The notes under the pieces: generated by a model
Told to the model about the DNA's origin: nothing
The model's input: only the letters and a program-made list of their open reading frames with translations
The model's database searches: none
Shown: in pieces, positions 1 through 64,000 of the stretch
Layout: each line of letters starts with the position of its first letter
Position numbering within the stretch: the stretch's first letter is position 1
Translations under genes and position numbers: made by a program
NCBI RefSeq assembly: GCF_004365175.1
Contig: NZ_SOCE01000001.1
Coordinates: 3,293,403-3,357,402, forward strand
DNA length: 64,000 bases
Source of the DNA: Kribbella voronezhensis
Lineage (GTDB): Bacteria > Actinomycetota > Actinomycetes > Propionibacteriales > Kribbellaceae
Direction of reading: 5' to 3'

Positions 1-725
1 AGCATGAGCGTGGTCGGACCGGCCGCGTGGTCCAGGATGCCGTCGAGCACCATCCGGTTGATCCGGTGCGGGAAGAGCTGGGCGTACGTCGTGCCGACGA
101 ACGAGCCGTAGGAGGGACCGAAGTAGTTGAGCTTGTTGACGCCAAGTGCTGCGCGCAGTGCGTCCAGGTCGCGAGCGGCGGCCCTGGTGTCCAGGTTCCG
201 CAGAAGATCACCGTGCTGCTTCAGGCACTGCTCGCCGAAGGCGCGACTCGAAGCGACCATCGCGTCGTACTGCGCCTTCGAGCGGGGAAACACCGGTACG
301 CCGGGGCGCAGGATCGTCCCGCAGTCGAGCTGGGTCGATCCACCGGTACCGCGCGGATCCCAGCTGACGATGTCGAACTTGTCGCGCCACTGTGGGAAGA
401 GCTGATCCGCATACCCCTCGGCGATGATCGAGGCTCCCGCCCCACCCGGACCGCCGGGATTGAACGCCAGTACGCCGACCTTGTGCGCCTGGTCCTTCGC
501 GGGAATCCGGGCCACCAGCAACTCGGTCTTCGCGCCGCCCGGCTTCGACCAGTCCAGCGGGACGGTCAGCTTCCCGCACTGCTGGGCCGCCCCCGGCTTG
601 CAGGCGGTCCAGTCCACCGTCGGCGGCGCTGCCTCCGCCACGGCCGGCAACGATCCCGCCACCAACGCCCCCGCGACCAACACGCCGACTGATCGCCGGC
701 CACCTCTGCGCATCGAAAGTCTCAT
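1..725 (-). CDS. Secreted alpha/beta hydrolase (tripeptidyl aminopeptidase-like), 3' end missing
   Basis: The gene runs off the left edge; about 241 N-terminal residues are present. A basic start followed by a hydrophobic stretch ending near AEA is a signal peptide, so the enzyme is probably exported. NPGGPGGAG is the oxyanion-hole motif of the SLAP/TAP-type serine peptidases of the alpha/beta hydrolase fold, WDPRGTGGS follows, and GPSYGSFVG carries the nucleophile serine. The catalytic Asp and His would lie outside the window. Such enzymes release short peptides from N-termini or act as secreted esterases; the substrate cannot be told. The start is the ATG at 725, with a second in-frame ATG at 713. 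Confidence 0.85.
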   Translation of the reverse strand, partial: MRLSMRRGGRRSVGVLVAGALVAGSLPAVAEAAPPTVDWTACKPGAAQQCGKLTVPLDWSKPGGAKTELLVARIPAKDQAHKVGVLAFNPGGPGGAGASIIAEGYADQLFPQWRDKFDIVSWDPRGTGGSTQLDCGTILRPGVPVFPRSKAQYDAMVASSRAFGEQCLKQHGDLLRNLDTRAAARDLDALRAALGVNKLNYFGPSYGSFVGTTYAQLFPHRINRMVLDGILDHAAGPTTLM

Positions 726-818
726 GCGCCGAACCTACGCACGACGGGTCCCGCCAACCATCCGCCGATGGGCGGGTCCGGCATCATCCCCGGGTCGTAC
801 GCAGCAGCGGACGGCACC

Positions 819-845
819 GCGCCGATGGTCGGTGACCATCGGCGC
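819..845 (-). terminator. Hairpin after the NTF2-like gene
   Basis: A perfect 12-bp stem (GCGCCGATGGTC and its complement) with a 3-nt GGT loop lies 24 bp past the stop codon of the gene at 869-1237 and before the next gene on the same strand. There is no clear U-tract, which is usual for actinobacterial terminators. Confidence 0.7.
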
Positions 846-868
846 GAAAGCCTTGTCCAGCAGGGGTT

Positions 869-1237
869 TCAGTGCGCCGGCGCGAAGTCGATGAAGCCGA
901 CCACCTCGAGGATCTTGCCGCTCGGGGCGAGCGTGACGACATCGGTGCCGCCGGCCACCGCGGGCTGACCTTCGGCGGCGAGCTCCCAGGTCCAGCGCAG
1001 CCGGTTGTGGTGCTCGTCGATGCTGCCGGTGCGGGTGAAGCGGTAGCCCGGGAACATCTCGTGGGCGGTCTGGACCGTCTTGCTCAGGCCGTCGTGGCCG
1101 GTCACCTCGAAGGTCGGGTCCACGAACATCGCCTCGTCCACCCACAGGCCGGCGATGATCTCGGCCCGGGCCTCGGCGTCGTCGCAGTTCCACATCGCGA
1201 AGTACTGGTCGGCGATGGTGGCGGCGGTGCTGGTCAT
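869..1237 (-). CDS. NTF2-like / SnoaL-fold protein
   Basis: This 122-residue protein has the pattern of small NTF2-fold (SnoaL-like) proteins: an N-terminal helix (IADQYFAMWNCDDAEARAE), then acidic and aromatic beta-strands such as MFVDPTFEVTGHDGL and a C-terminal VVGFIDFAPAH. The fold forms a pocket used by isomerases, hydrolases or ligand-binding proteins; no specific reaction can be assigned. The ATG at 1237 is preferred because AAGGAG lies 6 bases upstream. The gene is divergent from an XRE regulator, and the same gene pair recurs at 31650-32898, which suggests that the regulator controls it. Confidence 0.8.
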   Translation of the reverse strand: MTSTAATIADQYFAMWNCDDAEARAEIIAGLWVDEAMFVDPTFEVTGHDGLSKTVQTAHEMFPGYRFTRTGSIDEHHNRLRWTWELAAEGQPAVAGGTDVVTLAPSGKILEVVGFIDFAPAH

Positions 1238-1303
1238 GGTGACTCCTTGGGGTTCGTTCGGTTGATGCCGAGAACCTTGCCGCCGCGGGCCGGTGCCGGT
1301 CGA

Positions 1304-1332
1304 TGACGTCACAGGTAATGGCGGTGATCACC
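1304..1332. promoter_or_regulatory. Palindromes between divergent NTF2-like and XRE genes
   Basis: Two perfect palindromes sit in the 116-bp intergenic region: TGACGTCA (1304-1311) and GGTGATCACC (1323-1332), the latter 22 bp ahead of the XRE start. A self-bound operator is plausible, but neither is long enough to be certain. Confidence 0.35.
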
Positions 1333-1353
1333 TCAGCGGTTACGGTCTGAGGC

Positions 1354-2145
1354 ATGACCGTGTCAGTCGAAGAGACCTTCCAGCGTCCAGTGGGGGAGCT
1401 TCTGCGCGGTTGGCGGGAGCGTCGCCGGCTCAGTCAGCTCGAGCTCGCCAACCAGGTCGAGGTGTCGACCAGGCACGTGAGCTTCGTCGAGACCGGCCGC
1501 TCGAAGCCGAGCCGCGAGATGGTGCTGCGTCTGGCCGAGCATCTCGACGTACCGCTGCGGGATCGCAACCAGTTGCTGCTCGCCGGCGGGTACGCGCCGA
1601 TCTACACCGAGACCTCGCTGCACTCCCCGGCGATGCTCGCGATCCGCTCCGCGCTGCGCCGCCTGCTCAAGGCGCACGAGCCCTACCCAGCGATGGTGGT
1701 GGACCGTTGGTGGAACCTGGTCGAAGCCAACGAAGGGATCAGCCTGTTCACCGAGGGCGTCGCCCCTGAGTTGCTGACGGCACCGATCAACGTCCTGCGG
1801 CTGACCCTGCATCCCGACGGCCTGGGCGGCCGGATCGTCAACCTGGCCGAGATCCGGGCGAACATACTGACCAGCCTGCAACGCCAGATCATCAGCACCG
1901 CCGACCCGGACCTCCAGGACCTGTACGACGAACTGCACGGGTACTCCGGCCTCTCCAGGCCTGACCACCCCGGCCCCGCCGAGGTCGTCATCGCGATGAA
2001 GGTGCGCCACGGCGAGCACGAACTGTCGTTGCTGAGCACGATCGCGACCTTCGGTACGCCGGTCGACGTGACCGTGTCCGAGCTGATGATCGAGCAGTTC
2101 TTCCCCGCCGACGACGCCACCGCCGAACTACTCCGGGAGCTGTGA
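1354..2145 (+). CDS. XRE-family regulator with MmyB-like ligand domain
   Basis: This 263-residue DNA-binding protein has an N-terminal helix-turn-helix (LSQLELANQVEVSTRHVSF, about residues 27-45) followed by a long C-terminal domain typical of the MmyB-like regulators, with the phrases HEPYPAMVVDRWWNLVEAN and LLSTIATFGTP. That domain resembles PAS-like pockets that bind fatty acids or other hydrophobic ligands in characterised relatives; the ligand here is unknown. It is divergent from the NTF2-like gene and is followed, with a 1-base overlap, by a DinB gene. A full-length paralogue is encoded at 32137-32898. The regulator probably controls the divergent gene and itself. Confidence 0.88.
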   Translation: MTVSVEETFQRPVGELLRGWRERRRLSQLELANQVEVSTRHVSFVETGRSKPSREMVLRLAEHLDVPLRDRNQLLLAGGYAPIYTETSLHSPAMLAIRSALRRLLKAHEPYPAMVVDRWWNLVEANEGISLFTEGVAPELLTAPINVLRLTLHPDGLGGRIVNLAEIRANILTSLQRQIISTADPDLQDLYDELHGYSGLSRPDHPGPAEVVIAMKVRHGEHELSLLSTIATFGTPVDVTVSELMIEQFFPADDATAELLREL

Positions 2146-2660
2146 TGGCCGACCTGCCCGACGACCAACTCGCCGACACCCGCGAACTCCACCTGGCCTG
2201 GCTGGACTACTACCGCCGGACGGTCGAGCGGAAGCTGGCCGGGCTGACCGAGACCGAACTGCGGACCAGCCGGTTGCCGTCGGGCTGGTCACCGCTGGAA
2301 CTGGTCAAGCACCTGGTCTGGATGGAACGTCGCTGGCTGCGCTGGGGCTTCGTGGCCGAGCCGTTCGACCAGCCCTGGGGTGATTCGGGCGGGACCGAGG
2401 ACCAGCCCTGGCAGCTTGCCGACCGCGACACGGTCGACAGCTTGCTGACCGCACTGCTGGCCGGCGGCGAACGGACCCGCCAGGTTGTCGCGGGTGCCTA
2501 CGACCTGGCAGAGCACGCCGCCGCCGGCGGAAGGTTCAGCGCCGGGAACGAGACACCCACGCTGAACTGGATTCTGTTTCACGTCCTGCAGGAATATGCC
2601 CGGCACGTCGGCCAGCTCGACATTGCCCGCGAGCTGGCCGACGGCGGCACCGGCGAATAG
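2145..2660 (+). CDS. DinB-family (DUF664) protein, probable mycothiol-dependent type
   Basis: This is a four-helix DinB-fold protein of 171 residues. The typical metal-binding histidines are seen in LVKHLVWMERRWLRWGF and in the C-terminal HVLQEYARHVGQLDI. In actinobacteria these proteins belong to the DinB/YfiT superfamily, whose characterised members are metal-dependent thiol transferases using mycothiol or bacillithiol; the substrate here is not known. The ATG overlaps the TGA of the preceding XRE gene as TGATG, and GGGAG lies at the right distance, so translation is probably coupled. A GTG three bases earlier is an alternative start. Confidence 0.85.
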   Translation: MADLPDDQLADTRELHLAWLDYYRRTVERKLAGLTETELRTSRLPSGWSPLELVKHLVWMERRWLRWGFVAEPFDQPWGDSGGTEDQPWQLADRDTVDSLLTALLAGGERTRQVVAGAYDLAEHAAAGGRFSAGNETPTLNWILFHVLQEYARHVGQLDIARELADGGTGE

Positions 2661-2670
2661 AGGAGGGGTT

Positions 2671-3663
2671 CTACCGGTGTGACGGCAGCCCGCTGGGCGG
2701 CTGCGTGGGCAGGGAAGGCAGGCTCGGCGTGGCGGTGGGCCACGTCGGCTTGGTGGTCGGCCACGTCGGCTGACCAGGCAGCGTCGGCTTGGCGGTCGGG
2801 ACCGGCGGCAGGGTCGGCTTGCCCGGCAGGTGCGGCTTGCCGGGCAGCGACGGAGCCTGAGTCGGCACCGGCAGGGTCGGCTTACCCGGAAGGGTCGGTG
2901 CAGCCGTCGGAAGCTTGTCGCTCACACACGGCGGCAGCTCGGGCTTGCCCGGCAGCGTCGGCGCGGCCGTCGGCAGCGTCGGCTGACCAGGCAGCGTCGG
3001 CTTGGCGGTCGGGACCGGCGGCAGCGTCGGCTGACCCGGTAGCGTCGGCTTCGCAGTGGGTACGGGCGGCAGCGTCGGCTTGCCCGGCAGGTGCGGCTTG
3101 CCAGGCAGCGACGGGGCGCCGGTCGGGACCGGCAGGGTCGGCTTGGTGGTCGGCACCGGCGGCAGCGTCGGCTTCCCCGTGAAGGTCGGCTTCGGCAGTG
3201 TCGGCTTCGGCAGAGTCTGCTTCGGCAGGGTCGGCTTGCTCGGCAGCGACGGCGTCGGGACCGGCGGCAGCGTGGGCTTGCCCGGTAGGTGCGGCTTGCC
3301 GGGGAGCGTCGGCTTGGCAGTCGGCAGCGACGGCTTGGGCACGGCGACCGTGACCTTGACGCTCGCCTGCACCTTCACCTTGTCCGGCACCTTCACCGAC
3401 GGCAGGCAGGTCGGGTCGACCTGCGCGGGCACCTCGACCGGCGGCTTGCTGCCACCGGCCAGCAGGTTCCGTACGTCGGCAGGCCCGCCGACCGCGGCGG
3501 ACACCGTTGCGACAGTGCCGGCGAGAGCAGTCACGCCCGCCGCGGCCAGTCCTCGGCGGAGCCAGGCGAGCCGGCGGCCACGACGCATCAGGTCGGCCGG
3601 GTCCGGCTGGAAGGGCTCCAGGTCGTACTCAAGCGCACTGCGCACCCGAGAGTCGTCACTCAT
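2671..3663 (-). CDS. Membrane partner of SigE-type sigma factor with Pro-rich repeat domain
   Basis: The 330-residue protein has a short cytoplasmic N-terminus (about 1-33, including DLEPFQPDPADLMRRGRRLA), one membrane helix near 34-58 and then about 225 residues made of repeats such as KPTLPGKPHLPGKPTLPPVP, ending PSGLPSHR. The gene starts inside the stop of a SigE-family sigma gene (ATGA overlap), the usual position of an anti-sigma or sensor partner. I infer that the N-terminal tail holds or regulates the sigma factor and that the extended, lysine- and proline-rich outside part spans or touches the cell wall. No zinc-binding anti-sigma motif is visible. The proline repeats could vary in number between strains. 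Confidence 0.8.
   Translation of the reverse strand: MSDDSRVRSALEYDLEPFQPDPADLMRRGRRLAWLRRGLAAAGVTALAGTVATVSAAVGGPADVRNLLAGGSKPPVEVPAQVDPTCLPSVKVPDKVKVQASVKVTVAVPKPSLPTAKPTLPGKPHLPGKPTLPPVPTPSLPSKPTLPKQTLPKPTLPKPTFTGKPTLPPVPTTKPTLPVPTGAPSLPGKPHLPGKPTLPPVPTAKPTLPGQPTLPPVPTAKPTLPGQPTLPTAAPTLPGKPELPPCVSDKLPTAAPTLPGKPTLPVPTQAPSLPGKPHLPGKPTLPPVPTAKPTLPGQPTWPTTKPTWPTATPSLPSLPTQPPSGLPSHR
2710..3340 (-). repeat. In-frame repeats encoding KPTLPGKP / LPPVPT units
   Basis: The coding region of the sigma-factor partner is built from irregular units of 12 to 45 bp that encode KPTLP, GKPHLPG and LPPVPTAKP. The block KPHLPGKPTLPPVPT occurs three times, at about 2805, 3090 and 3290. Unit order is not strictly periodic, which suggests repeated unequal exchange. 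Confidence 0.85.
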
Positions 3664-4178
3664 GCGTTTCCTCCAACAGTGGTATCGATCAAGTCGGGTG
3701 CCAGACGCAGCTTGCCCAGAGCCCGGGACGCGGTGCTCTTCACCGTCCCGGCGGCCATGCCGAGCAACTCGGCGGTCTCCGCCTCGGAGAGATCCTGCGA
3801 GTACCGCAGCGCGACCACTGCCCGTTCCCGGACGGTCAGGCCGCCCAGTGCGGACAGCACGGCCTCCCGGGTCTGCACCTCGCCCGCGAAGTCCGCGACG
3901 GACCGCTGGTCCCAGTCGTTCTCGACCGGATCACTGGGTACTTCGTTGGACCAGCGCCGGCGAGCCTGCGAGAGGAACCGGTTCACCAGCACCCGGCGTA
4001 CGAACCGGAGTGGGTCACCGTCCAGCCGATGCCATTTCGGATAGGACCGCATCAACGCTTGCTGCACGAGATCCTCGGCCGTGTGCCGGTCCCCGCAGAG
4101 CATTTCCGCGAAGCGGAGCAACGGGGTCGACTGGGCCTGCACGAATCGCTCGAAGTCGGCGTCCGCGGTCCGGGTCAT
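3660..4178 (-). CDS. SigE-family ECF RNA polymerase sigma factor
   Basis: The product is an ECF-type sigma factor of 172 residues with region 2 (FVQAQSTPLLRFAEMLCGD, then AEDLVQQALMR) and region 4 (LTVRERAVVALRYSQDLSE followed by the helix-turn-helix LLGMAAGTVKSTASRAL). It fits the actinobacterial SigE-like family of short sigma factors. The ATG at 4178 is used because region 2 starts just after it; AGGAG lies upstream. The stop overlaps the start of the Pro-rich membrane protein. A second, similar pair is at 6501-7846. The motif GACAGAACC is found upstream of both sigma genes, suggesting that they act on their own or each other's promoter. Confidence 0.93.
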   Translation of the reverse strand: MTRTADADFERFVQAQSTPLLRFAEMLCGDRHTAEDLVQQALMRSYPKWHRLDGDPLRFVRRVLVNRFLSQARRRWSNEVPSDPVENDWDQRSVADFAGEVQTREAVLSALGGLTVRERAVVALRYSQDLSEAETAELLGMAAGTVKSTASRALGKLRLAPDLIDTTVGGNA

Positions 4179-4231
4179 CGGTTCTCCTCTGCCTCTGTCA
4201 CACCGGTCCAAACCCGCTGGGTCACCACTTC

Positions 4232-4240
4232 GGTTCTGTC
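4232..4240 (-). promoter_or_regulatory. GACAGAACC element upstream of sigma gene
   Basis: The 9-mer GACAGAACC lies 54 bp before the sigma start. The same 9-mer lies 57 bp before the second sigma gene at 7846. GAACC matches the common -35 element of ECF sigma factors. No convincing CGTC-type -10 follows here. Confidence 0.4.
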
Positions 4241-4254
4241 TGTGCACGAACTCG

Positions 4255-4283
4255 TTGGAAGAAATTTATTCACGAGCTATACA
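4255..4283 (+). promoter_or_regulatory. Housekeeping-type promoter for the secreted SH3 protein
   Basis: TTGGAA at 4255-4260 and TATACA at 4278-4283 are separated by 17 bp. The leader of about 75 nt also contains a 6-bp hairpin (4315-4331, CCGGGT/ACCCGG) before GGAGG and the ATG. Confidence 0.6.
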
Positions 4284-4364
4284 GACCCACCGAATGTTTG
4301 TCACATTAGGTGGGCCGGGTGTCGCACCCGGTAGCGTCCCTTCACCGCCCCGGAGGTTCCGCCC

Positions 4365-5579
4365 ATGCCTATCACCCGTAAACCGAAGGCCGCACTGTGT
4401 CTCGCGGCGGCCCTGGCCGCGCTGCCCCTAGGCGCGTCCGTCAGCCCCGGCTTCGCCGCCGGGCCGTCCCCGGTCGCCGTCGCGTCCCGGCCGGTCGACG
4501 GCTCCACCAACGTCCACGCCGACGGCAGCCGGATCGTGCTCGGCGACGGCGCCGCCACGATGGGGTCCGTCGAAGTCCGGCAGCGGTCCGGTATCGCGAA
4601 CCTGGCCCCGGTTCGCTTCGGCGCCGCCACCTCGGCCGTCGTCGTCGGCTACCAGGCCGGTACGCCGGACGGCTCGACCGCCGAGGTCGACGTACGAGCG
4701 CTCGTCGGCGACCGGTGGACCGAATGGACGCCGGCCGCCTCGGGATCGCCGACGGCGCTGCCCGCGGCGAGCGACCAGGTCCAGCTCAGGATCATCGTGC
4801 TCGCGCCGCCGAAGGGCGCCAAGCCGTGGGTCAGCTCGGTCAGCGTCGAGCCCACGAACGCGGTCCAGGCCGGCACCATGACGATCCAGGCCGCCCCGCT
4901 GAAGTCGCGGGTCTACGCCACCCGCGAAGGCCTGGTCGGCGGTACGACGGCCAACGGGCACGTGATCGCCAGCCGCGACCACTTCGTCGCCCTGCCGTCG
5001 CGCCGCGGTCTCGCCAGCAATGGTTCGGGCACCTACACCGTCAAGGTCTGCACGACCAGCGGCAGCCGGTGCGCGTTCGAGCCGGTCTGGGACGTCGGTC
5101 CGTGGAACACCAAGGACGACTACTGGAACCCCAGCGCGACCCGGGAGATGTGGAAGGACCTCGCGCAGGGCAAGCCGGAGGCCCAGGCGGCGTACCAGAA
5201 CGGCTACAACGGCGGTAAGGACCAGTTCGGCCGGACCGTCGCCAACCCGGCCGGTATCGACCTGGCCGACGGAGTGTTTTGGGACGCGCTCGCGCTCGGG
5301 GACAACTCCTGGGTGGACACGACGTACCTGTGGACCGGGACCGGTGGCCGCGGCACGGTCTCGATCTCGTCGGGCTACCTCAACATCCGCAACACGGCGA
5401 GCTCGTCCGGCGCCGTCGTCGGGATGGCCGGCAAGTCCGCGCAGGTGACGGTCGAGTGCCAGACCACCGGCCAGAGCGTCTCCGGCTCGCAGGGCACCAC
5501 CAACATCTGGCTGCGGGTCAACGCGGGCATGTACGTCTCGAAGGCGTGGATCAACGCGGGCAGCTTCGGCGCCTGCTGA
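4365..5579 (+). CDS. Secreted protein with C-terminal bacterial SH3 domain
   Basis: This 404-residue protein has a signal peptide (about 1-32, ending GFAAG). The middle (about 195-320) contains VCTTSGSRCAFEPVWDVGPW and GIDLADGVFWDAL, which look like a double-psi beta-barrel of the RlpA type, and the end (about 330-400) reads as an SH3 domain (YLNIRNTASSSGAVVG, WLRVNAGMYVSKAWIN). The likely role is peptidoglycan binding or remodelling outside the cell; the barrel assignment is an inference. It has its own promoter, is divergent from the first sigma operon and may belong to that envelope-stress regulon. GGAGG precedes the ATG by 8 bases. Confidence 0.85.
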   Translation: MPITRKPKAALCLAAALAALPLGASVSPGFAAGPSPVAVASRPVDGSTNVHADGSRIVLGDGAATMGSVEVRQRSGIANLAPVRFGAATSAVVVGYQAGTPDGSTAEVDVRALVGDRWTEWTPAASGSPTALPAASDQVQLRIIVLAPPKGAKPWVSSVSVEPTNAVQAGTMTIQAAPLKSRVYATREGLVGGTTANGHVIASRDHFVALPSRRGLASNGSGTYTVKVCTTSGSRCAFEPVWDVGPWNTKDDYWNPSATREMWKDLAQGKPEAQAAYQNGYNGGKDQFGRTVANPAGIDLADGVFWDALALGDNSWVDTTYLWTGTGGRGTVSISSGYLNIRNTASSSGAVVGMAGKSAQVTVECQTTGQSVSGSQGTTNIWLRVNAGMYVSKAWINAGSFGAC

Positions 5580-5589
5580 CACCTACCTC

Positions 5590-5624
5590 GCGTCCGAAGT
5601 ACTGATCACCAGTACTTCGGACGC
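5590..5624. terminator. Bidirectional terminator hairpin
   Basis: A perfect 15-bp stem (GCGTCCGAAGTACTG and its complement) with a 5-nt loop lies between the ends of two convergent genes, 10 bp after one stop and 11 bp before the other. It can serve both strands. Confidence 0.85.
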
Positions 5625-5635
5625 AAGGTGGTCCG

Positions 5636-6430
5636 CTACTTCGGCAGTGGGTTCTCGGCGTTGTCGGGGAACTGCTTGATCAGCTTCCCGGCCGCGTCGT
5701 AGACGAAGACCGCCAACTCGTTGTGATCCGGCCCGGTGACTCGCGTGACGGACGTCCCGGCGCCGGGGGTCTGCCTCGGCTGCTTTCCGGCGTTCACCAG
5801 CGCGTTCGACTCGACCCAGCCGGGGATCCCGGCGAGCCGGTAGACCTTGGCGTACCACGCCTTGTCACCGCGGGTGTAGACCACCGTCGCGACCTTGGAG
5901 TTGCGGAACACCGAGTTGGCGACGACGGCCTCCCCCGAGCCCATGCTCTGGATGCCCGGCGAGGTGCCGTCGCCGAGATTGGCGTTGCCGACGGTGGCCC
6001 GCCAGCCGAAGGGCTCGTACGGCTCCTCGCCCGGCGCGTGACTCACCAGCGCCCATTGCGTTCCCTTGGTCCGGAAGGTCACGTCCGCAGCGATCTCGAC
6101 CGAGCCGTTCGCGGGCAGCACACCGGCGGCCGGCGGCTTGTTCTGGAACACATACTTGCCCTTGGCAACAGCCTTGGGCGCGACCTGCGGTACGCCGGCT
6201 GCCTGGTCGACCTGGCTGGGCTTGGATCCGTCTCGAGCCACCACCGGTGGCTTTCCGCTGGTGGCAGCCGGAACCCCACCGCCGCCGGCCGCCGGCGGCT
6301 CCGCACCGGCGCTTGGCTTACCGGTCCCGGCGATCGCCGCTCCGGTGATCGTGATGCCGGCCACCGCGGCGACCGCGAGTCCGGTCACCGCCAGCCGGGC
6401 GGCCCGGCCGGACGTTCTCGACTGCTTCAT
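5636..6430 (-). CDS. Exported or membrane-anchored protein, paralogue of the next sigma partner
   Basis: I do not recognise the family. The 264-residue protein starts with a basic segment and one hydrophobic helix (about 15-40), then a Gly/Pro linker, then a domain of about 150 residues that is shared with the protein at 6501-7316: both have LPANGSV, GTQWA, EPFGWRATVGN, NLGDGT, NSVF and AWYAKVYRL. Unlike its neighbour, it lacks the charged N-terminal tail expected to contact a sigma factor, so it may act as a free outside copy. The ATG at 6430 is chosen because GGAGGG stands 7 bases before it. It lies 70 bp downstream of the sigma/partner pair on the same strand and is probably co-transcribed. 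Confidence 0.78.
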   Translation of the reverse strand: MKQSRTSGRAARLAVTGLAVAAVAGITITGAAIAGTGKPSAGAEPPAAGGGGVPAATSGKPPVVARDGSKPSQVDQAAGVPQVAPKAVAKGKYVFQNKPPAAGVLPANGSVEIAADVTFRTKGTQWALVSHAPGEEPYEPFGWRATVGNANLGDGTSPGIQSMGSGEAVVANSVFRNSKVATVVYTRGDKAWYAKVYRLAGIPGWVESNALVNAGKQPRQTPGAGTSVTRVTGPDHNELAVFVYDAAGKLIKQFPDNAENPLPK

Positions 6431-6500
6431 TCGGTTGCCCTCCACAAGGTTCGGCGTGGTCCTTCAAGCACAAGGACGCCGCACCCCCCAGAAGGGTTCT

Positions 6501-7316
6501 TCACTTCGCCAGCGGATCCTTGCCGCTGCCGAAACTCGCGAGCAGCCGGCCGGTGGCGTCGTAGGCGAAGACCGACACGTCGTCGCCGACCGGCGGAGCC
6601 GGGGTCACCCGCGTCCCGGCCGTGATGGTCGTCGGCGTGGCCGGGGCGGCGATCACCGCCGAGGACTGGACCCAGCCGGAGATCCCCCCGAGTCGATAGA
6701 CCTTCGCGTACCAGGCGTTCTTCCCGCTGGTGTAGAGGACCGTGGTGACGCGGGGACCCTTGAAGACCGAATTGACCAGCAGCCCGGCGCCGGCTCCGGC
6801 GCTCTGGATCCCCGGATCGGTGCCGTCACCCAGGTTCGAGTTGCCCACCGTCGCCCGCCACCCGAACGGCTCGTACTGCGGTTCGCCAGGGAGCTGGCTG
6901 ATCACGGCCCACTGCGTTCCACGAGTCTGGAAACGGTAGTACGGCGCGATCGGCACCGACCCGTTCGCCGGCAGCTGCCCGACTGCCTGCGGCTCGTTCT
7001 GGAAGGCGAACCCCGAACCGTGCGGAGCCGACACGGACGGCCCCGACATCGTCGGCGGCGTACTGGACGGGGTACCAGCCGGGCTGCTCGGCGTACCGGC
7101 GAGTGGGAGCGCAGAGGGCTCGCGGCCGCCCTGGTCCGTTGCGGCGAACAGGCTTCCGGCAGCGACCACGGCGACCGCCGCCGAGGCGACCCCGGCCGCG
7201 ACCACACCCCTGGTACGACGGCGGCGGCGCGCACCGGCGATCACCTGGGCCGCGTCGAGCGGGGTCAGTTCGTCAGGGTCGGCCTGGAGCAGGTCGCGCA
7301 GATCGTTGTCGTTCAT
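6501..7316 (-). CDS. Membrane partner (putative anti-sigma factor) of second SigE-type sigma
   Basis: The 271-residue protein has a cytoplasmic N-terminus (DNDLRDLLQADPDELTPLDA), an Arg cluster (GARRRRRTR), one membrane helix at about 37-60, a Ser/Pro/Thr-rich linker and an outside domain shared with the protein at 5636-6430. The start overlaps the sigma stop as ATGA. The position and topology suggest a sigma-factor regulator that senses something outside through the shared domain; direct evidence of sigma binding is lacking. The outside domain (YEPFGWRATVGN, PGIQS, WYAKVYRL, GWVQS) has no family I can name. Confidence 0.78.
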   Translation of the reverse strand: MNDNDLRDLLQADPDELTPLDAAQVIAGARRRRRTRGVVAAGVASAAVAVVAAGSLFAATDQGGREPSALPLAGTPSSPAGTPSSTPPTMSGPSVSAPHGSGFAFQNEPQAVGQLPANGSVPIAPYYRFQTRGTQWAVISQLPGEPQYEPFGWRATVGNSNLGDGTDPGIQSAGAGAGLLVNSVFKGPRVTTVLYTSGKNAWYAKVYRLGGISGWVQSSAVIAAPATPTTITAGTRVTPAPPVGDDVSVFAYDATGRLLASFGSGKDPLAK

Positions 7317-7846
7317 GCCTTCCCTCCTACGTAGCTGGCGCTCAGCTCCGGGACCGCCCGCAGTTTCTGCAGGGCCCGCGAATGCGCGCTCTTGATCGTG
7401 CCGACCGCGACACCGAGAACGGAGGCGGTCTGGGCTTCGGTGAGATCCTCGACGTACCGCAGGACGATCACGGCCCGTTCCCGGCGGGTCAGGGTGTCGA
7501 GCGCGGCGTTCAGGACCAGCCGGCGTTCGATCCCGTCGGCCGGATCGCCGACCGACCGATGGAAGTCCGCGTCGAGCTCGGCCGACGTACCGCTGGGCCG
7601 TTCGCGCCAGAGCCGCCGCCGCAGCCAGGACAGGTGCTGGTTGACGACGGCCTGCCGGACATAGCCGAACGGGTCGCCCATCTCGATCCGGTCCCAGCGC
7701 AGGTACGCCTTCTCGAGTGCGGTCTGGACGAGATCCTCCGCGAGGGTGGCGTCACCACACAGCATCCGGGCCAGGTGAACCAACCGCCCCGACCGGGCGA
7801 CGACGAACGCGGTGAAGTCCTCGTCCCGCCCTGCCGACTGCCGCAT
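7313..7846 (-). CDS. SigE-family ECF RNA polymerase sigma factor (second copy)
   Basis: This 177-residue sigma factor has region 2 (DFTAFVVARSGRLVHLARML, then AEDLVQTALEKAYLRWDRI) and region 4 (LTRRERAVIVLRYVEDLTE, then SVLGVAVGTIKSAHSRALQK). It is a paralogue of the factor at 3660-4178 and has the same gene order, with a membrane partner overlapping its stop. An ECF-type promoter with GAACC and CGTCT spaced by 16 bp lies upstream, suggesting autoregulation. The ATG at 7846 is preceded by AGGAGG. The two copies probably arose by duplication of the whole module, then diverged in the outside domain of the partner. Confidence 0.93.
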   Translation of the reverse strand: MRQSAGRDEDFTAFVVARSGRLVHLARMLCGDATLAEDLVQTALEKAYLRWDRIEMGDPFGYVRQAVVNQHLSWLRRRLWRERPSGTSAELDADFHRSVGDPADGIERRLVLNAALDTLTRRERAVIVLRYVEDLTEAQTASVLGVAVGTIKSAHSRALQKLRAVPELSASYVGGKA

Positions 7847-7881
7847 TCATCCTCCTGTCATCCACTCGTCCCTGCTTACGA

Positions 7882-7911
7882 AGACGCGGGGGAAGCGACG
7901 AAGGTTCTGTC
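7882..7911 (-). promoter_or_regulatory. ECF-type promoter of second sigma gene
   Basis: On the minus strand GACAGAACC (7911-7903) is followed after 16 bp by CGTCT (7886-7882). GAACC-N16-CGTC is the classic ECF sigma promoter layout, and the GACAGAACC part is repeated upstream of the other sigma gene. Confidence 0.55.
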
Positions 7912-7928
7912 GGTCCGAGAAGATTCCG

Positions 7929-9251
7929 TCAGTGGGACTGCAGGTGGGTGGACTGCAGGTCCACCGAGAAGGTCCGGGGCAGGTTCGCCTGGACCAGATC
8001 GGCGGCCAGCCGGACCCGGTCGCGACCGGCGGCCTTGGCGGCGTACATGGCCTTGTCGGCGCGTTGCAGCAGGTCGTCGACGGTCATCCCGTCGGACGGG
8101 TAGACCGCGACGCCGATCGACACGGTCAGATGCAGGGTCTCCGGATCCAGGTCCGGGTCGTCCAGGACCCCGGCACACATCGCGGCCAGCGGGCTCGCCG
8201 CGACGGCGTTGCGCAGCCGGTCGGCGGTGACGGTCGCGTCGGCCACGTCGGTGTCCGGCAGCGCGATCACGAACTCCTCGCCACCGAACCGGCCGATCAC
8301 GTCCTTGGTCCGGATCGCACTCCGCAGGATGGTCGCGACCGCCCGCAGCGCCTCGTCGCCGACCAGGTGACCGAGCTGGTCGTTGACCTGCTTGAAGTGG
8401 TCGATGTCGATCAGCAGCACGGCCATCGGCTCGCGCTGGGTCCGCGCGTTCCGCAGCATCTCCTCGGTCCGGCGCCGCCACCAGTCCACCCGGCCGAGGC
8501 TCGTCTTCGGATCGGTCTGTGCCTCGGTCTCGAGCTGGCTGAGCAGCAAGGCCCGCTGCGCGGTGAGCGTGATCGGGATGGCGATGAAGGCGAACCACGG
8601 GCTGACCAGGCTGGCCGCCGCGAGCAGGCAGCCGAGGGTGGCAGCGGTCGCGTCGACACACCAGTCGTCCTTGTCGCCGACGGTGTCGCGCCGGCCGCTG
8701 CCGGGCAGGATCAACGAGATCGCCAGCCCGCAGAGCAACATGTCGGCCACGACGTACGCCGCGGCGCCGGCCACCATCGCGACGACGAGCCCCAGCGAGT
8801 TGTCGCCGGTCAGCTCACGCGCGTTGACGAAAACGGCGTGAGCGGCGCCGACCGCGAGCACATGCACGGCGGTGGAGAAGGCCCAGCGGTACGGGATGCA
8901 CTTGCCGGCGCGAATCCGCCACCAGATGCGCAGCAGCACCGCGACCAGGATCGCCAGTGCCGGCTGCAGCACGACCGCGGCCGCGATCATCCAGGCCGAC
9001 GCCAGGTCCTTGTGCAGCGCGCCGCCCCGGCGGCGGCGGCTCTCGACCCGGCGCGCGCCCTCGACGGAGATCAGCGCCGACGCGGTCAGCGCGAACACCA
9101 CGTCGATCCCGCGCCACGACGGCAGGCCGGCGAAGGCCTTCACGCCGTACGCCAAGGCGCCGAGGTCGACCAGCGCGACGACGCAGAACGCTGGGACCGT
9201 CAGGGTCCACAGCGCCCATTTCCGCACCGCACGCCTACTCTGCGCAACCAT
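7929..9251 (-). CDS. Membrane diguanylate cyclase (GGDEF)
   Basis: The 440-residue protein makes c-di-GMP from two GTP. Several membrane helices fill about residues 11-235 and are joined by charged loops. The GGDEF domain follows, with IDIDHFKQVND at 281-291 and the active-site signature GGEEF at 323-327. RTKD at 314-317, five residues before the signature, matches the RxxD inhibitory site, so product feedback is likely. The membrane part may sense a signal but has no domain I can name. It stands alone, transcribed away from the MarR gene; no EAL or HD-GYP phosphodiesterase was seen in the window. A second GGDEF protein is at 46312-47754. Confidence 0.9.
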   Translation of the reverse strand: MVAQSRRAVRKWALWTLTVPAFCVVALVDLGALAYGVKAFAGLPSWRGIDVVFALTASALISVEGARRVESRRRRGGALHKDLASAWMIAAAVVLQPALAILVAVLLRIWWRIRAGKCIPYRWAFSTAVHVLAVGAAHAVFVNARELTGDNSLGLVVAMVAGAAAYVVADMLLCGLAISLILPGSGRRDTVGDKDDWCVDATAATLGCLLAAASLVSPWFAFIAIPITLTAQRALLLSQLETEAQTDPKTSLGRVDWWRRRTEEMLRNARTQREPMAVLLIDIDHFKQVNDQLGHLVGDEALRAVATILRSAIRTKDVIGRFGGEEFVIALPDTDVADATVTADRLRNAVAASPLAAMCAGVLDDPDLDPETLHLTVSIGVAVYPSDGMTVDDLLQRADKAMYAAKAAGRDRVRLAADLVQANLPRTFSVDLQSTHLQSH

Positions 9252-9351
9252 TGGTTCCCACGGTACGACGAGTAAGGGTTCCGTCCCAATCCGCGACGGC
9301 GCGCTGTGGATGACGACTTGGAAACGAAGTCAGCTGGTTGAGAATTCAGTC

Positions 9352-9363
9352 GTTTGATCAAAC
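9352..9363. promoter_or_regulatory. Palindrome upstream of the diguanylate cyclase
   Basis: GTTTGATCAAAC is a perfect 12-bp palindrome about 100 bp before the cyclase start, in an AT-richer pocket. It may be an operator, but nothing nearby names its regulator. Confidence 0.3.
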
Positions 9364-9383
9364 ATCATCGATCGAACGGTGCT

Positions 9384-9821
9384 CTACTCCTGATCCAGCC
9401 GGCCGAGCAGCGCCAGCAGCGTCTTGCGCTCCGCCGCGGACAACGGCGCCAGCAGCTCGAGCTCGGCGGCATAGATCAGCTTGTCCATCTCCGCCAGGGC
9501 CGCCTTCCCCTTCGCCGTGATCGCGACGATGTTGCGCCGCCGATCAGCCGGATCCGTACTGCGGACGACGTACTCCAAGTCGCCCAGTTCATCCAGCAGG
9601 GTGACCAGGTCGCTGCGGTCGAAGACGATCCGGTCGGCGAGTGCGCTCTGGGTCGCGTCACCGTCGTCGGCCAGGCTGGCGAGCACGTGGTAGTGCTGCG
9701 TCTTGGCGCCCGCGTCGGCCAGATGCCGGCGGATCAACCGGCGCGACTGGTAGCTCGCGCGGCCCAGGTGCCAGATGACCCGGTCGCCGTGGCGGTGCTG
9801 GGACGTCTTCACCCGATCCAC
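9384..9821 (-). CDS. MarR-family transcriptional regulator
   Basis: This 145-residue winged-helix protein has the MarR layout: an N-terminal dimer helix, a helix-turn-helix (ATQSALADRIVFDRSDLVTL), then the wing sequence STDPADRRRNIVAITAKG. It starts with GTG. It is divergent from the quinone reductase-like gene, and a 37-bp dyad with perfect 15-bp arms lies between them over that gene's promoter. The regulator almost certainly binds there and represses the oxidoreductase until a ligand or oxidant is present. This is inferred from position, not from a known specificity. Confidence 0.9.
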   Translation of the reverse strand: MDRVKTSQHRHGDRVIWHLGRASYQSRRLIRRHLADAGAKTQHYHVLASLADDGDATQSALADRIVFDRSDLVTLLDELGDLEYVVRSTDPADRRRNIVAITAKGKAALAEMDKLIYAAELELLAPLSAAERKTLLALLGRLDQE

Positions 9822-9839
9822 TCTAGGTGCCGGATCGCC

Positions 9840-9884
9840 TTGACTAATTCGTAGGAGATTCCCATGATTGGAATCTCCTACGAA
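9840..9884 (+). promoter_or_regulatory. Promoter and overlapping MarR-type operator of the oxidoreductase gene
   Basis: The dyad has perfect 15-bp arms, TTCGTAGGAGATTCC at 9848-9862 and its complement at 9870-9884, around a 7-nt centre. TTGACT (9840-9845) and CATGAT (9863-9868), 17 bp apart, form a promoter whose spacer and -10 lie in the dyad. An ATG inside the dyad centre is therefore unlikely to be a start codon. Confidence 0.8.
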
Positions 9885-9902
9885 GCGGATGAGGTTTCAA
9901 AG

Positions 9903-10883
9903 ATGCGGGCAGTGCGCTATCACCAGCACGGCGGTCCAGAGGTTCTCCAGCTCGAGGAGGTGCCGGCTCCGGTGCTCACCGGCGGACAGGTGCTGATCGA
10001 GGTCGAGGCGATCGGCGCGAACGTGATCGACGCCGTCTTCCGCCGTGGCGACGGACCGTGGACGCGGCCGCTCCCGGGCAAGCTGACCGGTGACGTCGTC
10101 GGCCGGATCGTTGCCCTCGGCCCCGACACGCCTCGCGAACTCCGGACCGGGCAGCGGGTCGCCGCCCTGTCCGAGGACGCCTTCGCCGAGCAGGTCGCCG
10201 CCGACGCCGCGTGGCTCGCTCCGATCCCCGAGGATGCGGACGCCGGCCAGGCCACCATGCTCTCGATGACCGCGCCACTCGCCCTGCGACTGCTCAGAAC
10301 CGCCGAGGCCGGCGCCGATGACGCCGTACTGATCCAGTCCGCCGCCGGGACCGTCGGTCATCTCGCAGTCCAGCTCGCCCGTGCTCTCGGCGTGAAGACA
10401 GTGATCGGCACGGCGTCGTCGCCGGCCAAACTCGACTTCATCCGCGCCTGCGGGGCCGACCTCGCCGTGGACCTCAGCGACGCCGACTGGCCGGACCGGA
10501 TCCGCGAACTCACCCCACAAGGCGTCGATGTCGTCCTCGACTCGGTCGGCGGCAAGGTGTTCGACCAGGGTCTCGACCTGCTCGCACCGCTCGGCCGGAT
10601 GGTGAGCTACGGCGCGATCAGCGGCGACCTACCGACCGCACCGATCCAAAGCCTCTTCCAGCTGAAGTCGGTTACCGGCCTGTCGATGCTCGCCTGGCGC
10701 GCGGCCCGCCCCGCGGAGGCGTACGCCGACATCACCGAGGTCATCCGGCTCTTCGAAGCCGGCGACCTCAAGCCGAGGGTCCATGACACCTATCCACTCG
10801 CCGACATCGCCGAGCTCCACACCGTCCTCGACAATCGCGCCAACCTCGGCCGGTTGATCGCGACCACCGGCGCCCACGCGTGA
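9903..10883 (+). CDS. Zinc-independent quinone reductase-like medium-chain dehydrogenase
   Basis: The product (326 residues) is an MDR-superfamily NADPH-dependent oxidoreductase. The N-terminal GroES-like fold starts MRAVRYHQHGGPEVLQLEEV, as in quinone oxidoreductases, and the Rossmann part carries QSAAGTVGHLAVQLA. The zinc-binding cysteines of alcohol dehydrogenases are absent. A likely role is reducing quinones or enones, a common detoxifying task of MarR-controlled genes. ATG 9903 follows GAGG by 8 bases. An upstream in-frame ATG at 9864 falls in the operator and precedes the predicted transcription start, so it is rejected. The stop lies 3 bp from the convergent hydrolase. Confidence 0.9.
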   Translation: MRAVRYHQHGGPEVLQLEEVPAPVLTGGQVLIEVEAIGANVIDAVFRRGDGPWTRPLPGKLTGDVVGRIVALGPDTPRELRTGQRVAALSEDAFAEQVAADAAWLAPIPEDADAGQATMLSMTAPLALRLLRTAEAGADDAVLIQSAAGTVGHLAVQLARALGVKTVIGTASSPAKLDFIRACGADLAVDLSDADWPDRIRELTPQGVDVVLDSVGGKVFDQGLDLLAPLGRMVSYGAISGDLPTAPIQSLFQLKSVTGLSMLAWRAARPAEAYADITEVIRLFEAGDLKPRVHDTYPLADIAELHTVLDNRANLGRLIATTGAHA

Positions 10884-10886
10884 GCC

Positions 10887-11660
10887 TTACCCGTTGAAGA
10901 AGTCCGTCAGCGCCGGGGCGAGAACTTGGGGTGGCACCTGGTGGAATTCGCCGGGGAGGCCGAGGGTCCGGGCGTTCGGGAGGGCCGCGGCGGTTTCTCG
11001 TACCGACCTCTGGAGCCAGTCCGGGCTCGACGTGCTGTACAGCGCGAGCACCTCGACCGAGACGGACGCCAGAAGATCCATCGGTACGGCGCTGTCGCCC
11101 ATCTGCAGCGCGTCATAGACCAGCGTGGGCGCCATCGCCTCCAGGGACTTCCACATCGGGGTGTTCTTGAACCCGTCCACCAGTTCCTGCGGCTGACCGA
11201 CCGCCTCGACCATGAAGAGCTCGGCGGCACCTCCAGGGTTTCGGGCGGCGACGAACTCCTGCAGGCGTTCCAGATAGCGATCGGGCGCGGGCGGCGCACC
11301 CTCGACCCGGAAGGGCGGCTCCATCAGGCTCAGCTTCTCGAATCCCACCCCGGCCGCCATGGCACGCAGCAGCACCATCACGCCAGACGAATCGGCCGAG
11401 GCGAAGACGGCGCCGGTCGTCTCCTGCAGAGCGGCGAGATCCTCGACCTCCCGCTCCACCGAGTACGGCGTGGTGTCGGTGCTGTCGCCTCGACCGCGAC
11501 GGTCGTAGGTGATCACCGTGAACGACGACGCCAGCTCCGTCGCCAGCGGGACGTAGTGCGAGCGATCGGTGAAGGCACCGGCGATCAGGATCAACCCCGG
11601 TCCACTGCCGAACCGGTCGTAGGCGATTGACGTTCCGTCGGAAGAAATGACCTTGTCCAT
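10887..11660 (-). CDS. Alpha/beta hydrolase
   Basis: A soluble alpha/beta hydrolase of 257 residues. The N-terminus matches small hydrolases (SDGTSIAYDRFGSGPGLILI, TYDRRGRGDSTD). The nucleophile elbow reads SADSSGVM instead of the usual GxSxG, with Ala in the first glycine position. A C-terminal GEFHQVPP supplies the likely catalytic His. Substrate unknown. The ATG at 11660 is used; a TTG two codons earlier is possible. A perfect CRP-like dyad 45 bp upstream suggests control by a cyclic-AMP receptor protein, matching the presence of an adenylyl cyclase elsewhere in the window. Confidence 0.85.
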   Translation of the reverse strand: MDKVISSDGTSIAYDRFGSGPGLILIAGAFTDRSHYVPLATELASSFTVITYDRRGRGDSTDTTPYSVEREVEDLAALQETTGAVFASADSSGVMVLLRAMAAGVGFEKLSLMEPPFRVEGAPPAPDRYLERLQEFVAARNPGGAAELFMVEAVGQPQELVDGFKNTPMWKSLEAMAPTLVYDALQMGDSAVPMDLLASVSVEVLALYSTSSPDWLQRSVRETAAALPNARTLGLPGEFHQVPPQVLAPALTDFFNG

Positions 11661-11704
11661 ACCCAACCGTCGAGCGACTCCGCTCAGCCGGGACAGTCGC
11701 CGAC

Positions 11705-11720
11705 TGTGACCTCAGTCACA
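11705..11720. promoter_or_regulatory. CRP/GlxR-like binding site
   Basis: TGTGACCTCAGTCACA matches the TGTGA-N6-TCACA consensus of the CRP family exactly, with 6-bp perfect arms. It is 45 bp upstream of the hydrolase at 10887-11660. Confidence 0.55.
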
Positions 11721-11759
11721 TCGGGACAGTCTGCCGGTCGAGGCGGCCGGATGCCTCGG

Positions 11760-12599
11760 TCAGTTGCTGACGTGGGCGGTGCTGTCGAGCCAGTGCTGGG
11801 CGAGGTCGAGGTCGCCTTCGATGTCGATGCCGGTGGCTTCGCGATCGGTGAGCGCGAGCCTCCGGGTCATGGTGAGCAGCAGCGATGCCGCTGGGCCGGT
11901 GATCGTCACATCGGCCTGTCGGCTTCCGGGCTGCCAGGTTGCCCCGTCGGGTCGTCGCTCGACGAGCCAAGCGCCCCCGTCGCTCTCGACGTCGGTGGCC
12001 AGCCATTGCAGGGTCTGGCCGGTGCCGCGGATGGCCTGAGCGGACTCGGGTCGCTGTAGCTCCCAGGTCGGCGAGGTGAGCATCGTGAGGTGGTTGCTGA
12101 CGAGCGCGGCTGCGATCTCGGCGTCGACGACTGCCGTCGCCCCGGCGGCGTTAGCCGTGCTCACCGCGTTGGCTGTGCCCGCTGCGGTGGCTGCATCGAA
12201 GCCGTGGACCACCGACTCGTTGAGCATGCTGGTCAGCCAGAACTGCGTGCCGGATCGCCCGTCGCCCGACGCGTTGAACACTGGCGCGTCGAGTGCGTCG
12301 TCGGAGCAAGCGTCCGCGACCCGCTGTGCGGACTCCGACAACCAGGCGTGCCATTCGCCGGGATCGGCGGGCAGTACGGCCAGTTCGGTGGGCAGTTGGG
12401 CGGGGTCGGTGATGCGTCGCTCGATGATCTCCGCGACCCAATGCTGGGTCCGCCCGACGTGCTCGACCAGGTCGGTGACAGTCCACTCCGGAGCAGTCGG
12501 CACGGCGGCGTCAGGTCCGGCCTTCACCGCTGATTCCGCCAGCCGCCGGGTGTGGTCGACGATCGCCTGCCGGGTCTGTTCCGCGCTCAGTTTCCGCAT
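11760..12599 (-). CDS. Mycothiol-dependent maleylpyruvate isomerase-family protein
   Basis: The 279-residue protein has the N-terminal DinB-like fold of the MDMPI family, with the metal-binding pattern in EWTVTDLVEHVGRTQHWV and ESVVHGFDAATA (about residues 128-139), followed by a C-terminal sterol-carrier-like domain (ATWQPGSRQADVTITGPAAS). Family members use mycothiol, but most, including this one, have no known substrate. It follows the HerA gene on the same strand after about 95 bp and could be read with it. ATG 12599 has GAGAGGAACAACG just before it, a good ribosome site. Confidence 0.85.
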   Translation of the reverse strand: MRKLSAEQTRQAIVDHTRRLAESAVKAGPDAAVPTAPEWTVTDLVEHVGRTQHWVAEIIERRITDPAQLPTELAVLPADPGEWHAWLSESAQRVADACSDDALDAPVFNASGDGRSGTQFWLTSMLNESVVHGFDAATAAGTANAVSTANAAGATAVVDAEIAAALVSNHLTMLTSPTWELQRPESAQAIRGTGQTLQWLATDVESDGGAWLVERRPDGATWQPGSRQADVTITGPAASLLLTMTRRLALTDREATGIDIEGDLDLAQHWLDSTAHVSN

Positions 12600-12695
12600 C
12601 GTTGTTCCTCTCAGGGTCGGTCTGCTGCCTCAGACTCTGCTGGAGGACGTTTACGGTTTCTTTCCGGTTCTCTACCGCGGCCGGAACAGCTTGCC

Positions 12696-14234
12696 TCAGC
12701 GGCGACGGCGGGCGGCGCCGAAAAGGCCGCGGACGATCTCGCGACCGGCGGTCCGGGCGAACTGCTTGAAGGCCGACGAGCCGACGACCTGCTCGACCAC
12801 CGACTTCTCGTGCTTCTGCGGGCGTTGCGCCTTCGGCTCGGGTGCGGGCTGGTCCTGCTTCTCGGCCTCGGCCTGCGCGGCACCGGCCTGCACCGCCGCG
12901 GCCAGCTTCTCGTACGCCGATTCGCGGTCGATCACCTGCGAGTACTTCGCGTTGAACTGCGAGCCCTGTACCGCGGCGGTCAGCTGCTCGGCCGTCGCCG
13001 GCGCCATCAGCGACTGCGGTGCCCGCAGGCGGGTCCAGGCGACCGGGGTCGGCGCGCCCTTCTCGTTCATCACGGTCACGATCGCCTCGCCGATGCCCAG
13101 CTGGGTGAGCACCTCGGCGAGATCGTAGGTCGAGGTCGGGAAGGTGGACACGGTCGCCTTCAGCGCCTTCGCGTCGTTCGGGGTGTGCGCGCGGAGCTGG
13201 TGCTGAACCCGCGAACCGAGCTGGGCCAGCACGTCGTCCGGCACGTCCTTCGGGGTCTGGGTGACGAAGAAGACGCCGACGCCCTTCGACCGGATCAGCC
13301 GGACGGTCTGTGCGATCGCACTCAGGAACGCCTTCGACGCGTCGGCGAACAGCAGGTGCGCCTCGTCGAAGAAGAACACCAGCTTCGGCTTGTCCATGTC
13401 GCCGACCTCGGGCAGGTCGTGGAACAGGTCCGCGAGCAGCCACATCAAGAAGGTGGAGAACAGCGCCGGCCGGTCCTGCAGGTTCGGCAGTTCCAGCAGC
13501 GAGATGACGCCCTTGCCGTCACGGGCCTGCATCAGGTCCGCGGTGTCGAACTCGGGTTCGCCGAAGAACGCCTCGGCGCCCTGGTCCGCGAACCCGATCA
13601 GCGACCGCAGGATCACCCCGGCCGTCGCGGCGGACAGCCCGCCGAGCTCCTTGAGGTCGTCCTTGCCCTCGTCACTGGTCAGGTGCGTGATGACCGCGCG
13701 CAGGTCCTTCAGGTCCAGCAGCGTCAGACCCTGCTTGTCGGCGTAGTGGAAGATCAGGCCGAGCGAGGACTCCTGGACATCGTTCAGCCCGAGCACCTTC
13801 GACAGCAGCACCGGACCGAACGAGGTGATGGTGGCGCGGACCGGGATGCCGGTGCCCTGCCCACCCAGCGCGTAGAACTCGGTCGGGAAGCCGGTGGCCG
13901 TCCACTCCTGACCGATCGTCTTGGTCCGGGCCAGCAGCTTGTCGTTCTCCTGCCCGGGCTGGGAGATACCGGACAGATCGCCCTTGATGTCCGCCGCGAA
14001 CACCGCGACGCCGGCCGCCGAGAGCTGCTCGGCCATCAACTGCAGGGTCTTCGTCTTACCGGTACCGGTGGCGCCGGCGACCAGGCCGTGCCGGTTCACC
14101 ATCGACAACGGGATCCGCACCGCGGCCTCGGGCTTCGGCTCTCCGTCGACCAGCAACGCACCCAACTCGATGGCCGGTCCCTCGAACGCGTACCCCTGCT
14201 TGACGGTCTCCACGACGTCCGGTGTCTCGGCCAT
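12696..14234 (-). CDS. HerA-like ATPase / DUF853 helicase-like protein
   Basis: The 512-residue P-loop ATPase belongs to the FtsK-HerA superfamily, DUF853 branch. Walker A is GATGTGKT at 54-61, Walker B is KLVFFFDEAHLLF near 285, and FFVTQTPKDVPDDVLAQLGS carries the sensor region. Relatives form hexamers that move along DNA, often with a nuclease partner (NurA); none is seen here, and the function of the DUF853 branch is unclear. The C-terminal 100 residues are Ala/Gln/Lys-rich and end in an Arg cluster (FGAARRRR), which may bind nucleic acid. It is a common single-copy chromosomal gene. Confidence 0.9.
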   Translation of the reverse strand: MAETPDVVETVKQGYAFEGPAIELGALLVDGEPKPEAAVRIPLSMVNRHGLVAGATGTGKTKTLQLMAEQLSAAGVAVFAADIKGDLSGISQPGQENDKLLARTKTIGQEWTATGFPTEFYALGGQGTGIPVRATITSFGPVLLSKVLGLNDVQESSLGLIFHYADKQGLTLLDLKDLRAVITHLTSDEGKDDLKELGGLSAATAGVILRSLIGFADQGAEAFFGEPEFDTADLMQARDGKGVISLLELPNLQDRPALFSTFLMWLLADLFHDLPEVGDMDKPKLVFFFDEAHLLFADASKAFLSAIAQTVRLIRSKGVGVFFVTQTPKDVPDDVLAQLGSRVQHQLRAHTPNDAKALKATVSTFPTSTYDLAEVLTQLGIGEAIVTVMNEKGAPTPVAWTRLRAPQSLMAPATAEQLTAAVQGSQFNAKYSQVIDRESAYEKLAAAVQAGAAQAEAEKQDQPAPEPKAQRPQKHEKSVVEQVVGSSAFKQFARTAGREIVRGLFGAARRRR

Positions 14235-14285
14235 GTCAGCGATGCCTTTCGAAAAGACGAAGTTTCCCCTGCGCTCGGCATGCTA

Positions 14286-14328
14286 GTGCCCCGGATCCGA
14301 AGTTGGGTGAACCTCAGACCCGGGGCAC
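14286..14328 (-). terminator. Hairpin after the L,D-transpeptidase gene
   Basis: A perfect 9-bp stem (GTGCCCCGG with CCGGGGCAC) with a 25-nt loop begins 12 bp past the stop of the transpeptidase and ends before the ATPase gene. The long loop makes this less sure than the other hairpins. Confidence 0.5.
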
Positions 14329-14339
14329 CCGGATTCGCA

Positions 14340-15044
14340 TCAGCGGACGACGACGACCTTGGTCGCGCCGGTGGTGAAGGACCAGATCGTGTCCGACATC
14401 GACCTGGAGACCCGGATACAGCCGTGCGAGGCACGCGCGTTGGTCCCGAGCAGCCAGTCGGCGTGGATCTGCGCGCCGTTCGACTTGTACGTCGGGATCT
14501 GGTGGAACCCGATACCGCAGGAGGCGAACCGGACGAAGTTGTTCAGGTAGAGCCGGCCACCGTCGGTGTTCCGCTTGATCCGGCCGGCCCGCCCACACTT
14601 CGAGCCGGACGTATAGGTGCCCGGCCTCAGGTACGTCGGGTTGTCGATGATGCCGCCCTGGCGCACCACCTTGCCGCCGGCATCGATCAGCCAGAGCCAG
14701 TTCTGGGACTGACTGAGCACGATCCGCCGTCCCCCGCCACTGCCGGCCGGGACCGCCCGGACGTCGCAACGCTTCGCCGAAGCGGCCATCAGCCGCGAGT
14801 ACGTCGTACCGGCGAGTGAGCCGTTCTGCGCCATCTTGTTGGCCGATTGGAACCGGGTGGTGGCGGCCTGGGTCATCGCGCCGATCTTGCCGTCGACCGG
14901 GCCCGACGTGCAGCCCAGCTTGTTCAGACGGGTCTGGGCCGCCTTGTTCTGTGCGACGGTGAGCGCGTCCGCCGGGATCGTCGTACCGGCGATCGCGACC
15001 ACGAGCGCCGCCGCACCCATCCCGAGTCTGGTCAGTGTTCTCAT
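14340..15044 (-). CDS. Secreted L,D-transpeptidase with peptidoglycan-binding domain
   Basis: This 234-residue exported enzyme has a signal peptide (about 1-28, ending PADA), a peptidoglycan-binding domain (about 30-85: QTRLNKLGCTSGPVDGKIGA) and a YkuD catalytic domain. SHGCIRVS near residue 208 holds the catalytic Cys, with a conserved His upstream in GIGFHQIP. It would form or edit 3-3 cross-links in cell-wall peptidoglycan. The ATG at 15044 is preceded by GGGGGAG. The neighbours do not form an obvious operon with it. The domain order (binding domain before YkuD) is common in actinobacteria. Confidence 0.93.
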   Translation of the reverse strand: MRTLTRLGMGAAALVVAIAGTTIPADALTVAQNKAAQTRLNKLGCTSGPVDGKIGAMTQAATTRFQSANKMAQNGSLAGTTYSRLMAASAKRCDVRAVPAGSGGGRRIVLSQSQNWLWLIDAGGKVVRQGGIIDNPTYLRPGTYTSGSKCGRAGRIKRNTDGGRLYLNNFVRFASCGIGFHQIPTYKSNGAQIHADWLLGTNARASHGCIRVSRSMSDTIWSFTTGATKVVVVR

Positions 15045-15176
15045 CACTACTCCCCCTGTCGAAGCACTATCCCCATTGGACGCCTGACCGGGGTAAAAGG
15101 TTGAGCGGTCCCGGCGAGTTCGCCGGTGACATTCCCGACCCCTCGCGAGACCCCTTCTGTGGCTAGACTTCGGTGG

Positions 15177-15470
15177 GTGATCTTCAAGCGCGTCGGGGAG
15201 GAGCGGCCGTACCCCGACCATGGGTACAAGCCGAAGGACTGGTCCGTGCTGCCACCGAGGCAGGTGCGGCTGGACCAGCTCGTCACGACCAAAGGCACCC
15301 TGGACCTGAACGCGCTGCTCGACGAGGACTCGACCTTCTACGGCGACCTGTTCGCGCACGTGGTCGAGTTCAAGGGTGAGATGTATCTGGAGGACGGCCT
15401 GCACCGCGCGCTTCGGGCGGCGCTGCAGCAACGGCTGGTCCTGCACGCCCGGGTCCTGGTCGTGGACTAG
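15177..15470 (+). CDS. VapB-like conserved protein, no adjacent toxin
   Basis: This 97-residue protein matches a conserved actinobacterial family often labelled a VapB-type antitoxin. Typical phrases are EERPYPDHGYKPKDW, PPRQVRLDQLVTTKGTLDL, STFYGDLFAHVVEFKGEMY and EDGLHRALRAALQQR. No PIN-domain VapC toxin lies next to it; the next gene is a LytR_C protein. The antitoxin label is therefore doubtful, and no function can be stated. The GTG at 15177 starts the conserved part, and TAGACT 7 bases before it suggests a leaderless transcript. Confidence 0.75.
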   Translation: MIFKRVGEERPYPDHGYKPKDWSVLPPRQVRLDQLVTTKGTLDLNALLDEDSTFYGDLFAHVVEFKGEMYLEDGLHRALRAALQQRLVLHARVLVVD

Positions 15471-15493
15471 CCAATGAGTCGGGGGACTGGACA

Positions 15494-16057
15494 ATGAGCG
15501 CTCTGCAGCCGCAGCCGAGACCGCACTCGCGGATCCACTGGCGGACGCCGATCACGATGGTCGTGTTGCTGGGCGTGCTGTTCGGCGGCACCTGGTGGGG
15601 CTGGAACTCGCTCACCAATTCGAGCGCCGAGCAGAACTGCGTCGAGCAGAAGCTGCCCAACAACCGGCTGGTGCCCAAGCAGGTCGTGGTCAACGTCTTC
15701 AACGGCGGCGCCAAGGCCGGCACGGCACAGCGCACCGCCGAGGAGCTGCGCAAGCGCGGCTTCAACGTCAAGAAGGTCGCCAACGAGCCGAAGGGCAACA
15801 AGACCGACGTCGTCGCCGTCCGCGGCAACGCGGCGGACTCGCCCGAGGTGCGGCTGGTGGCCGGCCAGACGAGTCAGGCCGCGGAGAAGATCGGCGACAA
15901 GCGCGCGGACCACACCGTCGACCTCGTCGTGGGCGTCAAGTACACCCGGCTGAACCTCAAGGGCATCCCCTCGATCGCGGTCCCGGCCGACAGCACCGTC
16001 TGCCTCCCGTCGGTCCGCCCGAGCCAGCCCATCCCCTCCGGCCAGAACCCGAACTAA
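15494..16057 (+). CDS. LytR_C-domain membrane protein
   Basis: The 187-residue protein has a short cytoplasmic tail, one membrane helix (TPITMVVLLGVLFGGTWWGW) and a LytR_C domain outside (VVVNVFNGGAKAGTAQRTAE, ELRKRGFNVKKV), ending in a Pro/Ser tail. LytR_C domains occur in cell-envelope proteins, sometimes attached to LCP ligases that link glycopolymers to peptidoglycan; here the LCP domain is missing. The gene begins 23 bp after the VapB-like gene on the same strand, so the two may share a transcript. Neighbouring L,D-transpeptidase is consistent with envelope work. Confidence 0.85.
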   Translation: MSALQPQPRPHSRIHWRTPITMVVLLGVLFGGTWWGWNSLTNSSAEQNCVEQKLPNNRLVPKQVVVNVFNGGAKAGTAQRTAEELRKRGFNVKKVANEPKGNKTDVVAVRGNAADSPEVRLVAGQTSQAAEKIGDKRADHTVDLVVGVKYTRLNLKGIPSIAVPADSTVCLPSVRPSQPIPSGQNPN

Positions 16058-16085
16058 CCCGTACGCCGACCGGCCGGCCTGATTC

Positions 16086-17594
16086 TCAGAGCTGTTCGCG
16101 GCCGCGTTCGCCGAACCAGCCGGCCAACCGGCCCGCTCGGCTGACGGCGCGCAGCCGGCGAACCGTTTGCTCGCGAAGCGGGCTGGGCGCCACGACGAGG
16201 ACGGCGTCACCGGCTCGCAGTACGGTCCGTCGCTCGGGGACGAACGCCTGCTGGCCGCGGATCACCAGCGAGACCGACACCCCCGCGGGCAGCCGGAGTT
16301 CGCCGATCTCGACACCCGCCAGCCGCGACTCGCTCGGGATCTGCACCTGGAGCATGTCCGCCCCGAGCGACTCCAGCGGCGCGACGTCGATGTCGACCTC
16401 GTGCGCGGCGTTGTCGTCGAGGACCTTCAACCGCTTCGCCAGCCACGGCAGGGACGGCCCCTGCAGCAGCGTGAACAGCACCACGAGGACGAACACCACG
16501 TCGAAGATCCGGTCCGCCTGCGGCACCTTCTCGGCCAGCGGAATGGTCGCCAGCACGATCGGCACGGCCCCTCGCAGCCCCGCCCAGGCGATGAACGTCT
16601 GCTCCTTCCACGGGATCCGGAAGGGCGTCGCCGACACCGTCACCGCCGCGAACCGGCCGACCACCGTCACGGCGATCCCGATCACCAGCGCGAGCAGTAC
16701 GTCGGTCAGCCGGATCCGGCTCGGCGAGGCGAGCAGTCCGAGCATCACGAACAGCCCGATCTGGGCGAGCCAGGCGAACCCGTCCACGAACGACCGGGTC
16801 GCGATCCGGTGCGGCAACTCGGCCCGCCCGATCACCAGGCTGGTGACGTAGACCGCGGCGAACCCTGAGACGTGCAGGAGCACCGTGCCCCCGGCGTACG
16901 AGATGAAGGCCAGCGAGACGATCGCCAGTGGGTAGAGGCCGGCCGAGCTGAGGGCCACCCTGCGGAGCAGCATCACTGCCAGTACGCCGACCAGCAGTCC
17001 GACCACCGCGCCGACGACCAGCTCGTAGGCGACCAGGCCGGTGAAGTGCCACAGCCCTTTGTCGCCGATGCCGCCGGTGCTCACCAGCGTGACCAGAAGG
17101 ACCGTCGGGGCGTCGTTGAGGCCCGACTCGGCTTCCAGCGCGCCGCGAAGACGCGGGCGGATCGGGACGCGGCGTAGTACGGAGAAGACTGCTGCGGCGT
17201 CGGTGGGTGAGGTAACGGCACCGAGCAGGACGGCCAGCTGCCAGTCCATGCCGAGGAGGAAGTGCGCCACGCAGGCGACGACGCTGACGCTGATCGCCAC
17301 GCCGACGGTCGCGAGGACGACGCCGAGCGGCATCACCGGGCGGACCTCGTTCCACCGGGTGGTCAGGCCGCCCTCGGTCAGGATGATCACCAGCGCGGCG
17401 AACCCGAGGGCGTGCGCGAGCTGAGCATCCTCGAACTGGATCCCCAGGCCGGACTCACCCAGTGCGACGCCCATCCCGAGGTAGATCAGCAGCGACGGGA
17501 GCCCCAACCGGCCGGACAGCCGCACGGCGACGATCGCCACCAGCAGTACAGCGGCGCCGGCCAGCAGGATCCGGTCGAGTTCCGTGACGTCCAC
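16086..17594 (-). CDS. Potassium/proton-type cation antiporter (CPA family) with RCK_C domain
   Basis: The 502-residue protein has about 12 membrane helices of the Na+/H+ exchanger fold (about 1-400). Conserved ion-path residues lie in GAVTSPTDAAAVFS and EAESGLNDAPTVLL; TFIAWAGLRGAVPIVL is another family hallmark. After it, a cytoplasmic RCK_C (TrkA_C) domain (about 415-480: SESRLAGVEIGELRLPAGVS) would bind a nucleotide or ion and gate transport. The overall layout is that of CvrA-like K+/H+ antiporters, which export K+ or Na+ against protons. The gene stands alone, and its upstream region holds a long repeat array. Confidence 0.9.
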   Translation of the reverse strand: MDVTELDRILLAGAAVLLVAIVAVRLSGRLGLPSLLIYLGMGVALGESGLGIQFEDAQLAHALGFAALVIILTEGGLTTRWNEVRPVMPLGVVLATVGVAISVSVVACVAHFLLGMDWQLAVLLGAVTSPTDAAAVFSVLRRVPIRPRLRGALEAESGLNDAPTVLLVTLVSTGGIGDKGLWHFTGLVAYELVVGAVVGLLVGVLAVMLLRRVALSSAGLYPLAIVSLAFISYAGGTVLLHVSGFAAVYVTSLVIGRAELPHRIATRSFVDGFAWLAQIGLFVMLGLLASPSRIRLTDVLLALVIGIAVTVVGRFAAVTVSATPFRIPWKEQTFIAWAGLRGAVPIVLATIPLAEKVPQADRIFDVVFVLVVLFTLLQGPSLPWLAKRLKVLDDNAAHEVDIDVAPLESLGADMLQVQIPSESRLAGVEIGELRLPAGVSVSLVIRGQQAFVPERRTVLRAGDAVLVVAPSPLREQTVRRLRAVSRAGRLAGWFGERGREQL

Positions 17595-17832
17595 AGCGGC
17601 CCTCTCGGGTCGGGGACTGCAGCTTAGTAGAGCCGTGCCAGAGGCAACGAATCAATCTCGCGCAAGAACCGTCCCCACGCAGCTCCTCCGCCGCAGCTCC
17701 CACCCACCCGCCAGGCGCAGCTCCTCCGTCGCCGCTTGAGTCGGTGGTGCCCCCGGCGGCCGAGTGCAGGTAGTCGCGGGGTGGAGAACGCTCACACCCG
17801 CCCGCCGTCCACCCCCTCGCCATCACCCAGCG

Positions 17833-18044
17833 CGTCTCGCCCTCAGCCGACGTCTCGCCCTCACCCGGCGTCTCGCCCACCCGGGCGTCTCGCCCACACC
17901 CGGCGTCTCGCCCACCCGGGCGTCTCGCCCACACCCGGCCTCTCGCCCTCACCCGGCGTCTCGCCCACCCGGCCGTCTCGCCCACCCGGGCGTCTCGCCC
18001 TCACCCGACGTCTCGCCCTCACCCGGCGTCTCGCCCTCACCGGG
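17833..18044. repeat. Tandem array of twelve 17-18 bp units
   Basis: Twelve head-to-tail units read CGTCTCGCCC followed by ACCCGGG, ACACCCGG or TCACCCGG. Four units are 17 bp and eight are 18 bp, so the array does not stay in one reading frame. It fills most of the 488-bp gap (17595-18082) between the antiporter start and the phosphotransferase stop. The rest of the gap holds a direct repeat of GCAGCTCCTCCG at 17679-17690 and 17717-17728 and no convincing gene or promoter. There are no unique spacers as in CRISPR. Confidence 0.9.
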
Positions 18045-18082
18045 CCTCGTCGGCGCGCGGTGTGTTTCGCCGTCGGGTGGGG

Positions 18083-18919
18083 TCAGTTGTTGGTGTCGAG
18101 GGCTGTTCTGAGTTGGGTCAGCCACTCGGTGGCCAGGTGGCGGCCGTTGGGGAAGTGGTCGGCTTTGTCCCAGCGCCAGGTGGTGATCATGGCGAGCATG
18201 AGGAGGCGGCAGTCGCGGAGGAGGGCTTGGTCGACGTCCGGGTAGTGGTCGCTGACCTCGCCGGGGGCATGGGCGAGGTCGAATTCGATCGGGCCTCGGC
18301 AGCAGGTCTCGAGGTCGATGAACAGCAGGCCGTCCTTGGTGTTGAGGAGGTTACCTGGATGCGGCTCGCCGTGCAGAAGCTGCTCGGCGGGGTGGCGCTC
18401 CTGGACAGCTTGTTCGAGACGTCGCAGCGTGGTGATCAGGAGTTCCCGGTCGGCGTCCGCGAGTTCCGGGGTGCGGTCGGGGCTGGCGAGGAGTTGCTGC
18501 GCGTCCTCGACCCGATCGGTGAAGTGCGGGGTGGGGAACTCGACCTTGCGCATGCCGGCGTGCAGTCGCTCGAGCGCGCCGGCGTACTCGGCCGGTGGGA
18601 CGGCCTCAGGCGCGACGGGTTCGTAGTACGTCCAGAGCGTGACCGTGAAGTCGTCGCGCTCGTAGACGCGCGGCTCCACCCGGGGCTCGAGGGCCGCAAC
18701 CGGGCTGCCGACCGCGGCGAGGCGTTGCGCGAGCTCGATCTCGAACAGGGCGACCTGTTCGGTCACCGGCGCCACCCGGGCCATCACGTCGCACGGCACC
18801 AGCCGCAGGCTGAGCTTGTTCGATTCGTGCAGAACGATCGTGTCGTCGACCGGCAGCCCGAGTGACGAAGCGATCGATTTCGCCGCCAGCACCGCACGCC
18901 GGCCCGCTGTCCCCTGCAT
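18083..18919 (-). CDS. Aminoglycoside-phosphotransferase-family (kinase-fold) protein
   Basis: A small-molecule kinase fold protein of 278 residues. The catalytic loop reads LLHGEPHPGNLLN, and the metal-binding site reads LLFIDLETCCRGPIEFDLAH. In classic APH enzymes the loop is HGDxxxxN; here the catalytic-position Asp is Glu, as in a subset of actinobacterial relatives, so activity on aminoglycosides should not be assumed. Substrate unknown. The N-terminal nucleotide-binding lobe is about 1-100. The ATG at 18919 is the only good start. The neighbours do not help: tRNA-Ser lies upstream and a repeat array lies downstream. Confidence 0.85.
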   Translation of the reverse strand: MQGTAGRRAVLAAKSIASSLGLPVDDTIVLHESNKLSLRLVPCDVMARVAPVTEQVALFEIELAQRLAAVGSPVAALEPRVEPRVYERDDFTVTLWTYYEPVAPEAVPPAEYAGALERLHAGMRKVEFPTPHFTDRVEDAQQLLASPDRTPELADADRELLITTLRRLEQAVQERHPAEQLLHGEPHPGNLLNTKDGLLFIDLETCCRGPIEFDLAHAPGEVSDHYPDVDQALLRDCRLLMLAMITTWRWDKADHFPNGRHLATEWLTQLRTALDTNN

Positions 18920-18955
18920 CTGTCGCCTCTCGTCCGAGCATCAGCTACGAAAAGA

Positions 18956-18993
18956 CGAGGACCCTGACGCATCACACAGCATCAGGGTCCTCG
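18956..18993 (-). terminator. Terminator of the tRNA-Ser gene
   Basis: A perfect 12-bp stem (CGAGGACCCTGA and its complement, 14-nt loop) is followed on the minus strand by TCTTTTCG, a short U-tract. It lies about 30 bp downstream of the tRNA. A smaller ACCACC/GGTGGT hairpin sits between them. Confidence 0.85.
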
Positions 18994-19021
18994 GCGTTAC
19001 TACCACCCGGAGGTGGTTGGC

Positions 19022-19108
19022 GGTGGCGGAGGGATTTGAACCCTCGGAAGGGGGGTACCCTTCACGCGCTTTCGAGGCGCGCTCCTTCGGCCGCTCGGAC
19101 ACGCCACC
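19022..19108 (-). tRNA. tRNA-Ser(CGA)
   Basis: An 87-nt type II tRNA on the minus strand. The acceptor arms GGTGGCG and CGCCACC pair; the T-arm contains GGGTTCAAATCCC; a long variable arm is present; and the anticodon loop is CTCGAAA, giving anticodon CGA for UCG serine codons. CCA is not encoded. It lies 13 bp downstream of tadA on the same strand. Confidence 0.97.
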
Positions 19109-19121
19109 GCCGGAGAGGCTA

Positions 19122-19589
19122 TCAAGACCTATGGCCGTTGAAGAAATCGCGTAGCCGCGCGCCCGCTTCGTCGGCCATCACACCGCTCACGACTTCGGGT
19201 CTGTGGTTGAGTCTGCGGTCCCGTACGACGTCCCAGAGCGACCCCACCGCGCCCGCCTTCTCGTCGTACGCGGCGAACACCACACGGTCGAGCCGGGCGA
19301 GCACGATCGCGCCCGCGCACATCGTGCAGGGCTCCAGCGTGACGACCAGGGTGCAGCCGGTCAGCCGCCATTCGCCGACGTGTTCGGCCGCCGAACGGAT
19401 CGCCAGGATCTCCGCGTGGGCGGTCGGGTCGCCGGTCTCCTCGCGCTCGTTGTGACCGCGGCCGATCACCTCGCCGTCGGCGTCCACCACGACCGCGCCG
19501 ATCGGTACGTCGTCGCCGGCCTGCTCGCTCTCCGCGAGCGCCAGGGCCATCAACGACGCCCAGCGCCGGTTCACCAGCGGGCTAACCAA
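19122..19589 (-). CDS. tadA: tRNA-specific adenosine deaminase
   Basis: The 155-residue cytosolic enzyme converts A34 to inosine in the anticodon of tRNA-Arg(ACG). The zinc site is complete: HAE (in PTAHAEILAIRSAAEHV), with the catalytic Glu, and PCTMC. The family motif GAVVVDADGEVIGRGHNERE is present. The start is uncertain: TTG at 19589 or GTG at 19574 are the candidates before the conserved RRWASLMALALAE. The gene overlaps the 3' end of its associated-protein gene by 8 bp. It is followed by tRNA-Ser. Confidence 0.93.
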   Translation of the reverse strand: MVSPLVNRRWASLMALALAESEQAGDDVPIGAVVVDADGEVIGRGHNEREETGDPTAHAEILAIRSAAEHVGEWRLTGCTLVVTLEPCTMCAGAIVLARLDRVVFAAYDEKAGAVGSLWDVVRDRRLNHRPEVVSGVMADEAGARLRDFFNGHRS

Positions 19590-20058
19590 TGGCTTCGAGC
19601 GCCTCGTGGAACTGGTTGCCGAAGCCGAGCGTGTCGGCGATCTCCTCGAGCATCTCCTCGGGGTACAGGTCGACGTCGTCGATCAGCGCGCCGAGATCCA
19701 TCGCGCTCATCCCGAGGTCGGCGACGACGCCGAGGTCGCCGGCCGGCACCTGCTCGTCGTCGTCATCGGCGAGCGGGATGTCGAGTTCGTCCAGGACCTG
19801 TTTGGCCAGCGGCCACTCGGTCGCCGCGGTCACGTCCGACAGCAGCAGCCGGGCGCGGCCGCCGACCACCCGGAGCAGGACGAAGAAGTCCTCGTCGACC
19901 GAGATCATCCCGATCACCCCCGACTCGCCGGGGTAGCGCCGCAGCGCCGACACCAGGGCGGACAGGTCCGGCTCGCCGCGGAGGACCAGCGGAGTGACCG
20001 TCCAGACCCCGTCCTCTGCGTAGGCCGCGACGGCGAAGTCGAGTTCGGTGGTGGTCAT
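19582..20058 (-). CDS. tRNA adenosine deaminase-associated protein
   Basis: This 158-residue acidic protein is the usual upstream neighbour of tadA in actinobacteria and is named from that. It has DLSALVSALRRYPGESGVIG, a strand-rich first half and an acidic end (ADDDDEQVPAGDLGVVADLG, DDVDLYPEEMLEEIADTLG). No enzyme motif is visible. Its role, perhaps an accessory of the deaminase, is unproven. ATG 20058 starts the conserved part (TTTELDFAVAAYAEDG). A GTG at 20082 is an alternative. It overlaps tadA by 8 bp, so the two are co-translated. Confidence 0.85.
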   Translation of the reverse strand: MTTTELDFAVAAYAEDGVWTVTPLVLRGEPDLSALVSALRRYPGESGVIGMISVDEDFFVLLRVVGGRARLLLSDVTAATEWPLAKQVLDELDIPLADDDDEQVPAGDLGVVADLGMSAMDLGALIDDVDLYPEEMLEEIADTLGFGNQFHEALEAIG

Positions 20059-20190
20059 CGGCCCAGCCGTGGGATCAGACACCCGCTCATCGTCGCAGAC
20101 TCGCGCAACCGGTGGGAGGTGTTCGCGGTCTCGACGAGGTATCAGTGCCGCCCCGATCGACGCACGTTCACCGACAGTCACCCCCGCACT

Positions 20191-20240
20191 CGGTACGCCG
20201 GTACGCCCGGGACACGGCGTACCGGCGTACCGGCGTACCG
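20191..20240 (-). terminator. Terminator hairpin with a spare arm
   Basis: The left arm (20191-20207) is CGGTACGC twice over plus C. The right side has three GGCGTACC copies (20216-20239), so the left arm can pair in two registers of up to 17 bp. It starts 8 bp after the stop of the secreted protein at 20248-21615 on its strand. Confidence 0.7.
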
Positions 20241-20247
20241 ATGAGCG

Positions 20248-21615
20248 CTACGGCTGGACGGTGAACGGACCGAAGGTGCCCGAGGTGCTACTGGCCGCCC
20301 GGGGCAGTGTCGTGGTGTAGCGAAGGACGGCGGTGAAGGTCTCGCCGGCCGCGAACGGGACGGACCAGTTGTTGTAGAAGTAGCCGGTGCTGGTCGTGGC
20401 GGAGCCACTCACCTTCCGCCAGGTGGCATCGCCCGGACGCTTGGCGAGCACCTCGACCAGGGCATTCGCCACCGGACCACGTGAGCCGTCACTGCGGCGG
20501 ATCTTCAGGAACCCGAAGCTGGACATCTTGGTCCCGAACTTCACCGGCGGTCCGGCCGTCGGGGCCACCAGTCCGGACAGGTAGGTCGGCTGCTGAGGCA
20601 ACTGCCGGACTGTGACTGCCACATCGCGGCTCCAGGGCGAGTTGTCGAGACCGGGGCCGGACACGACCACCCGGAGGCGGAAGGTCCCGGCAGCGTTCGG
20701 CTTCCAGTAGCGGGCGTACGAGCCGTTGGCCGCGGTGTAGTTCGCCGAACCGGCTGCATGCCAGGCGCCGTCGCGGAAGATCTCCAAGCTGGTCATCAGC
20801 TTGCCGGGATAGGCCGTCCCGGACACCTTCCACAAGGTGTTCACGTACGCCGTGGTCGCCGCCGTCAGGTAGCTCATCGCCAGCAGTTTGTGGGCGGTCA
20901 CGAAGTCCGTGCTCGCCGAGCTGACAGTCGCGGTTTCGGTGACGGTGGCGCGCAGGGTGGTGTTCTGGGTGAAGGCGGCCGTGGCGCGATAGCGGCCGCC
21001 GGCGTCGGATGTCGCGGTCGCGATCGGGCTGCCGCTCTGGTGAACGAGGCTGACCGTGCGGTTCGGGCTCGGAGCGAGTGCCCCGGTGCCTGTGTACTGC
21101 TGCAGCACCCCGGTGATCGTGGTCCGAGCCGTGCCGCTGGTACGTACCGGTTGATCCACCGTGAGATGACTGGCTCGCAGCACCCGGAAGTGGACGTCGG
21201 TGGCCATCACCTTCGTCCCCCAGGTGATCTTCGTGATCACCCAATCGCCGGCGCCGTCGGACAACGGCACGGTCAGGTAGCCGAGCTTGGTCCAGGTCGG
21301 CGGCATCGTCGTACCGCCGTCCTGATCGAGCGGCACCACGGTTCGGTGGCTTCCGTCGGCCTTCTGGACGGAGGCGGTCATTCCACTGCAGGTCTGCTCG
21401 AGTCCGTCGGTGAAGCTCCGCACGTTGATCGGCGCCTGGATCGGAGCGTTCGACATGACGTTGTGGAAGATGCCGGGGCCGACCCCGAGATACACGGTGC
21501 CGAGACACCAGTCGTCGGGGACGGGATCGGCGGCTGATGCCGTCAATGCTCCGGAGGCCGTCAGCAGGAGGCCGGCGAGGAGGACAGCGGTGAGAGAACC
21601 AGGACGACTACGCAT
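20248..21615 (-). CDS. Secreted protein with Ig-like beta-sandwich repeats
   Basis: The 455-residue product has a clear signal peptide (about 1-29, ending TASAAD). The mature part is Thr/Ser/Gly-rich and strand-rich. It has an N-terminal Cys-containing domain (DWCLGTVYLGVGPGIFHNV, EQTCSGM), a middle part like carboxypeptidase-regulatory or Ig-like domains (TITGVLQQYTG, SDAGGRYRATA) and a similar C-terminal part (SSFGFLKIRRSDGSRGPVAN, TSTGYFYNNW). This suggests a surface or secreted binding protein. No catalytic motif was found, and I cannot name the family. It is monocistronic, with a hairpin just after its stop. Confidence 0.8.
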   Translation of the reverse strand: MRSRPGSLTAVLLAGLLLTASGALTASAADPVPDDWCLGTVYLGVGPGIFHNVMSNAPIQAPINVRSFTDGLEQTCSGMTASVQKADGSHRTVVPLDQDGGTTMPPTWTKLGYLTVPLSDGAGDWVITKITWGTKVMATDVHFRVLRASHLTVDQPVRTSGTARTTITGVLQQYTGTGALAPSPNRTVSLVHQSGSPIATATSDAGGRYRATAAFTQNTTLRATVTETATVSSASTDFVTAHKLLAMSYLTAATTAYVNTLWKVSGTAYPGKLMTSLEIFRDGAWHAAGSANYTAANGSYARYWKPNAAGTFRLRVVVSGPGLDNSPWSRDVAVTVRQLPQQPTYLSGLVAPTAGPPVKFGTKMSSFGFLKIRRSDGSRGPVANALVEVLAKRPGDATWRKVSGSATTSTGYFYNNWSVPFAAGETFTAVLRYTTTLPRAASSTSGTFGPFTVQP

Positions 21616-21711
21616 GGCGACTGCTCCCAGCAGGCCGTTGGTGAGACCGAGGACGATCCCACTCGACCTGCTTGATGCGGTGGCGGAGCCGAAGGTTGCG
21701 GTTCCGGCCGA

Positions 21712-21882
21712 TCAGTGGTGGTACGTCGCGCGGCGCATGGCTTCGCGGAGCTGGCGGACGCGGGTGCGGCGCGGGGTGATCCGGGCCCGCAGGGCGCGGG
21801 CCTCCTCCAGTTCGCGCAGGAAGGCGGCGCGGCGGCGGAGCCGGTCGAGTTGCTCGGGTGTCTTGCCGGTGTTCTCGGGCAC
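21712..21882 (-). CDS. Small basic conserved protein
   Basis: A 56-residue, strongly charged helical protein starting at a [23 protein letters not shown], then [20 protein letters not shown], ending [14 protein letters not shown]. It looks like a family of very small Arg-rich proteins found in many actinobacteria; I recall similar C-terminal phrases, but no function is known. GACGGTGGC upstream is a weak ribosome site. The gene is divergent from upp, with 135 bp between them. Its conserved pattern of alternating Glu and Arg favours a real gene over chance. Confidence 0.65.
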
Positions 21883-22017
21883 GGCGCCACCGTCCTCGTC
21901 GGTTGTCGGAAAGGGCGCCCTGGGGCGGGGGCCGCAACTGACCTCAATCGACTACGTTCCCATCGTAAAACGGCGGTGACTTCCCGGTCCCGAATCGCCG
22001 ACGGTAGCGTTCGGCGC

Positions 22018-22659
22018 ATGCAGATTCTCGTCGTGGACCATCCGCTCGTCGCCCACAAGCTCACCACGCTGCGGGACGAGCGGACGGACTCGCCGACCTT
22101 CCGGCGGCTCACCGAGGAGCTCGTCACGCTGCTCGCCTACGAGGCCACCCGGGACGTCCGGACCGGCCCGATCACCGTGCGTACCCCGGTCGCCACGGCC
22201 GAGGGCATCAAGCTGACCGCGCCAAAGCCGCTCGTCGTACCGATCCTGCGGGCCGGCCTCGGCATGCTCGACGGGATGTCGCGGCTGCTGCCGACGGCCG
22301 AGGTCGGCTTCCTCGGGATGATCCGCAACGAGGAGACCCTGGCCGCCTCGACGTACGCCGAGCGGCTGCCCGAGGATCTGTCCGGCCGCCAGTGCTACGT
22401 GCTCGACCCGATGCTGGCCACCGGCGGCACCCTGGCCGCGGCGATCCGGTTCCTGGTCGATCGCGGCGCCGACCACATCACCGCGATCTGCCTGCTCGCG
22501 GCCCCCGAGGGCGTCGAGCGGATCGAGGCCGAACTGGCCGACCTGCACGTCCCGGTCAATCTGGTGATCGCCGGCATGGACTCACACCTGAACGAGAAGG
22601 GCTACATCGTTCCCGGCCTCGGCGACGCCGGCGACCGCCTGTACGGCGTCGCCCAATAG
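22018..22659 (+). CDS. upp: Uracil phosphoribosyltransferase
   Basis: The 213-residue cytosolic salvage enzyme makes UMP from uracil and PRPP. The PRPP-binding site reads [14 protein letters not shown]. Other family hallmarks are [20 protein letters not shown] at the start, [17 protein letters not shown] in the middle and the uracil-binding end [15 protein letters not shown]. Length is normal. The ATG at 22018 is preceded by TAGCGT 7 bases away, so the transcript is probably leaderless. It converges with menB; 23 bp separate the stops. Confidence 0.97.
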
Positions 22660-22682
22660 GCCGTACTGCTCACGAACCGGCG

Positions 22683-23597
22683 TCAGAAGGCGTACGGGTA
22701 CGGCGACCAGTCGGCCGGGCGCTTCTCCAGGAACGAGTCGCGGCCCTCGGCGGCCTCGTCGGTGCCGTAGGCGAGCCGGGTCGCCTCGCCCGCGAAGATC
22801 TGCTGGCCGACCAGACCGTCGTCGATCAGGTTGAACGAGTACTTCAGCATCCGCTGCGCCGTCGGCGACTTCGCGCAGATCTTCCGGCCCCAGTCGAGCG
22901 CGACCGCCTCCAGCTCGGCGTGCGGCACGACCCGGTTCACCATGCCCATCCGGTAGGCGTCCTCCGCGGAGTACTCCTCACCCAGGAAGAAGATCTCCCG
23001 CGCGAACTTCTGCCCCACCTGCCGCGCCAGGTACGCCGACCCGAACCCACCGTCGAACGAGGCCACGTCCGCGTCGGTCTGCTTGAACCGCGCATGCTCG
23101 GCCGAAGCGATGGTCAGGTCGGCCACCACATGCAGACTGTGTCCACCACCTGCTGCCCAGCCCGGCACGACACAGATGACCACCTTCGACATGAACCGGA
23201 TCAGCCGCTGCACCTCGAGAATGTGCAGCCGCCCCGCCTTCGCCGGATCGATCGTGTCCGCCGTCGTCCCCTCGGCGTACTTGTACCCGTCCTTGCCCCG
23301 GATCCGCTGGTCGCCACCAGAACAGAACGCCCAGCCCCCGTCACGCGGCGACGGCCCGTTGCCTGTCAGCAGCACACAACCCACATCGGTGGACATCCGG
23401 GCATGGTCGAGCACGCGGTACAGCTCGTCGACCGTCTGCGGCCGGAACGCGTTGCGCACCTCGGGCCGGTTGAAGGCGATCCGCACCACGCCCGCGTCGA
23501 CAGCGCGGTGGTACGTGATGTCGGTCAGCTCGAAGCCGTCCACCTGCTTCCAGGCCGACGGGTCGAAGATCTCGGAAACCTGCACGGGCTCGGTCAC
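22683..23597 (-). CDS. menB: 1,4-dihydroxy-2-naphthoyl-CoA synthase
   Basis: The 304-residue crotonase-fold enzyme closes the second ring in menaquinone synthesis. MenB hallmarks are FNRPEVRNAFRP, FCSGGDQRIRGKDGY, VPGWAAGGGHSLHVVADLTI and DADVASFDGGFGSAYLARQV, with the end RPADWSPYPYAF. Length and motifs fit the actinobacterial form. The remaining men genes are not in the window. The LacI regulator lies just upstream on the same strand (16 bp), but a functional link is doubtful. Confidence 0.96.
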   Translation of the reverse strand: MTEPVQVSEIFDPSAWKQVDGFELTDITYHRAVDAGVVRIAFNRPEVRNAFRPQTVDELYRVLDHARMSTDVGCVLLTGNGPSPRDGGWAFCSGGDQRIRGKDGYKYAEGTTADTIDPAKAGRLHILEVQRLIRFMSKVVICVVPGWAAGGGHSLHVVADLTIASAEHARFKQTDADVASFDGGFGSAYLARQVGQKFAREIFFLGEEYSAEDAYRMGMVNRVVPHAELEAVALDWGRKICAKSPTAQRMLKYSFNLIDDGLVGQQIFAGEATRLAYGTDEAAEGRDSFLEKRPADWSPYPYAF

Positions 23598-23612
23598 AGG
23601 AGCGAGCCTATT

Positions 23613-24626
23613 TCAGCCCCGCGCGGTGCTCTCGCGCAGTACGACCTCGGCCCGGAAGGTCTCGGTCGTCGGCTCGCCACCTTCGACGGCCAGCTCCAGC
23701 GCGCGGCGGCCCATCTGCTCCAGCGGCAACCGCACGGTGGTCAGCCCCGGCCAGACGTCCCGCAGCGTGGCGATGTCGTCGAACCCGGCCACTGCCAGGT
23801 CGCCCGGCACGTCCACCCCACGCGCCCGCAGTGCCGACATCGCGCCGACCGCCATCACGTCGTTGACCGCGAAGAGGCAGTCCAGGTCCAGCTTCTGGTC
23901 CAGCAACTCCTCGGCTGCCGCATGTCCACCATCGCGGGTGAAGTCACCAGCCTGTACTGCGACCGGCTGCAGCCCTGACTCGGCAAGCCCAGCGATGAAC
24001 CCTTCCCGCCGGTCGACAGCCGTCGCCAGCGCCTCGGGCCCGGCCAGTACGCCGAATTTGCGCAACCCGAGGCCGACCAGCGAGCGGGCCAGCTCGGCCG
24101 CACCCGCGCGGTTGTCGGGCTCGATCGTGTGCGCGGGCATCCCGGCCTGGCTGACCAGTGCCAGTCCCGCACCGGAGCCGAGGAAGTTCTCGATCTCGTG
24201 CTCGGTCCGGGCCAGCGCCTCGGCGTCGGTGCGGCGGCTGCCGATCATCACCGCGGCCCTGGCCCGCTGTGCCCGCAACGACGACAGGTAAGCAATCTCA
24301 CGGTCGGCGTCACGGAACGTGCTGGCCATCATCACCAGCAGGCCGCGCTCGTCGGCGGCCCGCATCACGCCGTTCGCGATCGCCGCGAAGTACGGGTCCT
24401 CGATGTCGTGGACCAGGATGCCGACCACGTTCGTCGACGACTTGGCCAGCGCCTGCGCCTGCGCGTTCGGCGTGTAACCGAGCGCGGCCGCGGCGTCCCG
24501 GACGCGTTCCTGCAGCTCCGGGCGCGGTACGCGGTCCCCGCCGTTGAGCACGCGCGAAGCAGTCGCCACCGACACTCCCGCACGCTGGGCCACATCCAGC
24601 AATGTCACCGGTGCTCGCAGATTCAC
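23613..24626 (-). CDS. LacI-family transcriptional regulator
   Basis: The 337-residue repressor has the LacI helix-turn-helix (DVAQRAGVSVATASRVLNG, about residues 10-28), the hinge helix region (YTPNAQAQALAKSSTNVVG) and a periplasmic-binding-like sugar domain (HDIEDPYFAAIANGVMRAA; LFAVNDVMAVGAMSALRARG). It would bind a sugar or related effector. It is divergent from the secreted X-Pro peptidase gene; no sugar transporter is adjacent, so its target is unknown. The gene begins with an ATG at 24626. Confidence 0.92.
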   Translation of the reverse strand: MNLRAPVTLLDVAQRAGVSVATASRVLNGGDRVPRPELQERVRDAAAALGYTPNAQAQALAKSSTNVVGILVHDIEDPYFAAIANGVMRAADERGLLVMMASTFRDADREIAYLSSLRAQRARAAVMIGSRRTDAEALARTEHEIENFLGSGAGLALVSQAGMPAHTIEPDNRAGAAELARSLVGLGLRKFGVLAGPEALATAVDRREGFIAGLAESGLQPVAVQAGDFTRDGGHAAAEELLDQKLDLDCLFAVNDVMAVGAMSALRARGVDVPGDLAVAGFDDIATLRDVWPGLTTVRLPLEQMGRRALELAVEGGEPTTETFRAEVVLRESTARG

Positions 24627-24774
24627 TGGTTACCCACCTTCCGTACCAGTCTCCCCCTGGGTGGCGGTCACACTATCGGACGCCGGGCCATGATCACCCA
24701 ACGTAGCTGTGAACTGCCTGCGAAAATCGTCAGGACCTGGCTTTGCGCCGCCGGAATGACTAGCCTTCCCAGCC

Positions 24775-26718
24775 ATGACGACCGTCAAAGCCAGGGTCGC
24801 GATCCTGGTCTCGTCCGCTGTGCTCTGCCTGGGAGCGTTCGCCGGTCCGGCCCACGCCGCCAGGATGCCCGACGCGCCCGGCGAACCGGTCTCCTCGAGC
24901 GCACCGGACGTGGCCGGTGTCCCCGCGCACGTCGACGCGCGCACGCACAGTACCCAGCCGGTCTACGACTATGCCGGCGCGATCCGCGAGTCCGTGTACG
25001 TCGACACCGACCTGGACACCGACTCCGACGGGCAGACCGACAAGATCGCGGTCGACATCGTGCGGCCGCGGGAGACGCAGGCCGCCGGCGTCCGGATCCC
25101 CGTCATCATGGACGCCTCGCCGTACTACTCCTGCTGTGGACGCGGCAACGAGGGCGAGAAGAAGACCTACGACGAGAACGGCGTCATCCAGAAGATGCCG
25201 TTGTACTACGACAACTACTTCGTCCCGCGCGGCTACGCGATGGTCGGCGTGGACGTGGTCGGCACCAGCCGTTCGGACGGTTGCGGCGACGTCGGCGGCA
25301 AGGACGAGATCGCCTCCGTCGTCGCCGTGATCGACTGGCTGAACGGACGCAACACCGCGCACACCCTCGACGGCAGCCCCGTCACGGCCGACTGGACCAA
25401 CGGCAACGTCGGGATGATCGGCAAGTCGTACGACGGAACGCTCGCCAACGGCGTCGCCGCGACCGGCGTCCGGGGCCTGAAGACCATCGTGCCGATCTCG
25501 GCCATCTCCTCGTGGTACGACTACTCCCGCTCCGGCGGCGTGCCGTACTCGATCGACTACATGCCCTGGCTCGGCGGCTACGTCGGCCACGACACCCCGG
25601 CCTGTGACGCGGTCCGCGCGGATCTCGGCGAGCAGGACGACGACGAGACCGGCGACTACACCGCCTTCTGGGCCGAGCGGGACTACGTCAAGGACGCCCG
25701 CAAGGTGAAGGCTTCCGTGTTCATGACACACGGCCTGAGCGACTACAACGTGCAGACCAACCACTTCGCCCAGTGGTGGACGGCGCTCGGACAGAACAAG
25801 GTGCCGCGGAAGATCTGGCTCGGCCTGGAGGACCACGTCGACCCGTTCGAGTTCCGCCGTACCGAGTGGGTCGACGAGCTGCACAAGTGGTTCGACTACT
25901 GGCTGCAGGGCCTGCAGAACAACGTGATGCGCGAGCCGATGGCGACCGTCGAGGCCGCACCGGACGTCTGGCGGCAGTACCCGACCTGGCCGGCGGTGAC
26001 GAAAGCCGTCCCGGTCCCGTTGGCCGAAGGCAAACTAGGTGCCCTGGGCAAGGGAACCGTCACGGTCACCGACGACCCGTCGCTGACCGAGGACACCATC
26101 GTGGCCACCCCCTCGGACGTGATCGCGGGCCGGCAGATGTTCCTGTCCGCCCCGCTGCCGGTCGCGATCCGGGTCAGCGGGACGCCGACGGTGACGCTGC
26201 GGATCAAGTCCGACTCCGCCACGACCCCCGTCACCGCCCGGCTGATCGAGTACGGCCAGGCCCAGCGGTACGCCGGTATCCGCCGGACCGGCACCGAGAC
26301 CTGCGAGGGTGAGAACTCCACCTTCGACGACGCCTGTTACTTCACGGTCGAGAAGCAGACCGAGGAGAGCGACTTCGGCATCGTCAGCCGGGGCTGGATC
26401 GACGCCGCGCACAGCAGTTCGCTGAGCCGCCCGCAGCCGCTCACCCCCGGCCGCTGGACCACCGTCACGGTGCCGCTCCGGGCGCAGGACGAGGTGATCC
26501 CCAAGGGCCGGATCCTCGGCCTCGCCGTGACCTTGAGCGACACCGAATGGACCACCCCGAACGACACCGGTGCCAGCATCGACATCGACCTGGCCGGCAG
26601 CAGACTCAACCTCCCGGTGACCGCCGGCCACGTGGCCGCTCCTGGCAAGGTCACCCCGATCAAGGTCAAGATCACCAACCCGACCCAGCGCCCGGACCTG
26701 CACGACCACCTCGGCTGA
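24775..26718 (+). CDS. Secreted Xaa-Pro dipeptidyl-peptidase / CocE-family hydrolase
   Basis: The 647-residue exported serine peptidase has a signal peptide (about 1-29, ending AHAAR). The alpha/beta hydrolase domain carries the nucleophile in GMIGKSYDGTLANG. THGLSDYNV holds the probable Asp, and GLEDHVDPFEF the probable His. MDASPYYSCCGRG is typical of the X-Pro dipeptidyl-peptidase (PF02129) family. The last 200 residues form the C-terminal jelly-roll domain (RLIEYGQAQRYAGIRRTG; PRGWIDAAH-like region SRGWIDAAHSSSLS). It would remove X-Pro dipeptides or act on related esters outside the cell. A TAGCCT 8 bases before the ATG may be a -10 element. Confidence 0.92.
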   Translation: MTTVKARVAILVSSAVLCLGAFAGPAHAARMPDAPGEPVSSSAPDVAGVPAHVDARTHSTQPVYDYAGAIRESVYVDTDLDTDSDGQTDKIAVDIVRPRETQAAGVRIPVIMDASPYYSCCGRGNEGEKKTYDENGVIQKMPLYYDNYFVPRGYAMVGVDVVGTSRSDGCGDVGGKDEIASVVAVIDWLNGRNTAHTLDGSPVTADWTNGNVGMIGKSYDGTLANGVAATGVRGLKTIVPISAISSWYDYSRSGGVPYSIDYMPWLGGYVGHDTPACDAVRADLGEQDDDETGDYTAFWAERDYVKDARKVKASVFMTHGLSDYNVQTNHFAQWWTALGQNKVPRKIWLGLEDHVDPFEFRRTEWVDELHKWFDYWLQGLQNNVMREPMATVEAAPDVWRQYPTWPAVTKAVPVPLAEGKLGALGKGTVTVTDDPSLTEDTIVATPSDVIAGRQMFLSAPLPVAIRVSGTPTVTLRIKSDSATTPVTARLIEYGQAQRYAGIRRTGTETCEGENSTFDDACYFTVEKQTEESDFGIVSRGWIDAAHSSSLSRPQPLTPGRWTTVTVPLRAQDEVIPKGRILGLAVTLSDTEWTTPNDTGASIDIDLAGSRLNLPVTAGHVAAPGKVTPIKVKITNPTQRPDLHDHLG

Positions 26719-26725
26719 TCGCGAA

Positions 26726-27646
26726 CTACCCCGCGACGAAGTGCATGGGGTCGCCGAAGCCGAGGTCGGTGATGCCGGCGGAGTAGAACGCGCCGACGAG
26801 CAGCGAGCGCCGGTGCGCGGCGAACGTGAGCACGTGCGCGACCATGCCGCCGTACGTGAAGACCCGCGGCGGTTCGCAGGTCGTGTCGACGAAGGTCTCG
26901 TCGAAGCGGCCTTCCTCGTTCAACCTGTTGACCAGGGCAACGAATCGCGAGCCGGCGTCGGCATGCCTGGTGCGCAGTTCGGCGATCGGGGTGATCACCT
27001 GCCGGCCGCAGTCCGGTACCTCGAACGGCCGGTCCTCGACCGAGGCCAGCCACATCTCCTCCTGCCAGACCAGCCGGTCCAGCAGGTAGCGGATCGACAC
27101 GTCGTCGTCGATCCCCTCCACCGACAACTCGATGGGTTTGTCCAGTTCCTCCGCGGACAGCCGATCGCCGCGTTCGATCATCTCGCCGGTGAGCCACACG
27201 TGGTGCTCGACCATCCGGACCAGTACATCCATCCCTCTCGCCTCTTTCGTCGCGGGCAGGCGCAGGCCTGCCGGTGGCTGGAAATGAACCCCGCTCGGTG
27301 CCGTCAGGAAGAACCGCCGTGACGGCTCCCGCCGCCATTCCCGTGGCGGCATCCCGTACGCCCGGCTGAAGGCCCGCGTGAAGGCCTCGTGCGACCCGTA
27401 ACCCGCGTCGATCGCGAGGTCGAGTACGCCGGAGTCCTCGGCGAGCAACCGGTACGCCGCCCGCTCGAGCAGCACCCGTCGCCGGAAGGCCGACGGCGAC
27501 TCACCCGCCACCGCCGCGACCACCCGATCGAAATGTGAGCGCGACAGGTGCACCTGGCGAGCCAGGTCGTGGCCTGTCGTCTCGGGCTCGTCGAGGCTGT
27601 CGGCGACCGCGGTCACGAAGCCGGCGAACACGTCCGTGGAGTTCAT
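26726..27646 (-). CDS. AraC-type regulator fused to a DinB-like domain
   Basis: The first 110 residues are an AraC/XylS DNA-binding domain: HLSRSHFDRVVAAVAGESPS and AIDAGYGSHEAFTRAFSRAY, ending with YGMPPREWRR. Residues of about 135-300 form a DinB-like four-helix bundle: MVEHHVWLTGEMIERGDRLS, ASVEDRPF and GGMVAHVLTFAAHRRSLLVG, with histidines in metal-site positions. The DinB part could sense a thiol, electrophile or metal, replacing the usual cupin sensor; this is inference. It ends 7 bp from the convergent peptidase gene. Confidence 0.85.
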   Translation of the reverse strand: MNSTDVFAGFVTAVADSLDEPETTGHDLARQVHLSRSHFDRVVAAVAGESPSAFRRRVLLERAAYRLLAEDSGVLDLAIDAGYGSHEAFTRAFSRAYGMPPREWRREPSRRFFLTAPSGVHFQPPAGLRLPATKEARGMDVLVRMVEHHVWLTGEMIERGDRLSAEELDKPIELSVEGIDDDVSIRYLLDRLVWQEEMWLASVEDRPFEVPDCGRQVITPIAELRTRHADAGSRFVALVNRLNEEGRFDETFVDTTCEPPRVFTYGGMVAHVLTFAAHRRSLLVGAFYSAGITDLGFGDPMHFVAG

Positions 27647-27742
27647 GGCTCTACTGTGCCCGCCGATCCGGCGACCGGACTTGATCGATTTCGCTCTTTC
27701 CCCCGGTGCCGCCGCGCACCGGATTCAAACAGGATGGCGTAG

Positions 27743-27761
27743 TACTCCATGATGTGTAGTA
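27743..27761. promoter_or_regulatory. PadR-type operator candidate
   Basis: TACTCCA, a 5-nt centre and TGTAGTA form a 19-bp imperfect dyad (one mismatch pair) 84 bp before the PadR start. PadR proteins bind short AT-richer dyads of about this size and usually repress their own operon. A small TGCTC/GAGCA hairpin follows at 27765-27778. Confidence 0.5.
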
Positions 27762-27844
27762 GTGTGCTCGGCAGAGCACCGCGAGGCCCGGTCTGAGGGG
27801 TCCGGACCTTGCGGTGCACCACCGACTTCGAGGGGGTGATGGCG

Positions 27845-28171
27845 ATGGACACCAGCCAGTTGCTCAAAGGCGTCCTGGACCTCGCCGTACTGGCCGTGCT
27901 GCGGGACACCGACGGCTACGGCTACGACGTACTGCGCCGCCTGCGGGCGGCCGGGCTCGAGGACGTCGCGGACGCCTCGGTGTACGGCACGCTCCGCCGG
28001 CTGTTCGCGGCCGGCGCCCTGACGTCGTACGTGCAACCCAGCGAGGAAGGCCCGCACCGCAAGTACTACGGGCTGAACAAGACCGGGCTCGATCTGCTCT
28101 CGGAGTCGACCAAGACCTGGCACCACTTCGCCGACACGATGTCGGTGCTGCTCCAAGAGGAGGCGGCGTGA
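27845..28171 (+). CDS. PadR-family transcriptional regulator
   Basis: The 108-residue winged-helix protein starts MDTSQLLKGVLDLAVLAVLR, the standard PadR opening, with the recognition region GYDVLRRLRAAGLEDVADAS and the wing EEGPHRKYYGLNKTG. The ATG at 27845 is chosen because AGGGGG lies 8 bases upstream; an ATG two codons before is possible. It shares a GTGA overlap with the following membrane-protein gene, an arrangement common for PadR repressors that control their own membrane-protein operon. A candidate operator lies in front. Confidence 0.92.
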   Translation: MDTSQLLKGVLDLAVLAVLRDTDGYGYDVLRRLRAAGLEDVADASVYGTLRRLFAAGALTSYVQPSEEGPHRKYYGLNKTGLDLLSESTKTWHHFADTMSVLLQEEAA

Positions 28172-29403
28172 ACAGCACCCTGACCGGAGCGGTCGCGACC
28201 TATCTGGCCCAGGTCCGGGCCGAGCTGAGCGACCTGCCGCCGGGCGAGCTCGAGGACGTCCTCGACGACGTCGCCGGCCACCTCACGGAGGTCGCCGCCG
28301 AGGTGGGGCAGGTTCCCACGGCGACCGGCCTCCAGGAGCGCCTCGGCACTCCACGCCAGTACGCCGACGAGCTGCGAAGGGCGGCCGGCTACCCGCCGCC
28401 GAAGCGCGTCCCGGCCGACAATAAGGCAGCCGGCTCGGCGCTGCGCTGGGGACTGATAGCCAGCACGGTAGGCCCGTTCTTCCTGGTGATCGCGTTGCTG
28501 GGCCGTGGTCGTGACGTCACCGCGTTCTTCGGCCTGGTCGGGCTCACCGCCTTGGTCTTCAGCGCTCACCTCGGCGTCAAAGCGCTGCGCGGCCAGTCGC
28601 CCCGGATCGTCCTGGACACGCCGCGAGGCGCCAGCACGGCCGCCGCCATCCGCGAGTCCATCGACCAGATCCCGCCGAACGTCCGCCGCGAACTGGTGAC
28701 CATCGGCCAGCCGGTCTGGTGGGTGGCGCGCGGCGCGGTCGGCGGCGCCTCGTTCTTCGCCTTCTTCGGCGCCAACGCCGTGACTGTCGTCGGCGCCCTG
28801 GCCGGCGCGGCCTTGTCGATCTGGGTCGGCCGCCGCACCCAGCAGGACGCCCGCTGGCTCTGGTACGTCGTACCGCTGAACCTCGTCGCCGCGATCATCG
28901 TGCCGGCCTGGCTCGCCGCCAGCTTCGTCGGTGGACCGAGCAGCATCTTCAACAACTACAACGACTATCGCGGCAGCAGTTCCAGCAGCTACAACCCGCC
29001 CAGTGGTCTCGTCCTGGACGGTGTCTCGGTCTCGAACATCTACCCGTTCGACGAGCAGGGCCGGCAGGTGCATGTCCGGCTCTACAACCAGGACGGTCAG
29101 CCGATCAACCTGGAACGGCAGGACTGCGCGATGCAGAGCAGCAACCGGCCGCAGAACGAGCTGAGCAACTTCTTCCCACTCGTCACGGTGCAGGACGACC
29201 CGAACGCGCCCGTCGACGCCGACGGCGTTCCCATCTGCAAGGACTCCGACAAGGCACCGTTCGTCCCGCCGCCGGCTCCCGCTACATCGGCAACGTCTTC
29301 GCCGACGCCGGTCAGCTCAGTGACGCCGACTCCCAGTGCTTCCGTGAAGCCGTCGGCCACCGCCAAGCCCGGCGCGACGTTGACGGTCCCGCCGACCCGG
29401 TAG
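28168..29403 (+). CDS. HAAS-domain-like membrane protein, PadR partner
   Basis: This 411-residue protein begins with a HAAS-like helical domain (VRAELSDLPPGELEDVLDDV, QERLGTPRQYADELRRAAGY), typical of genes that follow PadR. Four membrane segments follow (about 95-115, 122-145, 185-225, 235-260). The C-terminal 150 residues are outside: a small domain (LDGVSVSNIYPFDEQGRQVH) with two Cys and then a Ser/Thr/Pro tail. The role is unknown; relatives are linked to cell-wall or antimicrobial stress. GAGGAGG precedes the GTG start, which overlaps the padR stop. Confidence 0.85.
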   Translation: MNSTLTGAVATYLAQVRAELSDLPPGELEDVLDDVAGHLTEVAAEVGQVPTATGLQERLGTPRQYADELRRAAGYPPPKRVPADNKAAGSALRWGLIASTVGPFFLVIALLGRGRDVTAFFGLVGLTALVFSAHLGVKALRGQSPRIVLDTPRGASTAAAIRESIDQIPPNVRRELVTIGQPVWWVARGAVGGASFFAFFGANAVTVVGALAGAALSIWVGRRTQQDARWLWYVVPLNLVAAIIVPAWLAASFVGGPSSIFNNYNDYRGSSSSSYNPPSGLVLDGVSVSNIYPFDEQGRQVHVRLYNQDGQPINLERQDCAMQSSNRPQNELSNFFPLVTVQDDPNAPVDADGVPICKDSDKAPFVPPPAPATSATSSPTPVSSVTPTPSASVKPSATAKPGATLTVPPTR

Positions 29404-29415
29404 GACGCAGCTGGG

Positions 29416-30132
29416 CTACAGATGCGCCGCGGCAACCCCGCGGTACTTGTAGCCCAGCTTCTCGTAGAGCGAGATCGCCGCCGCGTTGTGGTTGTGGACC
29501 ATCAGTCCAGCCTGCCCGTACCGCTTGACCAGCTCGGCCGTGGCGAACGCGCACACCTGCCGCGACAGTCCCCGTCCTCGCGCCGACGGCTTGGTCGCGA
29601 CCCCGGCCAGGAACCCGATCTCCGGCGCGCTCCAAGCGTCCGCCGCGATACTCAGCAATTCCCCGGTCTCCGAAGTCACCCCGGCCCACCGCCGGACGCC
29701 GGGCCGCCCCGGCCACGCGTACGAGTCGGGCGAGGCTTCCGCCAGTAGCTCCTCGACCCCGGCATCCGCGTCCAGCCAGGCCGCAGTGGTCACCACCGAA
29801 GGAGCGACCGTGGTGTGCATCCAGCCGAAGGCCGCCGCGAAGGTGAGCCCCGGCACTCTGTCCGCCAACTGCCGGATCAGCGCCTCGTCCCCGAACACCC
29901 GCAGACCGGCGTCTTCGCTCAGCACTTGCGCGACCAAGCCGGCCAGATCTTCCACCGGGCCGTGCACAGCCAGCCGGTCATGCATCGACAACTCTGGTGA
30001 CGCCACGGCGACCGCGTCTCCGGCGGACCAGGCGCGAACGCGGCCTCCGAGCTCGCCTTGCCCACACCAAACGATCATCGGGTCCGCGCCGGCAATCCGG
30101 GCCAGCTCCGCTGTTGTTGACACTTCACGCAC
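29416..30132 (-). CDS. GNAT-family N-acetyltransferase
   Basis: The 238-residue protein has its acetyl-CoA-binding GNAT fold in the second half: EIGFLAGVATKPSARGRGLS supplies motif A, and HNHNAAAISLYEKLGYKYRG the C-terminal strand-turn. The first 110 residues are a separate helix-strand domain with AAAFGWMHTTVAPS. The acceptor is unknown. The GTG at 30132 is the only suitable start. It lies 9 bp downstream of the stop of the reductase-GNAT fusion gene on the same strand and may be read with it. Confidence 0.85.
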   Translation of the reverse strand: MREVSTTAELARIAGADPMIVWCGQGELGGRVRAWSAGDAVAVASPELSMHDRLAVHGPVEDLAGLVAQVLSEDAGLRVFGDEALIRQLADRVPGLTFAAAFGWMHTTVAPSVVTTAAWLDADAGVEELLAEASPDSYAWPGRPGVRRWAGVTSETGELLSIAADAWSAPEIGFLAGVATKPSARGRGLSRQVCAFATAELVKRYGQAGLMVHNHNAAAISLYEKLGYKYRGVAAAHL

Positions 30133-30141
30133 CGCGTCAGC

Positions 30142-31164
30142 TTAGACGGGCTTGCGAAGACCGACCGCGCCCGCCGGCACCTCGGCGTACGACGAGAGCG
30201 TGTAGCCGTTCTTCTGGTAGAAGGCGGTGTTCTTCTCGCTGCGGGCTCCGGTGAACAGGGTGATGGCGCTGACACCCGCGGGCGCCTGACTCTCGGCGTA
30301 CGCGAGCAGGCGGCGACCCAGCCCGCTGTGCCGCTGGTCGGGAGCGACCATCAGCCGCCCGATATGCCACTTGTCGCCGTCGAGCTTCGCCCGCACCGAG
30401 CCGACGAGCCGCCCGTCGATCCGGACACACCAAGTCGCCCACTCCCGCAAGCCGGCCCGTACTTCGTGCTCCGGCTCCAGCAGGGCGGGCAGCTCAAGGG
30501 TGTCGTTGGCCAGCGCCTCATCGACCCAGCAGCATCGCTGCAAGACAAGGAGCTCAGGCGCATCAGCCAGCACCGCCGGAACGATCTCCTGATCGGCCCG
30601 GTACAGCGGACGCAGTACGTCGGCCACGTGGTCCAACTCGGTCAGCGCCTCCCGGGCGCGCGCTGCCAGCCGCTCGGTCTCGATCACCTTGCCGTCACTG
30701 AAAGCCTCGGCGATCCGCAGGAAGATGTCACCTCCGATCGACAACATCCGCAGCGAGGTCGCCACGCCACGAGCCATCTGTACGCCGCGCGTGCCGGCCG
30801 AGGTGTTGCCGTAACCGATGAACAGGCAGGGCTTCCAGGCCCACTCGGCGCTCAGGTAGTCGAAGGCGTTCTTCAGCGTCGCGGGCATCGCGAAGTTGTA
30901 CTCGCTGGTGACGAACACGAGCGCGTCTGCCGCGCCGACCTGGCGGCTCCAGGCCTTCGTGTGCTCATGCACGTAGATCCCGGTCGACGGATGCTCGGGC
31001 TCGTCGAGGAAGGGCAGCCCGACCTCGGCCAGGTCGGCCACCTCGATCTCGACGCCGAGCTCCGCCGCCGTACCGGCTGTGGCGCGGACGAACCAGTCGG
31101 CCACCGCCGGCCCCAGTCGGCCGGGACGGGTGCTGGCGACCACGACGAGAATTTTCTTTGACAT
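30142..31164 (-). CDS. NADPH-dependent FMN reductase fused to a GNAT acetyltransferase
   Basis: Residues 1-180 form a flavodoxin-like NADPH:FMN reductase: ILVVVASTRPGRLGPAVADW binds FMN phosphate, and LVFVTSEYNFAMPATLKNAF is the second signature. Residues of about 205-340 are a GNAT domain: IGRLMVAPDQRHSGLGRRLL is the acetyl-CoA site, and NTAFYQKNGYTLSSY the end. The join is in one frame with no stop. The pairing suggests coupled flavin-linked reduction and acetylation of one substrate, perhaps a nitro or quinone compound; this is conjecture. The ATG at 31164 is inside a palindrome and 7 bases from TACCCT, so translation is probably leaderless. The divergent MarR gene probably regulates it. 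Confidence 0.88.
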   Translation of the reverse strand: MSKKILVVVASTRPGRLGPAVADWFVRATAGTAAELGVEIEVADLAEVGLPFLDEPEHPSTGIYVHEHTKAWSRQVGAADALVFVTSEYNFAMPATLKNAFDYLSAEWAWKPCLFIGYGNTSAGTRGVQMARGVATSLRMLSIGGDIFLRIAEAFSDGKVIETERLAARAREALTELDHVADVLRPLYRADQEIVPAVLADAPELLVLQRCCWVDEALANDTLELPALLEPEHEVRAGLREWATWCVRIDGRLVGSVRAKLDGDKWHIGRLMVAPDQRHSGLGRRLLAYAESQAPAGVSAITLFTGARSEKNTAFYQKNGYTLSSYAEVPAGAVGLRKPV

Positions 31165-31203
31165 GTCAAAGAGGGTAGCGCTGTTCTTTGACATGTCAAA
31201 GAA
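31155..31203. promoter_or_regulatory. Twin MarR-type palindromes with divergent promoters
   Basis: Two perfect palindromes, TCTTTGACATGTCAAAGA (31155-31172) and TTCTTTGACATGTCAAAGAA (31184-31203), have centres 30 bp apart, near three helical turns. The right one gives the -35 TTGACA for the reductase gene, 16 bp from TACCCT. The left one covers that gene's start codon. The right copy ends 14 bp before the MarR start. Confidence 0.85.
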
Positions 31204-31217
31204 GTAGGATCGCCGGT

Positions 31218-31661
31218 ATGACGCGATGGCTGGCGGCCGACGAAGAGCGGGCCTGGCGGGCGATCCGGCGGCTGATCACCGTGCTGCCGTCGCGGCTGGC
31301 CCGGGACCTGAACCAGCTCGGCCTGTCGACCGCCGACTACGAAGTCCTCAGCACGCTGTCGGAGAAGCCCGGCCGGCGTTGGGGCCTGAAGGACTTCGCG
31401 GAGAAGATGCAGTGGTCCCGCAGCCGGCTGTCCCACCACGCGGCCCGGATGGAGGCCCGCGGGCTGATCGAGCGCGAGCCGGATCCGGCCGATGCCCGCG
31501 GCTCGATCTACCACCTGACCGACCAAGGCTTCGAGGTCCTCGCGCAGGCGGCTCCCGGGCACCTGGAGTCCGTCCGCGGGCGTTTCGTCGACCACCTCAG
31601 TCCGGAAGAACTGGCCGTTCTGGAGCGAGTGGCCACGCGGATCGCGGACCTACCGGACTAG
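31218..31661 (+). CDS. MarR-family transcriptional regulator
   Basis: This is a 147-residue MarR protein. It has a helix-turn-helix in WGLKDFAEKMQWSRSRLSHH, the wing REPDPADARGSIYHLTDQGF and the dimer helices at both ends. The ATG at 31218 starts MTRWLAADEERAW; TAGGAT 7 bases before it is a probable -10 for a leaderless transcript. The twin palindromes between it and the reductase-GNAT fusion are the expected targets, so it likely represses both genes until its ligand appears. It ends in a 12-bp tail-to-tail overlap with the NTF2-like gene. Confidence 0.92.
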   Translation: MTRWLAADEERAWRAIRRLITVLPSRLARDLNQLGLSTADYEVLSTLSEKPGRRWGLKDFAEKMQWSRSRLSHHAARMEARGLIEREPDPADARGSIYHLTDQGFEVLAQAAPGHLESVRGRFVDHLSPEELAVLERVATRIADLPD

Positions 31662-32048
31662 CTGCCACCAGGTCAGGTGGGAGGCCGCGTCGGCCACCGG
31701 CTCGATGGTCTCCCAGGCCTCGACAACCAGCCCGTCGGCCAGGCGCAGGATGTCGACGACGACGATCTCCGGACCGCCGTCGGGGAGCCGCCGCCGGGTA
31801 TGCATCACGACGTGGTCGTCGTCGGCGAGCAGGTGCAGGACCTCGACCTGCTGATCGGCCAGTGGCACGAGCGCGGCCTGGATCGAGGCGAGCCATTCGG
31901 ACCTGGTCGAGTCGCGGTCCGGCCGGTGGTGGACGAAATCCCTGCTCAGCAAGGGTTCCAGGCCTTCGGTGCTGCCGGAGGTGAGCAGGCCGGCCAACGC
32001 CTGCTGGATGATGGTCTTGTTGTCTGTGGTCAGGTTCTCGATCGTCAT
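31650..32048 (-). CDS. NTF2-like / SnoaL-fold protein
   Basis: The 132-residue protein has the SnoaL-type pattern, with LEPLLSRDFVHHRPDRDS, the helix EWLASIQAALVPLADQQVEV and the strand HVVMHTRRRLPDGGPEIVVV. The HH pair could be functional. It is a distant relative of the protein at 869-1237, and it is likewise divergent from an XRE regulator. Substrate unknown. The ATG at 32048 is followed by TIENLTTDNK. Its 3' end overlaps the MarR gene by 12 bp. Confidence 0.8.
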   Translation of the reverse strand: MTIENLTTDNKTIIQQALAGLLTSGSTEGLEPLLSRDFVHHRPDRDSTRSEWLASIQAALVPLADQQVEVLHLLADDDHVVMHTRRRLPDGGPEIVVVDILRLADGLVVEAWETIEPVADAASHLTWWQLVR

Positions 32049-32081
32049 GGCCGCAGTGTTTCCACCCCGGTACCGCCTTGT

Positions 32082-32102
32082 CGATGAAATCCGATTTCAT
32101 CG
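32082..32102. promoter_or_regulatory. Operator candidate between NTF2-like and XRE genes
   Basis: CGATGAAAT, CCG and ATTTCATCG form a perfect 9-bp-arm dyad 35 bp before the XRE start. The related module near 1300 also has GTCGATGA beside its palindrome, but the two dyads differ. Confidence 0.6.
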
Positions 32103-32136
32103 CGGCCGGCCCGGCAGGCTGAGTAGTCTCGGCACC

Positions 32137-32898
32137 GTGCAGACGATCGGGGAGCTCCTGCGGCACTGGCGGCACCGCCGGCAACTCAGCCAGCTCGACC
32201 TCTCGATCGCCGCCGACGTCTCGGCCCGGCACGTCAGCCTGATCGAGACCGGGAAGTCCAGGCCGAGCGCCGAGATGATCCTCCGGCTCGCGGATCAGCT
32301 CGATGTGCCGCTGCGCGACCGCAACCGGCTCCTGGTCGCCGCGGGGTTCGCTCCCCGGTACGCCGAGCGGGCTCTCGACGGCGAGGCGATGGCCGCCGCC
32401 CGCGAGGCGATCCAGCGGGTGATCGAGGCCCACGAGCCCTACCCCGCGGTGGTTTTCGACCGTCGGTGGAACCTCGTGATGACCAATCGCGCGGTCGACC
32501 CGTTCCTCGCCACCGTCGACCCGGAACTACTGCGGCCACCGATGAACCTGGTCCGGCTGGCCCTGCACCCGCGCGGCTTCGCGCCACTGATCGCCAACCT
32601 CGCCGACGTACGATCGATGTTCCGGAACCGGATCAGGCGCCAGCTCGGCGCTGCCCCCGACGCAGAACTCACGACCCTCTACGAGGAACTGCTGGCCGCC
32701 GGTCCGGACGAGGCGAGCCATCCGGTCGAGTCCGAGATCATGATCCCGATGATCATCCGTCTCGACGGCCGGGAGCTGCGGTTGTTCTCGACCATCACCA
32801 CGTTCGGCACACCACTGGACATCACCCTGGACGAGGTCGCCATCGAGTCCTACTACCCGGCCGACCCCGAAACCGCTGCCTACTTCCGCGGCTCTTAG
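32137..32898 (+). CDS. XRE-family regulator with MmyB-like ligand domain (paralogue)
   Basis: The 253-residue regulator has a helix-turn-helix in LSQLDLSIAADVSARHVSLI and the MmyB-like domain with HEPYPAVVFDRRWNLVMTN and FSTITTFGTPLDITLDE. It aligns along its length with the protein at 1354-2145, including LDVPLRDRN and APxYxE. The GTG at 32137 has TAGTCT 7 bases before it, so it is probably leaderless. The gene is divergent from an NTF2-like gene with a dyad between; it probably regulates both. Its end overlaps the cyclase gene by 4 bp on the opposite strand. Confidence 0.88.
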   Translation: MQTIGELLRHWRHRRQLSQLDLSIAADVSARHVSLIETGKSRPSAEMILRLADQLDVPLRDRNRLLVAAGFAPRYAERALDGEAMAAAREAIQRVIEAHEPYPAVVFDRRWNLVMTNRAVDPFLATVDPELLRPPMNLVRLALHPRGFAPLIANLADVRSMFRNRIRRQLGAAPDAELTTLYEELLAAGPDEASHPVESEIMIPMIIRLDGRELRLFSTITTFGTPLDITLDEVAIESYYPADPETAAYFRGS

Positions 32899-33863
32899 CC
32901 CTCCGCGCGCTGGATGGCGTAGGGACTGAGGTGGTGGTAACCACGCACGGACACGCGGCGGAGCTTCCGAACCCGGTACGCCGGATGGCCGTCCAAGGCG
33001 GCCGCGAGCTCCCGATCCCCGAGCACCCGGCCCGGCTTGGCCTCCGAGGTCAACCGGGACGCGAGGTTGACCACTTCGCCGTAGACATCGCCGAGGCGGA
33101 TCAGGATGCTCCCGTAGGCCAGGCCGATCCGCAGTTCCGGCATGTCCCCCGCCGCCGCGACCTTGTCCTGCAACGCCAGCGCGACCGCCGCCCCCTGCGC
33201 CGGCGTATCGGTCACGAACAGCACCTCGTCACCGATCGACTTGATCACCCGGCCCCCGTTGAGCGCGACCACGTCGGCCGCCATCCCCTCGAACCGCTCG
33301 ATCAACTGCCCGAGCTCCACCTCGGACAGCCGCCGGGTCAGCCGGGTGTAGCTGACGATGTCGGCGAACCCGACCACCCGGACGCCGCGCGCCAGCTCGT
33401 CCGAACCGGCCACCGCCCGGCCGGCCGCGGCCGCCAGATGCCGCCGCCAGACGTAGGTCTGCAGCCGCTCCATTGCCGGTAGCAACAAAGAGGCGACCTC
33501 GATCGCCTCGTCCGGGCCCAGCTCCGAACCGGCCAGCAACTCCAGGAACATCGCGGACTGCCAGGACGCCAGCCGGGACTGGGTCTGGCCGAGCTTCCGC
33601 GCCAGCGACGACTCCACGGCAGGATCGATGAAGCCGTCGTCCTCCAGCGCCGCGACCAGCCGGAGCGCCTCCACATCGCCGTCGGTGAAGGCGATCTCGT
33701 GGTCCGGCACGGTCGCGAAGCCGAGCGCGTGCCACATCTTCTCGGCCCGCTCACTGGAGATCCCGGCCCGCGCGGACACCTCGGTCCGGGTGAACTTCCG
33801 CTCACCGCCGAGCAGCGCCTGCTCGAAGCGCAGTGCGGGGAAGTCAGGAGCTGGGTCTGTCAC
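32895..33863 (-). CDS. Class III adenylyl cyclase with helical regulatory N-terminus
   Basis: This 322-residue enzyme probably makes cAMP. Residues 20-145 are helical, begin with a MerR-like helix-turn-helix (TRTEVSARAGISSERAEKMW) and resemble the regulatory domain of mycobacterial Rv1264-type cyclases, which sense pH or lipids. The catalytic domain has both metal-binding Asp (D168 in GFADIVSYT, D212 in SIGDEVLF), K208, and N266 and R270 in VVNLASRLT, so it should be active. Nucleotide choice is not certain from these residues. The gene overlaps the upstream CNB-protein gene by 20 bp; the two are co-translated. Confidence 0.9.
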   Translation of the reverse strand: MTDPAPDFPALRFEQALLGGERKFTRTEVSARAGISSERAEKMWHALGFATVPDHEIAFTDGDVEALRLVAALEDDGFIDPAVESSLARKLGQTQSRLASWQSAMFLELLAGSELGPDEAIEVASLLLPAMERLQTYVWRRHLAAAAGRAVAGSDELARGVRVVGFADIVSYTRLTRRLSEVELGQLIERFEGMAADVVALNGGRVIKSIGDEVLFVTDTPAQGAAVALALQDKVAAAGDMPELRIGLAYGSILIRLGDVYGEVVNLASRLTSEAKPGRVLGDRELAAALDGHPAYRVRKLRRVSVRGYHHLSPYAIQRAEG

Positions 33864-34251
33864 CGCGCCGCTCGGCGATCGTCGCGTCGATGGCGTCGCG
33901 GAAGTTCGGCAGCCGGTTGGTCAGGTCGTCGAACTTCTCCCGGGTGAAGTGCAGCAACTGCAACCGGCTCTTCGCCGTCACCGTTGCCGTCCGCAACCGG
34001 TTCTGCCGGACCGCGACCTCACCGGCGATGTCCCCCGGCCCGAGCTCGGCGATCTCCTCGCCCTTGACCCGGACCGCCGCCGTACCGCTGATGATCAGGT
34101 ACGCCGCGTCGGGCGGCGTCTGCTCCAGGATCAGCGACCAGCCGGCCGGTACCGAGACCTCCTCACCGGCGCGGAAGATGTCCTTGATCTCCCGTCCGGA
34201 CAGATCCGCGAACAGCGGCAGATCCCGCGGGGACGTCCTACCCAGTGCCAC
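33844..34251 (-). CDS. Stand-alone cyclic-nucleotide-binding domain protein
   Basis: This 135-residue protein consists of one CNB domain: PLFADLSGREIKDIFRAGEE at the start, then PPDAAYLIISGTAAVRVKG, then the phosphate-binding cassette GDIAGEVAVRQNRLRTATV with the conserved Glu and Arg, then LLHFTREKFDDL. No DNA-binding or kinase domain is attached, unlike CRP. GGAGG lies 7 bases before the GTG start. Because it overlaps a cyclase gene, it may bind the cyclase product and act on a partner protein or on the cyclase itself. Confidence 0.88.
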   Translation of the reverse strand: MALGRTSPRDLPLFADLSGREIKDIFRAGEEVSVPAGWSLILEQTPPDAAYLIISGTAAVRVKGEEIAELGPGDIAGEVAVRQNRLRTATVTAKSRLQLLHFTREKFDDLTNRLPNFRDAIDATIAERRGDRPSS

Positions 34252-34362
34252 GTCGATCCTCCGAGCCCGCCGGCCGTACCCGGCGATCAGCCGATGTTTC
34301 CAGTCAGTAACTCTAACGCCCCACCCCTCCCGAGGTCACCGAACCCAGCAGATTCCGCCGCC

Positions 34363-34391
34363 CTGACCGAGCGAAGGCGGCGATCGGTCAG
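34363..34391 (-). terminator. Hairpin after the LLM oxidoreductase gene
   Basis: CTGACCGA and TCGGTCAG form an 8-bp stem with a 13-nt loop just past the stop at 34396. An overlapping CGCCGCC/GGCGGCG pairing competes. No U-tract was seen. Confidence 0.45.
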
Positions 34392-34395
34392 CCGG

Positions 34396-35208
34396 TCAGC
34401 GCGGAGGACCTGCCTCGATGCGGGTTCGGACCTGGTGCATCCGTTCCGGTGAGTGGTGTGGGAGGTCCCATCGCGTTTCGAGCCACCAGGTGGCGCCCGC
34501 GTCGGCCCACGGGGCAACCTGCTGTGCTGCGGCCTCGCGGTCGTCGGGCGGCGTTTCTCCCTCGGCGATGACGTCGAACCCGGGAGCCATGCCGTGCTCG
34601 GTCAGCCACGTACGCAGTACGCGCATCTCTTCCGGTGTGTCCGCGCCCGGCTGGAACTGGGGCAGTACGCCGTCACAGCGCAGCACCCGGCGCATCGACT
34701 TGGGTCGCGGCCACGCGCCGACGACCCAGAGTGGGATCCGTTCCTGCACCGGCCGTCCGACCTCGGCCAGGCCGTCCCGCTCACACGAGTAGTCGTAGTA
34801 CACGCCGTGGTACTGCGAACGTCCGGCCCACAACTCGCGGATCAGGTCGATGCCCTCGTCGAGCATCGCGGCCCTGGTCCGCAGATCCAGCTCCTCACCG
34901 GTTCGCGGCATCTCGGCGTCGGTCGCACCGAGACCGACGGCCAGCGTCGCCCGGCCATCGGAGAGCTGATCGAGCGTGGCCACCTGGCTGGCCACCTTCC
35001 ACGGCCGCCGCCACGGCAACGGCGTCAGCATCGTGCCGAGCCGGATCCGCGAAGTCCGGGCTGCCATCGCGCTCAGCAGTCCCCACGCATCGACCCCGTA
35101 GGCCGCCTCCCACACGAACACCCCGTCCCAGCCGGCCGCCTCGGCCGACACGGCCTGCTCGAGCTGCTCCCTCGCCGTACCCCCAGGCAGAATCACTCCG
35201 AATCGCAT
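34396..35208 (-). CDS. LLM-class (luciferase-like) flavin or F420 oxidoreductase
   Basis: The 270-residue TIM-barrel protein has luciferase-family marks: MRFGVILPGG, WDGVFVWEAAYGVDAWGLLS, RIRLGTMLTPLPWRRPWKVA and VATLDQLSDGRATLAVGLG. The cofactor could be F420 or FMN; the family includes both. Substrate unknown. ATG 35208 gives the normal LLM start. It is divergent from the glycosyltransferase gene and is probably transcribed alone, ending in a hairpin. Confidence 0.87.
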   Translation of the reverse strand: MRFGVILPGGTAREQLEQAVSAEAAGWDGVFVWEAAYGVDAWGLLSAMAARTSRIRLGTMLTPLPWRRPWKVASQVATLDQLSDGRATLAVGLGATDAEMPRTGEELDLRTRAAMLDEGIDLIRELWAGRSQYHGVYYDYSCERDGLAEVGRPVQERIPLWVVGAWPRPKSMRRVLRCDGVLPQFQPGADTPEEMRVLRTWLTEHGMAPGFDVIAEGETPPDDREAAAQQVAPWADAGATWWLETRWDLPHHSPERMHQVRTRIEAGPPR

Positions 35209-35362
35209 ACCCCGTTTGTAACCCGCCCCTCGGACACTTTCGGCCGGAGCTCGGAGCAGCGGTGCCGAGGAGGCGCGCCGCGTTCGACGGTGCCGGTGGA
35301 CGGCGCGTTCTAGCATCGGAAGCTCCGCACGGATTTCGGTGAGACCTAGCTCAGGGGTGGGC

Positions 35363-36625
35363 ATGCGGGTTGCGATGGTGGGCATGGGGACCCGGGGTGA
35401 CGCGCAGCCGATGGTGCTGCTGGCGGCCGAGCTGAAGCAGCGCGGGTACGACGTCGAGCTGGCGCTGAACACGGATCTGCGGTGGCTCGGCGAGCGGCTC
35501 GGCGTACCGACAAGCGATCTGGAGCTGAACGCGCGCGAGTTCATGGAGTCCGAGCAGGGCCGTAGCTGGCTCGCGTCCGGCGACATGGCGTCGTACGTGC
35601 GCTGGTTGCTCGACTACAAACGCCGGATCGCCGATCTCCTGCACGCCAAGCTAATCGAGCACGCCGAGCGTGCCGACGTGGTGATCTCCGGATCGGTGAC
35701 CGAACTGGAGGCCGCCGTCATCGCCGAGGCCGCACAGGCGCAGTACGTCGCGGTGCACTACGCACCGATGCGCAGCAACAGTGCGTACCCGCACATGGTG
35801 GTGTCGCGCGAGGTCTTCTCGCCCGAGCGCAATCTGGAGACCTACGAGCAGGTGGAGAAGGGCAACTGGCCGGTCTTCGCGCCCTTCGTCAACGAGCTGC
35901 GCGCCAAGGTCGGCCTGGCGCCGACAACGCTCGGAACAGCGGCCCGACTGGAGCAGACCGGCTCACTCGAACTGCAGATCTACAGCCGGCACCTCGTCCC
36001 GGAGCTGACTGAATGGGGTCCGCGCCGCCCGATCACCGGCTTCCTCTGCCCCTCGGACGAGCAGCAGGCCGAACTCAACGGCACCGTGGATCCCGCACTC
36101 GACCGGTGGCTCGACGGCGGCGATCCGCCGGTGTACTTCGGCTTCGGCAGCATGCCCGTCCTGGATCCGCGGGCAGCACTGGTCTTGATCGACCAGGTCA
36201 GCAGCAAGCTCGGCGTCCGCGCTCTCGTCGGCGCCGGCTGGACCGACCTCGATCTCAGTACGACGGCCGGCGGGCGGGTTCGCGTGGTTGGCGAATTCGA
36301 CCACGAGGCAGTACTCCCGCGGTGCCGCGCCGCCGTTCACCACGGCGGCGCGGGGACCACCGGCAGCTCGATCAGGGCCGGTCTCCCCACCGTGATCTGC
36401 GCCGTCTTCGCCGACCAGCCCTTCTGGGGTGCCCGGCTCGAGGCCCTCGGCGTCGGCACCACCCTCGCCTTCACCGACCTCTCCGCGGACACCCTGCTGG
36501 CCGCCCTGGAGCCCTTGCTCGCCGACGAACCAGCCGACAGAGCCCATCACCTCGCTGCGAAGCTCCGTTCCGAGTCCGGTGTCACCGCCGCGGCCGACGC
36601 CTTCGAACGAACCGTCAACGCCTGA
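35363..36625 (+). CDS. GT1-type (UDP-sugar) glycosyltransferase
   Basis: The 420-residue GT-B enzyme opens with MRVAMVGMGTRGDAQPMVLL, as in the UGT/YjiC group. The C-terminal donor site carries HHGGAGTTGSSIRAGLPTVI. VYFGFGSMPVLDP marks the start of the second Rossmann fold. Such enzymes glycosylate small lipophilic acceptors such as macrolides, flavonoids or sterols; the acceptor is unknown. ATG 35363 follows AGGGG. It overlaps the convergent FAD-monooxygenase gene by 79 bp at the 3' end, which is unusually long. Confidence 0.9.
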   Translation: MRVAMVGMGTRGDAQPMVLLAAELKQRGYDVELALNTDLRWLGERLGVPTSDLELNAREFMESEQGRSWLASGDMASYVRWLLDYKRRIADLLHAKLIEHAERADVVISGSVTELEAAVIAEAAQAQYVAVHYAPMRSNSAYPHMVVSREVFSPERNLETYEQVEKGNWPVFAPFVNELRAKVGLAPTTLGTAARLEQTGSLELQIYSRHLVPELTEWGPRRPITGFLCPSDEQQAELNGTVDPALDRWLDGGDPPVYFGFGSMPVLDPRAALVLIDQVSSKLGVRALVGAGWTDLDLSTTAGGRVRVVGEFDHEAVLPRCRAAVHHGGAGTTGSSIRAGLPTVICAVFADQPFWGARLEALGVGTTLAFTDLSADTLLAALEPLLADEPADRAHHLAAKLRSESGVTAAADAFERTVNA

Positions 36626-37983
36626 CCGGCGCCGGCGAACTCCGGCCATTCCGCAGCCGGCTCGTCGGCAGCCCAGAGCACATAGCCGTCCGGCCGTACG
36701 ACGACCCGCGCCGCCTCCGCCCAGTCCGACAGCTCGAGCCGCAGGTGCCGCCCGGCTCGGAGCAGGTCCGCGACGCTCGTCGTACCGAGGTCGAGGTCAG
36801 GCATCCGCTGCCCGGTCAACGCATGCTCGCCGGGCAGCTCGTAGCGAACACCGAGCCCGGACACGAGGCCGGTCAGCCATTTGTTTGCCGAAGGCAACTG
36901 CATTAGTTCGACGAAGATCTCGCGCAGGCAGGCGACGTCGTCGTCGGGGACCATCAGAACGCCTTGTGCGCGGGTGTTCGCCAGCACGGCCGCACCGACC
37001 GGATGCCGCTCCGCGTGGTAACTGTCCAGCAGATCCACGCCGTCCTTCAGGTATGCCGCGAGTTTCCAGCCCAGGTTGAACGCGTCCTGCAGGCCAAGGT
37101 TCATCCCCTGCCCACCGGTCGGCGAGTGGATGTGCGCGGCGTCGCCCGCCAGGAACACCCGGCCCTTCCGATACTGCGCAGCCTGCCGAACCGCGTCGGT
37201 GAAGCGCGAACCCCAGCGGAGTTCCTGCAGCACCACCTCGTCGCCGTACCAGCCGGTCAGCGCCCGCGCCACCTCGTCGAAGGTGACCTCGCCGGTCAAT
37301 CCCTGCTGATCGGGCCCGGTGAAGAGCGCACGGTAGACGCCGTCGCCCAGCGGCAGGATCGACATCACCGCGCCCTCGCGCGGCACGAGCGACGGCAACT
37401 CCCAGCCGCGGGGGCCGGGCCTGTTGTCCGCCACGACGACATCGGCGACCACCGCCGAGAACCGCCCGTCCCGGCCAGGAAAGGCGATCTCGCTCAGTTT
37501 CCGGACCGCACTCCGGCCCCCGTCGCACCCCACCACCCAGCCCGCGCGGATCGTCGTACCGCCGTCGAACTCCGCCAGTACGCCGTCGTCGTCCTGGGTC
37601 AGCCCGGTCAACGTCAACCCACGGGCGACCTGTACGCCGTACGTCGCGAGGTGCTGCTCCAGGTGCTCCTCGATGCGGGCCTGCGGAATCCCCAGCTGGC
37701 AAGGGAATCGCGTCTCCCAGCTCGCGTACTCCAGCGGAACCTCCAGCCCCGCGAAGTGACCGGCCGGAAGCCGCTCGACCACCTCGTCCAGGAGTTGCTC
37801 CAGCAACCCGCGCGAGTGCAGGATCTCCGCCGACCGCGGCTGGATCGTCAAGGCCTTCGACTGCCCGGAGCGCCGAAGCGCCTGGTCCACGACGATGATC
37901 GGCACTCCTGCGAGGGTGAGCTCGGCGGCGAGCAGCAATCCGGTCGGACCCGCGCCGACGATCAGGACGTCAGGATTCTTCAT
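36547..37983 (-). CDS. FAD-dependent aromatic monooxygenase
   Basis: The 478-residue class A flavoprotein has the FAD-binding GxGxxG (VLIVGAGPTGLLLAAEL), the DG motif (GCDGGRSAVRKL) and the GD motif (GDAAHIHSPTGGQGMN), with a thioredoxin-like C-terminal part (VVRPDGYVLWA). It would hydroxylate an aromatic ring or polyketide with NADPH. It overlaps the upstream VC0807-like gene as ATGA, in an operon with a TetR regulator. The last 26 residues (from about LTVRSKASAA) lie over the end of the glycosyltransferase gene and have no family match in my view, so the usual stop may have been lost. Confidence 0.9.
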   Translation of the reverse strand: MKNPDVLIVGAGPTGLLLAAELTLAGVPIIVVDQALRRSGQSKALTIQPRSAEILHSRGLLEQLLDEVVERLPAGHFAGLEVPLEYASWETRFPCQLGIPQARIEEHLEQHLATYGVQVARGLTLTGLTQDDDGVLAEFDGGTTIRAGWVVGCDGGRSAVRKLSEIAFPGRDGRFSAVVADVVVADNRPGPRGWELPSLVPREGAVMSILPLGDGVYRALFTGPDQQGLTGEVTFDEVARALTGWYGDEVVLQELRWGSRFTDAVRQAAQYRKGRVFLAGDAAHIHSPTGGQGMNLGLQDAFNLGWKLAAYLKDGVDLLDSYHAERHPVGAAVLANTRAQGVLMVPDDDVACLREIFVELMQLPSANKWLTGLVSGLGVRYELPGEHALTGQRMPDLDLGTTSVADLLRAGRHLRLELSDWAEAARVVVRPDGYVLWAADEPAAEWPEFAGAGQALTVRSKASAAAVTPDSERSFAAR

Positions 37984-38621
37984 GCGAGCAGGTCGTTCTT
38001 CCTGGAGTAGACGATCATGAATCCGTAGAGGACCACGAAGAGCGCGATCCATTGCGCCGTCGTGACACCCGGCACCGCATCGAGCGGCAGCGTGTAGGCG
38101 ATCACCACGCGCACCACGGCGTCGAGAACCAGCCCGACACCCCAGACCGCGGTGATCAGCCGGAGCCCGTACCGGAAGCGGGGCTCGGTGTCCCAGCGGC
38201 TCGCCCAGATCTCACCGCCACCCTTGCCCCGCTTGGCCTCGGCGATGCCGCGCCCGATCGAGAGCAGCAGCGGCTTGCCCGCGAGCAAGGTGCCGAGCAT
38301 CCAGAACCCGCACAGCGCGGTGATCACACCGTCCTTGGCGAGCAGCATCCGCGGGCTGTCCATCGCCAGCGAAGCGATCGTCCCGAGGGCGAGCGCGCTG
38401 ATCATGAAGATCGCCAGCCAGTCCACCTTGGCGCCTCTGACCAGCGAGTACGCCGTACGGACGACCGGGATCACCGAGCCCGTCAGGGTCGCTCCGACCA
38501 CTCCCACACCGGCCCGGCGCAGGCCGTAGAAGATCAGCAGGGGCACGACAAGGTCGATCAGAACCGGGGCGAGCACGGCACCCCAGCGTGCCTTGGGTTT
38601 GTTGTCTGTCACGGCACTCAT
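37980..38621 (-). CDS. VC0807-family multi-pass membrane protein
   Basis: This 213-residue protein has about six membrane helices: VLIDLVVPLLIFYGLRRAG, GATLTGSVIPVVRTAYSLV, WLAIFMISALALGTIASLAM, GVITALCGFWMLGTLLAG, a segment near LRLITAVWGVGLVLDAVVRV and the end IALFVVLYGFMIVYS. It fits the VC0807 family, which is unstudied. It sits between tetR and the FAD monooxygenase, with ATGA overlaps at both ends. The organisation suggests import, export or sensing of the monooxygenase substrate, without direct evidence. Confidence 0.8.
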   Translation of the reverse strand: MSAVTDNKPKARWGAVLAPVLIDLVVPLLIFYGLRRAGVGVVGATLTGSVIPVVRTAYSLVRGAKVDWLAIFMISALALGTIASLAMDSPRMLLAKDGVITALCGFWMLGTLLAGKPLLLSIGRGIAEAKRGKGGGEIWASRWDTEPRFRYGLRLITAVWGVGLVLDAVVRVVIAYTLPLDAVPGVTTAQWIALFVVLYGFMIVYSRKNDLLA

Positions 38622-39214
38622 GGCTGCTCCGCCCGGGTGGCTCGATGGAAGGTCTCGGTCAGTTCGTCGGCGCACACCTGCGGATCGGCGCCGGCGACCA
38701 GTCGCCCGGCGACCGCGTCGATCGCGGCACGCAGAGCGGCAGCCATCAGCGTGGAGTCGAACGTCCGGAAGTCGCCCGACCGCTGGCCGTCGTCGAAGAG
38801 GCCTGCCAGCCGTGCGATCGCGCCGTCGCTCTCCTCCGACGGGACCGGCACCTGCCCGAACACGATCTGCTGGACCGCGCGGACGTGATCGGGCCGGCTG
38901 GCGATGAACTCGACGTTGGAGCGGATGTACGCCGCCAGTTTGGCCGCCGGACCGGCGGCCGCGTCGAGCGCCGGACGCATGAAGGCGCCCGCGTCGGTGG
39001 TGACGCGATGCAGCACTTCGGCGAGCAACTCGTCCTTGGAGGTGAAGTGGTACGAGATCAGCCGCTTGCTGCTGAGCCCGGCAACCTCGCAGATCGCGTC
39101 GTACGACGCGGCCGCGTAGCCACGCTCGGCCAGCACCGCAATGGTCGCCTCGACGATCTGGTCCCGACGGGCCGCCGTACTGCCGGCCCGGTCTCCGGCT
39201 TGTTTTATCCGCAT
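38618..39214 (-). CDS. TetR-family transcriptional regulator
   Basis: The 198-residue repressor has the TetR helix-turn-helix (YDAICEVAGLSSKRLISYHF, about residues 38-57) and an all-helical ligand domain. It is the first gene of a three-gene operon with a VC0807 membrane protein and an FAD monooxygenase, with ATGA overlaps. The promoter upstream (39221-39249) contains repeats that it may bind, which gives self-repression of the whole operon. The inducer is unknown, perhaps the monooxygenase substrate. Confidence 0.92.
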   Translation of the reverse strand: MRIKQAGDRAGSTAARRDQIVEATIAVLAERGYAAASYDAICEVAGLSSKRLISYHFTSKDELLAEVLHRVTTDAGAFMRPALDAAAGPAAKLAAYIRSNVEFIASRPDHVRAVQQIVFGQVPVPSEESDGAIARLAGLFDDGQRSGDFRTFDSTLMAAALRAAIDAVAGRLVAGADPQVCADELTETFHRATRAEQP

Positions 39215-39249
39215 GTGTAAAAGTTATCCGACTGTGTAACTCGCGTCAA
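39214..39249 (-). promoter_or_regulatory. Promoter and repeat-type operator of the tetR operon
   Basis: On the minus strand TTGACG (39249-39244) and TAACTT (39226-39221) are 17 bp apart, just before the start codon. AGTTA/TAACT (39222-39226 and 39237-39241) form a dyad, and TGTGTAA is repeated directly at 39214-39220 and 39233-39239. Confidence 0.65.
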
Positions 39250-39302
39250 GCGGCACCACCCGACGTGGAGGATCGGCCTGGATCGGCGGCGAACGGGGAG
39301 AG

Positions 39303-41084
39303 TCAGGCCGGTGGGCGGCGGGTGCGGCGGGTGCGGTGGTGGGAGGTGCGGGCGCGGCGGCGTACCGGGCGACGGGGGCCTACCAGGCGGGGACCGGCGA
39401 GGCGGTCCTCCAGGCGGCGGGCCTCGCGGCGGATCGGCTGGGCGACGTACTCGCCGAGGATGACGCCCGATGCGAGCGCGACACCGATGGCGACGGCGGT
39501 GGCGAGGCTGACGATGCCGGTCAGGTTGCCGTTGCTCATCACCTCGAACAACCCCTTGTAAATGGTCAGTCCAGGCAGCAGCGGCACCGTGCCGGAGACG
39601 ACCACCACCAGGGGCGGTACGCCGAAGCGCCGACCCAGGGAGTACCCGCCGAGCCCGACCACGAAGGCCGCCGCGGCCGTCGACCAAGCGGGCCCGAACT
39701 GCGCCCGCGCCATCATCGTGAACACCAGTGATCCGGCCGCGCCCACGACGGCGACCGGTAGCAGCGACCGCAGCGGCGCGTACGAGGCGAACGCGAAGGC
39801 GACCGCCATCAACGCGCCGGAGCCGACCATGATCGGCAGGTTCGCGAGCTTGATCGTCTGCGCCTCGATCGCGACCGGCAGACCGAACCTGATCCCCAGC
39901 GCGAGGCCGAGACTGACGCCCGCGATGATCCCGCCGGTGAGCAGCATCGCCTCCAGACTGCGGGCCGCCGCGGTCACGTAGTACCCGGTGATCGCGTCCT
40001 GGACGGCACCGGTGAGGGCGATCCCGGCGAGCAGCATGATGATGCCTGCGGCAACTACCAGCGATGGCTTCACCGGCGCGTGGACGGCGTACAGGATCAA
40101 CGCGACCGCGGTGGCGACGAAGGCGCCGGCGACCTGCTGGTAGAAGGCGGGCAGGCGCTGGCGGTTGAACCAGCGGTTGCTGAGTTCGATCAGGATCGCC
40201 GTGACGACGGCGACGAGGGTGATCAGCCAGCCGCCGCCGAGCAGCAGGGTCGCGCCGCCGGCCATCACACCCCAGGCGAGCACCGAGCTCCAGCGCGGGA
40301 ACGGCGGACCGGCCGAGACCATCCGGGCGAGTTCACGACTGGCATCGGCGCGGGTCACCTCGCCGCGCGCGAGCCGCTGGACGAGCTGGTCGACGTCGGT
40401 CAGCCGGGAGAAGTCCTGACCCCGGTACCGGACCACCCGCATGTGTGTTTCCGGGGCGACGTCGGGCGCCGCCTGGTAGGAGATGGCGATCGAGGTGAAC
40501 GTGATGTCCACCTCACACCCGCGCAGTCCACAGGCAGCGGTCACGGACAGGATCGTCGCCGTCGCATCGGCCGTCCCCGCACCGCTCGACAACACCACCT
40601 CACCGATCCGCAACGCCAGATCGAGCGTCCGGTACAACTCCCGCTGCCCATCCCGATCCCGATCATCCCGCCGCCGCCCGAACCCAACCCCCCGCCGCTC
40701 AGCAGTGTCTTCTGCCACCCCGCGATCCGCGTTCCCCTCGTCCCCACCGCCCGCACCATCCATCGAGCGCCGCCCGGCGACTTCCCCGACACCGCGGTCC
40801 GGGTTCCGCTCATCCCCACCATCCATCGAACGCCGCCCGGCGACTTCCCCGACACCGCGGTCCGCCTTCTGCTCGCCACCACCGACCGCACCATCCAGCG
40901 GCCGCCGCCCGGCGACTTCGCCTTCTGCTGCGGCAGGCTCGCCTTTCCTCGCCGCGTCTGCGTCCTCCCGCCGGCGCGCTTGCGTGCCTTGACTGGACGT
41001 GCGGGGGTGGCGCGGCTGGTTGGCTGCGATGGGGAGCTCGTTCAGTCGGGGGTGGTCGGTCGGCGAGTCGGGGGCCTCGGGCAC
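39303..41084 (-). CDS. ThrE-type threonine/serine exporter-family protein
   Basis: The conserved part begins near RELYRTLDLALRIGEVVLSS and covers a cytoplasmic DUF1212-type domain (SSGAGTADATATILSVTAAC, RVVRYRGQDFSRLTDVDQLV) and about ten membrane helices including SGTVPLLPGLTIYKGLFEVM. This is the fused ThrE architecture that exports threonine or serine or an unknown metabolite. About 150 extra N-terminal residues are Glu/Arg/Gly-rich and carry three repeats of GEVAGRRSMDG type. The start is uncertain: GTG 41084 has AAAGGAG close by; an ATG at 41141 is possible. The tail is Arg/His-rich. Confidence 0.82.
   Translation of the reverse strand: MPEAPDSPTDHPRLNELPIAANQPRHPRTSSQGTQARRREDADAARKGEPAAAEGEVAGRRPLDGAVGGGEQKADRGVGEVAGRRSMDGGDERNPDRGVGEVAGRRSMDGAGGGDEGNADRGVAEDTAERRGVGFGRRRDDRDRDGQRELYRTLDLALRIGEVVLSSGAGTADATATILSVTAACGLRGCEVDITFTSIAISYQAAPDVAPETHMRVVRYRGQDFSRLTDVDQLVQRLARGEVTRADASRELARMVSAGPPFPRWSSVLAWGVMAGGATLLLGGGWLITLVAVVTAILIELSNRWFNRQRLPAFYQQVAGAFVATAVALILYAVHAPVKPSLVVAAGIIMLLAGIALTGAVQDAITGYYVTAAARSLEAMLLTGGIIAGVSLGLALGIRFGLPVAIEAQTIKLANLPIMVGSGALMAVAFAFASYAPLRSLLPVAVVGAAGSLVFTMMARAQFGPAWSTAAAAFVVGLGGYSLGRRFGVPPLVVVVSGTVPLLPGLTIYKGLFEVMSNGNLTGIVSLATAVAIGVALASGVILGEYVAQPIRREARRLEDRLAGPRLVGPRRPVRRRARTSHHRTRRTRRPPA
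40726..40925 (-). repeat. In-frame repeats of about 63-72 bp in the exporter N-terminus
   Basis: Three copies of a unit with CGCCGCCCGGCGACTT and, in two, GACACCGCGGTCCG encode GEVAGRR(S/P)(M/L)DG and a Asp/Gly-rich spacer. The period stays a multiple of three, so the frame is kept. Confidence 0.8.
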
Positions 41085-41195
41085 CGGGCTCCTTTCGTTG
41101 ATGGCAACGACGCTAACGCCCGCCGGTACGCCGTACCGCATCCGCCTGCCCACCCCACCGGGTGCAACCGCTTTCCGCCAGCGATTCCCGACAGG

Positions 41196-41224
41196 TTGAC
41201 TCGTCGTGACCGCCCACCTAAGGT
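41196..41224 (+). promoter_or_regulatory. Promoter of the cupin/DUF993 operon
   Basis: TTGACT (41196-41201) and TAAGGT (41219-41224) are separated by 17 bp, about 50 bp before the cupin start. This fits a housekeeping promoter. Confidence 0.6.
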
Positions 41225-41282
41225 TGCCCACACAAGCCTTGGAAAGCCCTTTCCCAGGCGTCGGCCGGACCAGGAGGCGACC

Positions 41283-42014
41283 ATGTGCGAGTACGGCCCA
41301 CCCGCCGCCGCCCTGCCCGGCGGCATCGGCATCTCGCTGCTCAAGGTCTACGACATCGAGGCCCCGGACGGCCTGGTCGGCGGTACGCCGCACGTCCACC
41401 TCGCCTGCTCCGAGGGGTACTACGTGATCGCGGGCTCCGGCGCGGTCCAGACGCTCAACCCGAAGGGCTTCACCGAGACCCCGCTCCAGGCCGGCACCGT
41501 CGTCTGGTTCGACCCGGGCACGATCCACCGGCTGGTCAACAACGGCGGCCTCCAGATCCTCACCCTGATGTCCAACTCCGGCCTCCCCGAAGCGGGCGAC
41601 GCCGTACTGACTCTCCCGCCCGAGCACCTCACCGACCGCGACACCTACCTCAAAGCGACCACGCTGACCGGCGAGGGCGAGGCCCGGACCCCCTCCGCGA
41701 TGGCCCGGCGCAACCTGGCGCTAGAGGGCTTCGCCGTACTGCGAACCGCGTACGACGCCGAGGGTCCGTCCGCCCTCGACCCGTTCTACGAGGCCGCGAT
41801 CGGCATCGTCCGTCCGCAACTCGCGGACTGGCGGCGGCGCTGGGAGCAGGGCGCTCGCCGCCTCGCCGACGAGACCGGTGCCGCCCTCGACGCACTGGAG
41901 ACCGGCCAAGCGCCGTACCTGCGGACCGCCGAGCTCCACCAACTCCCAGCACCGACCGAGCTGGGCCGGCACGGCATGTGCGGCCGGCTCGATGTCTACG
42001 ACCTGAACACCTGA
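41283..42014 (+). CDS. Cupin-domain protein
   Basis: The 243-residue protein has a cupin fold in its first 110 residues: GGTPHVHLACSEGYYVIAGS is motif 1 with the metal His and Glu, and GTVVWFDPGTIHRLVN is motif 2. The C-terminal half is helical (YEAAIGIVRPQLADWRRRWE, LADETGAALDALETG). It may be a sugar-binding or isomerising cupin. AGGAGG stands 6 bases before the ATG. It lies 58 bp before the Gfo/Idh/MocA gene and probably heads that operon, which favours a role with the same sugar; not proven. Confidence 0.85.
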   Translation: MCEYGPPAAALPGGIGISLLKVYDIEAPDGLVGGTPHVHLACSEGYYVIAGSGAVQTLNPKGFTETPLQAGTVVWFDPGTIHRLVNNGGLQILTLMSNSGLPEAGDAVLTLPPEHLTDRDTYLKATTLTGEGEARTPSAMARRNLALEGFAVLRTAYDAEGPSALDPFYEAAIGIVRPQLADWRRRWEQGARRLADETGAALDALETGQAPYLRTAELHQLPAPTELGRHGMCGRLDVYDLNT

Positions 42015-42072
42015 TCCCGCGAACCGCCCGATAGAGACCAGCGCAGACGAAGCGCCGAAGAGAGGTAGCACA

Positions 42073-43236
42073 GTGAACGATCGACGCATCGGCATCGTGA
42101 TGAACGGCGTCACCGGCCGGATGGGTCTGCGCCAGCACCTGGAGCGCTCCATCGTGGCGATCCGCGAGCAGGGCGGCATCCCGGCCGCCGACGGGACGAT
42201 GATCATCCCCGAGCCGATCCTGGTCGGCCGCAACGAGCTCAAGCTCAAGAACATCGCGGACACCTACGGCCTGACCCGGTGGACGACGGACCTGTCCGAG
42301 GCGCTGGCCGAGCCGGACGTCGAGATCTACTTCGACTCGCAGCTGACCCAACTGCGGGAGAAGGGCGTCCGCGCCGCGGTCGAGGCAGGGAAGGCGATCT
42401 ACTGCGAGAAGCCGATCGCGGAGGGTCTGGACGCTGCGGTCGACCTCGCCCGGCTCGTCCGGGACTCCGGGCTGAAGAACGGCGTCGTCCAGGACAAGCT
42501 CTCGCTGCCCGGCCTGCGCAAGCTCAAGCGGCTCGTCGACGGCGGCTTCTTCGGTGAGATCCTGTCGGTGCGCGGCGAGTTCGGTTACTGGGTGTTCGAG
42601 GGCGACTGGCAGGAAGCGCAGCGGCCGGCCTGGAACTACAAGGCCGAGGAGGGCGGCGGCATCGTCGTCGACATGTTCTGCCACTGGCGGTACGTGCTCG
42701 ACCAGATCTTCGCCCCGGTCAAGTCGGTCTACTGCCAGGGCGCGACCCACATCCCGACCCGGTACGACGAGCAGGGGCAGCCTTACACCGCGACGGCCGA
42801 GGACGCGGCGTACGGCGTCTTCGAGCTCGAGGGCGGCATCATCGCGCAGCTCAACTCGTCCTGGACCACGCGCGTGTTCCGGGACGAACTGGTCGAGTTC
42901 CAGGTCGACGGGACCGAAGGCAGTGCGGTCGCCGGGCTGCGGAACTGCCGCGCCCAGCACCGCTCGGCGACGCCGAAGCCGGTGTGGAATCCCGATCTGC
43001 CGGCGGCGTACTCGTTCCGCGACCAGTGGTCGGAGGTGCCGGACAACGAGGTGTTCGACAACGGGTTCAAGGTGCAGTGGGAGATGTTCCTGCGGCATGT
43101 CGTCGACGACGCGCCGTTCACCTGGGACTTCGTCGAGGGCGCCAAGGGCGTGCAGCTCGCCGAGCTGGGTCTGCAGTCGTGGCGCGAAGGCCGCAAGCTG
43201 GAGGTCCCGGCGCTCGACATCGAGACGCGGGCATGA
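42073..43236 (+). CDS. Gfo/Idh/MocA-family oxidoreductase
   Basis: The 387-residue NAD(P)-dependent dehydrogenase has an N-terminal Rossmann fold (RRIGIVMNGVTGRMG, TTDLSEALAEPDVEIYFDSQ) and the family lysine in YCEKPIAEG. The C-terminal half is the usual alpha/beta sheet domain (EEGGGIVVDMFCHWRYVLDQ). Family members oxidise sugars, inositols or their acids, often at C3. The GTG start has GAGAGG upstream. It is translated with the DUF993 gene (ATGA overlap). The operon suggests degradation of a keto sugar or polyol. Confidence 0.9.
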   Translation: MNDRRIGIVMNGVTGRMGLRQHLERSIVAIREQGGIPAADGTMIIPEPILVGRNELKLKNIADTYGLTRWTTDLSEALAEPDVEIYFDSQLTQLREKGVRAAVEAGKAIYCEKPIAEGLDAAVDLARLVRDSGLKNGVVQDKLSLPGLRKLKRLVDGGFFGEILSVRGEFGYWVFEGDWQEAQRPAWNYKAEEGGGIVVDMFCHWRYVLDQIFAPVKSVYCQGATHIPTRYDEQGQPYTATAEDAAYGVFELEGGIIAQLNSSWTTRVFRDELVEFQVDGTEGSAVAGLRNCRAQHRSATPKPVWNPDLPAAYSFRDQWSEVPDNEVFDNGFKVQWEMFLRHVVDDAPFTWDFVEGAKGVQLAELGLQSWREGRKLEVPALDIETRA

Positions 43237-44477
43237 GCCTGTCGCTGCGGCTGCCCCGCGACGGCGGCCTCGAGACCTACGAACTGACCGGTACGCCGGT
43301 TGCCCAGGGCACCTATGAGCCGGCCCGCAGCCGACTCGCGTTCGCCGCGGCGCACGTGGTCGCCGACCCGCTCGGCGACAACTCGCCAGGCGCTCCCGCG
43401 GCGATCGACTGGGAGCACACCCTCGACTTCCGCCGGCACCTGTGGTCGCTCGGCCTGTCGGTCGCCGAAGCCATGGACACCGCCCAGCGAGGCATGGGCC
43501 TGGACTGGCCGGCCACCCAAGAACTCATTCGCCGCTCCGCGGCGGAAGCACCTGCTCGCTCCTCCGTCGCGGGAACTGAGGGGAGCTCCGCCGACGCGGG
43601 AAGCGCCGCGGGCGCGGGGAGCGCCGCAGGCGCCGGGGTTTTGGAGAAGCGGATTGCAGTGGGGGTTGGGACGGACCAACTGGCGCCCGGGGTGCATCCG
43701 CTGGATGCGGTGATCGCCGCGTACGAAGAGCAACTGGCATTGGCCGAGGAAGTCGGTGCTCAGCCGATTCTGATGGCCAGCAGGGCGTTGTGTGCCGCGG
43801 CTACTTCTCCGGACGACTACCGGAAGGTCTACGACCGGTTGCTGGGGCAGTCGTCCCGGCCGGTGATTCTGCACTGGCTCGGGTCGATGTTCGATCCGGC
43901 GCTGGAGGGCTACTGGGGTGGCGATTCGCTCGACACCGCGGCCGATGTCGTCGTCGAGCTGATCAACGAGAACGTGGCGCACGTCGACGGCATCAAGGTT
44001 TCGTTGCTCGATGCAAGCAAAGAGATTGCCTTGCGCAAGCGACTTCCCGACGGCGTACGGCTCTACACCGGTGACGACTTCAACTACCCGGAGCTGATCC
44101 AGGGCGACGGCGACCGGCACAGCGACGCGCTGCTCGGGATCTTCGCGGCGATCGCTCCCGCCGCCGCGGCAGCGTTGAAGGCGCTCGACGAGGGCGACGT
44201 CACGGCGTACGGGCAGATTTTCGCCCCGACGGTCCCGCTGGCCCGGCAGATCTTCTCGGCGCCGACGTACTACTACAAGACCGGAATCGCCTTCCTGGCC
44301 TGGCTGAACGGGCATCAGCCCGGTTTCGGCATGGTCGGCGGACTGCAGACCGGCCGCTCGCTTCCGCACCTGGCCGAGACGTTCCGGCTGGCCGACGCGG
44401 CCGGCGTACTGACGTCGCCCGAGCTGGCCGTGGATCGCTTCCGCAAGCTGCTCATCGTGGGTGGGGTCGACGCGTGA
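43233..44477 (+). CDS. DUF993 (dihydrodipicolinate synthase-like TIM-barrel) protein
   Basis: The 414-residue TIM-barrel protein of the DUF993 family has WEHTLDFRRHLWSLGLSVAE, VGVGTDQLAPGVHPLDAVIA, ILHWLGSMFDPALEGYWGG and INENVAHVDGIKVSLLDASK. The lysine in HVDGIKVSLLD is in the place of the Schiff-base lysine of class I aldolases, so an aldolase-like cleavage is likely but unproven. An Ala/Gly/Ser-rich insert (about residues 106-136) separates two conserved parts. The gene overlaps both neighbours (ATGA, GTGA), so Gfo/Idh, DUF993 and isomerase are one unit. Confidence 0.88.
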   Translation: MSLSLRLPRDGGLETYELTGTPVAQGTYEPARSRLAFAAAHVVADPLGDNSPGAPAAIDWEHTLDFRRHLWSLGLSVAEAMDTAQRGMGLDWPATQELIRRSAAEAPARSSVAGTEGSSADAGSAAGAGSAAGAGVLEKRIAVGVGTDQLAPGVHPLDAVIAAYEEQLALAEEVGAQPILMASRALCAAATSPDDYRKVYDRLLGQSSRPVILHWLGSMFDPALEGYWGGDSLDTAADVVVELINENVAHVDGIKVSLLDASKEIALRKRLPDGVRLYTGDDFNYPELIQGDGDRHSDALLGIFAAIAPAAAAALKALDEGDVTAYGQIFAPTVPLARQIFSAPTYYYKTGIAFLAWLNGHQPGFGMVGGLQTGRSLPHLAETFRLADAAGVLTSPELAVDRFRKLLIVGGVDA

Positions 44478-45289
44478 ATCGCTACAGCCTCAACCAGGCA
44501 ACCACGAAGTACTGGTCGTTGGAGGACGTCGTGGCGGCCAGTGCCAAGGCCGACCTGTCCTGGATCGGCCTGTGGCGCGAACCGGTGCAGGAATACGGCG
44601 TGGAGCGGTCGACGAAGCTGGTCACCGACGCCGGGCTACGCGTTTCCTCCTTGTGCAGAAGCGGTTTCTTCACCTCTACCGATGCTGCCGAGCGTCAGGC
44701 CAAGATCGAGGACAACCGGCGCGCGATCGACGAAGCGGCTGCCCTCGGCACCGACGTGCTGATCCTGGTCAGCGGCGGATTGCCTTCCGGCTCGCGCGAT
44801 CTCGACGGCGCCCGGGCGATGGTCCGCGACGGCATCGCCGAGCTCGCGCCGTACGCGCAGGAAGCCGGAGTCAGGCTTGCCATCGAGCCGCTGCATCCGA
44901 TGTTCTGCTCGGACCGCTGCGTGGTGTCGTCGCTCGGTGGCGCCCTCGACCTGGCCGAGCAGTTCCCGGTCGAGCAGGTCGGTGTGGTCGTCGACGCGTA
45001 TCACCTGTGGTGGGACGCCGACGTCTACCGGCAGATCGAGCGCGCCGGCGCCCGGATCTGCTCGTACCAGGTGAGTGACTGGGTCGTCCCGCTGCCCGCC
45101 GACACCCTGCTCGGCCGCGGCATGATGGGTGACGGCTCGATCGAGCTGCGCAGACTCCGTGAGGCGTGCGACGCGGCCGGGTACGACGGGCCGGTCGAGG
45201 TCGAGATCTTCAACCAGGACCTGTGGAACGCACCCGGCCAGGAAGTCTTCGACCTGGCCCTGGCCCGGTACGGCGAACACGTCGCCTGA
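44474..45289 (+). CDS. Sugar phosphate isomerase/epimerase-family protein
   Basis: The 271-residue AP endonuclease-2-type TIM barrel has metal ligands in AIEPLHPMFCSDRC, VVVDAYHLWWD, YQVSDWVVP and VEVEIFNQDLW. Family members isomerise or epimerise sugars and, in recently described cases, cleave 3-keto glycosides. GTG start overlapping the DUF993 stop. It is the third member of the co-translated unit. A second, only distantly similar isomerase follows at 45360. Confidence 0.88.
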   Translation: MNRYSLNQATTKYWSLEDVVAASAKADLSWIGLWREPVQEYGVERSTKLVTDAGLRVSSLCRSGFFTSTDAAERQAKIEDNRRAIDEAAALGTDVLILVSGGLPSGSRDLDGARAMVRDGIAELAPYAQEAGVRLAIEPLHPMFCSDRCVVSSLGGALDLAEQFPVEQVGVVVDAYHLWWDADVYRQIERAGARICSYQVSDWVVPLPADTLLGRGMMGDGSIELRRLREACDAAGYDGPVEVEIFNQDLWNAPGQEVFDLALARYGEHVA

Positions 45290-45359
45290 GCCGGTCGGTG
45301 CCGGGTGCCCTGAGTTGCCCGAAGCAACGATGCTCTCTCTCGAAGGAGACTGACTCCCC

Positions 45360-46118
45360 ATGAGCGACCGGACCATCCCCGCCGACGGCATCGGCATGCA
45401 TCTCTACACGATGCGCGAGGCTCTTGCCGACGACTATGCGGGCACCCTCAAGCGGCTGGCGGAGATCGGCTACCGGACGGTCGGGGTGAGCGGCCGGTTC
45501 GGTCACTCGGCCGCGGAGATCCGTTCCTTCGCGGACGACGCCGGCTTGCGGATCGTGCTCGAGCACGTCGGATACAACCGGCTCGCCGACGATTGGGACG
45601 GCGCGCTGGCCGACGTACAGGCTCTGGGCGGGAAGTGGATCGTCGTGCCCTCGCTGCCGACGGAGCTGCACACGCCCGAGGGGTTCCGGGAGGCGGCGGC
45701 CGCCTTCACCGTGGCGGGACGCGCCGCGCGGGAGGCCGGGCTGCAGTTGCTCTTCCACAACCACGGGCACGACTTCGCCGAGGTCGACGGACAGGTGCTG
45801 TTCGACATCCTGCTCGACGAGGTGGAGCCTGAACTGCTCGGTTTCGAGCTGGACCTCTACTGGGTGGTCAACGGCGGTAAGGATCCGGTTGACTACTTCC
45901 GGGACCACCCCGGCCGCTTCCCTGCGCTGCACGTCAAGGACATGGCCGCGGACGGCTCCTTCGAAGACGTCGGTGCCGGCCGGCTGGACTTTCCGGCGAT
46001 GTTCGCCCTGGCCGAACGGGGTGGAGTCGAGCAGTGGCTGGTGGAGCACGACGCCCCGGCGGACCCTTGGGTCACTGCCGCGAGGAGCTATCGATCACTG
46101 GCCGAAATGAGGTACTGA
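45360..46118 (+). CDS. Sugar phosphate isomerase/epimerase-family protein (second)
   Basis: This 252-residue TIM-barrel protein has GMHLYTMREALADDYAGTLK at the start, then QLLFHNHGHDFAEVDGQVLF, the strand ELDLYWVVNGGKDPVDYF, and LHVKDMAADGSFEDVGAGRL with the acidic and His metal ligands. This group is close to sugar epimerases and IolE/IolI-like enzymes. Its ATG lies 70 bp past the previous stop, with GAAGGAG upstream, so it may be read with the operon or from a nearby start. Substrate unknown. Confidence 0.88.
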   Translation: MSDRTIPADGIGMHLYTMREALADDYAGTLKRLAEIGYRTVGVSGRFGHSAAEIRSFADDAGLRIVLEHVGYNRLADDWDGALADVQALGGKWIVVPSLPTELHTPEGFREAAAAFTVAGRAAREAGLQLLFHNHGHDFAEVDGQVLFDILLDEVEPELLGFELDLYWVVNGGKDPVDYFRDHPGRFPALHVKDMAADGSFEDVGAGRLDFPAMFALAERGGVEQWLVEHDAPADPWVTAARSYRSLAEMRY

Positions 46119-46311
46119 GCGTCGCCGGCGGCGGGTTTGGCCTATTGTCGTCACTGACAGCAGGTGAACGGTTGCCGTCCGGCGTCGTACGGCCGCGCAC
46201 CGGCGTGTCGGGAAGCGTTGTCCGTTCCCGCGGATCTGTCACTCTGTAAGGGGCCCTCCCACGGCGGGGTCCCGTGAGGCCGCCGATGCCGTGACGCCGG
46301 AGAGATCACAC

Positions 46312-47754
46312 GTGCAGAACGAGCCCACTGTGCGGATGACGGCTGTACGCCGTCTGTACGAGGTGAGCGCCCGGATGGGCGCCGGGCGAAGCCTGGCCGA
46401 AACCCTGCAGGCAGTGGTCGACGGTGTCGTGGACGGTCTCGGCTTCGGGATCGCCGTGCTGAACCTGCGACACCCCGACGGCAAGTTCGAGGTGATCGCG
46501 GTCGCCGGGTCACCCGAGGCCAAGAAGGCGCTGCTGGGTACGGTCAGCGCGGCCGACATCTTCGACGCCGAGTTCGACATCGCGGACAAGTGGGGCGGGC
46601 TCCGGTTCGTCCCGCACGAGCGGTTGCCGGAGGGCGAGGTGATCGGCTGGGTGCCGGAGATCCCGGTGCCGACCGACCCCGACGCGTGGCATCCGCTGGA
46701 CGCGTTGTTCGCACCGCTGCACTCGCCCGACGGCGAACTGGTCGGGATGTTGTCGGTGGACCTGCCGGAGGACCAGCGCAGGCCTGGACAGATCCATCGC
46801 GAACTGCTCGAGATCTTCGCCACCCAGGCCGGACTGGCGATCGACAAGGCCCGGCTGACCGACCAGTTGCTGGCCGAGAAGGCCCGGCTGGAAGCCAGCG
46901 AGACGACCTTCCGGCTGGTCTTCGAAGGGGCCGGCAACGGGATGGCCACGATCGCCTTCGACGGACCGGAGTCGGGCCGCATCCTGCGGGTCAACCACGC
47001 GTTCTGCCGGATCACCGGCTACACCCCGAACCAGCTGATCGGCACCGTCCTGGTCGACTACCTGCGCGAGGAGGACGCCGGCCAGACCAGTCGCGAGATC
47101 GAACTGCTCAGCGCCGGTCACGGACCGTACCGGTTCGAGCGGACGTTCCGGCGTACGGACGGCAACGACATCTGGCTCGGTGGCACCGCCGCGATCGTTG
47201 ACCAAGGCAAGGATCAGCCGCGGATCGTGCTGATCCAGATCGACGACGTGACAGCCCGCAAGGACGCCGAACGCGAACTGCAGCACCACGCGGCCCACGA
47301 TCCACTCACCGGCCTGCCGAACCGGCGACTCCTGCAGCACCGGTTCAACTCGGCACTGCAGCGATCGCGGCAGACCGGACGGCGCGGAGTGCTGCTCTTC
47401 TGCGATCTCAACCATTTCAAGCAGGTCAACGACAAGTACGGCCACGAGGCCGGCGACCGGGCTCTGCGGGAGATCGCGGATCGCCTACTCACCGAAGTAC
47501 GGCACGGTGACACGGTGGCCCGCCTCGGCGGCGACGAGTTCGCCATCCTCGCCGAAGACATCGACGGCGACGACCTCGACGTCCTGATGCGCCGCATCGA
47601 CGAGTCCATCAGCAAACCCCTCGACGGCATCGACGTCCCCGTCACCGCCAGCATCGGCACCGCCGTCGTCAGCCCCTACGCCTCCGACCTCAACGAACTC
47701 CTCCGCACCGCCGACAACGCCATGTACGAAGCCAAACGCCACCGCAGCCACTGA
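46312..47754 (+). CDS. GAF-PAS-GGDEF diguanylate cyclase
   Basis: The 480-residue cytosolic protein has a GAF domain (about 20-180: GFGIAVLNLRHPDGKFEVIA), a PAS domain (about 200-305: RILRVNHAFCRITGYTPNQL) and a GGDEF domain (about 315-478: LLFCDLNHFKQVNDKYGHEA, then the active site GGDEF). RHGD, five residues before it, matches the RxxD inhibitory site. It makes c-di-GMP in response to a small-molecule or redox signal. No EAL domain is attached. GTG 46312 follows GGAGAG by 8 bases and is preferred over an earlier GTG at 46291. Confidence 0.92.
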   Translation: MQNEPTVRMTAVRRLYEVSARMGAGRSLAETLQAVVDGVVDGLGFGIAVLNLRHPDGKFEVIAVAGSPEAKKALLGTVSAADIFDAEFDIADKWGGLRFVPHERLPEGEVIGWVPEIPVPTDPDAWHPLDALFAPLHSPDGELVGMLSVDLPEDQRRPGQIHRELLEIFATQAGLAIDKARLTDQLLAEKARLEASETTFRLVFEGAGNGMATIAFDGPESGRILRVNHAFCRITGYTPNQLIGTVLVDYLREEDAGQTSREIELLSAGHGPYRFERTFRRTDGNDIWLGGTAAIVDQGKDQPRIVLIQIDDVTARKDAERELQHHAAHDPLTGLPNRRLLQHRFNSALQRSRQTGRRGVLLFCDLNHFKQVNDKYGHEAGDRALREIADRLLTEVRHGDTVARLGGDEFAILAEDIDGDDLDVLMRRIDESISKPLDGIDVPVTASIGTAVVSPYASDLNELLRTADNAMYEAKRHRSH

Positions 47755-47768
47755 ACACAAGAACCCCG

Positions 47769-47795
47769 CCCACGCATGGGTCAAGGCGGCGTGGG
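47769..47795. terminator. Hairpin between convergent genes
   Basis: CCCACGC and GCGTGGG form a 7-bp stem with a 13-nt loop, 14 bp after the GGDEF gene stop and before the convergent gene end. It is a modest candidate, without a U-tract. Confidence 0.45.
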
Positions 47796-47850
47796 ACACG
47801 GAGGTCACCCGGTCTCGGCCGACGTGTCGTCAGAACAACCAGCGCTGCAT

Positions 47851-48354
47851 TCAGCCGATCATGGTGGTAGCCGTGGTGTACCAGGTGCTCGAACTGGCCG
47901 ACTTCATTCCGGTGGAGGCGTACAGGATCGTGCGGTGGCTCGTCCCGGCCGCGCCGTCCAGGGAGGTATAGGCGAAGCTCGAGGAGTAGTACTTCACCGT
48001 CTCGGTCAGCGACGCGCTCTTGGTGCTGAACTTGCCTGACGACTTGGTGAGTACTTCTACGTGCAGCTTGACGACGTTGTTGTTGCCGACCGTGTTGCCG
48101 GTCTTCTTCAGGTAGGTGCACCATTTGTTGCTGCTGGCACCGGTCTTGCGCATCGTGCGGAGTTCGCCGATCTTGTTGCCGAAGCCGTCCTTGCGCAGGT
48201 CGACCACCTGCACGACCTTCTTGTAGCCCAGCGCCTCGCAGGCCTGCGCGTACTTGACCGGACCACCCGCAGCCTCCGCCGGAAGCGCGTTGACCGACAA
48301 CAACCCGACAGGCAGCGCGAACGCGCCGAGCGCAACCAAGATCTTCTTCGTCAT
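47851..48354 (-). CDS. Small secreted protein of unknown function
   Basis: The 167-residue protein has a clean signal peptide (MTKKILVALGAFALP onward, ending LPAEAAGG). The mature 138 residues contain two Cys (YAQACEALGY, NKWCTYLKKTG), many Ser/Thr/Lys and a strand-rich end (SFAYTSLDGAAGTSHR). I do not recognise the family. ATG 48354 has GGGG 5 bases upstream; an ATG one codon earlier is possible. Its neighbours, a GGDEF gene and a GNAT gene, give no clue. It may be a monocistronic exoprotein. Confidence 0.75.
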   Translation of the reverse strand: MTKKILVALGAFALPVGLLSVNALPAEAAGGPVKYAQACEALGYKKVVQVVDLRKDGFGNKIGELRTMRKTGASSNKWCTYLKKTGNTVGNNNVVKLHVEVLTKSSGKFSTKSASLTETVKYYSSSFAYTSLDGAAGTSHRTILYASTGMKSASSSTWYTTATTMIG

Positions 48355-48387
48355 CATGACCCCACCCTAGTGTCGGAAGAGTCCTAC

Positions 48388-48876
48388 TCAGGATCCAAGA
48401 GTGGTGAGGGCTTCGTCGGTGAGGCGGTAGGTGGTCCATTCTTCTTGGGGGCGGGCGCCCAGGGACTTGTAGAAGTCGAGGGCGGGGGTGTTCCAGTTGA
48501 GGACGGACCATTCGAGGCGTTCGTAGTTGTTGGTGACGCATTCCTGGGCGAGGGCGGTGAGGAGGGCCTTGCCGAGGCCGGAGCCGCGGTGTTGTGGGCT
48601 GACGAAGAGGTCTTCCAGGTAAATGCCGTGGACGCCGCGCCAAGTGGAGAAGTTGAGGAACCAGAGCGCGCAGCCGACCACCTCGCCTTCGGGTTCGGCC
48701 GCGGCGACGTGGCAGAAGACGGCGGGGGTCGGACCGAAGAGGGCAGTCTCCAGTTGGCTGGCCGTCAGCCGGCACTCGTCCGGTGCCCGCTCGTACTCAG
48801 CCAGTGCGTACACAAGATCCACGATCGCCGGTACGTCGGTCGGCCGGGCGCGGCGGATTCGGTCGTCGGTTTGCAT
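48388..48876 (-). CDS. Diamine/thialysine N-acetyltransferase-like GNAT
   Basis: This 162-residue GNAT is close in pattern to spermidine/spermine acetyltransferases: RARPTDVPAIVDLVYALAEY, LWFLNFSTWRGVHGIYLEDL, FVSPQHRGSGLGKALLTALA with the acetyl-CoA loop, then LEWSVLNWNTPALDFYKSLG. The likely acceptors are polyamines or amino acid side chains such as thialysine. ATG 48876 begins the conserved part. It stands alone 31 bp upstream of the secreted-protein gene on the same strand. Confidence 0.88.
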   Translation of the reverse strand: MQTDDRIRRARPTDVPAIVDLVYALAEYERAPDECRLTASQLETALFGPTPAVFCHVAAAEPEGEVVGCALWFLNFSTWRGVHGIYLEDLFVSPQHRGSGLGKALLTALAQECVTNNYERLEWSVLNWNTPALDFYKSLGARPQEEWTTYRLTDEALTTLGS

Positions 48877-48996
48877 GGCCTCATCCTGCCCGGTCACCGA
48901 TTGCCGGGGATTCATCCGCGGGTGGAACTCGTTTACCGCGGTGTTCACCTTGTGACTCGAGGCTGAGGGTCCGATCCGCTCACCGCAGGGTTCCCC

Positions 48997-50635
48997 ATGC
49001 CTGTTTCACGTCGTCGGTTCATTGGTTTCGGAGGCGCCGGTACTGCGGCGGTGCTGCTCGGGACCGGTGTCTGGGACGCCTCGACCACGTATGCCGCCCC
49101 GGCCGGCACCGGCAATCCGTTCACGCTGGGCGTCGCGTCCGGCGATCCGCAGTACAGCAGTGTCGTGCTGTGGACGCGGCTGGCTTTCGACCCGTACGCC
49201 GTCGACGGTCGCGGCGGGATGCCTGCCAAGCCGGTGCGGGTGGAGTACGAGGTCGCTCGCGACGAGCAGTTCCGGCACATCGTTCGCCGGTCGAGTGTCG
49301 TCGCGACGCCTGAGCTCGGCCACTCCGTCCACCCCGAGGTCAACGGGGCTGCCGGACCATGAGTACTACTACCGCTTCCGCACGGGCGGTGAGGTCTCGG
49401 CTGTCGGGCGTACCCGAACCACGCCGCATCCGTTCAGCTCACCCCGTGAACTGCGCTTCGCGTTCGCCTCGTGCAACGCCTGGCAGGACGGGTACTTCAC
49501 GGCGTACCAGCACATGGCCGACGAGGACCTCGACCTGGTCGTGCATCTCGGCGACTACCTCTACGAGTCCGGTGTGAAGACCAACAAGCGCGGTGTCGTG
49601 ACGGACCCACGATTCCACACGGAGACCTTCGACCTGGCGCGCTACCGGCTGCAGTACTCCCTCTACAAGACCGAGGCGCCCCTGCAAGCCGCGCACGCCG
49701 CGCACCCGTGGATCCACACCTTCGACGACCACGAGGTGGAGAACAACTGGGCCGGCGACCTGTCACAGGCCGATACCGAGCCGGACCAGGACCCCGTCGT
49801 CTTCCGCACGCGCCGGGCCCAGGCGTTCCAGGCGATGTACGAGAACCTGCCGCTGCGGCACGCGCAGATGCCCTCGGGGCCGGACATCCGGTACCACCGG
49901 CGTCTCCCCTACGGCCGCCTGGCCGACTTCACCATTCTCGACACCCGCCAGTACCGCTCGGACCAGCCCTGCGGTGACGGCGACTCGTCGACCTGCGACG
50001 ACCGGTTCGACCCGGACAACACGATGCTCGGCGGCAAGCAGCGCGAGTGGTTGCTGAACGGCTTCCGTACGTCGAACGCCCGCTGGCAGGTGATCGGCAA
50101 TCAGACCCCGATGGGACAGACCGACTGGACGCCGGGCCCGGAAACCCATGTCTGGCTGGATCCCTGGGACGGATATGTTGCCGAGCGCAACAAGGTGCTC
50201 GCGGCGGCGCAGGACAGCGGCGTCCGCAATCTCGTCGTCATCACCGGCGACCGGCACCAGAACTACGCCCTCGAGCTCAAGCGCGATTTCGCCGATCCCG
50301 CTTCACCCACGGTCGGCACCGAGTTCGTCGGTACGTCGATCACCAGCGGCGGCGACGGCGCGGACACCACCGACCAGGGTCAGCAGTTCCTCGCCGCCAA
50401 TCCGCACCTCAAGTTCTTCAACTCCCAGCGCGGCTACGTCCGCGTCACCGCCGACAAGCACCAGTGGCGATCGGACTTCCGCGTCCTCCCCTACGTCAGC
50501 AAGCCGAACGCCCCGATCACCACTCGCGCCAGCTACCCAGCTACGTGGTCGAAGATCGCGAACCGCACGTTCAGCTGGACTGAGATTTCGCGGAAACACC
50601 GACAGGGGGTTGTCGCGGCGGTCGCCGAGAGTTGA
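48997..50635 (+). pseudogene. PhoD-like alkaline phosphatase, disrupted by a +1 frameshift
   Basis: The N-terminal part (48997-49344) reads [12 protein letters not shown], a twin-arginine signal, then [20 protein letters not shown], the PhoD N-terminal domain. At the G run 49345-49348 one extra base shifts the frame and it stops at 49360-49362. Without one G, the frame goes straight on into [20 protein letters not shown] and the whole metallophosphatase domain (FASCNAWQDGYFTAY, HLGDYLYESG, FDDHEVENNW, ITGDRHQNY) to 50635. The full enzyme would be a Tat-exported, Ca/Fe-dependent phosphodiesterase/phosphatase of about 546 residues. Sequencing error, real mutation or programmed frameshifting are all open. 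Confidence 0.88.
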
Positions 50636-50676
50636 GGAGTCGGGACAACCCCCGGCGCGAAACGGAGAGGGATGAA

Positions 50677-51069
50677 ATGCCTGTAGTGAACAGCATTGCC
50701 TGGTTCGAGATCGGCACCGACGACCCGGCGGCCGCCGAGCGGTTCTACGGTGACGTGTTCGGCTGGAAGGTTGCCCACGACGACACGGTGAGCAGCGACC
50801 CGGCGTACCAGTTCTTCGTCACCGGCGACGGCGAAGGGATGCGCGGTGGACTCTTCGCGACCCAGGGCGAGCTGGCCAACTACGCGGTCTTCACCGTCCT
50901 GGTCGACGACGTCGATGCGGCCTGCCGCAAGACCGAGGCTGCCGGCGGCAAGATCCAGCGGGGGCCGCAAGTCAATACCGCCGGAGTGAGGTTCGCGCAC
51001 CTGCTCGATCCGGCCGGCAACCAGTTCTCGGTGTTCACCCCGCCGGTCAGGCCAGCACCAGCCGGCTGA
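50677..51069 (+). CDS. VOC/glyoxalase-family protein
   Basis: This 130-residue protein has the betaalphabetabetabeta fold of the vicinal-oxygen-chelate superfamily. The start is SIAWFEIGTDDPAAAERFYG, then DVFGWKVAHDD, and the end FAHLLDPAGNQFSVFTPP. A single fold of this size normally forms a dimer around a metal or ligand. Function not assigned; relatives include detoxifying and resistance proteins. ATG 50677 follows GGAGAGGG. The gene converges with the WYL regulator, overlapping by 23 bp. Confidence 0.87.
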   Translation: MPVVNSIAWFEIGTDDPAAAERFYGDVFGWKVAHDDTVSSDPAYQFFVTGDGEGMRGGLFATQGELANYAVFTVLVDDVDAACRKTEAAGGKIQRGPQVNTAGVRFAHLLDPAGNQFSVFTPPVRPAPAG

Positions 51070-51748
51070 TCTTCCCGTCAGGGATGTCGAGGTCCTCTCG
51101 GCGCAGCGAACGCGGCGCGGGTGTTTCGGCGGTGACCGTGACGGAGGTGATGCGGTCGGTCCGGAAGACCCGCACGGCATCCCGGCGCCGGCACCAGGCG
51201 ATCAGGTACCACTGGGCGGCCTTGCCGACATAGCCGAGCGGCTCGATCTCGCGGGTCGTCACGGCACCGGCGCGATCGGCGTACGCGATGCGCAGGACGC
51301 GGCGGGTGGAGAGTGCGTCAGCCACCAGCCGCGGTACTGCGGTCACGGGCTCTGCCTCGTCGGCAAAGAGGTGCACGCGCTCCGCCAGCTCGTGCGCCGC
51401 CGCGGCGTCGTCGGTCTGCATCGCGGCGACGAGCTTGCGCAGCGCCGAACCCGCCACCGAGCTGAACGGAGTACCGCCGAGCCGGCGCAGCCCCAGGGCC
51501 AGCGCGACGGCTTCGCCCGGCGTCAGGTTCACCGGCGGCAGCGTGCGCGCCTTGTCGAGGCAATAGCCGCCGGTGCGGCCCGCCTCGGCGTAGATCGGGA
51601 CGCCCGACTGCTGCAGAGCGCTGATGTCCCGCTCGATCGTGCGCACGCTGACCTCGAAGCGCTCAGCCAGCCGTCGCGCGCTCCGCGCCCGGGGCGCGAC
51701 CGCCCGGAGCTCCTCCACCAGGGCGTAGAGCCGGTCCGTACGATTCAC
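51047..51748 (-). CDS. YafY-type HTH/WYL regulator
   Basis: The 233-residue protein has a DeoR-like winged helix (AERFEVSVRTIERDISALQQ, about residues 28-47) and a WYL domain (REIEPLGYVGKAAQWYLIAW, with the W-Y-L triad) and a C-terminal strand-helix (ITSVTVTAETPAPRSL). WYL domains bind ligands such as single-stranded DNA or other molecules. GTG start. It is divergent from the aldo/keto reductase gene and overlaps the VOC gene tail by 23 bp. It may regulate the reductase. Confidence 0.9.
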   Translation of the reverse strand: MNRTDRLYALVEELRAVAPRARSARRLAERFEVSVRTIERDISALQQSGVPIYAEAGRTGGYCLDKARTLPPVNLTPGEAVALALGLRRLGGTPFSSVAGSALRKLVAAMQTDDAAAAHELAERVHLFADEAEPVTAVPRLVADALSTRRVLRIAYADRAGAVTTREIEPLGYVGKAAQWYLIAWCRRRDAVRVFRTDRITSVTVTAETPAPRSLRREDLDIPDGKISRLVLA

Positions 51749-51860
51749 CCCCTCAAGCTAGTCAGCCCCACCGACAGTTTGAGCATTCAGCAAATGAGCT
51801 GCTGGCTCTCAGTGGTTTTTACTGTTGGAAAGCTGAGTCGCTGTGCGGGAGGTTGGGAGT

Positions 51861-52736
51861 ATGGCTACTGATACCCCCATCACCCGCAGCATCGGCGACG
51901 TCCAGGTCAGCGCGATCGGGCTCGGCGGCATGCCGATGTCGATCGAGGGCCGGCCCGACGAAGCCCGGTCGATCGCGACCATCCACGCCGCCCTCGAGAT
52001 CGGCATCACGCTGATCGACACGGCCGACGCGTACCACCTGGACTCCTCCGACATCGGCCACAACGAGACCCTGATCGCCAAGGCGCTCAGCTCGTACGGC
52101 GGCGACACGTCGGAGGTACTCGTCGCGACCAAGGGCGGCCACCTTCGCCCGGGCGGCGGCGCGTGGACCCAGGACGGCTCCCCGGAGCACCTGAAGCAGG
52201 CCGCCGAGGACTCGCTCAAGCGACTCGGGGTCGAGGCGATCGGGCTGTACCAGTTCCACCGGCCGGACCCGAAGACGCCGTACGAGGACTCGATCGGCGC
52301 GATCCGCGACCTGCTCGACGCGGGCAAGATCCGGATGGCCGGCATCTCCAACGCGAACCCGGACCAGATCCGGCAGGCGAACGAGATCCTCGGCGGCCGG
52401 CTGGTCTCCGTGCAGAACCAGTTCTCGCCGGCCTTCCGGTCGAGCGAGCCGGAACTCGAGCTGTGCGACGAGCTCGGCATCGCCTTCCTGCCCTGGTCAC
52501 CGCTCGGCGGTATCTCGAAGGCGGGCGACCTCGGCAGCAAGCACCCGGCGTTCCACCAGCTGGCCGACGAGCTGGGCGTCAGCCCGCAGAAGCTCACGCT
52601 CGCCTGGATGCTCGCCAAGTCGCCGGTCGTCATCCCGATCCCCGGCGCCAGCCGCCCGGAGACCATCCGCGACTCCTACTCGGCGATCGACCTGACCCTC
52701 ACCCCCGAGCAGGTCGCCACCCTCGACGCCTCCTGA
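51861..52736 (+). CDS. Aldo/keto reductase
   Basis: The 291-residue NADPH-dependent TIM-barrel enzyme has the catalytic tetrad in TLIDTADAYHLDSSDIGHNE (Asp, Tyr), VATKGGHLRPGGG (Lys) and LYQFHRPDPKTPYED (His). The cofactor-binding end is PIPGASRPETIRDSYSAIDL. It would reduce aldehydes or ketones; the substrate is unknown. GGAGG 8 bases before the ATG at 51861 decides the start. It is divergent from a WYL regulator. Confidence 0.92.
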   Translation: MATDTPITRSIGDVQVSAIGLGGMPMSIEGRPDEARSIATIHAALEIGITLIDTADAYHLDSSDIGHNETLIAKALSSYGGDTSEVLVATKGGHLRPGGGAWTQDGSPEHLKQAAEDSLKRLGVEAIGLYQFHRPDPKTPYEDSIGAIRDLLDAGKIRMAGISNANPDQIRQANEILGGRLVSVQNQFSPAFRSSEPELELCDELGIAFLPWSPLGGISKAGDLGSKHPAFHQLADELGVSPQKLTLAWMLAKSPVVIPIPGASRPETIRDSYSAIDLTLTPEQVATLDAS

Positions 52737-52786
52737 TCCCGGCGCCCCGCGGAATAGCGGCCGTACCGCGGGGCGTTGAGTCGGCC

Positions 52787-53143
52787 ATGGAGGACATGCG
52801 CGCGTTGAGTTACGGAATCGGCCAGCAGTACTTCGACGAGCGGGACTACCGTGGCGCGATCCGGGCCCTGCTGCCCGTCGTCGAGGAGACCCCGGAAGAC
52901 GTCGGCACCCGGCTGCTGCTGGCTCGCGCCTACTTTCACAGCGCCCTCCTCAAACCGGCCGCGGAGCACTTGCAAGAGGTCATCGACCGGGCGCCGACCG
53001 AGTCGTACGCCCACCTGATGATGGCGCGCACGCTCGAACGCCTCAGTCGCCCCGACGAGGCCGCGAAGCACCGCCGAATCGCCGCCGCTCTGACCGGCGA
53101 CGACTCCCTGCTCGCTTCCCACAGCCTCCGCGCCCAGTCCTGA
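52787..53143 (+). CDS. Tetratricopeptide-repeat protein
   Basis: This 118-residue protein is a small TPR-type helical repeat protein: YFDERDYRGAIRALLPVVEE, then GTRLLLARAYFHSALLKPAA, then LMMARTLERLSRPDEAAKHR. Two and a half to three repeats are present. It would act by binding another protein. ATG 52787 or the in-frame ATG at 52796 can start it. The gene lies 50 bp after the reductase gene; a link is not obvious. Confidence 0.85.
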   Translation: MEDMRALSYGIGQQYFDERDYRGAIRALLPVVEETPEDVGTRLLLARAYFHSALLKPAAEHLQEVIDRAPTESYAHLMMARTLERLSRPDEAAKHRRIAAALTGDDSLLASHSLRAQS

Positions 53144-53229
53144 TGCGGAGGCTCGGTGCAGTCCTGCGAGCGGGCGCGCCAGGCGGCGTACGGGAATGAC
53201 ACGCCGGGAAATGGCGTTCTGTCGAGCAA

Positions 53230-53251
53230 GGTAGTTAAATACTGAACTACC
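53230..53251. promoter_or_regulatory. Operator dyad before the flavin monooxygenase pair
   Basis: GGTAGTT and AACTACC are perfect 7-bp arms around an 8-nt AT-rich centre, 19 bp before the ATG at 53271. The location overlaps the expected promoter. The cognate regulator is not next to it. Confidence 0.7.
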
Positions 53252-53270
53252 AAGACTTCGAGGAGTGCAG

Positions 53271-54401
53271 ATGCAGTTCGGTGTGTTCACCGTCGGCGAC
53301 GTGACCAAGGACCCGGTCAGCGGCCGGACCCTGAGCGAGGCCGAACGGATCCAGCAGATGGTGACGGTCGCCCTGAAGGCGGAGGAGGTCGGCCTCGACG
53401 TGTTCGCCACCGGCGAGCACCACAACCCGCCGTTCGTCCCGTCGTCCCCGACGACCCTGCTCGGCTTCATCGCCGCCAAGACCTCGAAGATCCTGCTCTC
53501 CACCTCGACCACGCTGATCACCACCAACGACCCGGTGAAGATCGCCGAGGACTACGCGATGCTGCAGCACCTGGCCGACGGCCGGGTCGACCTGATGATG
53601 GGCCGCGGCAACACCGGCCCGGTCTACCCGTGGTTCGGGCAGGACATCCGCGACGGCATCGCGCTCGCCGTCGAGAACTACGCGCTGCTGCGCCGGTTGT
53701 GGCGCGAGGACGTGGTCAGCTGGGAAGGCAAGTTCCGTACGCCGCTCGAAGGGTTCACCTCGACGCCGCGGCCGTTCGACGGCGTACCGCCGTTCGTCTG
53801 GCACGGCTCGATCCGCAGCCCGGAGATCGCCGAGCAGGCGGCGTACTACGGTGACGGGTTCTTCCACAACAACATCTTCTGGCCGGCGGAGCACACGGCC
53901 CGGCTGGTCAACTACTACCGCCAGCGCTTCGAGCACTACGGGCACGGCGCCGCGGACCAGGCGATCGTCGGGCTCGGCGGCCAGGTCTTCATGCGGAAGA
54001 ACTCGCAGGACGCGCGCACGGAGTACAGGCCGTACTTCGACCACTCGCCGATCTACGGCGGCGGCCCGTCGATGGAGGACACGATGGAGCAGACGCCGCT
54101 GTCGGTCGGTTCGCCACAGGAGATCATCGAGCGCACCTTGACCTTCCGGGAGAAGTTCGGTGACTACCAGCGGCAGTTGTTCATCGCCGACCACGCCGGT
54201 CTGCCGTTGAAGACGGTGCTGGAGCAGATGGACATCCTCGGCGAAGAGGTCGTTCCCGTACTGCGTAAGGAATTCGACTCGTTGCGGCCGGCCCATGTTC
54301 CGGAGGCTCCGACACATGCTTCGCTGAAGGCGGCCGCCGAACGCGCCCGCGCTCTCGAGACCGTCAGCCCAGCGGTTGCCGGCATTGAGGAGACCAAGTG
54401 A
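53271..54401 (+). CDS. LLM flavin monooxygenase, CE1758 type
   Basis: The 376-residue luciferase-like monooxygenase reads MQFGVFTVGDVTKDPVSGRT at the start, then VFATGEHHNPPFVPSSPTTL, VDLMMGRGNTGPVYPWFGQD and FIADHAGLPLKTVLEQMDIL. The pattern is that of the LLM family paired with a CE1759-type FMN reductase, which overlaps it by 4 bp. The reductase would supply reduced flavin for oxygenation of an unknown substrate. GAGGAG 5 bases before the ATG fixes the start. An operator dyad sits in front. Confidence 0.93.
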   Translation: MQFGVFTVGDVTKDPVSGRTLSEAERIQQMVTVALKAEEVGLDVFATGEHHNPPFVPSSPTTLLGFIAAKTSKILLSTSTTLITTNDPVKIAEDYAMLQHLADGRVDLMMGRGNTGPVYPWFGQDIRDGIALAVENYALLRRLWREDVVSWEGKFRTPLEGFTSTPRPFDGVPPFVWHGSIRSPEIAEQAAYYGDGFFHNNIFWPAEHTARLVNYYRQRFEHYGHGAADQAIVGLGGQVFMRKNSQDARTEYRPYFDHSPIYGGGPSMEDTMEQTPLSVGSPQEIIERTLTFREKFGDYQRQLFIADHAGLPLKTVLEQMDILGEEVVPVLRKEFDSLRPAHVPEAPTHASLKAAAERARALETVSPAVAGIEETK

Positions 54402-55003
54402 CGACCGAACGCACCATCGCCGTGGTGAGCGCCGGCCTGACGACCCCGTCGTCGACCCGGCTGCTCGCCGACCAGCTGACCGCCGCCGTCCGGGACAACC
54501 TGGACGGCCGCGGAACGCCGTACCAGGTCAGGGTTTTCGAACTGCGCGAGCTCGCGCACGACCTGACCAACAACCTGCTCACCGGCTTCCCGTCGAAGGA
54601 ACTCGGTGAGGTGCTGGAGTACGTCGTACAGGCTGATGCGTTGATCGCGGTGACACCGACCTTCAGCGCGTCGTACAACGGGTTGTTCAAGATGTTCTTC
54701 GACGTACTCGACGACAAGGCCCTGGTCGGCAAGCCCGTCCTGATCGGCGCGACCGGGGGCACCGAGCGGCACTCGCTCGTCCTGGACTACGCGCTGCGCC
54801 CGCTTTTCGCTTATCTACAAGCGGTTGTGATGCCGACCGGCGTCTACGCCGCCTCCTCCGACTGGGGCCCCCACGCGGTAGCCCTTCGCGCCCGCGTCGA
54901 ACGCGCCGCGACCGAACTGGTCGATGCCATCGGCAACGCTCGCCCGGTGCAGGTGGATCCGTATGCCAACCCGGTGCCTTTCGAAGACCTTCTGAACGGT
55001 TGA
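54398..55003 (+). CDS. FMN reductase partner of the LLM monooxygenase (CE1759 type)
   Basis: This 201-residue flavodoxin-like protein binds FMN with SAGLTTPSSTRLLADQLT and VTPTFSASYNGLFKMFFDVL and uses NAD(P)H. ATGGTERHSLVLDYALRPLF is the signature that marks the LLM-paired group. GTG start overlapping the LLM stop, so the two are made together. The pair is a two-component flavin monooxygenase, probably used for an organosulfur, alkane or aromatic substrate; which is not known. Confidence 0.92.
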   Translation: MTTERTIAVVSAGLTTPSSTRLLADQLTAAVRDNLDGRGTPYQVRVFELRELAHDLTNNLLTGFPSKELGEVLEYVVQADALIAVTPTFSASYNGLFKMFFDVLDDKALVGKPVLIGATGGTERHSLVLDYALRPLFAYLQAVVMPTGVYAASSDWGPHAVALRARVERAATELVDAIGNARPVQVDPYANPVPFEDLLNG

Positions 55004-55068
55004 GGATGCACCGCTCCAGCGATTGATGGATGATCGCCGGGTGATCTCACGACAGCGACCACCCGGCG

Positions 55069-55536
55069 ATGCGGACGAGCGCACCCATGCTGTGCGGCTG
55101 GCTGGACTGGCAACGCGCGACCGTCCGTCTCAAGTGCTCGGGCGTTTCTGACGAGGACGCTCGACGCGCGCTCCTCCCGTCGTCGCCCGCGATGACGATC
55201 GCGGGCCTGGTCTCGCACCTGCGCTGGGTCGAACACGGTTGGTTCGAGGCGGGCTTCCTCGGGCTCCCGAACCTGTCCCCGGCCGGCCCCGACGCCGAAT
55301 GGCACGTTCCCGGCGTACCGCTGGCTCAACTCCTCGACGAGTACGACGCCCAGTGCGCCCGCTCCCGCGAGATCACCGCCACCCACCCGCTCGATCAACT
55401 GGAGGCCTGGGCACCCCCGGGCCTCGAACTGGTCTCCCTCCGCTGGATCGTCTCCCACCTCCTCGAGGAAACCGCCCGTCACCTCGGCCACCTGGACACC
55501 CTCCGAGAACTGACCGACGGCACCACCGGCTCCTGA
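55069..55536 (+). CDS. DinB/DUF664 protein, 5' end probably shifted by one base
   Basis: The 155-residue frame has DinB marks: MLCGWLDWQRATVRLKC, LVSHLRWVEHGWFEAGF and IVSHLLEETARHLGHLDTLR with three His for a metal. Its first residues (MRTSAP) look foreign to the family. The other frame, from ATG 55026, reads SRQRPPGDADERT, just what the family has before MLCGWLDWQ, and would join it if one C were removed from 55084-55086. So either the gene begins at 55026 with a one-base insertion or the short start at 55069 is used. Substrate unknown; likely mycothiol-linked. Confidence 0.8.
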   Translation: MRTSAPMLCGWLDWQRATVRLKCSGVSDEDARRALLPSSPAMTIAGLVSHLRWVEHGWFEAGFLGLPNLSPAGPDAEWHVPGVPLAQLLDEYDAQCARSREITATHPLDQLEAWAPPGLELVSLRWIVSHLLEETARHLGHLDTLRELTDGTTGS

Positions 55537-55542
55537 TGCCGG

Positions 55543-56310
55543 TTACGGCATGAGTTGCCCGCCGTTGACTTCTACGAGTTGACCGGTGACGTAGCTGCTC
55601 ATGCGGTCCGAGGCCAGGTAGAGGATGGTGCCGACGCATTCGTGGGGCGTGCCCGTGCGGCCCATCGGGATGGTGGCGAGCATGGCGGCGAGTTGTTCCC
55701 GGCCGGTGTGGCGGTCGTGGAAGGGGGTGCCGATGACGCCTGGAGAGATCGCGTTGACGCGGATGCCTTCCGGGGCGAGTTCTTTGGCGAGGCCGCGGGT
55801 GAAGGTGCTCACGGCGCCCTTGCTGGTCGCATAGACGACCGAGCCGCCGCCTCCGCCGTGCCGGCCCGCGATCGAGGTGACGTTGACGATCACGCCGCCG
55901 CCCTGACCGCGGAACACCGGCACGATCCGGCGCGACATCGCGAACACCGAGGTCAGGTTGACGTCCATGATCCGGCGGAACTCGTCATCCGGTACGTCGA
56001 CGACCGGCGACCGCTTGACCAGATCGCCGGCGTTGTTCACCAGTACGTCGATCCGCCCGTAGCGCGCCAGCACCTCGTCGACCAGCGCGTCCGCCGACGA
56101 CGGCTCGGCGAGGTCAGCCTGATGAATCGAGCCGCGCCCACCCGCAGTACTGACGGCGTTCAGCGTGTGCTGCGCCCCGTCGGCGTTCTGGTGGTAGTGC
56201 AGCGCGACCACAGCGCCCGCCTCGGCGAACCCCACCGCGGCGGCCGCGCCGATCCCACTACTCGCTCCGGTGACAAGCACAACCTGATCCGTGAAGTCGA
56301 GAAAGCCCAT
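55543..56310 (-). CDS. Short-chain dehydrogenase/reductase
   Basis: The 255-residue classical SDR has the NAD(P)-binding TGASSGIG, NNAG, the catalytic Ser in IVNVTSIAGRHG and YATSK with the catalytic Tyr and Lys. The end (YVTGQLVEVNGGQLM) is typical of FabG-like members. It reduces or oxidises an unknown hydroxyl/keto substrate. ATG 56310 lies 5 bases from GGGGG. The gene converges with the DinB gene, 6 bp apart. Confidence 0.92.
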   Translation of the reverse strand: MGFLDFTDQVVLVTGASSGIGAAAAVGFAEAGAVVALHYHQNADGAQHTLNAVSTAGGRGSIHQADLAEPSSADALVDEVLARYGRIDVLVNNAGDLVKRSPVVDVPDDEFRRIMDVNLTSVFAMSRRIVPVFRGQGGGVIVNVTSIAGRHGGGGGSVVYATSKGAVSTFTRGLAKELAPEGIRVNAISPGVIGTPFHDRHTGREQLAAMLATIPMGRTGTPHECVGTILYLASDRMSSYVTGQLVEVNGGQLMP

Positions 56311-56429
56311 ACCCCCATCCTCTCCCAGCCCGCACGGACCAACGCCAGCCAGCACGCCGTACGGCGGGTCCTTGGTCAGCCGCGCCGGGGAAGGGTTTGG
56401 CGGGCAGGATGCGGCGGTAGATTCGATGG

Positions 56430-56969
56430 ATGGGGTACGACGTGTCGACGCTGGAGCTGCGCCGGTGGCGGGTGGCCGATGCGTTGCGCCTGATGGCGGC
56501 GCACCAGGATCCGGACATGGTGAACCAGGGCGGCATCCGGGACCGGGCGACCGCGGTCGACTGGATCGGGCGGGTCGCCGATCTCGACAACGGTCACGTG
56601 TACGCCGTCGCGGACGCCGACGATCACCCCGTCGGGTGCGTCGCCGTGACGAACATCGACCGGCACCAGGTCGGCTGGACCTGGTACTGGACCATCGCCG
56701 ACGTCCGCAGCCAGGGCGTCGCGCGGGACGCTCTCAGAGCTCTCGTCGACTGGGCTCACCACGAGGCCGGCCTCTACCGGCTCGAACTGGGGCACCGCCT
56801 CAACAACCCGGCTTCCTGCGGCGTGGCAACCAGCGCGGGCTTCCTCCGCGAGGGCGTCGAACGCGAACGCCTCAACTACGACGGCACCCGCTACGACGTA
56901 GAACGCCATGCCCGCCTGGTCACCGATCCCCTGGCGAAACCCCAACGCCCGGTGACCATCACCACCTGA
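56430..56969 (+). CDS. GNAT-family acetyltransferase (RimJ/RimL type)
   Basis: The 179-residue protein has the RimJ/L pattern: LELRRWRVADALRLMAAHQD at the start, WTWYWTIADVRSQGVARDAL with the acetyl-CoA loop, and LELGHRLNNPASCGVATSAG with FLREGVERERL at the end. Acceptors of this group are protein N-termini or small amines. The ATG at 56430 is the first suitable start. The neighbours give no operon. Confidence 0.87.
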   Translation: MGYDVSTLELRRWRVADALRLMAAHQDPDMVNQGGIRDRATAVDWIGRVADLDNGHVYAVADADDHPVGCVAVTNIDRHQVGWTWYWTIADVRSQGVARDALRALVDWAHHEAGLYRLELGHRLNNPASCGVATSAGFLREGVERERLNYDGTRYDVERHARLVTDPLAKPQRPVTITT

Positions 56970-57000
56970 CGCCGTTCATCAACCGCAAACGTTTGCCGTC

Positions 57001-57588
57001 CTACGACGACGTCGGCGGCGCGTAGCTTCGCCAACGCTCCTCCAGGACGTAGCCGAGGGCTCGGTTGGCGCCGAGGCTGGCCTCGTTGATCCCGGCGCCC
57101 CCGGTGCCGAAGACCTGCACGCCTTCGGCCAGCAAGGCAAGAACTGACGCCGCCTTCACCGCCTGACCGATACCGCGACCGCGGTAGCCGCCGAGCACCG
57201 AGGTGAACCGTGTTTCCGCACGTTCCGGCAACACGGAAACTACCGTCGCCGCGACCAGCAAGGATCCGTCGAACGCACCGAAAACCCGGCCCCCGTCCGT
57301 CCAGATCGCCTCGATCCGGGCAAGGTCACCGACGACCCGGTGCGAGGCGGGTGTGTTCGGATAGTCCTTCTCGTTCGCCGTCTCCAGTACGAACAACGCT
57401 TCGGCGTACGACGAGTCGAGCTCGCGCACCACCAGCCCCGCGGCCGACGCACGCCGTACGGCGGATTGCAGCAACTCGCGATCCGGATTCCGCAACCGCG
57501 CGGCCCAGGACTCGCCCACGACCCGATACCCGGCCGTCTCCAGCGAGGCGATCCGCGGGTCGTCGTCACGCACGATCTCGACATCCAT
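57001..57588 (-). CDS. GNAT-family acetyltransferase
   Basis: The 195-residue protein has a GNAT fold with ETRFTSVLGGYRGRGIGQAV as the acetyl-CoA motif, LLAEGVQVFGTGGAGINEAS, and LGANRALGYVLEERW at the end. ATG 57588 is preferred over the earlier in-frame start at 57618. Upstream there are two ACGGAAACC repeats (57605 and 57617). No substrate can be named. Confidence 0.85.
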   Translation of the reverse strand: MDVEIVRDDDPRIASLETAGYRVVGESWAARLRNPDRELLQSAVRRASAAGLVVRELDSSYAEALFVLETANEKDYPNTPASHRVVGDLARIEAIWTDGGRVFGAFDGSLLVAATVVSVLPERAETRFTSVLGGYRGRGIGQAVKAASVLALLAEGVQVFGTGGAGINEASLGANRALGYVLEERWRSYAPPTSS

Positions 57589-57645
57589 CCAGCGATCCTG
57601 CCGCACGGAAACCACCACGGAAACCGTATTTTCCGCTGCGCCGCC

Positions 57646-57750
57646 GTCAACGGGTGACTCCGGACCGCTGTCAACGGGTGGATCCGGGTCAACGCCGGCG
57701 GGTAGGCCCGACCGCCGTCAGCGGCAGGACCGGACCGTCGTCAGCGGGTG
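57646..57750. repeat. Degenerate GTCAACGGGTG direct repeats
   Basis: GTCAACGGGTG occurs at 57646-57656 and 57670-57680, with diverged copies at 57689, 57717 and 57739-57750. The last copy overlaps the stop of the MOSC gene. No protein or RNA role is clear. Confidence 0.6.
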
Positions 57751-58295
57751 AGTAGTGCGAGGGTGGCCGGGCCCAGACGGAGTTCGCCGTCGTCGAGTGG
57801 CTCGCAGCGGACGCCGCCTCGGCCTCGTAGGCCCTTGAAGGCTCCGGGTGCCACCGCGACGTCCATCCAGGCGCACGGGTTGGCCGGTCGATGCGCCTGG
57901 AACCGGACGGCCCCGGAGCCGCTGTCCAGGCTGAAGATCGCGCCGTTCAGCCGGCTGCCGTCGGACCCGCGACGCGACGCCAGCTCGTCGACCGGAAACC
58001 CGCGCAGCGAGATGTTGCGCCGGGTCAGTTGCGGATCGGGCACCTCCAGCAGGCCGACCGAGGCGGCCAGATCGTCCAGCGCCTGCGCGTCGAACACGGT
58101 GACGGCGGCGCGGCGATGGACCGGACGGTTGTAGTACCGGTCGCCCACCAGCCCCAGACCAGCGCGGACGGTCACCATCTCGCGCGCGATCGGCTCCGGG
58201 TCCGGCTTGGGCCCGTCCGTCGGCCGCCCTTCGTACGCGTGCACCGGTGAGACGACCAACGCCACGATCTCGACCGGTACCTCCTCGATGCGCAC
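57741..58295 (-). CDS. MOSC-domain protein
   Basis: This 184-residue protein is a MOSC beta-barrel: EIVALVVSPVHAYEGRPTDG, GLVGDRYYNRPVHRRAAVTV, the strand LTRRNISLRGFPVDEL and PANPCAWMDVAVAPG with the conserved Cys. MOSC domains carry activated sulfur, for example in molybdenum-enzyme or detoxification reactions. This single-domain form is cytosolic; its partner is not in the window. ATG 58295 fits. It is divergent from ogt. Confidence 0.87.
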   Translation of the reverse strand: MRIEEVPVEIVALVVSPVHAYEGRPTDGPKPDPEPIAREMVTVRAGLGLVGDRYYNRPVHRRAAVTVFDAQALDDLAASVGLLEVPDPQLTRRNISLRGFPVDELASRRGSDGSRLNGAIFSLDSGSGAVRFQAHRPANPCAWMDVAVAPGAFKGLRGRGGVRCEPLDDGELRLGPATLALLTR

Positions 58296-58374
58296 CTTCC
58301 GAGCTTACTGAGCCTCACACGATCCGACGCCACACCGTTCTACCCAGGAGAGCACAACGACGGAGGAGATCCAG

Positions 58375-58887
58375 ATGTACAACCGGCACGCGGTCGCGAC
58401 CACGCAACTGGGCGACCTCACGCTCGTGGCCAAGGACGGCGCCCTGACCGGGGTCTACTTCCCGCACCACTGGGTCAAGCCCGACCGAACCACGCTCGGC
58501 GCCAAGGTCGAACTGGAAGACGACCTGCTGCTCGCCGAGGCCGCCCGCCAATTGGACCAGTATCTGGCCGGCGAGCGCGACGCGTTCGACCTCCCGATCC
58601 AGCTGGCCGGCGACGAGTTCCAGCAGCGGGTCTGGGCGATGCTCGACGAGATCCCGCGCGGCGAGACCACGACGTACGGGGACCTCGCGGAGCGGCTCGG
58701 CGACAAGGCGCTCGCGCAGCGCGTCGGCCAGGCGGTCGGGCACAACCCACTGTCGATCGTCGTCCCGTGTCACCGCGTGGTCGGCAAGGACGGCAAGCTC
58801 ACCGGGTACGCCGGCGGCCTCAAGCGCAAGCAGTTCCTCCTCGACCTCGAAGAGCCCGCCGCGATCAAGGCCGAGCGACTGTTCTGA
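58375..58887 (+). CDS. ogt: Methylated-DNA--[protein]-cysteine S-methyltransferase
   Basis: The 170-residue suicide DNA-repair protein moves alkyl groups from O6-guanine to itself. The active site PCHRV has Cys132 in LSIVVPCHRVVGKDG. The DNA-binding helix part is EFQQRVWAMLDEIPRGETTT, YGDLAERLGDKALAQRVGQA. LTGYAGGLKRKQFLLDLE ends the domain. The gene begins with the ATG at 58375, with GGAGGAGA upstream. It overlaps the convergent GNAT gene by 23 bp. Confidence 0.95.
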   Translation: MYNRHAVATTQLGDLTLVAKDGALTGVYFPHHWVKPDRTTLGAKVELEDDLLLAEAARQLDQYLAGERDAFDLPIQLAGDEFQQRVWAMLDEIPRGETTTYGDLAERLGDKALAQRVGQAVGHNPLSIVVPCHRVVGKDGKLTGYAGGLKRKQFLLDLEEPAAIKAERLF

Positions 58888-59620
58888 AGCGGTAGTGGTA
58901 CCTGGAGACGGTCTCGAAGCCGAGCCGGGCGTAGAGGGCACGCGCGGGTTCGTTGCCGGCGACAACCTGGAGCCAGGCCCGGTCGAAACCGAGAGAGGTT
59001 GCTTCTAGCAACAATTCGCGCATCACGGCCAGCGCCCGGCCCTGCCGCCGGAAAGCCGGATCCACCACCACGCAGTACAAGCCCGCCCAGTCGTCGACCA
59101 ACGCCAGCCGCGCGACCGCCGTCACCGTCCCCTGCTCGCGGATCGAGCCGTAGAGCGCACGTCCGCCGGTGAGGATCCCGCGTGCGATCGCCTTCGCGTC
59201 GTCGCCGCCATGCCCGTCCTCGCGCCACCACAGCTCGATCCAGTCGTCGTCAGGCGCCGGGGAAATATTCACTCGCCATTCATCGTCCGGGAGCAGTTCG
59301 AGGACCCGGCCGATCTCGGCCGTCTGCACCAGCGTCGGCGACCCCACCTCGTACCCGCGGGCGGCCAGCACCTCGTCCAGCCCCTCCGGACGCGAGGCCG
59401 GCCCGACCTGGAAGCGCGGCGCCAGCCCTTGGCTCAGGTAGTGGGTTTCCACCAAGGACAAGGCTTTCGGCAGATCTCCCGGGGCACCGAGCGGCAGCAC
59501 CGAGTTCGCCCGCTGGGTGACACCGGCTGCTCGCCGGGCCACCCAGCCGTCGAAGTCCACCACATCCGCGACCGGCCAGGCGCGGTGCATCAACTCATCC
59601 ATCCGAGCAGCAGTCGTCAC
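58865..59620 (-). CDS. GNAT-family acetyltransferase
   Basis: The 251-residue protein has its GNAT fold in the last 120 residues: GLYCVVVDPAFRRQGRALAV with the acetyl-CoA loop, LQVVAGNEPARALYARLGF, then SRYHYRF. The first 130 residues are a second, degenerate half (WPVADVVDFDGWVARRAAGV). The start is GTG 59620, 6 bases downstream of TAAGAT, with TTGCAA 18 bp before that; the mRNA is probably leaderless. It overlaps the ogt gene end by 23 bp. Acceptor unknown. Confidence 0.87.
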   Translation of the reverse strand: MTTAARMDELMHRAWPVADVVDFDGWVARRAAGVTQRANSVLPLGAPGDLPKALSLVETHYLSQGLAPRFQVGPASRPEGLDEVLAARGYEVGSPTLVQTAEIGRVLELLPDDEWRVNISPAPDDDWIELWWREDGHGGDDAKAIARGILTGGRALYGSIREQGTVTAVARLALVDDWAGLYCVVVDPAFRRQGRALAVMRELLLEATSLGFDRAWLQVVAGNEPARALYARLGFETVSRYHYRFRTVARP

Positions 59621-59626
59621 CCTAGG

Positions 59627-59656
59627 ATCTTAGAAGCACAGACTGAATTTTTGCAA
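59627..59656 (-). promoter_or_regulatory. Promoter of the GNAT gene at 58865-59620
   Basis: On the minus strand TTGCAA (59656-59651) and TAAGAT (59632-59627) are 18 bp apart; the start codon follows after 6 bp. The region is notably AT-rich. Confidence 0.65.
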
Positions 59657-59668
59657 TACCTTGAATAA

Positions 59669-60673
59669 TTATCCAAGCTTACGCAGCAGCGGCACGACAT
59701 CCGCAGTGAACTGGGTGAGGAACCGCTCCTGATCGTGTCCAGGCCCGTGCACGACAAGGTGGTTGAACCCGGCGTCGAGGTACGGCTGCAGCTGCGCGAG
59801 CACCTCGTCGGGATCCGACGCGACGATCCAGCGCTTCGCCACCTGCTCGATCGGGAGTTCGTCGGCGAGGCGTTCCATCTCGGTCGCGCTGTCGACGCTG
59901 TGCTTCTGCTCGGGCGTGAGCGACAGCGGCGCCCAGAACCGGGTGTTCTCCAGCGCGAGCTCGGGCTCCCGGTCGTAGGAGAGCTTGACCTCGAGCATCC
60001 GGTCGACGTCCTCGAAGGACCGGCCCGCCTTCTCGGCACCCTCACGCACGGCCGGCATCAGCTTCTCGGTGTACAGGTCCATGCCCTTGCCCGACGTGGC
60101 GATGAACCCGTCGCCCACGCGTCCGGCGTACTTCGCGACCAGCGGCCCGCCTGCGGCGACGTACACCTGGACCGGGGTCTCCGGTCGGTCGTAGATCGAG
60201 GCGTCGACGGTCTTGTAGTACGGCCCGTCCGAGCTGACGCCCTCCTTGGTCCACAGGTCGCGGATCAGGTCGACCGCCTCCCGCAGCCGGGCGAACCGTT
60301 CCTTGAACTCGGGCCACTCGCGGCCGGAGACGGCGATCTCGTTCAGCGCCTCGCCGCTGCCGACGCCGAGCATGATCCGGCCGGGGTAGAGCAGCCCCAT
60401 CGTGGCGAACGCCTGCGCGATCACCGCGGGGTTGTAGCGGAAGGTGGGCGTCAGGACCGAAGTACCGATCAGCACCCGCTCGGTCCGCTCGCCGACGGCC
60501 GCCATCCATGCCAGGGCGAACGGGGCGTGGCCGCCTTCGTGCCGCCAGGGCAGGAAGTGGTCCGACACCGTCACGCTGTCGAGTCCGAGTTCTTCGGCCC
60601 GGACCGCGTACTCGACGAGATCCCGCGGTCCGAACTGCTCCGCCGACGCCTTGTACCCGATGCGAATACTCAC
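59669..60673 (-). CDS. fgd: F420-dependent glucose-6-phosphate dehydrogenase
   Basis: The 334-residue cytosolic enzyme oxidises glucose-6-phosphate with F420, the source of reduced F420 in actinobacteria. It matches mycobacterial Fgd1 almost throughout: [68 protein letters not shown] and [13 protein letters not shown]. The catalytic residues fit as His39, Trp43 and Glu108. GGGAG 6 bases before the GTG at 60673 sets the start. It is divergent from the DUF1707 gene. It may supply F420H2 to the LLM enzymes in the window. Confidence 0.96.
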
Positions 60674-60695
60674 CTGTGCTCCCAACTAGTCGTCT

Positions 60696-60718
60696 GTCTG
60701 GCCTCAACCCGGCCAGAC
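60696..60718. other. Hairpin in the fgd upstream region
   Basis: GTCTGGCC and GGCCAGAC form a perfect 8-bp stem with a 7-nt loop, 23-45 bp upstream of fgd, between divergent genes. It could be an operator or a 5' leader structure; it is not placed as a terminator. Confidence 0.5.
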
Positions 60719-60814
60719 CCGTCGATGTTCCGACCCGCCCGGATCCGGAAAGGAACCGACTCCTCGAACACTACGACGGTGCCGGGGCGACCCCTTCCTG
60801 CCTACCCTTGCTCC

Positions 60815-61486
60815 ATGGTCTCCGCCTCCTCCGACTCCGGCTTGCCCGCCGAGCAACCGCGCCCCGAGCTGCGCGCCTCCGACGCCGACCGCGAGCGGGT
60901 GGCCGACGTACTGCGGGACGCCCTGGTGGAGGGACGCCTCCAGCTGACCGAGTTCGAAGCGCGGCTGGAGGAAGCTCATGCGGCCCGGACCCATGGCGAA
61001 CTGGAGAAGGTCGTCCACGACCTCCCGGTGCCGTCGTCGACGGGTGGTGCCGTCGCCGAGTCGGGGCGGATCGGCGGTACGCCGACCTCGCGCACCGGGA
61101 TCGGCATCTTCGGCGCCTTCGACCGCAAGGGCGTCTGGACGATCGCGCGTCAGTTCACCTCGGTCGCGATCATGGGCGGCGGCCGGATCGACTTGCGCGA
61201 GGCGCGGTTCGAGGCCGGTGAGACGGTCATCCGGGCGTTCGCGGTGATGGGTGGCGTGAACGTCGTCGTACCGCCGGACGTGGCCCTGGAGGTCCGCGGC
61301 ATCGGCGTGATGGGCGGCTTCGACCACAGCAAATCCGGTACGGGTCCGCCGGACGGGCCGCGCGTCGTGGTCACCGGCTTCGCCTTCTGGGGCGGCGTCA
61401 GCGTGGAGCGCAAAGTGACCAAGGCCGAGCGCAAGCGGCTGAAAGCCGAACGCAAGGAGCGCAAGCAGCTCGACGCGGAGGAGTAG
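60815..61486 (+). CDS. DUF1707 protein with LiaF-like beta domain
   Basis: This 223-residue protein starts with a DUF1707 (SHOCT-like) domain: LRASDADRERVADVLRDALV, EGRLQLTEFEARLEEAHAAR. A Ser/Gly linker follows, and then a strand-rich domain with repeats of MGGGRIDLREARF, MGGVNVVVPPDV and MGGFDHSKSG, like the C-terminal domain of cell-wall stress proteins such as LiaF. The end is a charged Lys/Arg/Glu helix. The likely role is envelope-stress related. ATG 60815 is 6 bases from TACCCT and probably leaderless. Confidence 0.85.
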   Translation: MVSASSDSGLPAEQPRPELRASDADRERVADVLRDALVEGRLQLTEFEARLEEAHAARTHGELEKVVHDLPVPSSTGGAVAESGRIGGTPTSRTGIGIFGAFDRKGVWTIARQFTSVAIMGGGRIDLREARFEAGETVIRAFAVMGGVNVVVPPDVALEVRGIGVMGGFDHSKSGTGPPDGPRVVVTGFAFWGGVSVERKVTKAERKRLKAERKERKQLDAEE

Positions 61487-61492
61487 GCGGGC

Positions 61493-62686
61493 TCAGTTGG
61501 TCTGGCGCCAGATGTCGTTGAAGACCATCTGCGCCGTCGGCACCTCGTCCGGGACCGAACTGACCGCGACACCGACCAGCCACCAGCGACCTGCGCTGCT
61601 GTACGCCCGCGTCATCACCAGCGTGTACGGCGTGGCGTTGGAGACCGAGTACCACGTCTGCGCGTCCTTGGCGGTCCGCGGCGCCGGCGCCTTGAACGCC
61701 TTGGTCCAGTCCTCGTCGAACGCCGGCCGGACCGACAAACAGCCGGCCAGATCCCGGCACTGCCGGACAGCGATCTGCGCGACCAGCGGTGCCGCGGTTC
61801 GACGGTTGGGGTCGGGCAGCGGCTCGGTCTGCACCCGGCGGTAGAGCGTCGTACTCGACTCGCCCAGCAGCTTGACCTCCGGCGGCCGCGGCCAGCCGAA
61901 CGAGAACGGCAGATCGAGCTGGTTGACGACCTGTACGTCGGAGCCGCTCGGATACGTCTCGCCCACCAGCCCCGGCCCCGCGCCCGGCCGGACGTAAGGC
62001 GCGGAGGCGACCTTGGCGAGGCCCGGCAGCAGGACATGCGAAGGGAGCGCCGACGGCTGGACCGGCGCGACGACGGGTTCCGTGGCCGGATGGTCCTTGA
62101 CCGCACTGCCGACGGCGGCGCCGACGGAGTACGTCACCGTGAACACGATCAGGACGATGAGCACGACGACGGCGTAGACCCAGGGACCGAGTTTGCGGCG
62201 ATACTCGCGCGCCAACTCCACCTTGCCGACCGGAGGCGCCGCGTCCGTAGTACCAGGTGCTGTGGAGCGGTCTTCCGTCGTACCGGCGGCTGGTGGCTCG
62301 AGTGGCGGGGTGGCGCCGTAGTGGGCGAGTTGGCTGCGTACTGCGTCCAGCGACTGCTCGTCGTTGCCGAGCAGGCCGTCCAGTGGGTCGAGGAGGCGTT
62401 CGGCGCCGGACTGTCCCGGGACGAGTTGGGTGATCGCGTACGGGAGGTCGCTGTTGAGATTCGCGGCCCACAGCGGCGTCTCCTGCTGCTGGGGATCGAG
62501 TGCGGCGCCGCGGCTGGACCGACCGAGTCGCTCGCGGACCTGCGGGTCGGCGGCGCCCGTAGTACTGAGGACCAGCGCGACGACCTCCATGCCGGTGAAG
62601 GAACGACCGCGCCAGATCTCGGCGAGCGGATGCACCAGCAGTCGCTGGTCGAACTGGTACCCCGGGATTTGCGGCGGGTTGTTCAC
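61493..62686 (-). CDS. Membrane protein with kinase-N-lobe-like region, unknown function
   Basis: The 397-residue protein has no family I can name. Its first 110 residues (IPGYQFDQRLLVHPLAEIWR, GRSFTGMEVVALVLS, YAITQLVPGQSGAERLLDPL) resemble a Ser/Thr protein kinase N-lobe, but no catalytic loop or DFG follows. One membrane helix (WVYAVVVLIVLIVFTVTYS, about residues 175-195) divides it from an outside half with two Cys (QCRDLAGCLS) and the strands WYSVSNATPYTLVMTRAY. It is made with the upstream gene (GTGA overlap), suggesting a membrane complex. The GTG follows GGGAGGC. Confidence 0.75.
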   Translation of the reverse strand: MNNPPQIPGYQFDQRLLVHPLAEIWRGRSFTGMEVVALVLSTTGAADPQVRERLGRSSRGAALDPQQQETPLWAANLNSDLPYAITQLVPGQSGAERLLDPLDGLLGNDEQSLDAVRSQLAHYGATPPLEPPAAGTTEDRSTAPGTTDAAPPVGKVELAREYRRKLGPWVYAVVVLIVLIVFTVTYSVGAAVGSAVKDHPATEPVVAPVQPSALPSHVLLPGLAKVASAPYVRPGAGPGLVGETYPSGSDVQVVNQLDLPFSFGWPRPPEVKLLGESSTTLYRRVQTEPLPDPNRRTAAPLVAQIAVRQCRDLAGCLSVRPAFDEDWTKAFKAPAPRTAKDAQTWYSVSNATPYTLVMTRAYSSAGRWWLVGVAVSSVPDEVPTAQMVFNDIWRQTN

Positions 62687-63267
62687 TTCGCCTCCCAGAT
62701 CGCCCGGTCGGCCATGGCCAAGGCAGCGGATTCGGCGGCTTGTCGTTCGATCGGCTGGGCGGTGTAGTCGACCTGGACGATCAGGTCTGCGTGCAGCTCC
62801 ACCAGGGTCACCGTCCAGCTCTGGCCGCCGGTCGCCGCGCGCGTCACCCGTTTCACGTTGCTCCGCTCGGGATCCGCCGTCATCGCCCGCCGCTCGAACA
62901 CCTGGCGCGCCACCTGCGCGGGCTTCAGCGGTGGATTGCCGGCGCCGCCGTCCTTCCCGGCGTACGGCGTGACGGTGATGTCGAGCGTCGCCGAGCTGTA
63001 CGTCGTCTGCGCGGTCTCGTCCGCCTTGACCGAGCAACGAATCGCTGTGCTGCCGGTCTTCACCAGCTCGGGCGTCTTACCGTTGGATGCCTTGGGCAAC
63101 AGGCTGGAGACGTCGCCGATCCGGTCGCACAGGTCGGCGGGCAGGTGCCGCGCAGGCAGGATGTCCTTGGGATCGACCGGTTTCCCCGCCGCGAACCCGA
63201 GCCCGAGTCCGGCGACCACCGCGATCCCCGCCGCGATCGCGGTCCTCCGCACCAGTCGACTCGCCAT
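62683..63267 (-). CDS. Exported or anchored protein of unknown function
   Basis: The 194-residue product has an N-terminal membrane helix/signal (RRTAIAAGIAVVAGLGLGFA), then an outside domain with two Cys (HLPADLCDRIGDVSSLLPKA, TAIRCSVKADET), and a helix-strand end (WTVTLVELHADLIVQVDYTA, ESAALAMADRAIW). It looks like the DUF3558-like soluble-domain type, but this is not certain. The ATG at 63267 is 7 bases from TAGGGT, suggesting a leaderless start; a GTG at 63285 is possible. Its gene is translationally coupled to the next one, so the two proteins probably interact. Confidence 0.75.
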   Translation of the reverse strand: MASRLVRRTAIAAGIAVVAGLGLGFAAGKPVDPKDILPARHLPADLCDRIGDVSSLLPKASNGKTPELVKTGSTAIRCSVKADETAQTTYSSATLDITVTPYAGKDGGAGNPPLKPAQVARQVFERRAMTADPERSNVKRVTRAATGGQSWTVTLVELHADLIVQVDYTAQPIERQAAESAALAMADRAIWEAK

Positions 63268-63373
63268 GGTCGTGACCCTAGCCACGAAGAGGTCCTTCCT
63301 GCTCGCTCGACATGGCGCGTTAGACGAGGTTCCGCCGCGGCCGGTTCCCTCGACCTGTGCTTATGCTGCCCGG

Positions 63374-63832
63374 GTGACCGCCTTCCCCGAGATCGTCCCC
63401 GGCCGGCCCGGCGACGGCGAAGTACTGAACCTGCCGTTCGGCGTCTTCACCGTCCGCATCTCCGGCGAACAGACCGGCGGCGCGCTCTCGGTCGTCGAGT
63501 CGATCCTCGCCCCCGGAGCCCTCGGCGCCGCGCCGCACATCCACCACGCCCACGAGGAGTACTTCCTCGTCACCTCCGGCGAGGTCACCTTCGACACAGC
63601 CGACGGCGTACTGACGATGGAGGCCGGCGGCTCGGTCTCCGTACCCCGAGGCCGCCCGCACGGCTACCGCAACGCCACCTCGGCGCCGGCCACCCTGACC
63701 ACGATCTTCACACCCGCCGGCTACGAAAACTACTTCCGCGAAATCGCCGCCGAGGCGGCCGCGGGCACACCCATCACCCCGGAATTACTGAACGACCTCC
63801 GAGCCAAGCAGCAAACCACCCCCTGGCCGTAG
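63374..63832 (+). CDS. Cupin-domain protein
   Basis: This 152-residue single-cupin protein has SILAPGALGAAPHIHHAHEE with the metal ligands His, His and Glu, then YFLVTSGEVTFDTADGV, and GGSVSVPRGRPHGYRNAT as motif 2. It looks like a quercetinase-like or sugar-binding cupin, with no specific substrate. The GTG at 63374 has TATGCT 6 bases upstream, so it may be leaderless. It is divergent from the exported-protein gene. Confidence 0.85.
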   Translation: MTAFPEIVPGRPGDGEVLNLPFGVFTVRISGEQTGGALSVVESILAPGALGAAPHIHHAHEEYFLVTSGEVTFDTADGVLTMEAGGSVSVPRGRPHGYRNATSAPATLTTIFTPAGYENYFREIAAEAAAGTPITPELLNDLRAKQQTTPWP

Positions 63833-63892
63833 CGCTCCTCCGGCGCGGAAGCCGACCGGTACTCCGCCCAGGCGGCCTGTACCCCCGATCGG

Positions 63893-63907
63893 ACCCCCAC
63901 CGGGGGT
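63893..63907. terminator. Hairpin after the cupin gene
   Basis: ACCCCC and GGGGGT form a 6-bp stem with a 3-nt loop, about 60 bp after the cupin stop and before the presumed end of a convergent gene. A weak bidirectional terminator candidate. Confidence 0.45.
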
Positions 63908-63923
63908 TCGCCTGTGCTGCGGG

Positions 63924-64000
63924 TCAGCTCATCAGGGTTTTGACCGAGCCGCCGGACTCCGTGAGCTTGCTTCCCAGGCCGGACAGAGCTTCTCCAACGC
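63924..64000 (-). CDS. C-terminal end of an unidentified protein, gene continues past window
   Basis: The minus strand keeps an open frame to the edge, ending VGEALSGLGSKLTESGGSVK TLMS and TGA at 63924. The Gly/Ser/Leu-rich helix resembles the ends of small WXG100/EspC-type secreted proteins, but 25 residues are too few to name the family. The hairpin at 63893 would be its terminator. Confidence 0.45.
   Translation of the reverse strand, partial: VGEALSGLGSKLTESGGSVKTLMS

Follow-up and report, generated by a model that had tools for sequence, protein, structure and literature searches.

Our data show that a Gfo/Idh/MocA dehydrogenase, a DUF993 protein and a TIM-barrel isomerase (isomerase 1) form a real and widely conserved core cassette. 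We tentatively read this core as catabolic: Gfo/Idh would make a ketone, DUF993 would cleave it via a Schiff base and isomerase 1 would interconvert the keto compounds. The cassette lies in a 64,000-nt window of Kribbella voronezhensis (the whole stretch of DNA analysed: GCF_004365175.1, contig NZ_SOCE01000001.1, positions 3,293,403–3,357,402), where five genes run on the + strand. A gene for a cupin-domain protein (41283–42014; ATG start, 243 aa; Pfam Cupin_2, 34 bits) is followed by those for Gfo/Idh (42073–43236; GTG, 387 aa; GFO_IDH_MocA_C3, 86 bits), DUF993 (43233–44477; ATG, 414 aa), isomerase 1 (44474–45289; GTG, 271 aa; AP_endonuc_2, 135 bits) and a second AP_endonuc_2 TIM barrel, isomerase 2 (45360–46118; ATG, 252 aa; 53.5 bits). 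Gfo/Idh overlaps DUF993 by a 4-base ATGA (43233–43236) and DUF993 overlaps isomerase 1 by a 4-base GTGA (44474–44477), while 70 bases separate the two isomerases; coordinates and Pfam thus bear out the layout given in the first-pass annotation. Its remark that no transporter or regulator is adjacent holds within the window, where neither the ORFs of at least 120 aa between 36000 and 52000 nor Pfam on five flanking ORFs (a FAD-binding protein, a ThrE exporter, a GGDEF protein, a glycosyltransferase-like protein and PhoD) revealed an importer or regulator adjoining the cassette. It does not extend to relatives, many of which have importers and LacI/TetR-like regulators nearby. A TetR-like ORF, so labelled by eye only, lies at 38618–39214 on the – strand.

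The order Gfo–DUF993–isomerase 1 is kept in 59 species loci out of the best 80 of at least 585 confirmed relatives, spanning five phyla, and in all 20 same-genus loci examined; DUF993 itself is present in 38/38 genomes of the genus. Since only the best 80 of at least 585 relatives were counted, these numbers favour close kin of the window. Partner genes were located by tblastn with named queries, because earlier clustering of ORF-caller output split families and overlooked DUF993 in 4 of 89 loci. Twenty of the best 80 loci (19 rhizobial and one MAG) lack Gfo and isomerase 1 alike beside DUF993, and one more (L097) has isomerase 1 but, for Gfo, just a partial match lying 2 kb upstream, so this locus was not placed among the full cassettes. 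Outside the conserved core, the cupin and isomerase 2 have mostly been added at genus level. The former was found in 16/20 same-genus loci and has relatives in 6 of 198 genomes of the phylum (its own included), which on the two plasmids inspected lie beside Gfo/Idh and sugar genes; the latter occurs in 19/20 same-genus loci and in only two of the best 80 of at least 585 (L035 and L108). The cassette is met again and again in bacteria from soil and roots, and none of the genus genomes searched lacks it.

DUF993 belongs to PF06187, scoring 594.5 bits over Pfam positions 2–382 against a gathering cut-off of 24 bits. Its AF2 model (35 sequences, pLDDT 90.1) is closest to the solved structure 4DNH (Z 58.9, 58% identity over 383 residues), and Foldseek matches listed below 4DNH have E-values of 1e–9 to 3e–8. 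Chains of the DHDPS family align to the model by VIA-align with Z 30–32 and rmsd 2.3–2.5 over ∼290 residues, leaving ∼33 N-terminal and 18 C-terminal residues outside the match. As modelled, then, DUF993 is a TIM barrel of the DHDPS/aldolase superfamily. K255 (codon 43995–43997) lies on model strand 251–257, the sixth of the barrel, and a profile alignment pairs it with the DHDPS catalytic lysine (E 1.3e–4, probability 54); a larger alignment of 118 versus 38 sequences gives the same pairing (E 3.5e–9, probability 96). The residue is lysine in 117/117 covering rows, and by position and alignment it is the predicted Schiff-base lysine.

The sixth-strand lysine and the fold are common to DUF993 and the DHDPS/N-acetylneuraminate lyase superfamily (PF00701), but other parts of the active site differ. 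Where DHDPS has GxxGE, whose G-E is invariant in alignment A2 and which we take to be the motif binding the pyruvate carboxylate, DUF993 has D-T-[AS]-Q-R at residues 82–86 (D-T-A-Q-R here, codons at 43476–43490); D, T, Q and R are kept in 118/118 rows, the third residue is A in 104 and S in 14, and GxxGE is absent from every row. The place of the tyrosine (the catalytic Tyr133, on the fifth strand in E. coli DHDPS) is taken by His214 (codon 43872–43874) in 117/117 covering rows. These 118 rows represent 116 distinct sequences and leave out L024, the most remote PF06187 match (23–24 bits, not recovered by tblastn), which when aligned to DUF993 retains the lysine and loses H214 and an H-W-L-G motif. 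Among NCBIfam equivalogs only dapA was listed for DUF993, at 11.6 bits against a cut-off of 206, and we reject a canonical dapA on this score. It should be noted that dehydratases, hydratases and decarboxylases, too, would fit the DHDPS fold and lysine.

The two partners in the core also carry intact candidate active sites. In Gfo/Idh, E112-K113-P114, D200 and H204 are kept in 87/87 covering rows (≥40% identity), in agreement with the E-K-P and D-x3-H that we take to be the catalytic residues of Gfo/Idh/MocA proteins. In isomerase 1, E138, D174 and E244 are present in 88/88 rows, with Q (69 rows) or H (19 rows) at residue 199. No curated NCBIfam equivalog scored above its cut-off for either protein: Gfo/Idh reached 57.2 bits with the inositol 2-dehydrogenase model (cut-off 355) and 51.2 bits with that of levoglucosan dehydrogenase (cut-off 650), and isomerase 1 reached 37.8 bits with hydroxypyruvate isomerase TIGR03234 (cut-off 353.45). 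Among solved structures Gfo/Idh matches 3OQB (532 bits), and isomerase 1 matches 7VPF, 3QC0 and 3JU2, the last at 244 bits. The S. meliloti proteins SMc04132 (4DNH) and SMc04130 (3JU2), together with 3OQB, represent the same families and cassette, so each core protein has a homologue of solved structure; the listings call these 'hypothetical protein', 'uncharacterized protein' and 'Oxidoreductase' and assign no function. The S. meliloti Ak57 locus also carries an enolase-like protein, further Gfo proteins and an importer. A PhaR regulation table, in the portion of the source available, lists SMc04132, SMc04133, SMc04135, SMc04138 and SMc04139 with no function.

In the catabolic route that we propose, Gfo/Idh would act on a derivative of a sugar, polyol or cyclitol and oxidize one of its secondary alcohols, giving a ketone that would be held as a Schiff base on Lys255 of DUF993 while a C–C bond is cut by retro-aldol, His214 and nearby acidic residues standing in for the DHDPS tyrosine. 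The ketone is probably not pyruvate-like. Isomerase 1, with its E-D-Q/H-E metal site, would interconvert a keto intermediate or product, either ahead of the cleavage or following it, and the small aldehyde or hydroxyketone products might be drained in some relatives by aldehyde dehydrogenase, hydroxyacid dehydrogenase and glycerate kinase. Gene order, conservation, fold, lysine position and residue conservation are computed here; the Schiff base, the retro-aldol and the order of steps are what we infer. The first-pass annotation had suggested such an oxidation, isomerisation and aldolase-like cleavage, with a possible Schiff-base lysine in a DUF993 of no known reaction. The lysine indeed proves invariant and placed as in class I aldolases of the DHDPS superfamily, on the sixth strand of the predicted structure, and the open PMC subset yielded no mention of DUF993 or PF06187, nor did the literature searched yield an assay. 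The neighbourhood search it had called for agrees, given the 59 cassettes counted above, and DUF993 adjoins a sugar-type dehydrogenase and an isomerase in most fetched relatives. Since K255 is invariant and most relatives have sugar-enzyme neighbours, neither a poorly conserved lysine nor a DUF993 standing apart from sugar enzymes, the two patterns named as counting against the route, is seen overall. The route is plausible but only partly supported: the cupin and isomerase 2 fall outside the core, the latter looks eliminase-like, and Gfo and isomerase 1 are missing beside DUF993 in a quarter of the best 80 loci.

Neighbouring genes in relatives are varied. Importers may be of the sugar ABC, ribose-type ABC, NMT1/SsuA-type ABC or tripartite tricarboxylate kind and therefore indicate no single substrate. 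A Pfam tally of 116 hand-picked ORFs (most from 261 listed by a GC-position script; L055, L051, L089 and core genes left out) gave LacI 9, ABC_tran 7, AP_endonuc_2 6, Gfo 4 and 2-Hacid_dh_C 3 members, with no single substrate family among the 25 commonest of 132 families. Front ends vary as well, including a GMC oxidoreductase with Dabb, a shikimate-dehydrogenase-like protein, an SDR with acyl-CoA dehydrogenase and ETF, and a rhizobial Gfo/CoA-transferase/ECH/aldehyde-dehydrogenase operon. In the sugar cluster of pAO1 (Paenarthrobacter nicotinovorans) DUF993 adjoins a Gfo 59% identical to ours, with a pyranose-oxidase-like GMC protein, an aldehyde dehydrogenase (AldH), glycerate kinase and a ribose-type ABC importer added; unlike in the window, the fetched stretch has no isomerase 1 match, and the accessible parts of the pAO1 literature contain no passage on the DUF993/Gfo cluster. 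Glycerate kinase is found in 5 of 13 annotated plasmid neighbourhoods (L030, L031, L032, L034 and L123) and in only 3 of the best 80 genome loci, and 2-hydroxyacid dehydrogenase in one plasmid locus and 3 of the best 80 of at least 585 (three Paenibacillus, one checked by Pfam), so the argument from product drainage rests on a minority.

A broader and more doubtful possibility is that DUF993 represents a new class of class I aldolases within the DHDPS superfamily, one whose Schiff-base partner is an unphosphorylated keto-sugar or keto-cyclitol rather than a pyruvate-type acid, and that in the course of evolution this shared back end has been joined to various front ends (Gfo/Idh, GMC, shikimate-dehydrogenase-like, the rhizobial operon). 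A non-pyruvate Schiff-base aldolase would be a new reaction class for a very well-studied superfamily and a phosphate-free way to cut oxidised sugars, and DUF993 members, many of them annotated as 'dihydrodipicolinate synthase family protein', could be relabelled correctly.

Isomerase 2 bears on what may enter the route. It is a homologue of the A. tumefaciens enzyme AtOGE (PDB 8BVK, 92.8 bits), although 8TCD, 8TCS and 8TCT score higher (103–113 bits), and His132, His134, Asp163, His189 and Glu233 of AtOGE correspond to its H133, H135, D165, H191 and E229. The H133-N134-H135 stretch (45756–45764) aligns with AtOGE from His132 (metal) to His134 (catalytic). The first four residues are kept in 21/21 rows and E229 in 20/20 covering rows, 20 of the rows being same-genus and L035 and L165 apparently one contig. 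By these residues the protein resembles an O-glycoside beta-eliminase more than an isomerase, with a putative Mn-dependent elimination of 3-keto-glycosides. Since the residues that serve catalysis and metal binding in AtOGE are present in it, and the genus adds the cupin as well, the input here may be a 3-keto-glycoside.

One could go further and regard the whole operon as oxidative deglycosylation to a free sugar (oxidation, beta-elimination, hydration and reduction), where elimination falls to isomerase 2, hydration falls to isomerase 1 or DUF993, and the carbon chain stays uncut. All five AtOGE residues are in place, and the AtOGE operon, as far as the available text of PMC10628242 goes, joins oxidoreductases to two 'sugar phosphate isomerases/epimerases'; a distant likeness to pyranose oxidase is seen in the GMC protein of pAO1 (62 bits, cut-off 545). 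However, that text names no DUF993 in the A. tumefaciens operon, isomerase 2 is too rare among the best 80 of at least 585 to define the core, and a simple hydratase is not expected to have a Schiff-base lysine; we consider this explanation unlikely. The available portions of the open PMC subset offered no description of Bacteroides 3-keto-sugar enzymes.

Rather improbable too, and slightly more so, is that DUF993 is a 2-keto-3-deoxy sugar-acid aldolase or dehydratase of the Dahms/Weimberg type, with a pyruvate-type Schiff base and Gfo/Idh as aldose 1-dehydrogenase. Fold and lysine would be the same, the pAO1 DUF993, next to a Gfo 59% identical to ours, is two genes from an aldehyde dehydrogenase with a D-xylose catabolism GO term, and enolase-like proteins, whose family includes sugar-acid dehydratases, are found in 6 of the best 80 of at least 585 loci and in plasmid loci L027, L029 and L121. 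Such neighbours are a minority, however, and of two that were scanned one matched MR_MLE_C at 30 bits and the other nothing. Both GxxGE and the tyrosine are absent wherever covered among the 118 DUF993 rows, and three Nocardiopsis loci pair the cassette with a separate PF00701 protein (found by Pfam in L048 and by tblastn in L057 and L103) and a mandelate-racemase-type enzyme.

Still less probable is an inosose-type keto-cyclitol as the ketone, its ring opened or cleaved by DUF993 through Schiff-base retro-aldol. The match of Gfo/Idh to the inositol 2-dehydrogenase model (57 bits, cut-off 355) and to solved scyllo-inositol dehydrogenases (63.8 bits), the likeness of isomerase 1 to the IolO model (34.7 bits, cut-off 300) and a shikimate-dehydrogenase-like protein in one variant point this way, but family scores are far under curated cut-offs, Gfo/Idh proteins take many substrates and 13 annotated plasmid neighbourhoods hold no inositol-catabolism annotation. 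Chance adjacency or an inactive remnant can be dismissed with near certainty: although a scan of the stretch, of little power given the high GC content of the genome, picked up neither promoter- nor terminator-like sites, every candidate catalytic residue is intact, and the gene order is not chance because it is kept in 59 of the best 80 of at least 585 loci, across five phyla, and in 20/20 same-genus loci.

The window holds a run of five forward-strand genes, read from sequence and translation: a cupin (41283-42014), a Gfo/Idh dehydrogenase (42073-43236), DUF993 (43233-44477) and two TIM barrels, isomerase 1 (44474-45289) and isomerase 2 (45360-46118). Four-base overlaps join Gfo/Idh to DUF993 (ATGA) and DUF993 to isomerase 1 (GTGA); 70 bases separate isomerase 1 from the start of isomerase 2. 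The host genome (8.03 Mb) has this one copy of DUF993, whose closest named relative in the fetched loci is from Kribbella (80% identity; 86% over the tree columns). On the minus strand, a ThrE-like exporter ORF as called (39303-41627) overlaps the cupin start at 41283; since the ThrE match begins only at residue 336, the actual start codon probably lies downstream of the called one.

DUF993 was found in 38/38 genomes of the genus, own genome counted. The genome search detected PF06187 in 24/296 genomes of the phylum and in none of the 14 control genomes. Of the other 37 members of the genus, 20 had their loci fetched: all 20 keep the order Gfo-DUF993-isomerase 1, 19 have isomerase 2, 16 have the cupin, and 10 show a divergent sugar-type permease match inside the fetched 8 kb. 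In the same-genus locus L181, Gfo and isomerase 2 are each matched twice by tblastn at separate places; these are either split matches or duplications.

A species-level scan (one genome per species) returned at least 585 DUF993 relatives; the best 80 were fetched, and named tblastn queries served to type their neighbours. In 59 of these best 80 loci DUF993 stands in the core cassette, preceded by Gfo and followed by isomerase 1 on one strand, and 20 have neither gene beside DUF993. One further locus (L097) has isomerase 1, its Gfo match being partial and lying 2 kb upstream. Cassette rows in a tree of 64 proteins come from Actinomycetota, Pseudomonadota, Bacillota, Chloroflexota and Gemmatimonadota. 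By homology, putative LacI- or TetR-like regulators are matched within 9 kb in 69 of the best 80 loci and putative importers in 38. An NMT1/SsuA-type ABC importer accompanies the cassette in distant taxa in 9 of the 80 by tblastn (L045, L050, L072, L077, L081, L084, L085, L095 and L104), was typed by Pfam on L029:6666-9391, and occurs once inside a same-genus operon, that of L179, where ABC-importer matches stand between cupin and Gfo and isomerase 2 is missing. Such an importer is unusual for a sugar and is a possible clue to the cassette's substrate.

The DUF993 family is already known to Pfam and structural genomics; the open PMC subset, which omits most subscription papers, yielded no reaction for it, and a published assay may exist. 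The AlphaFold2 model (35 sequences) has a pLDDT of 90.1 and a pTM of 0.89, falling below pLDDT 50 over residues 114-137 of a Gly/Ala/Ser-rich insert (about 112-138); of the 19 further rows in alignment A1, L030 alone has a comparable but shorter insert. Among the matches listed, the closest solved structure is 4DNH (SMc04132; Z 58.9), and the remaining 49 are all proteins of the dihydrodipicolinate synthase (DHDPS) family at Z 30-32. Profile-profile comparison with DHDPS gave E 1.3e-4 and probability 54 with 8 DHDPS rows, and E 3.5e-9 and probability 96 with larger sets. In both profile alignments K255 (G-I-K-V-S) falls on the DHDPS lysine, D-T-A-Q-R takes the place of G-x-x-G-E, and H214 aligns with the DHDPS tyrosine. 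In DHDPS the carboxylate of pyruvate is bound by the GxxGE loop, and Tyr133 is catalytic. We rate DUF993 as a member of the DHDPS superfamily on account of its fold and lysine, but not of its substrate-binding motif.

Conservation was counted over 118 tblastn rows (116 distinct sequences, including the window's own, L001), three of which, L022, L025 and L026, are the same single gene. D82, T83, Q85 and R86 are invariant (118/118), with A (104) or S (14) at residue 84, and K255, H214, W215, D281 and D282 are each kept in 117/117 covering rows, L023 ending before them. The three rows of one gene reflect a DUF993 gene split into adjacent matches (G008:C1:379764-380957), either a copy with a frameshift or an artefact of sequencing. 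The sole PF06187 match outside the 118 rows, L024 (G294:C12:45295-46083; 23-24 bits), aligns with a lysine at the K255 place and G-N-D instead of G-D-D, but H214 and W215 are not kept; this match is thus either a distant relative of different function or an indication that the enzyme can do without H214, and it may stand for a sister family lying between DUF993 and the remaining proteins of DHDPS type.

Most likely, the Gfo/Idh dehydrogenase would produce a ketone, with which DUF993 would form a Schiff base before a carbon-carbon bond is broken, and isomerase 1 would rearrange the intermediate or product. Among rows with 40% identity or more, Gfo conserves E-K-P and D200/H204 (87/87 covering rows) and isomerase 1 conserves E138, D174 and E244 (88/88), with Q (69) or H (19) at residue 199; a glutamine at this position marks the hydroxypyruvate-isomerase type of metal site. 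Among solved structures, isomerase 1 has strong matches to 7VPF, 3QC0 and 3JU2, which carry the names 'Xylose isomerase', 'sugar isomerase' and 'uncharacterized protein SMc04130'. Hints to the products come from glycerate kinase (5/13 annotated plasmid loci, but 3 of the best 80 genome loci), aldehyde dehydrogenase (near DUF993 on pAO1, a Paenarthrobacter nicotinovorans plasmid, and in rhizobia) and 2-hydroxyacid dehydrogenase (3 of the best 80 loci and one plasmid); these neighbours occur in a minority of loci and do not single out a substrate.

One chief rival to this cleavage of a ketone is a sugar-acid aldolase/dehydratase route. In its favour are the enolase-like neighbours seen in 6 of the best 80 loci and, as far as a title goes, that of the pAO1 xylose paper; the absence of the GxxGE motif weakens it, as do Nocardiopsis loci in which a true PF00701 protein adjoins the cassette. 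The other is deglycosylation without chain cleavage. Isomerase 2 is homologous to AtOGE (8BVK), the O-glycoside beta-eliminase of Agrobacterium tumefaciens, which has been shown to eliminate the aglycone from 3-keto-phlorizin with Mn2+ (PMC10628242); H133, H135, D165, H191 and E229 of isomerase 2 correspond to His132, His134, Asp163, His189 and Glu233 of AtOGE. Cupin relatives on two plasmids adjoin Gfo/Idh-type oxidoreductase and sugar-ABC genes, and on one also glycoside hydrolases. Isomerase 2 is rare beyond the genus (2 of the best 80 loci, one being Kribbella), which weakens the deglycosylation route.

In the 64-protein tree, the 20 rhizobial rows that lack the cassette (19 from the best 80 loci and one from a plasmid) form one side of a single branch (SH-aLRT 93); the root not being fixed, this is most simply read as an old cassette and a derived rhizobial form. 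In L055, genes for LacI, Gfo, CoA-transferase, enoyl-CoA hydratase and aldehyde dehydrogenase diverge from DUF993, and an annotated R. daejeonense plasmid has the same set. This operon faces a lone DUF993 in L055:3809-9758, L124:2808-8753 and similar rhizobial loci, an odd mixture of sugar and CoA chemistry without evident substrate. Variants without adjacent Gfo carry GMC and Dabb, a shikimate-dehydrogenase-like protein (annotated ThiF) beside CoA-transferase, or SDR with acyl-CoA dehydrogenase and ETF; as these front ends vary, DUF993 is not bound to one dehydrogenase family. All 13 annotated plasmid loci display an oxidoreductase gene, a weak observation given flanks of 9-12 kb. Elsewhere in the window, ARAGORN places tRNA-Gln (+) and tRNA-Ser (-) on overlapping bases (19008-19108), and one of the two calls is probably false.
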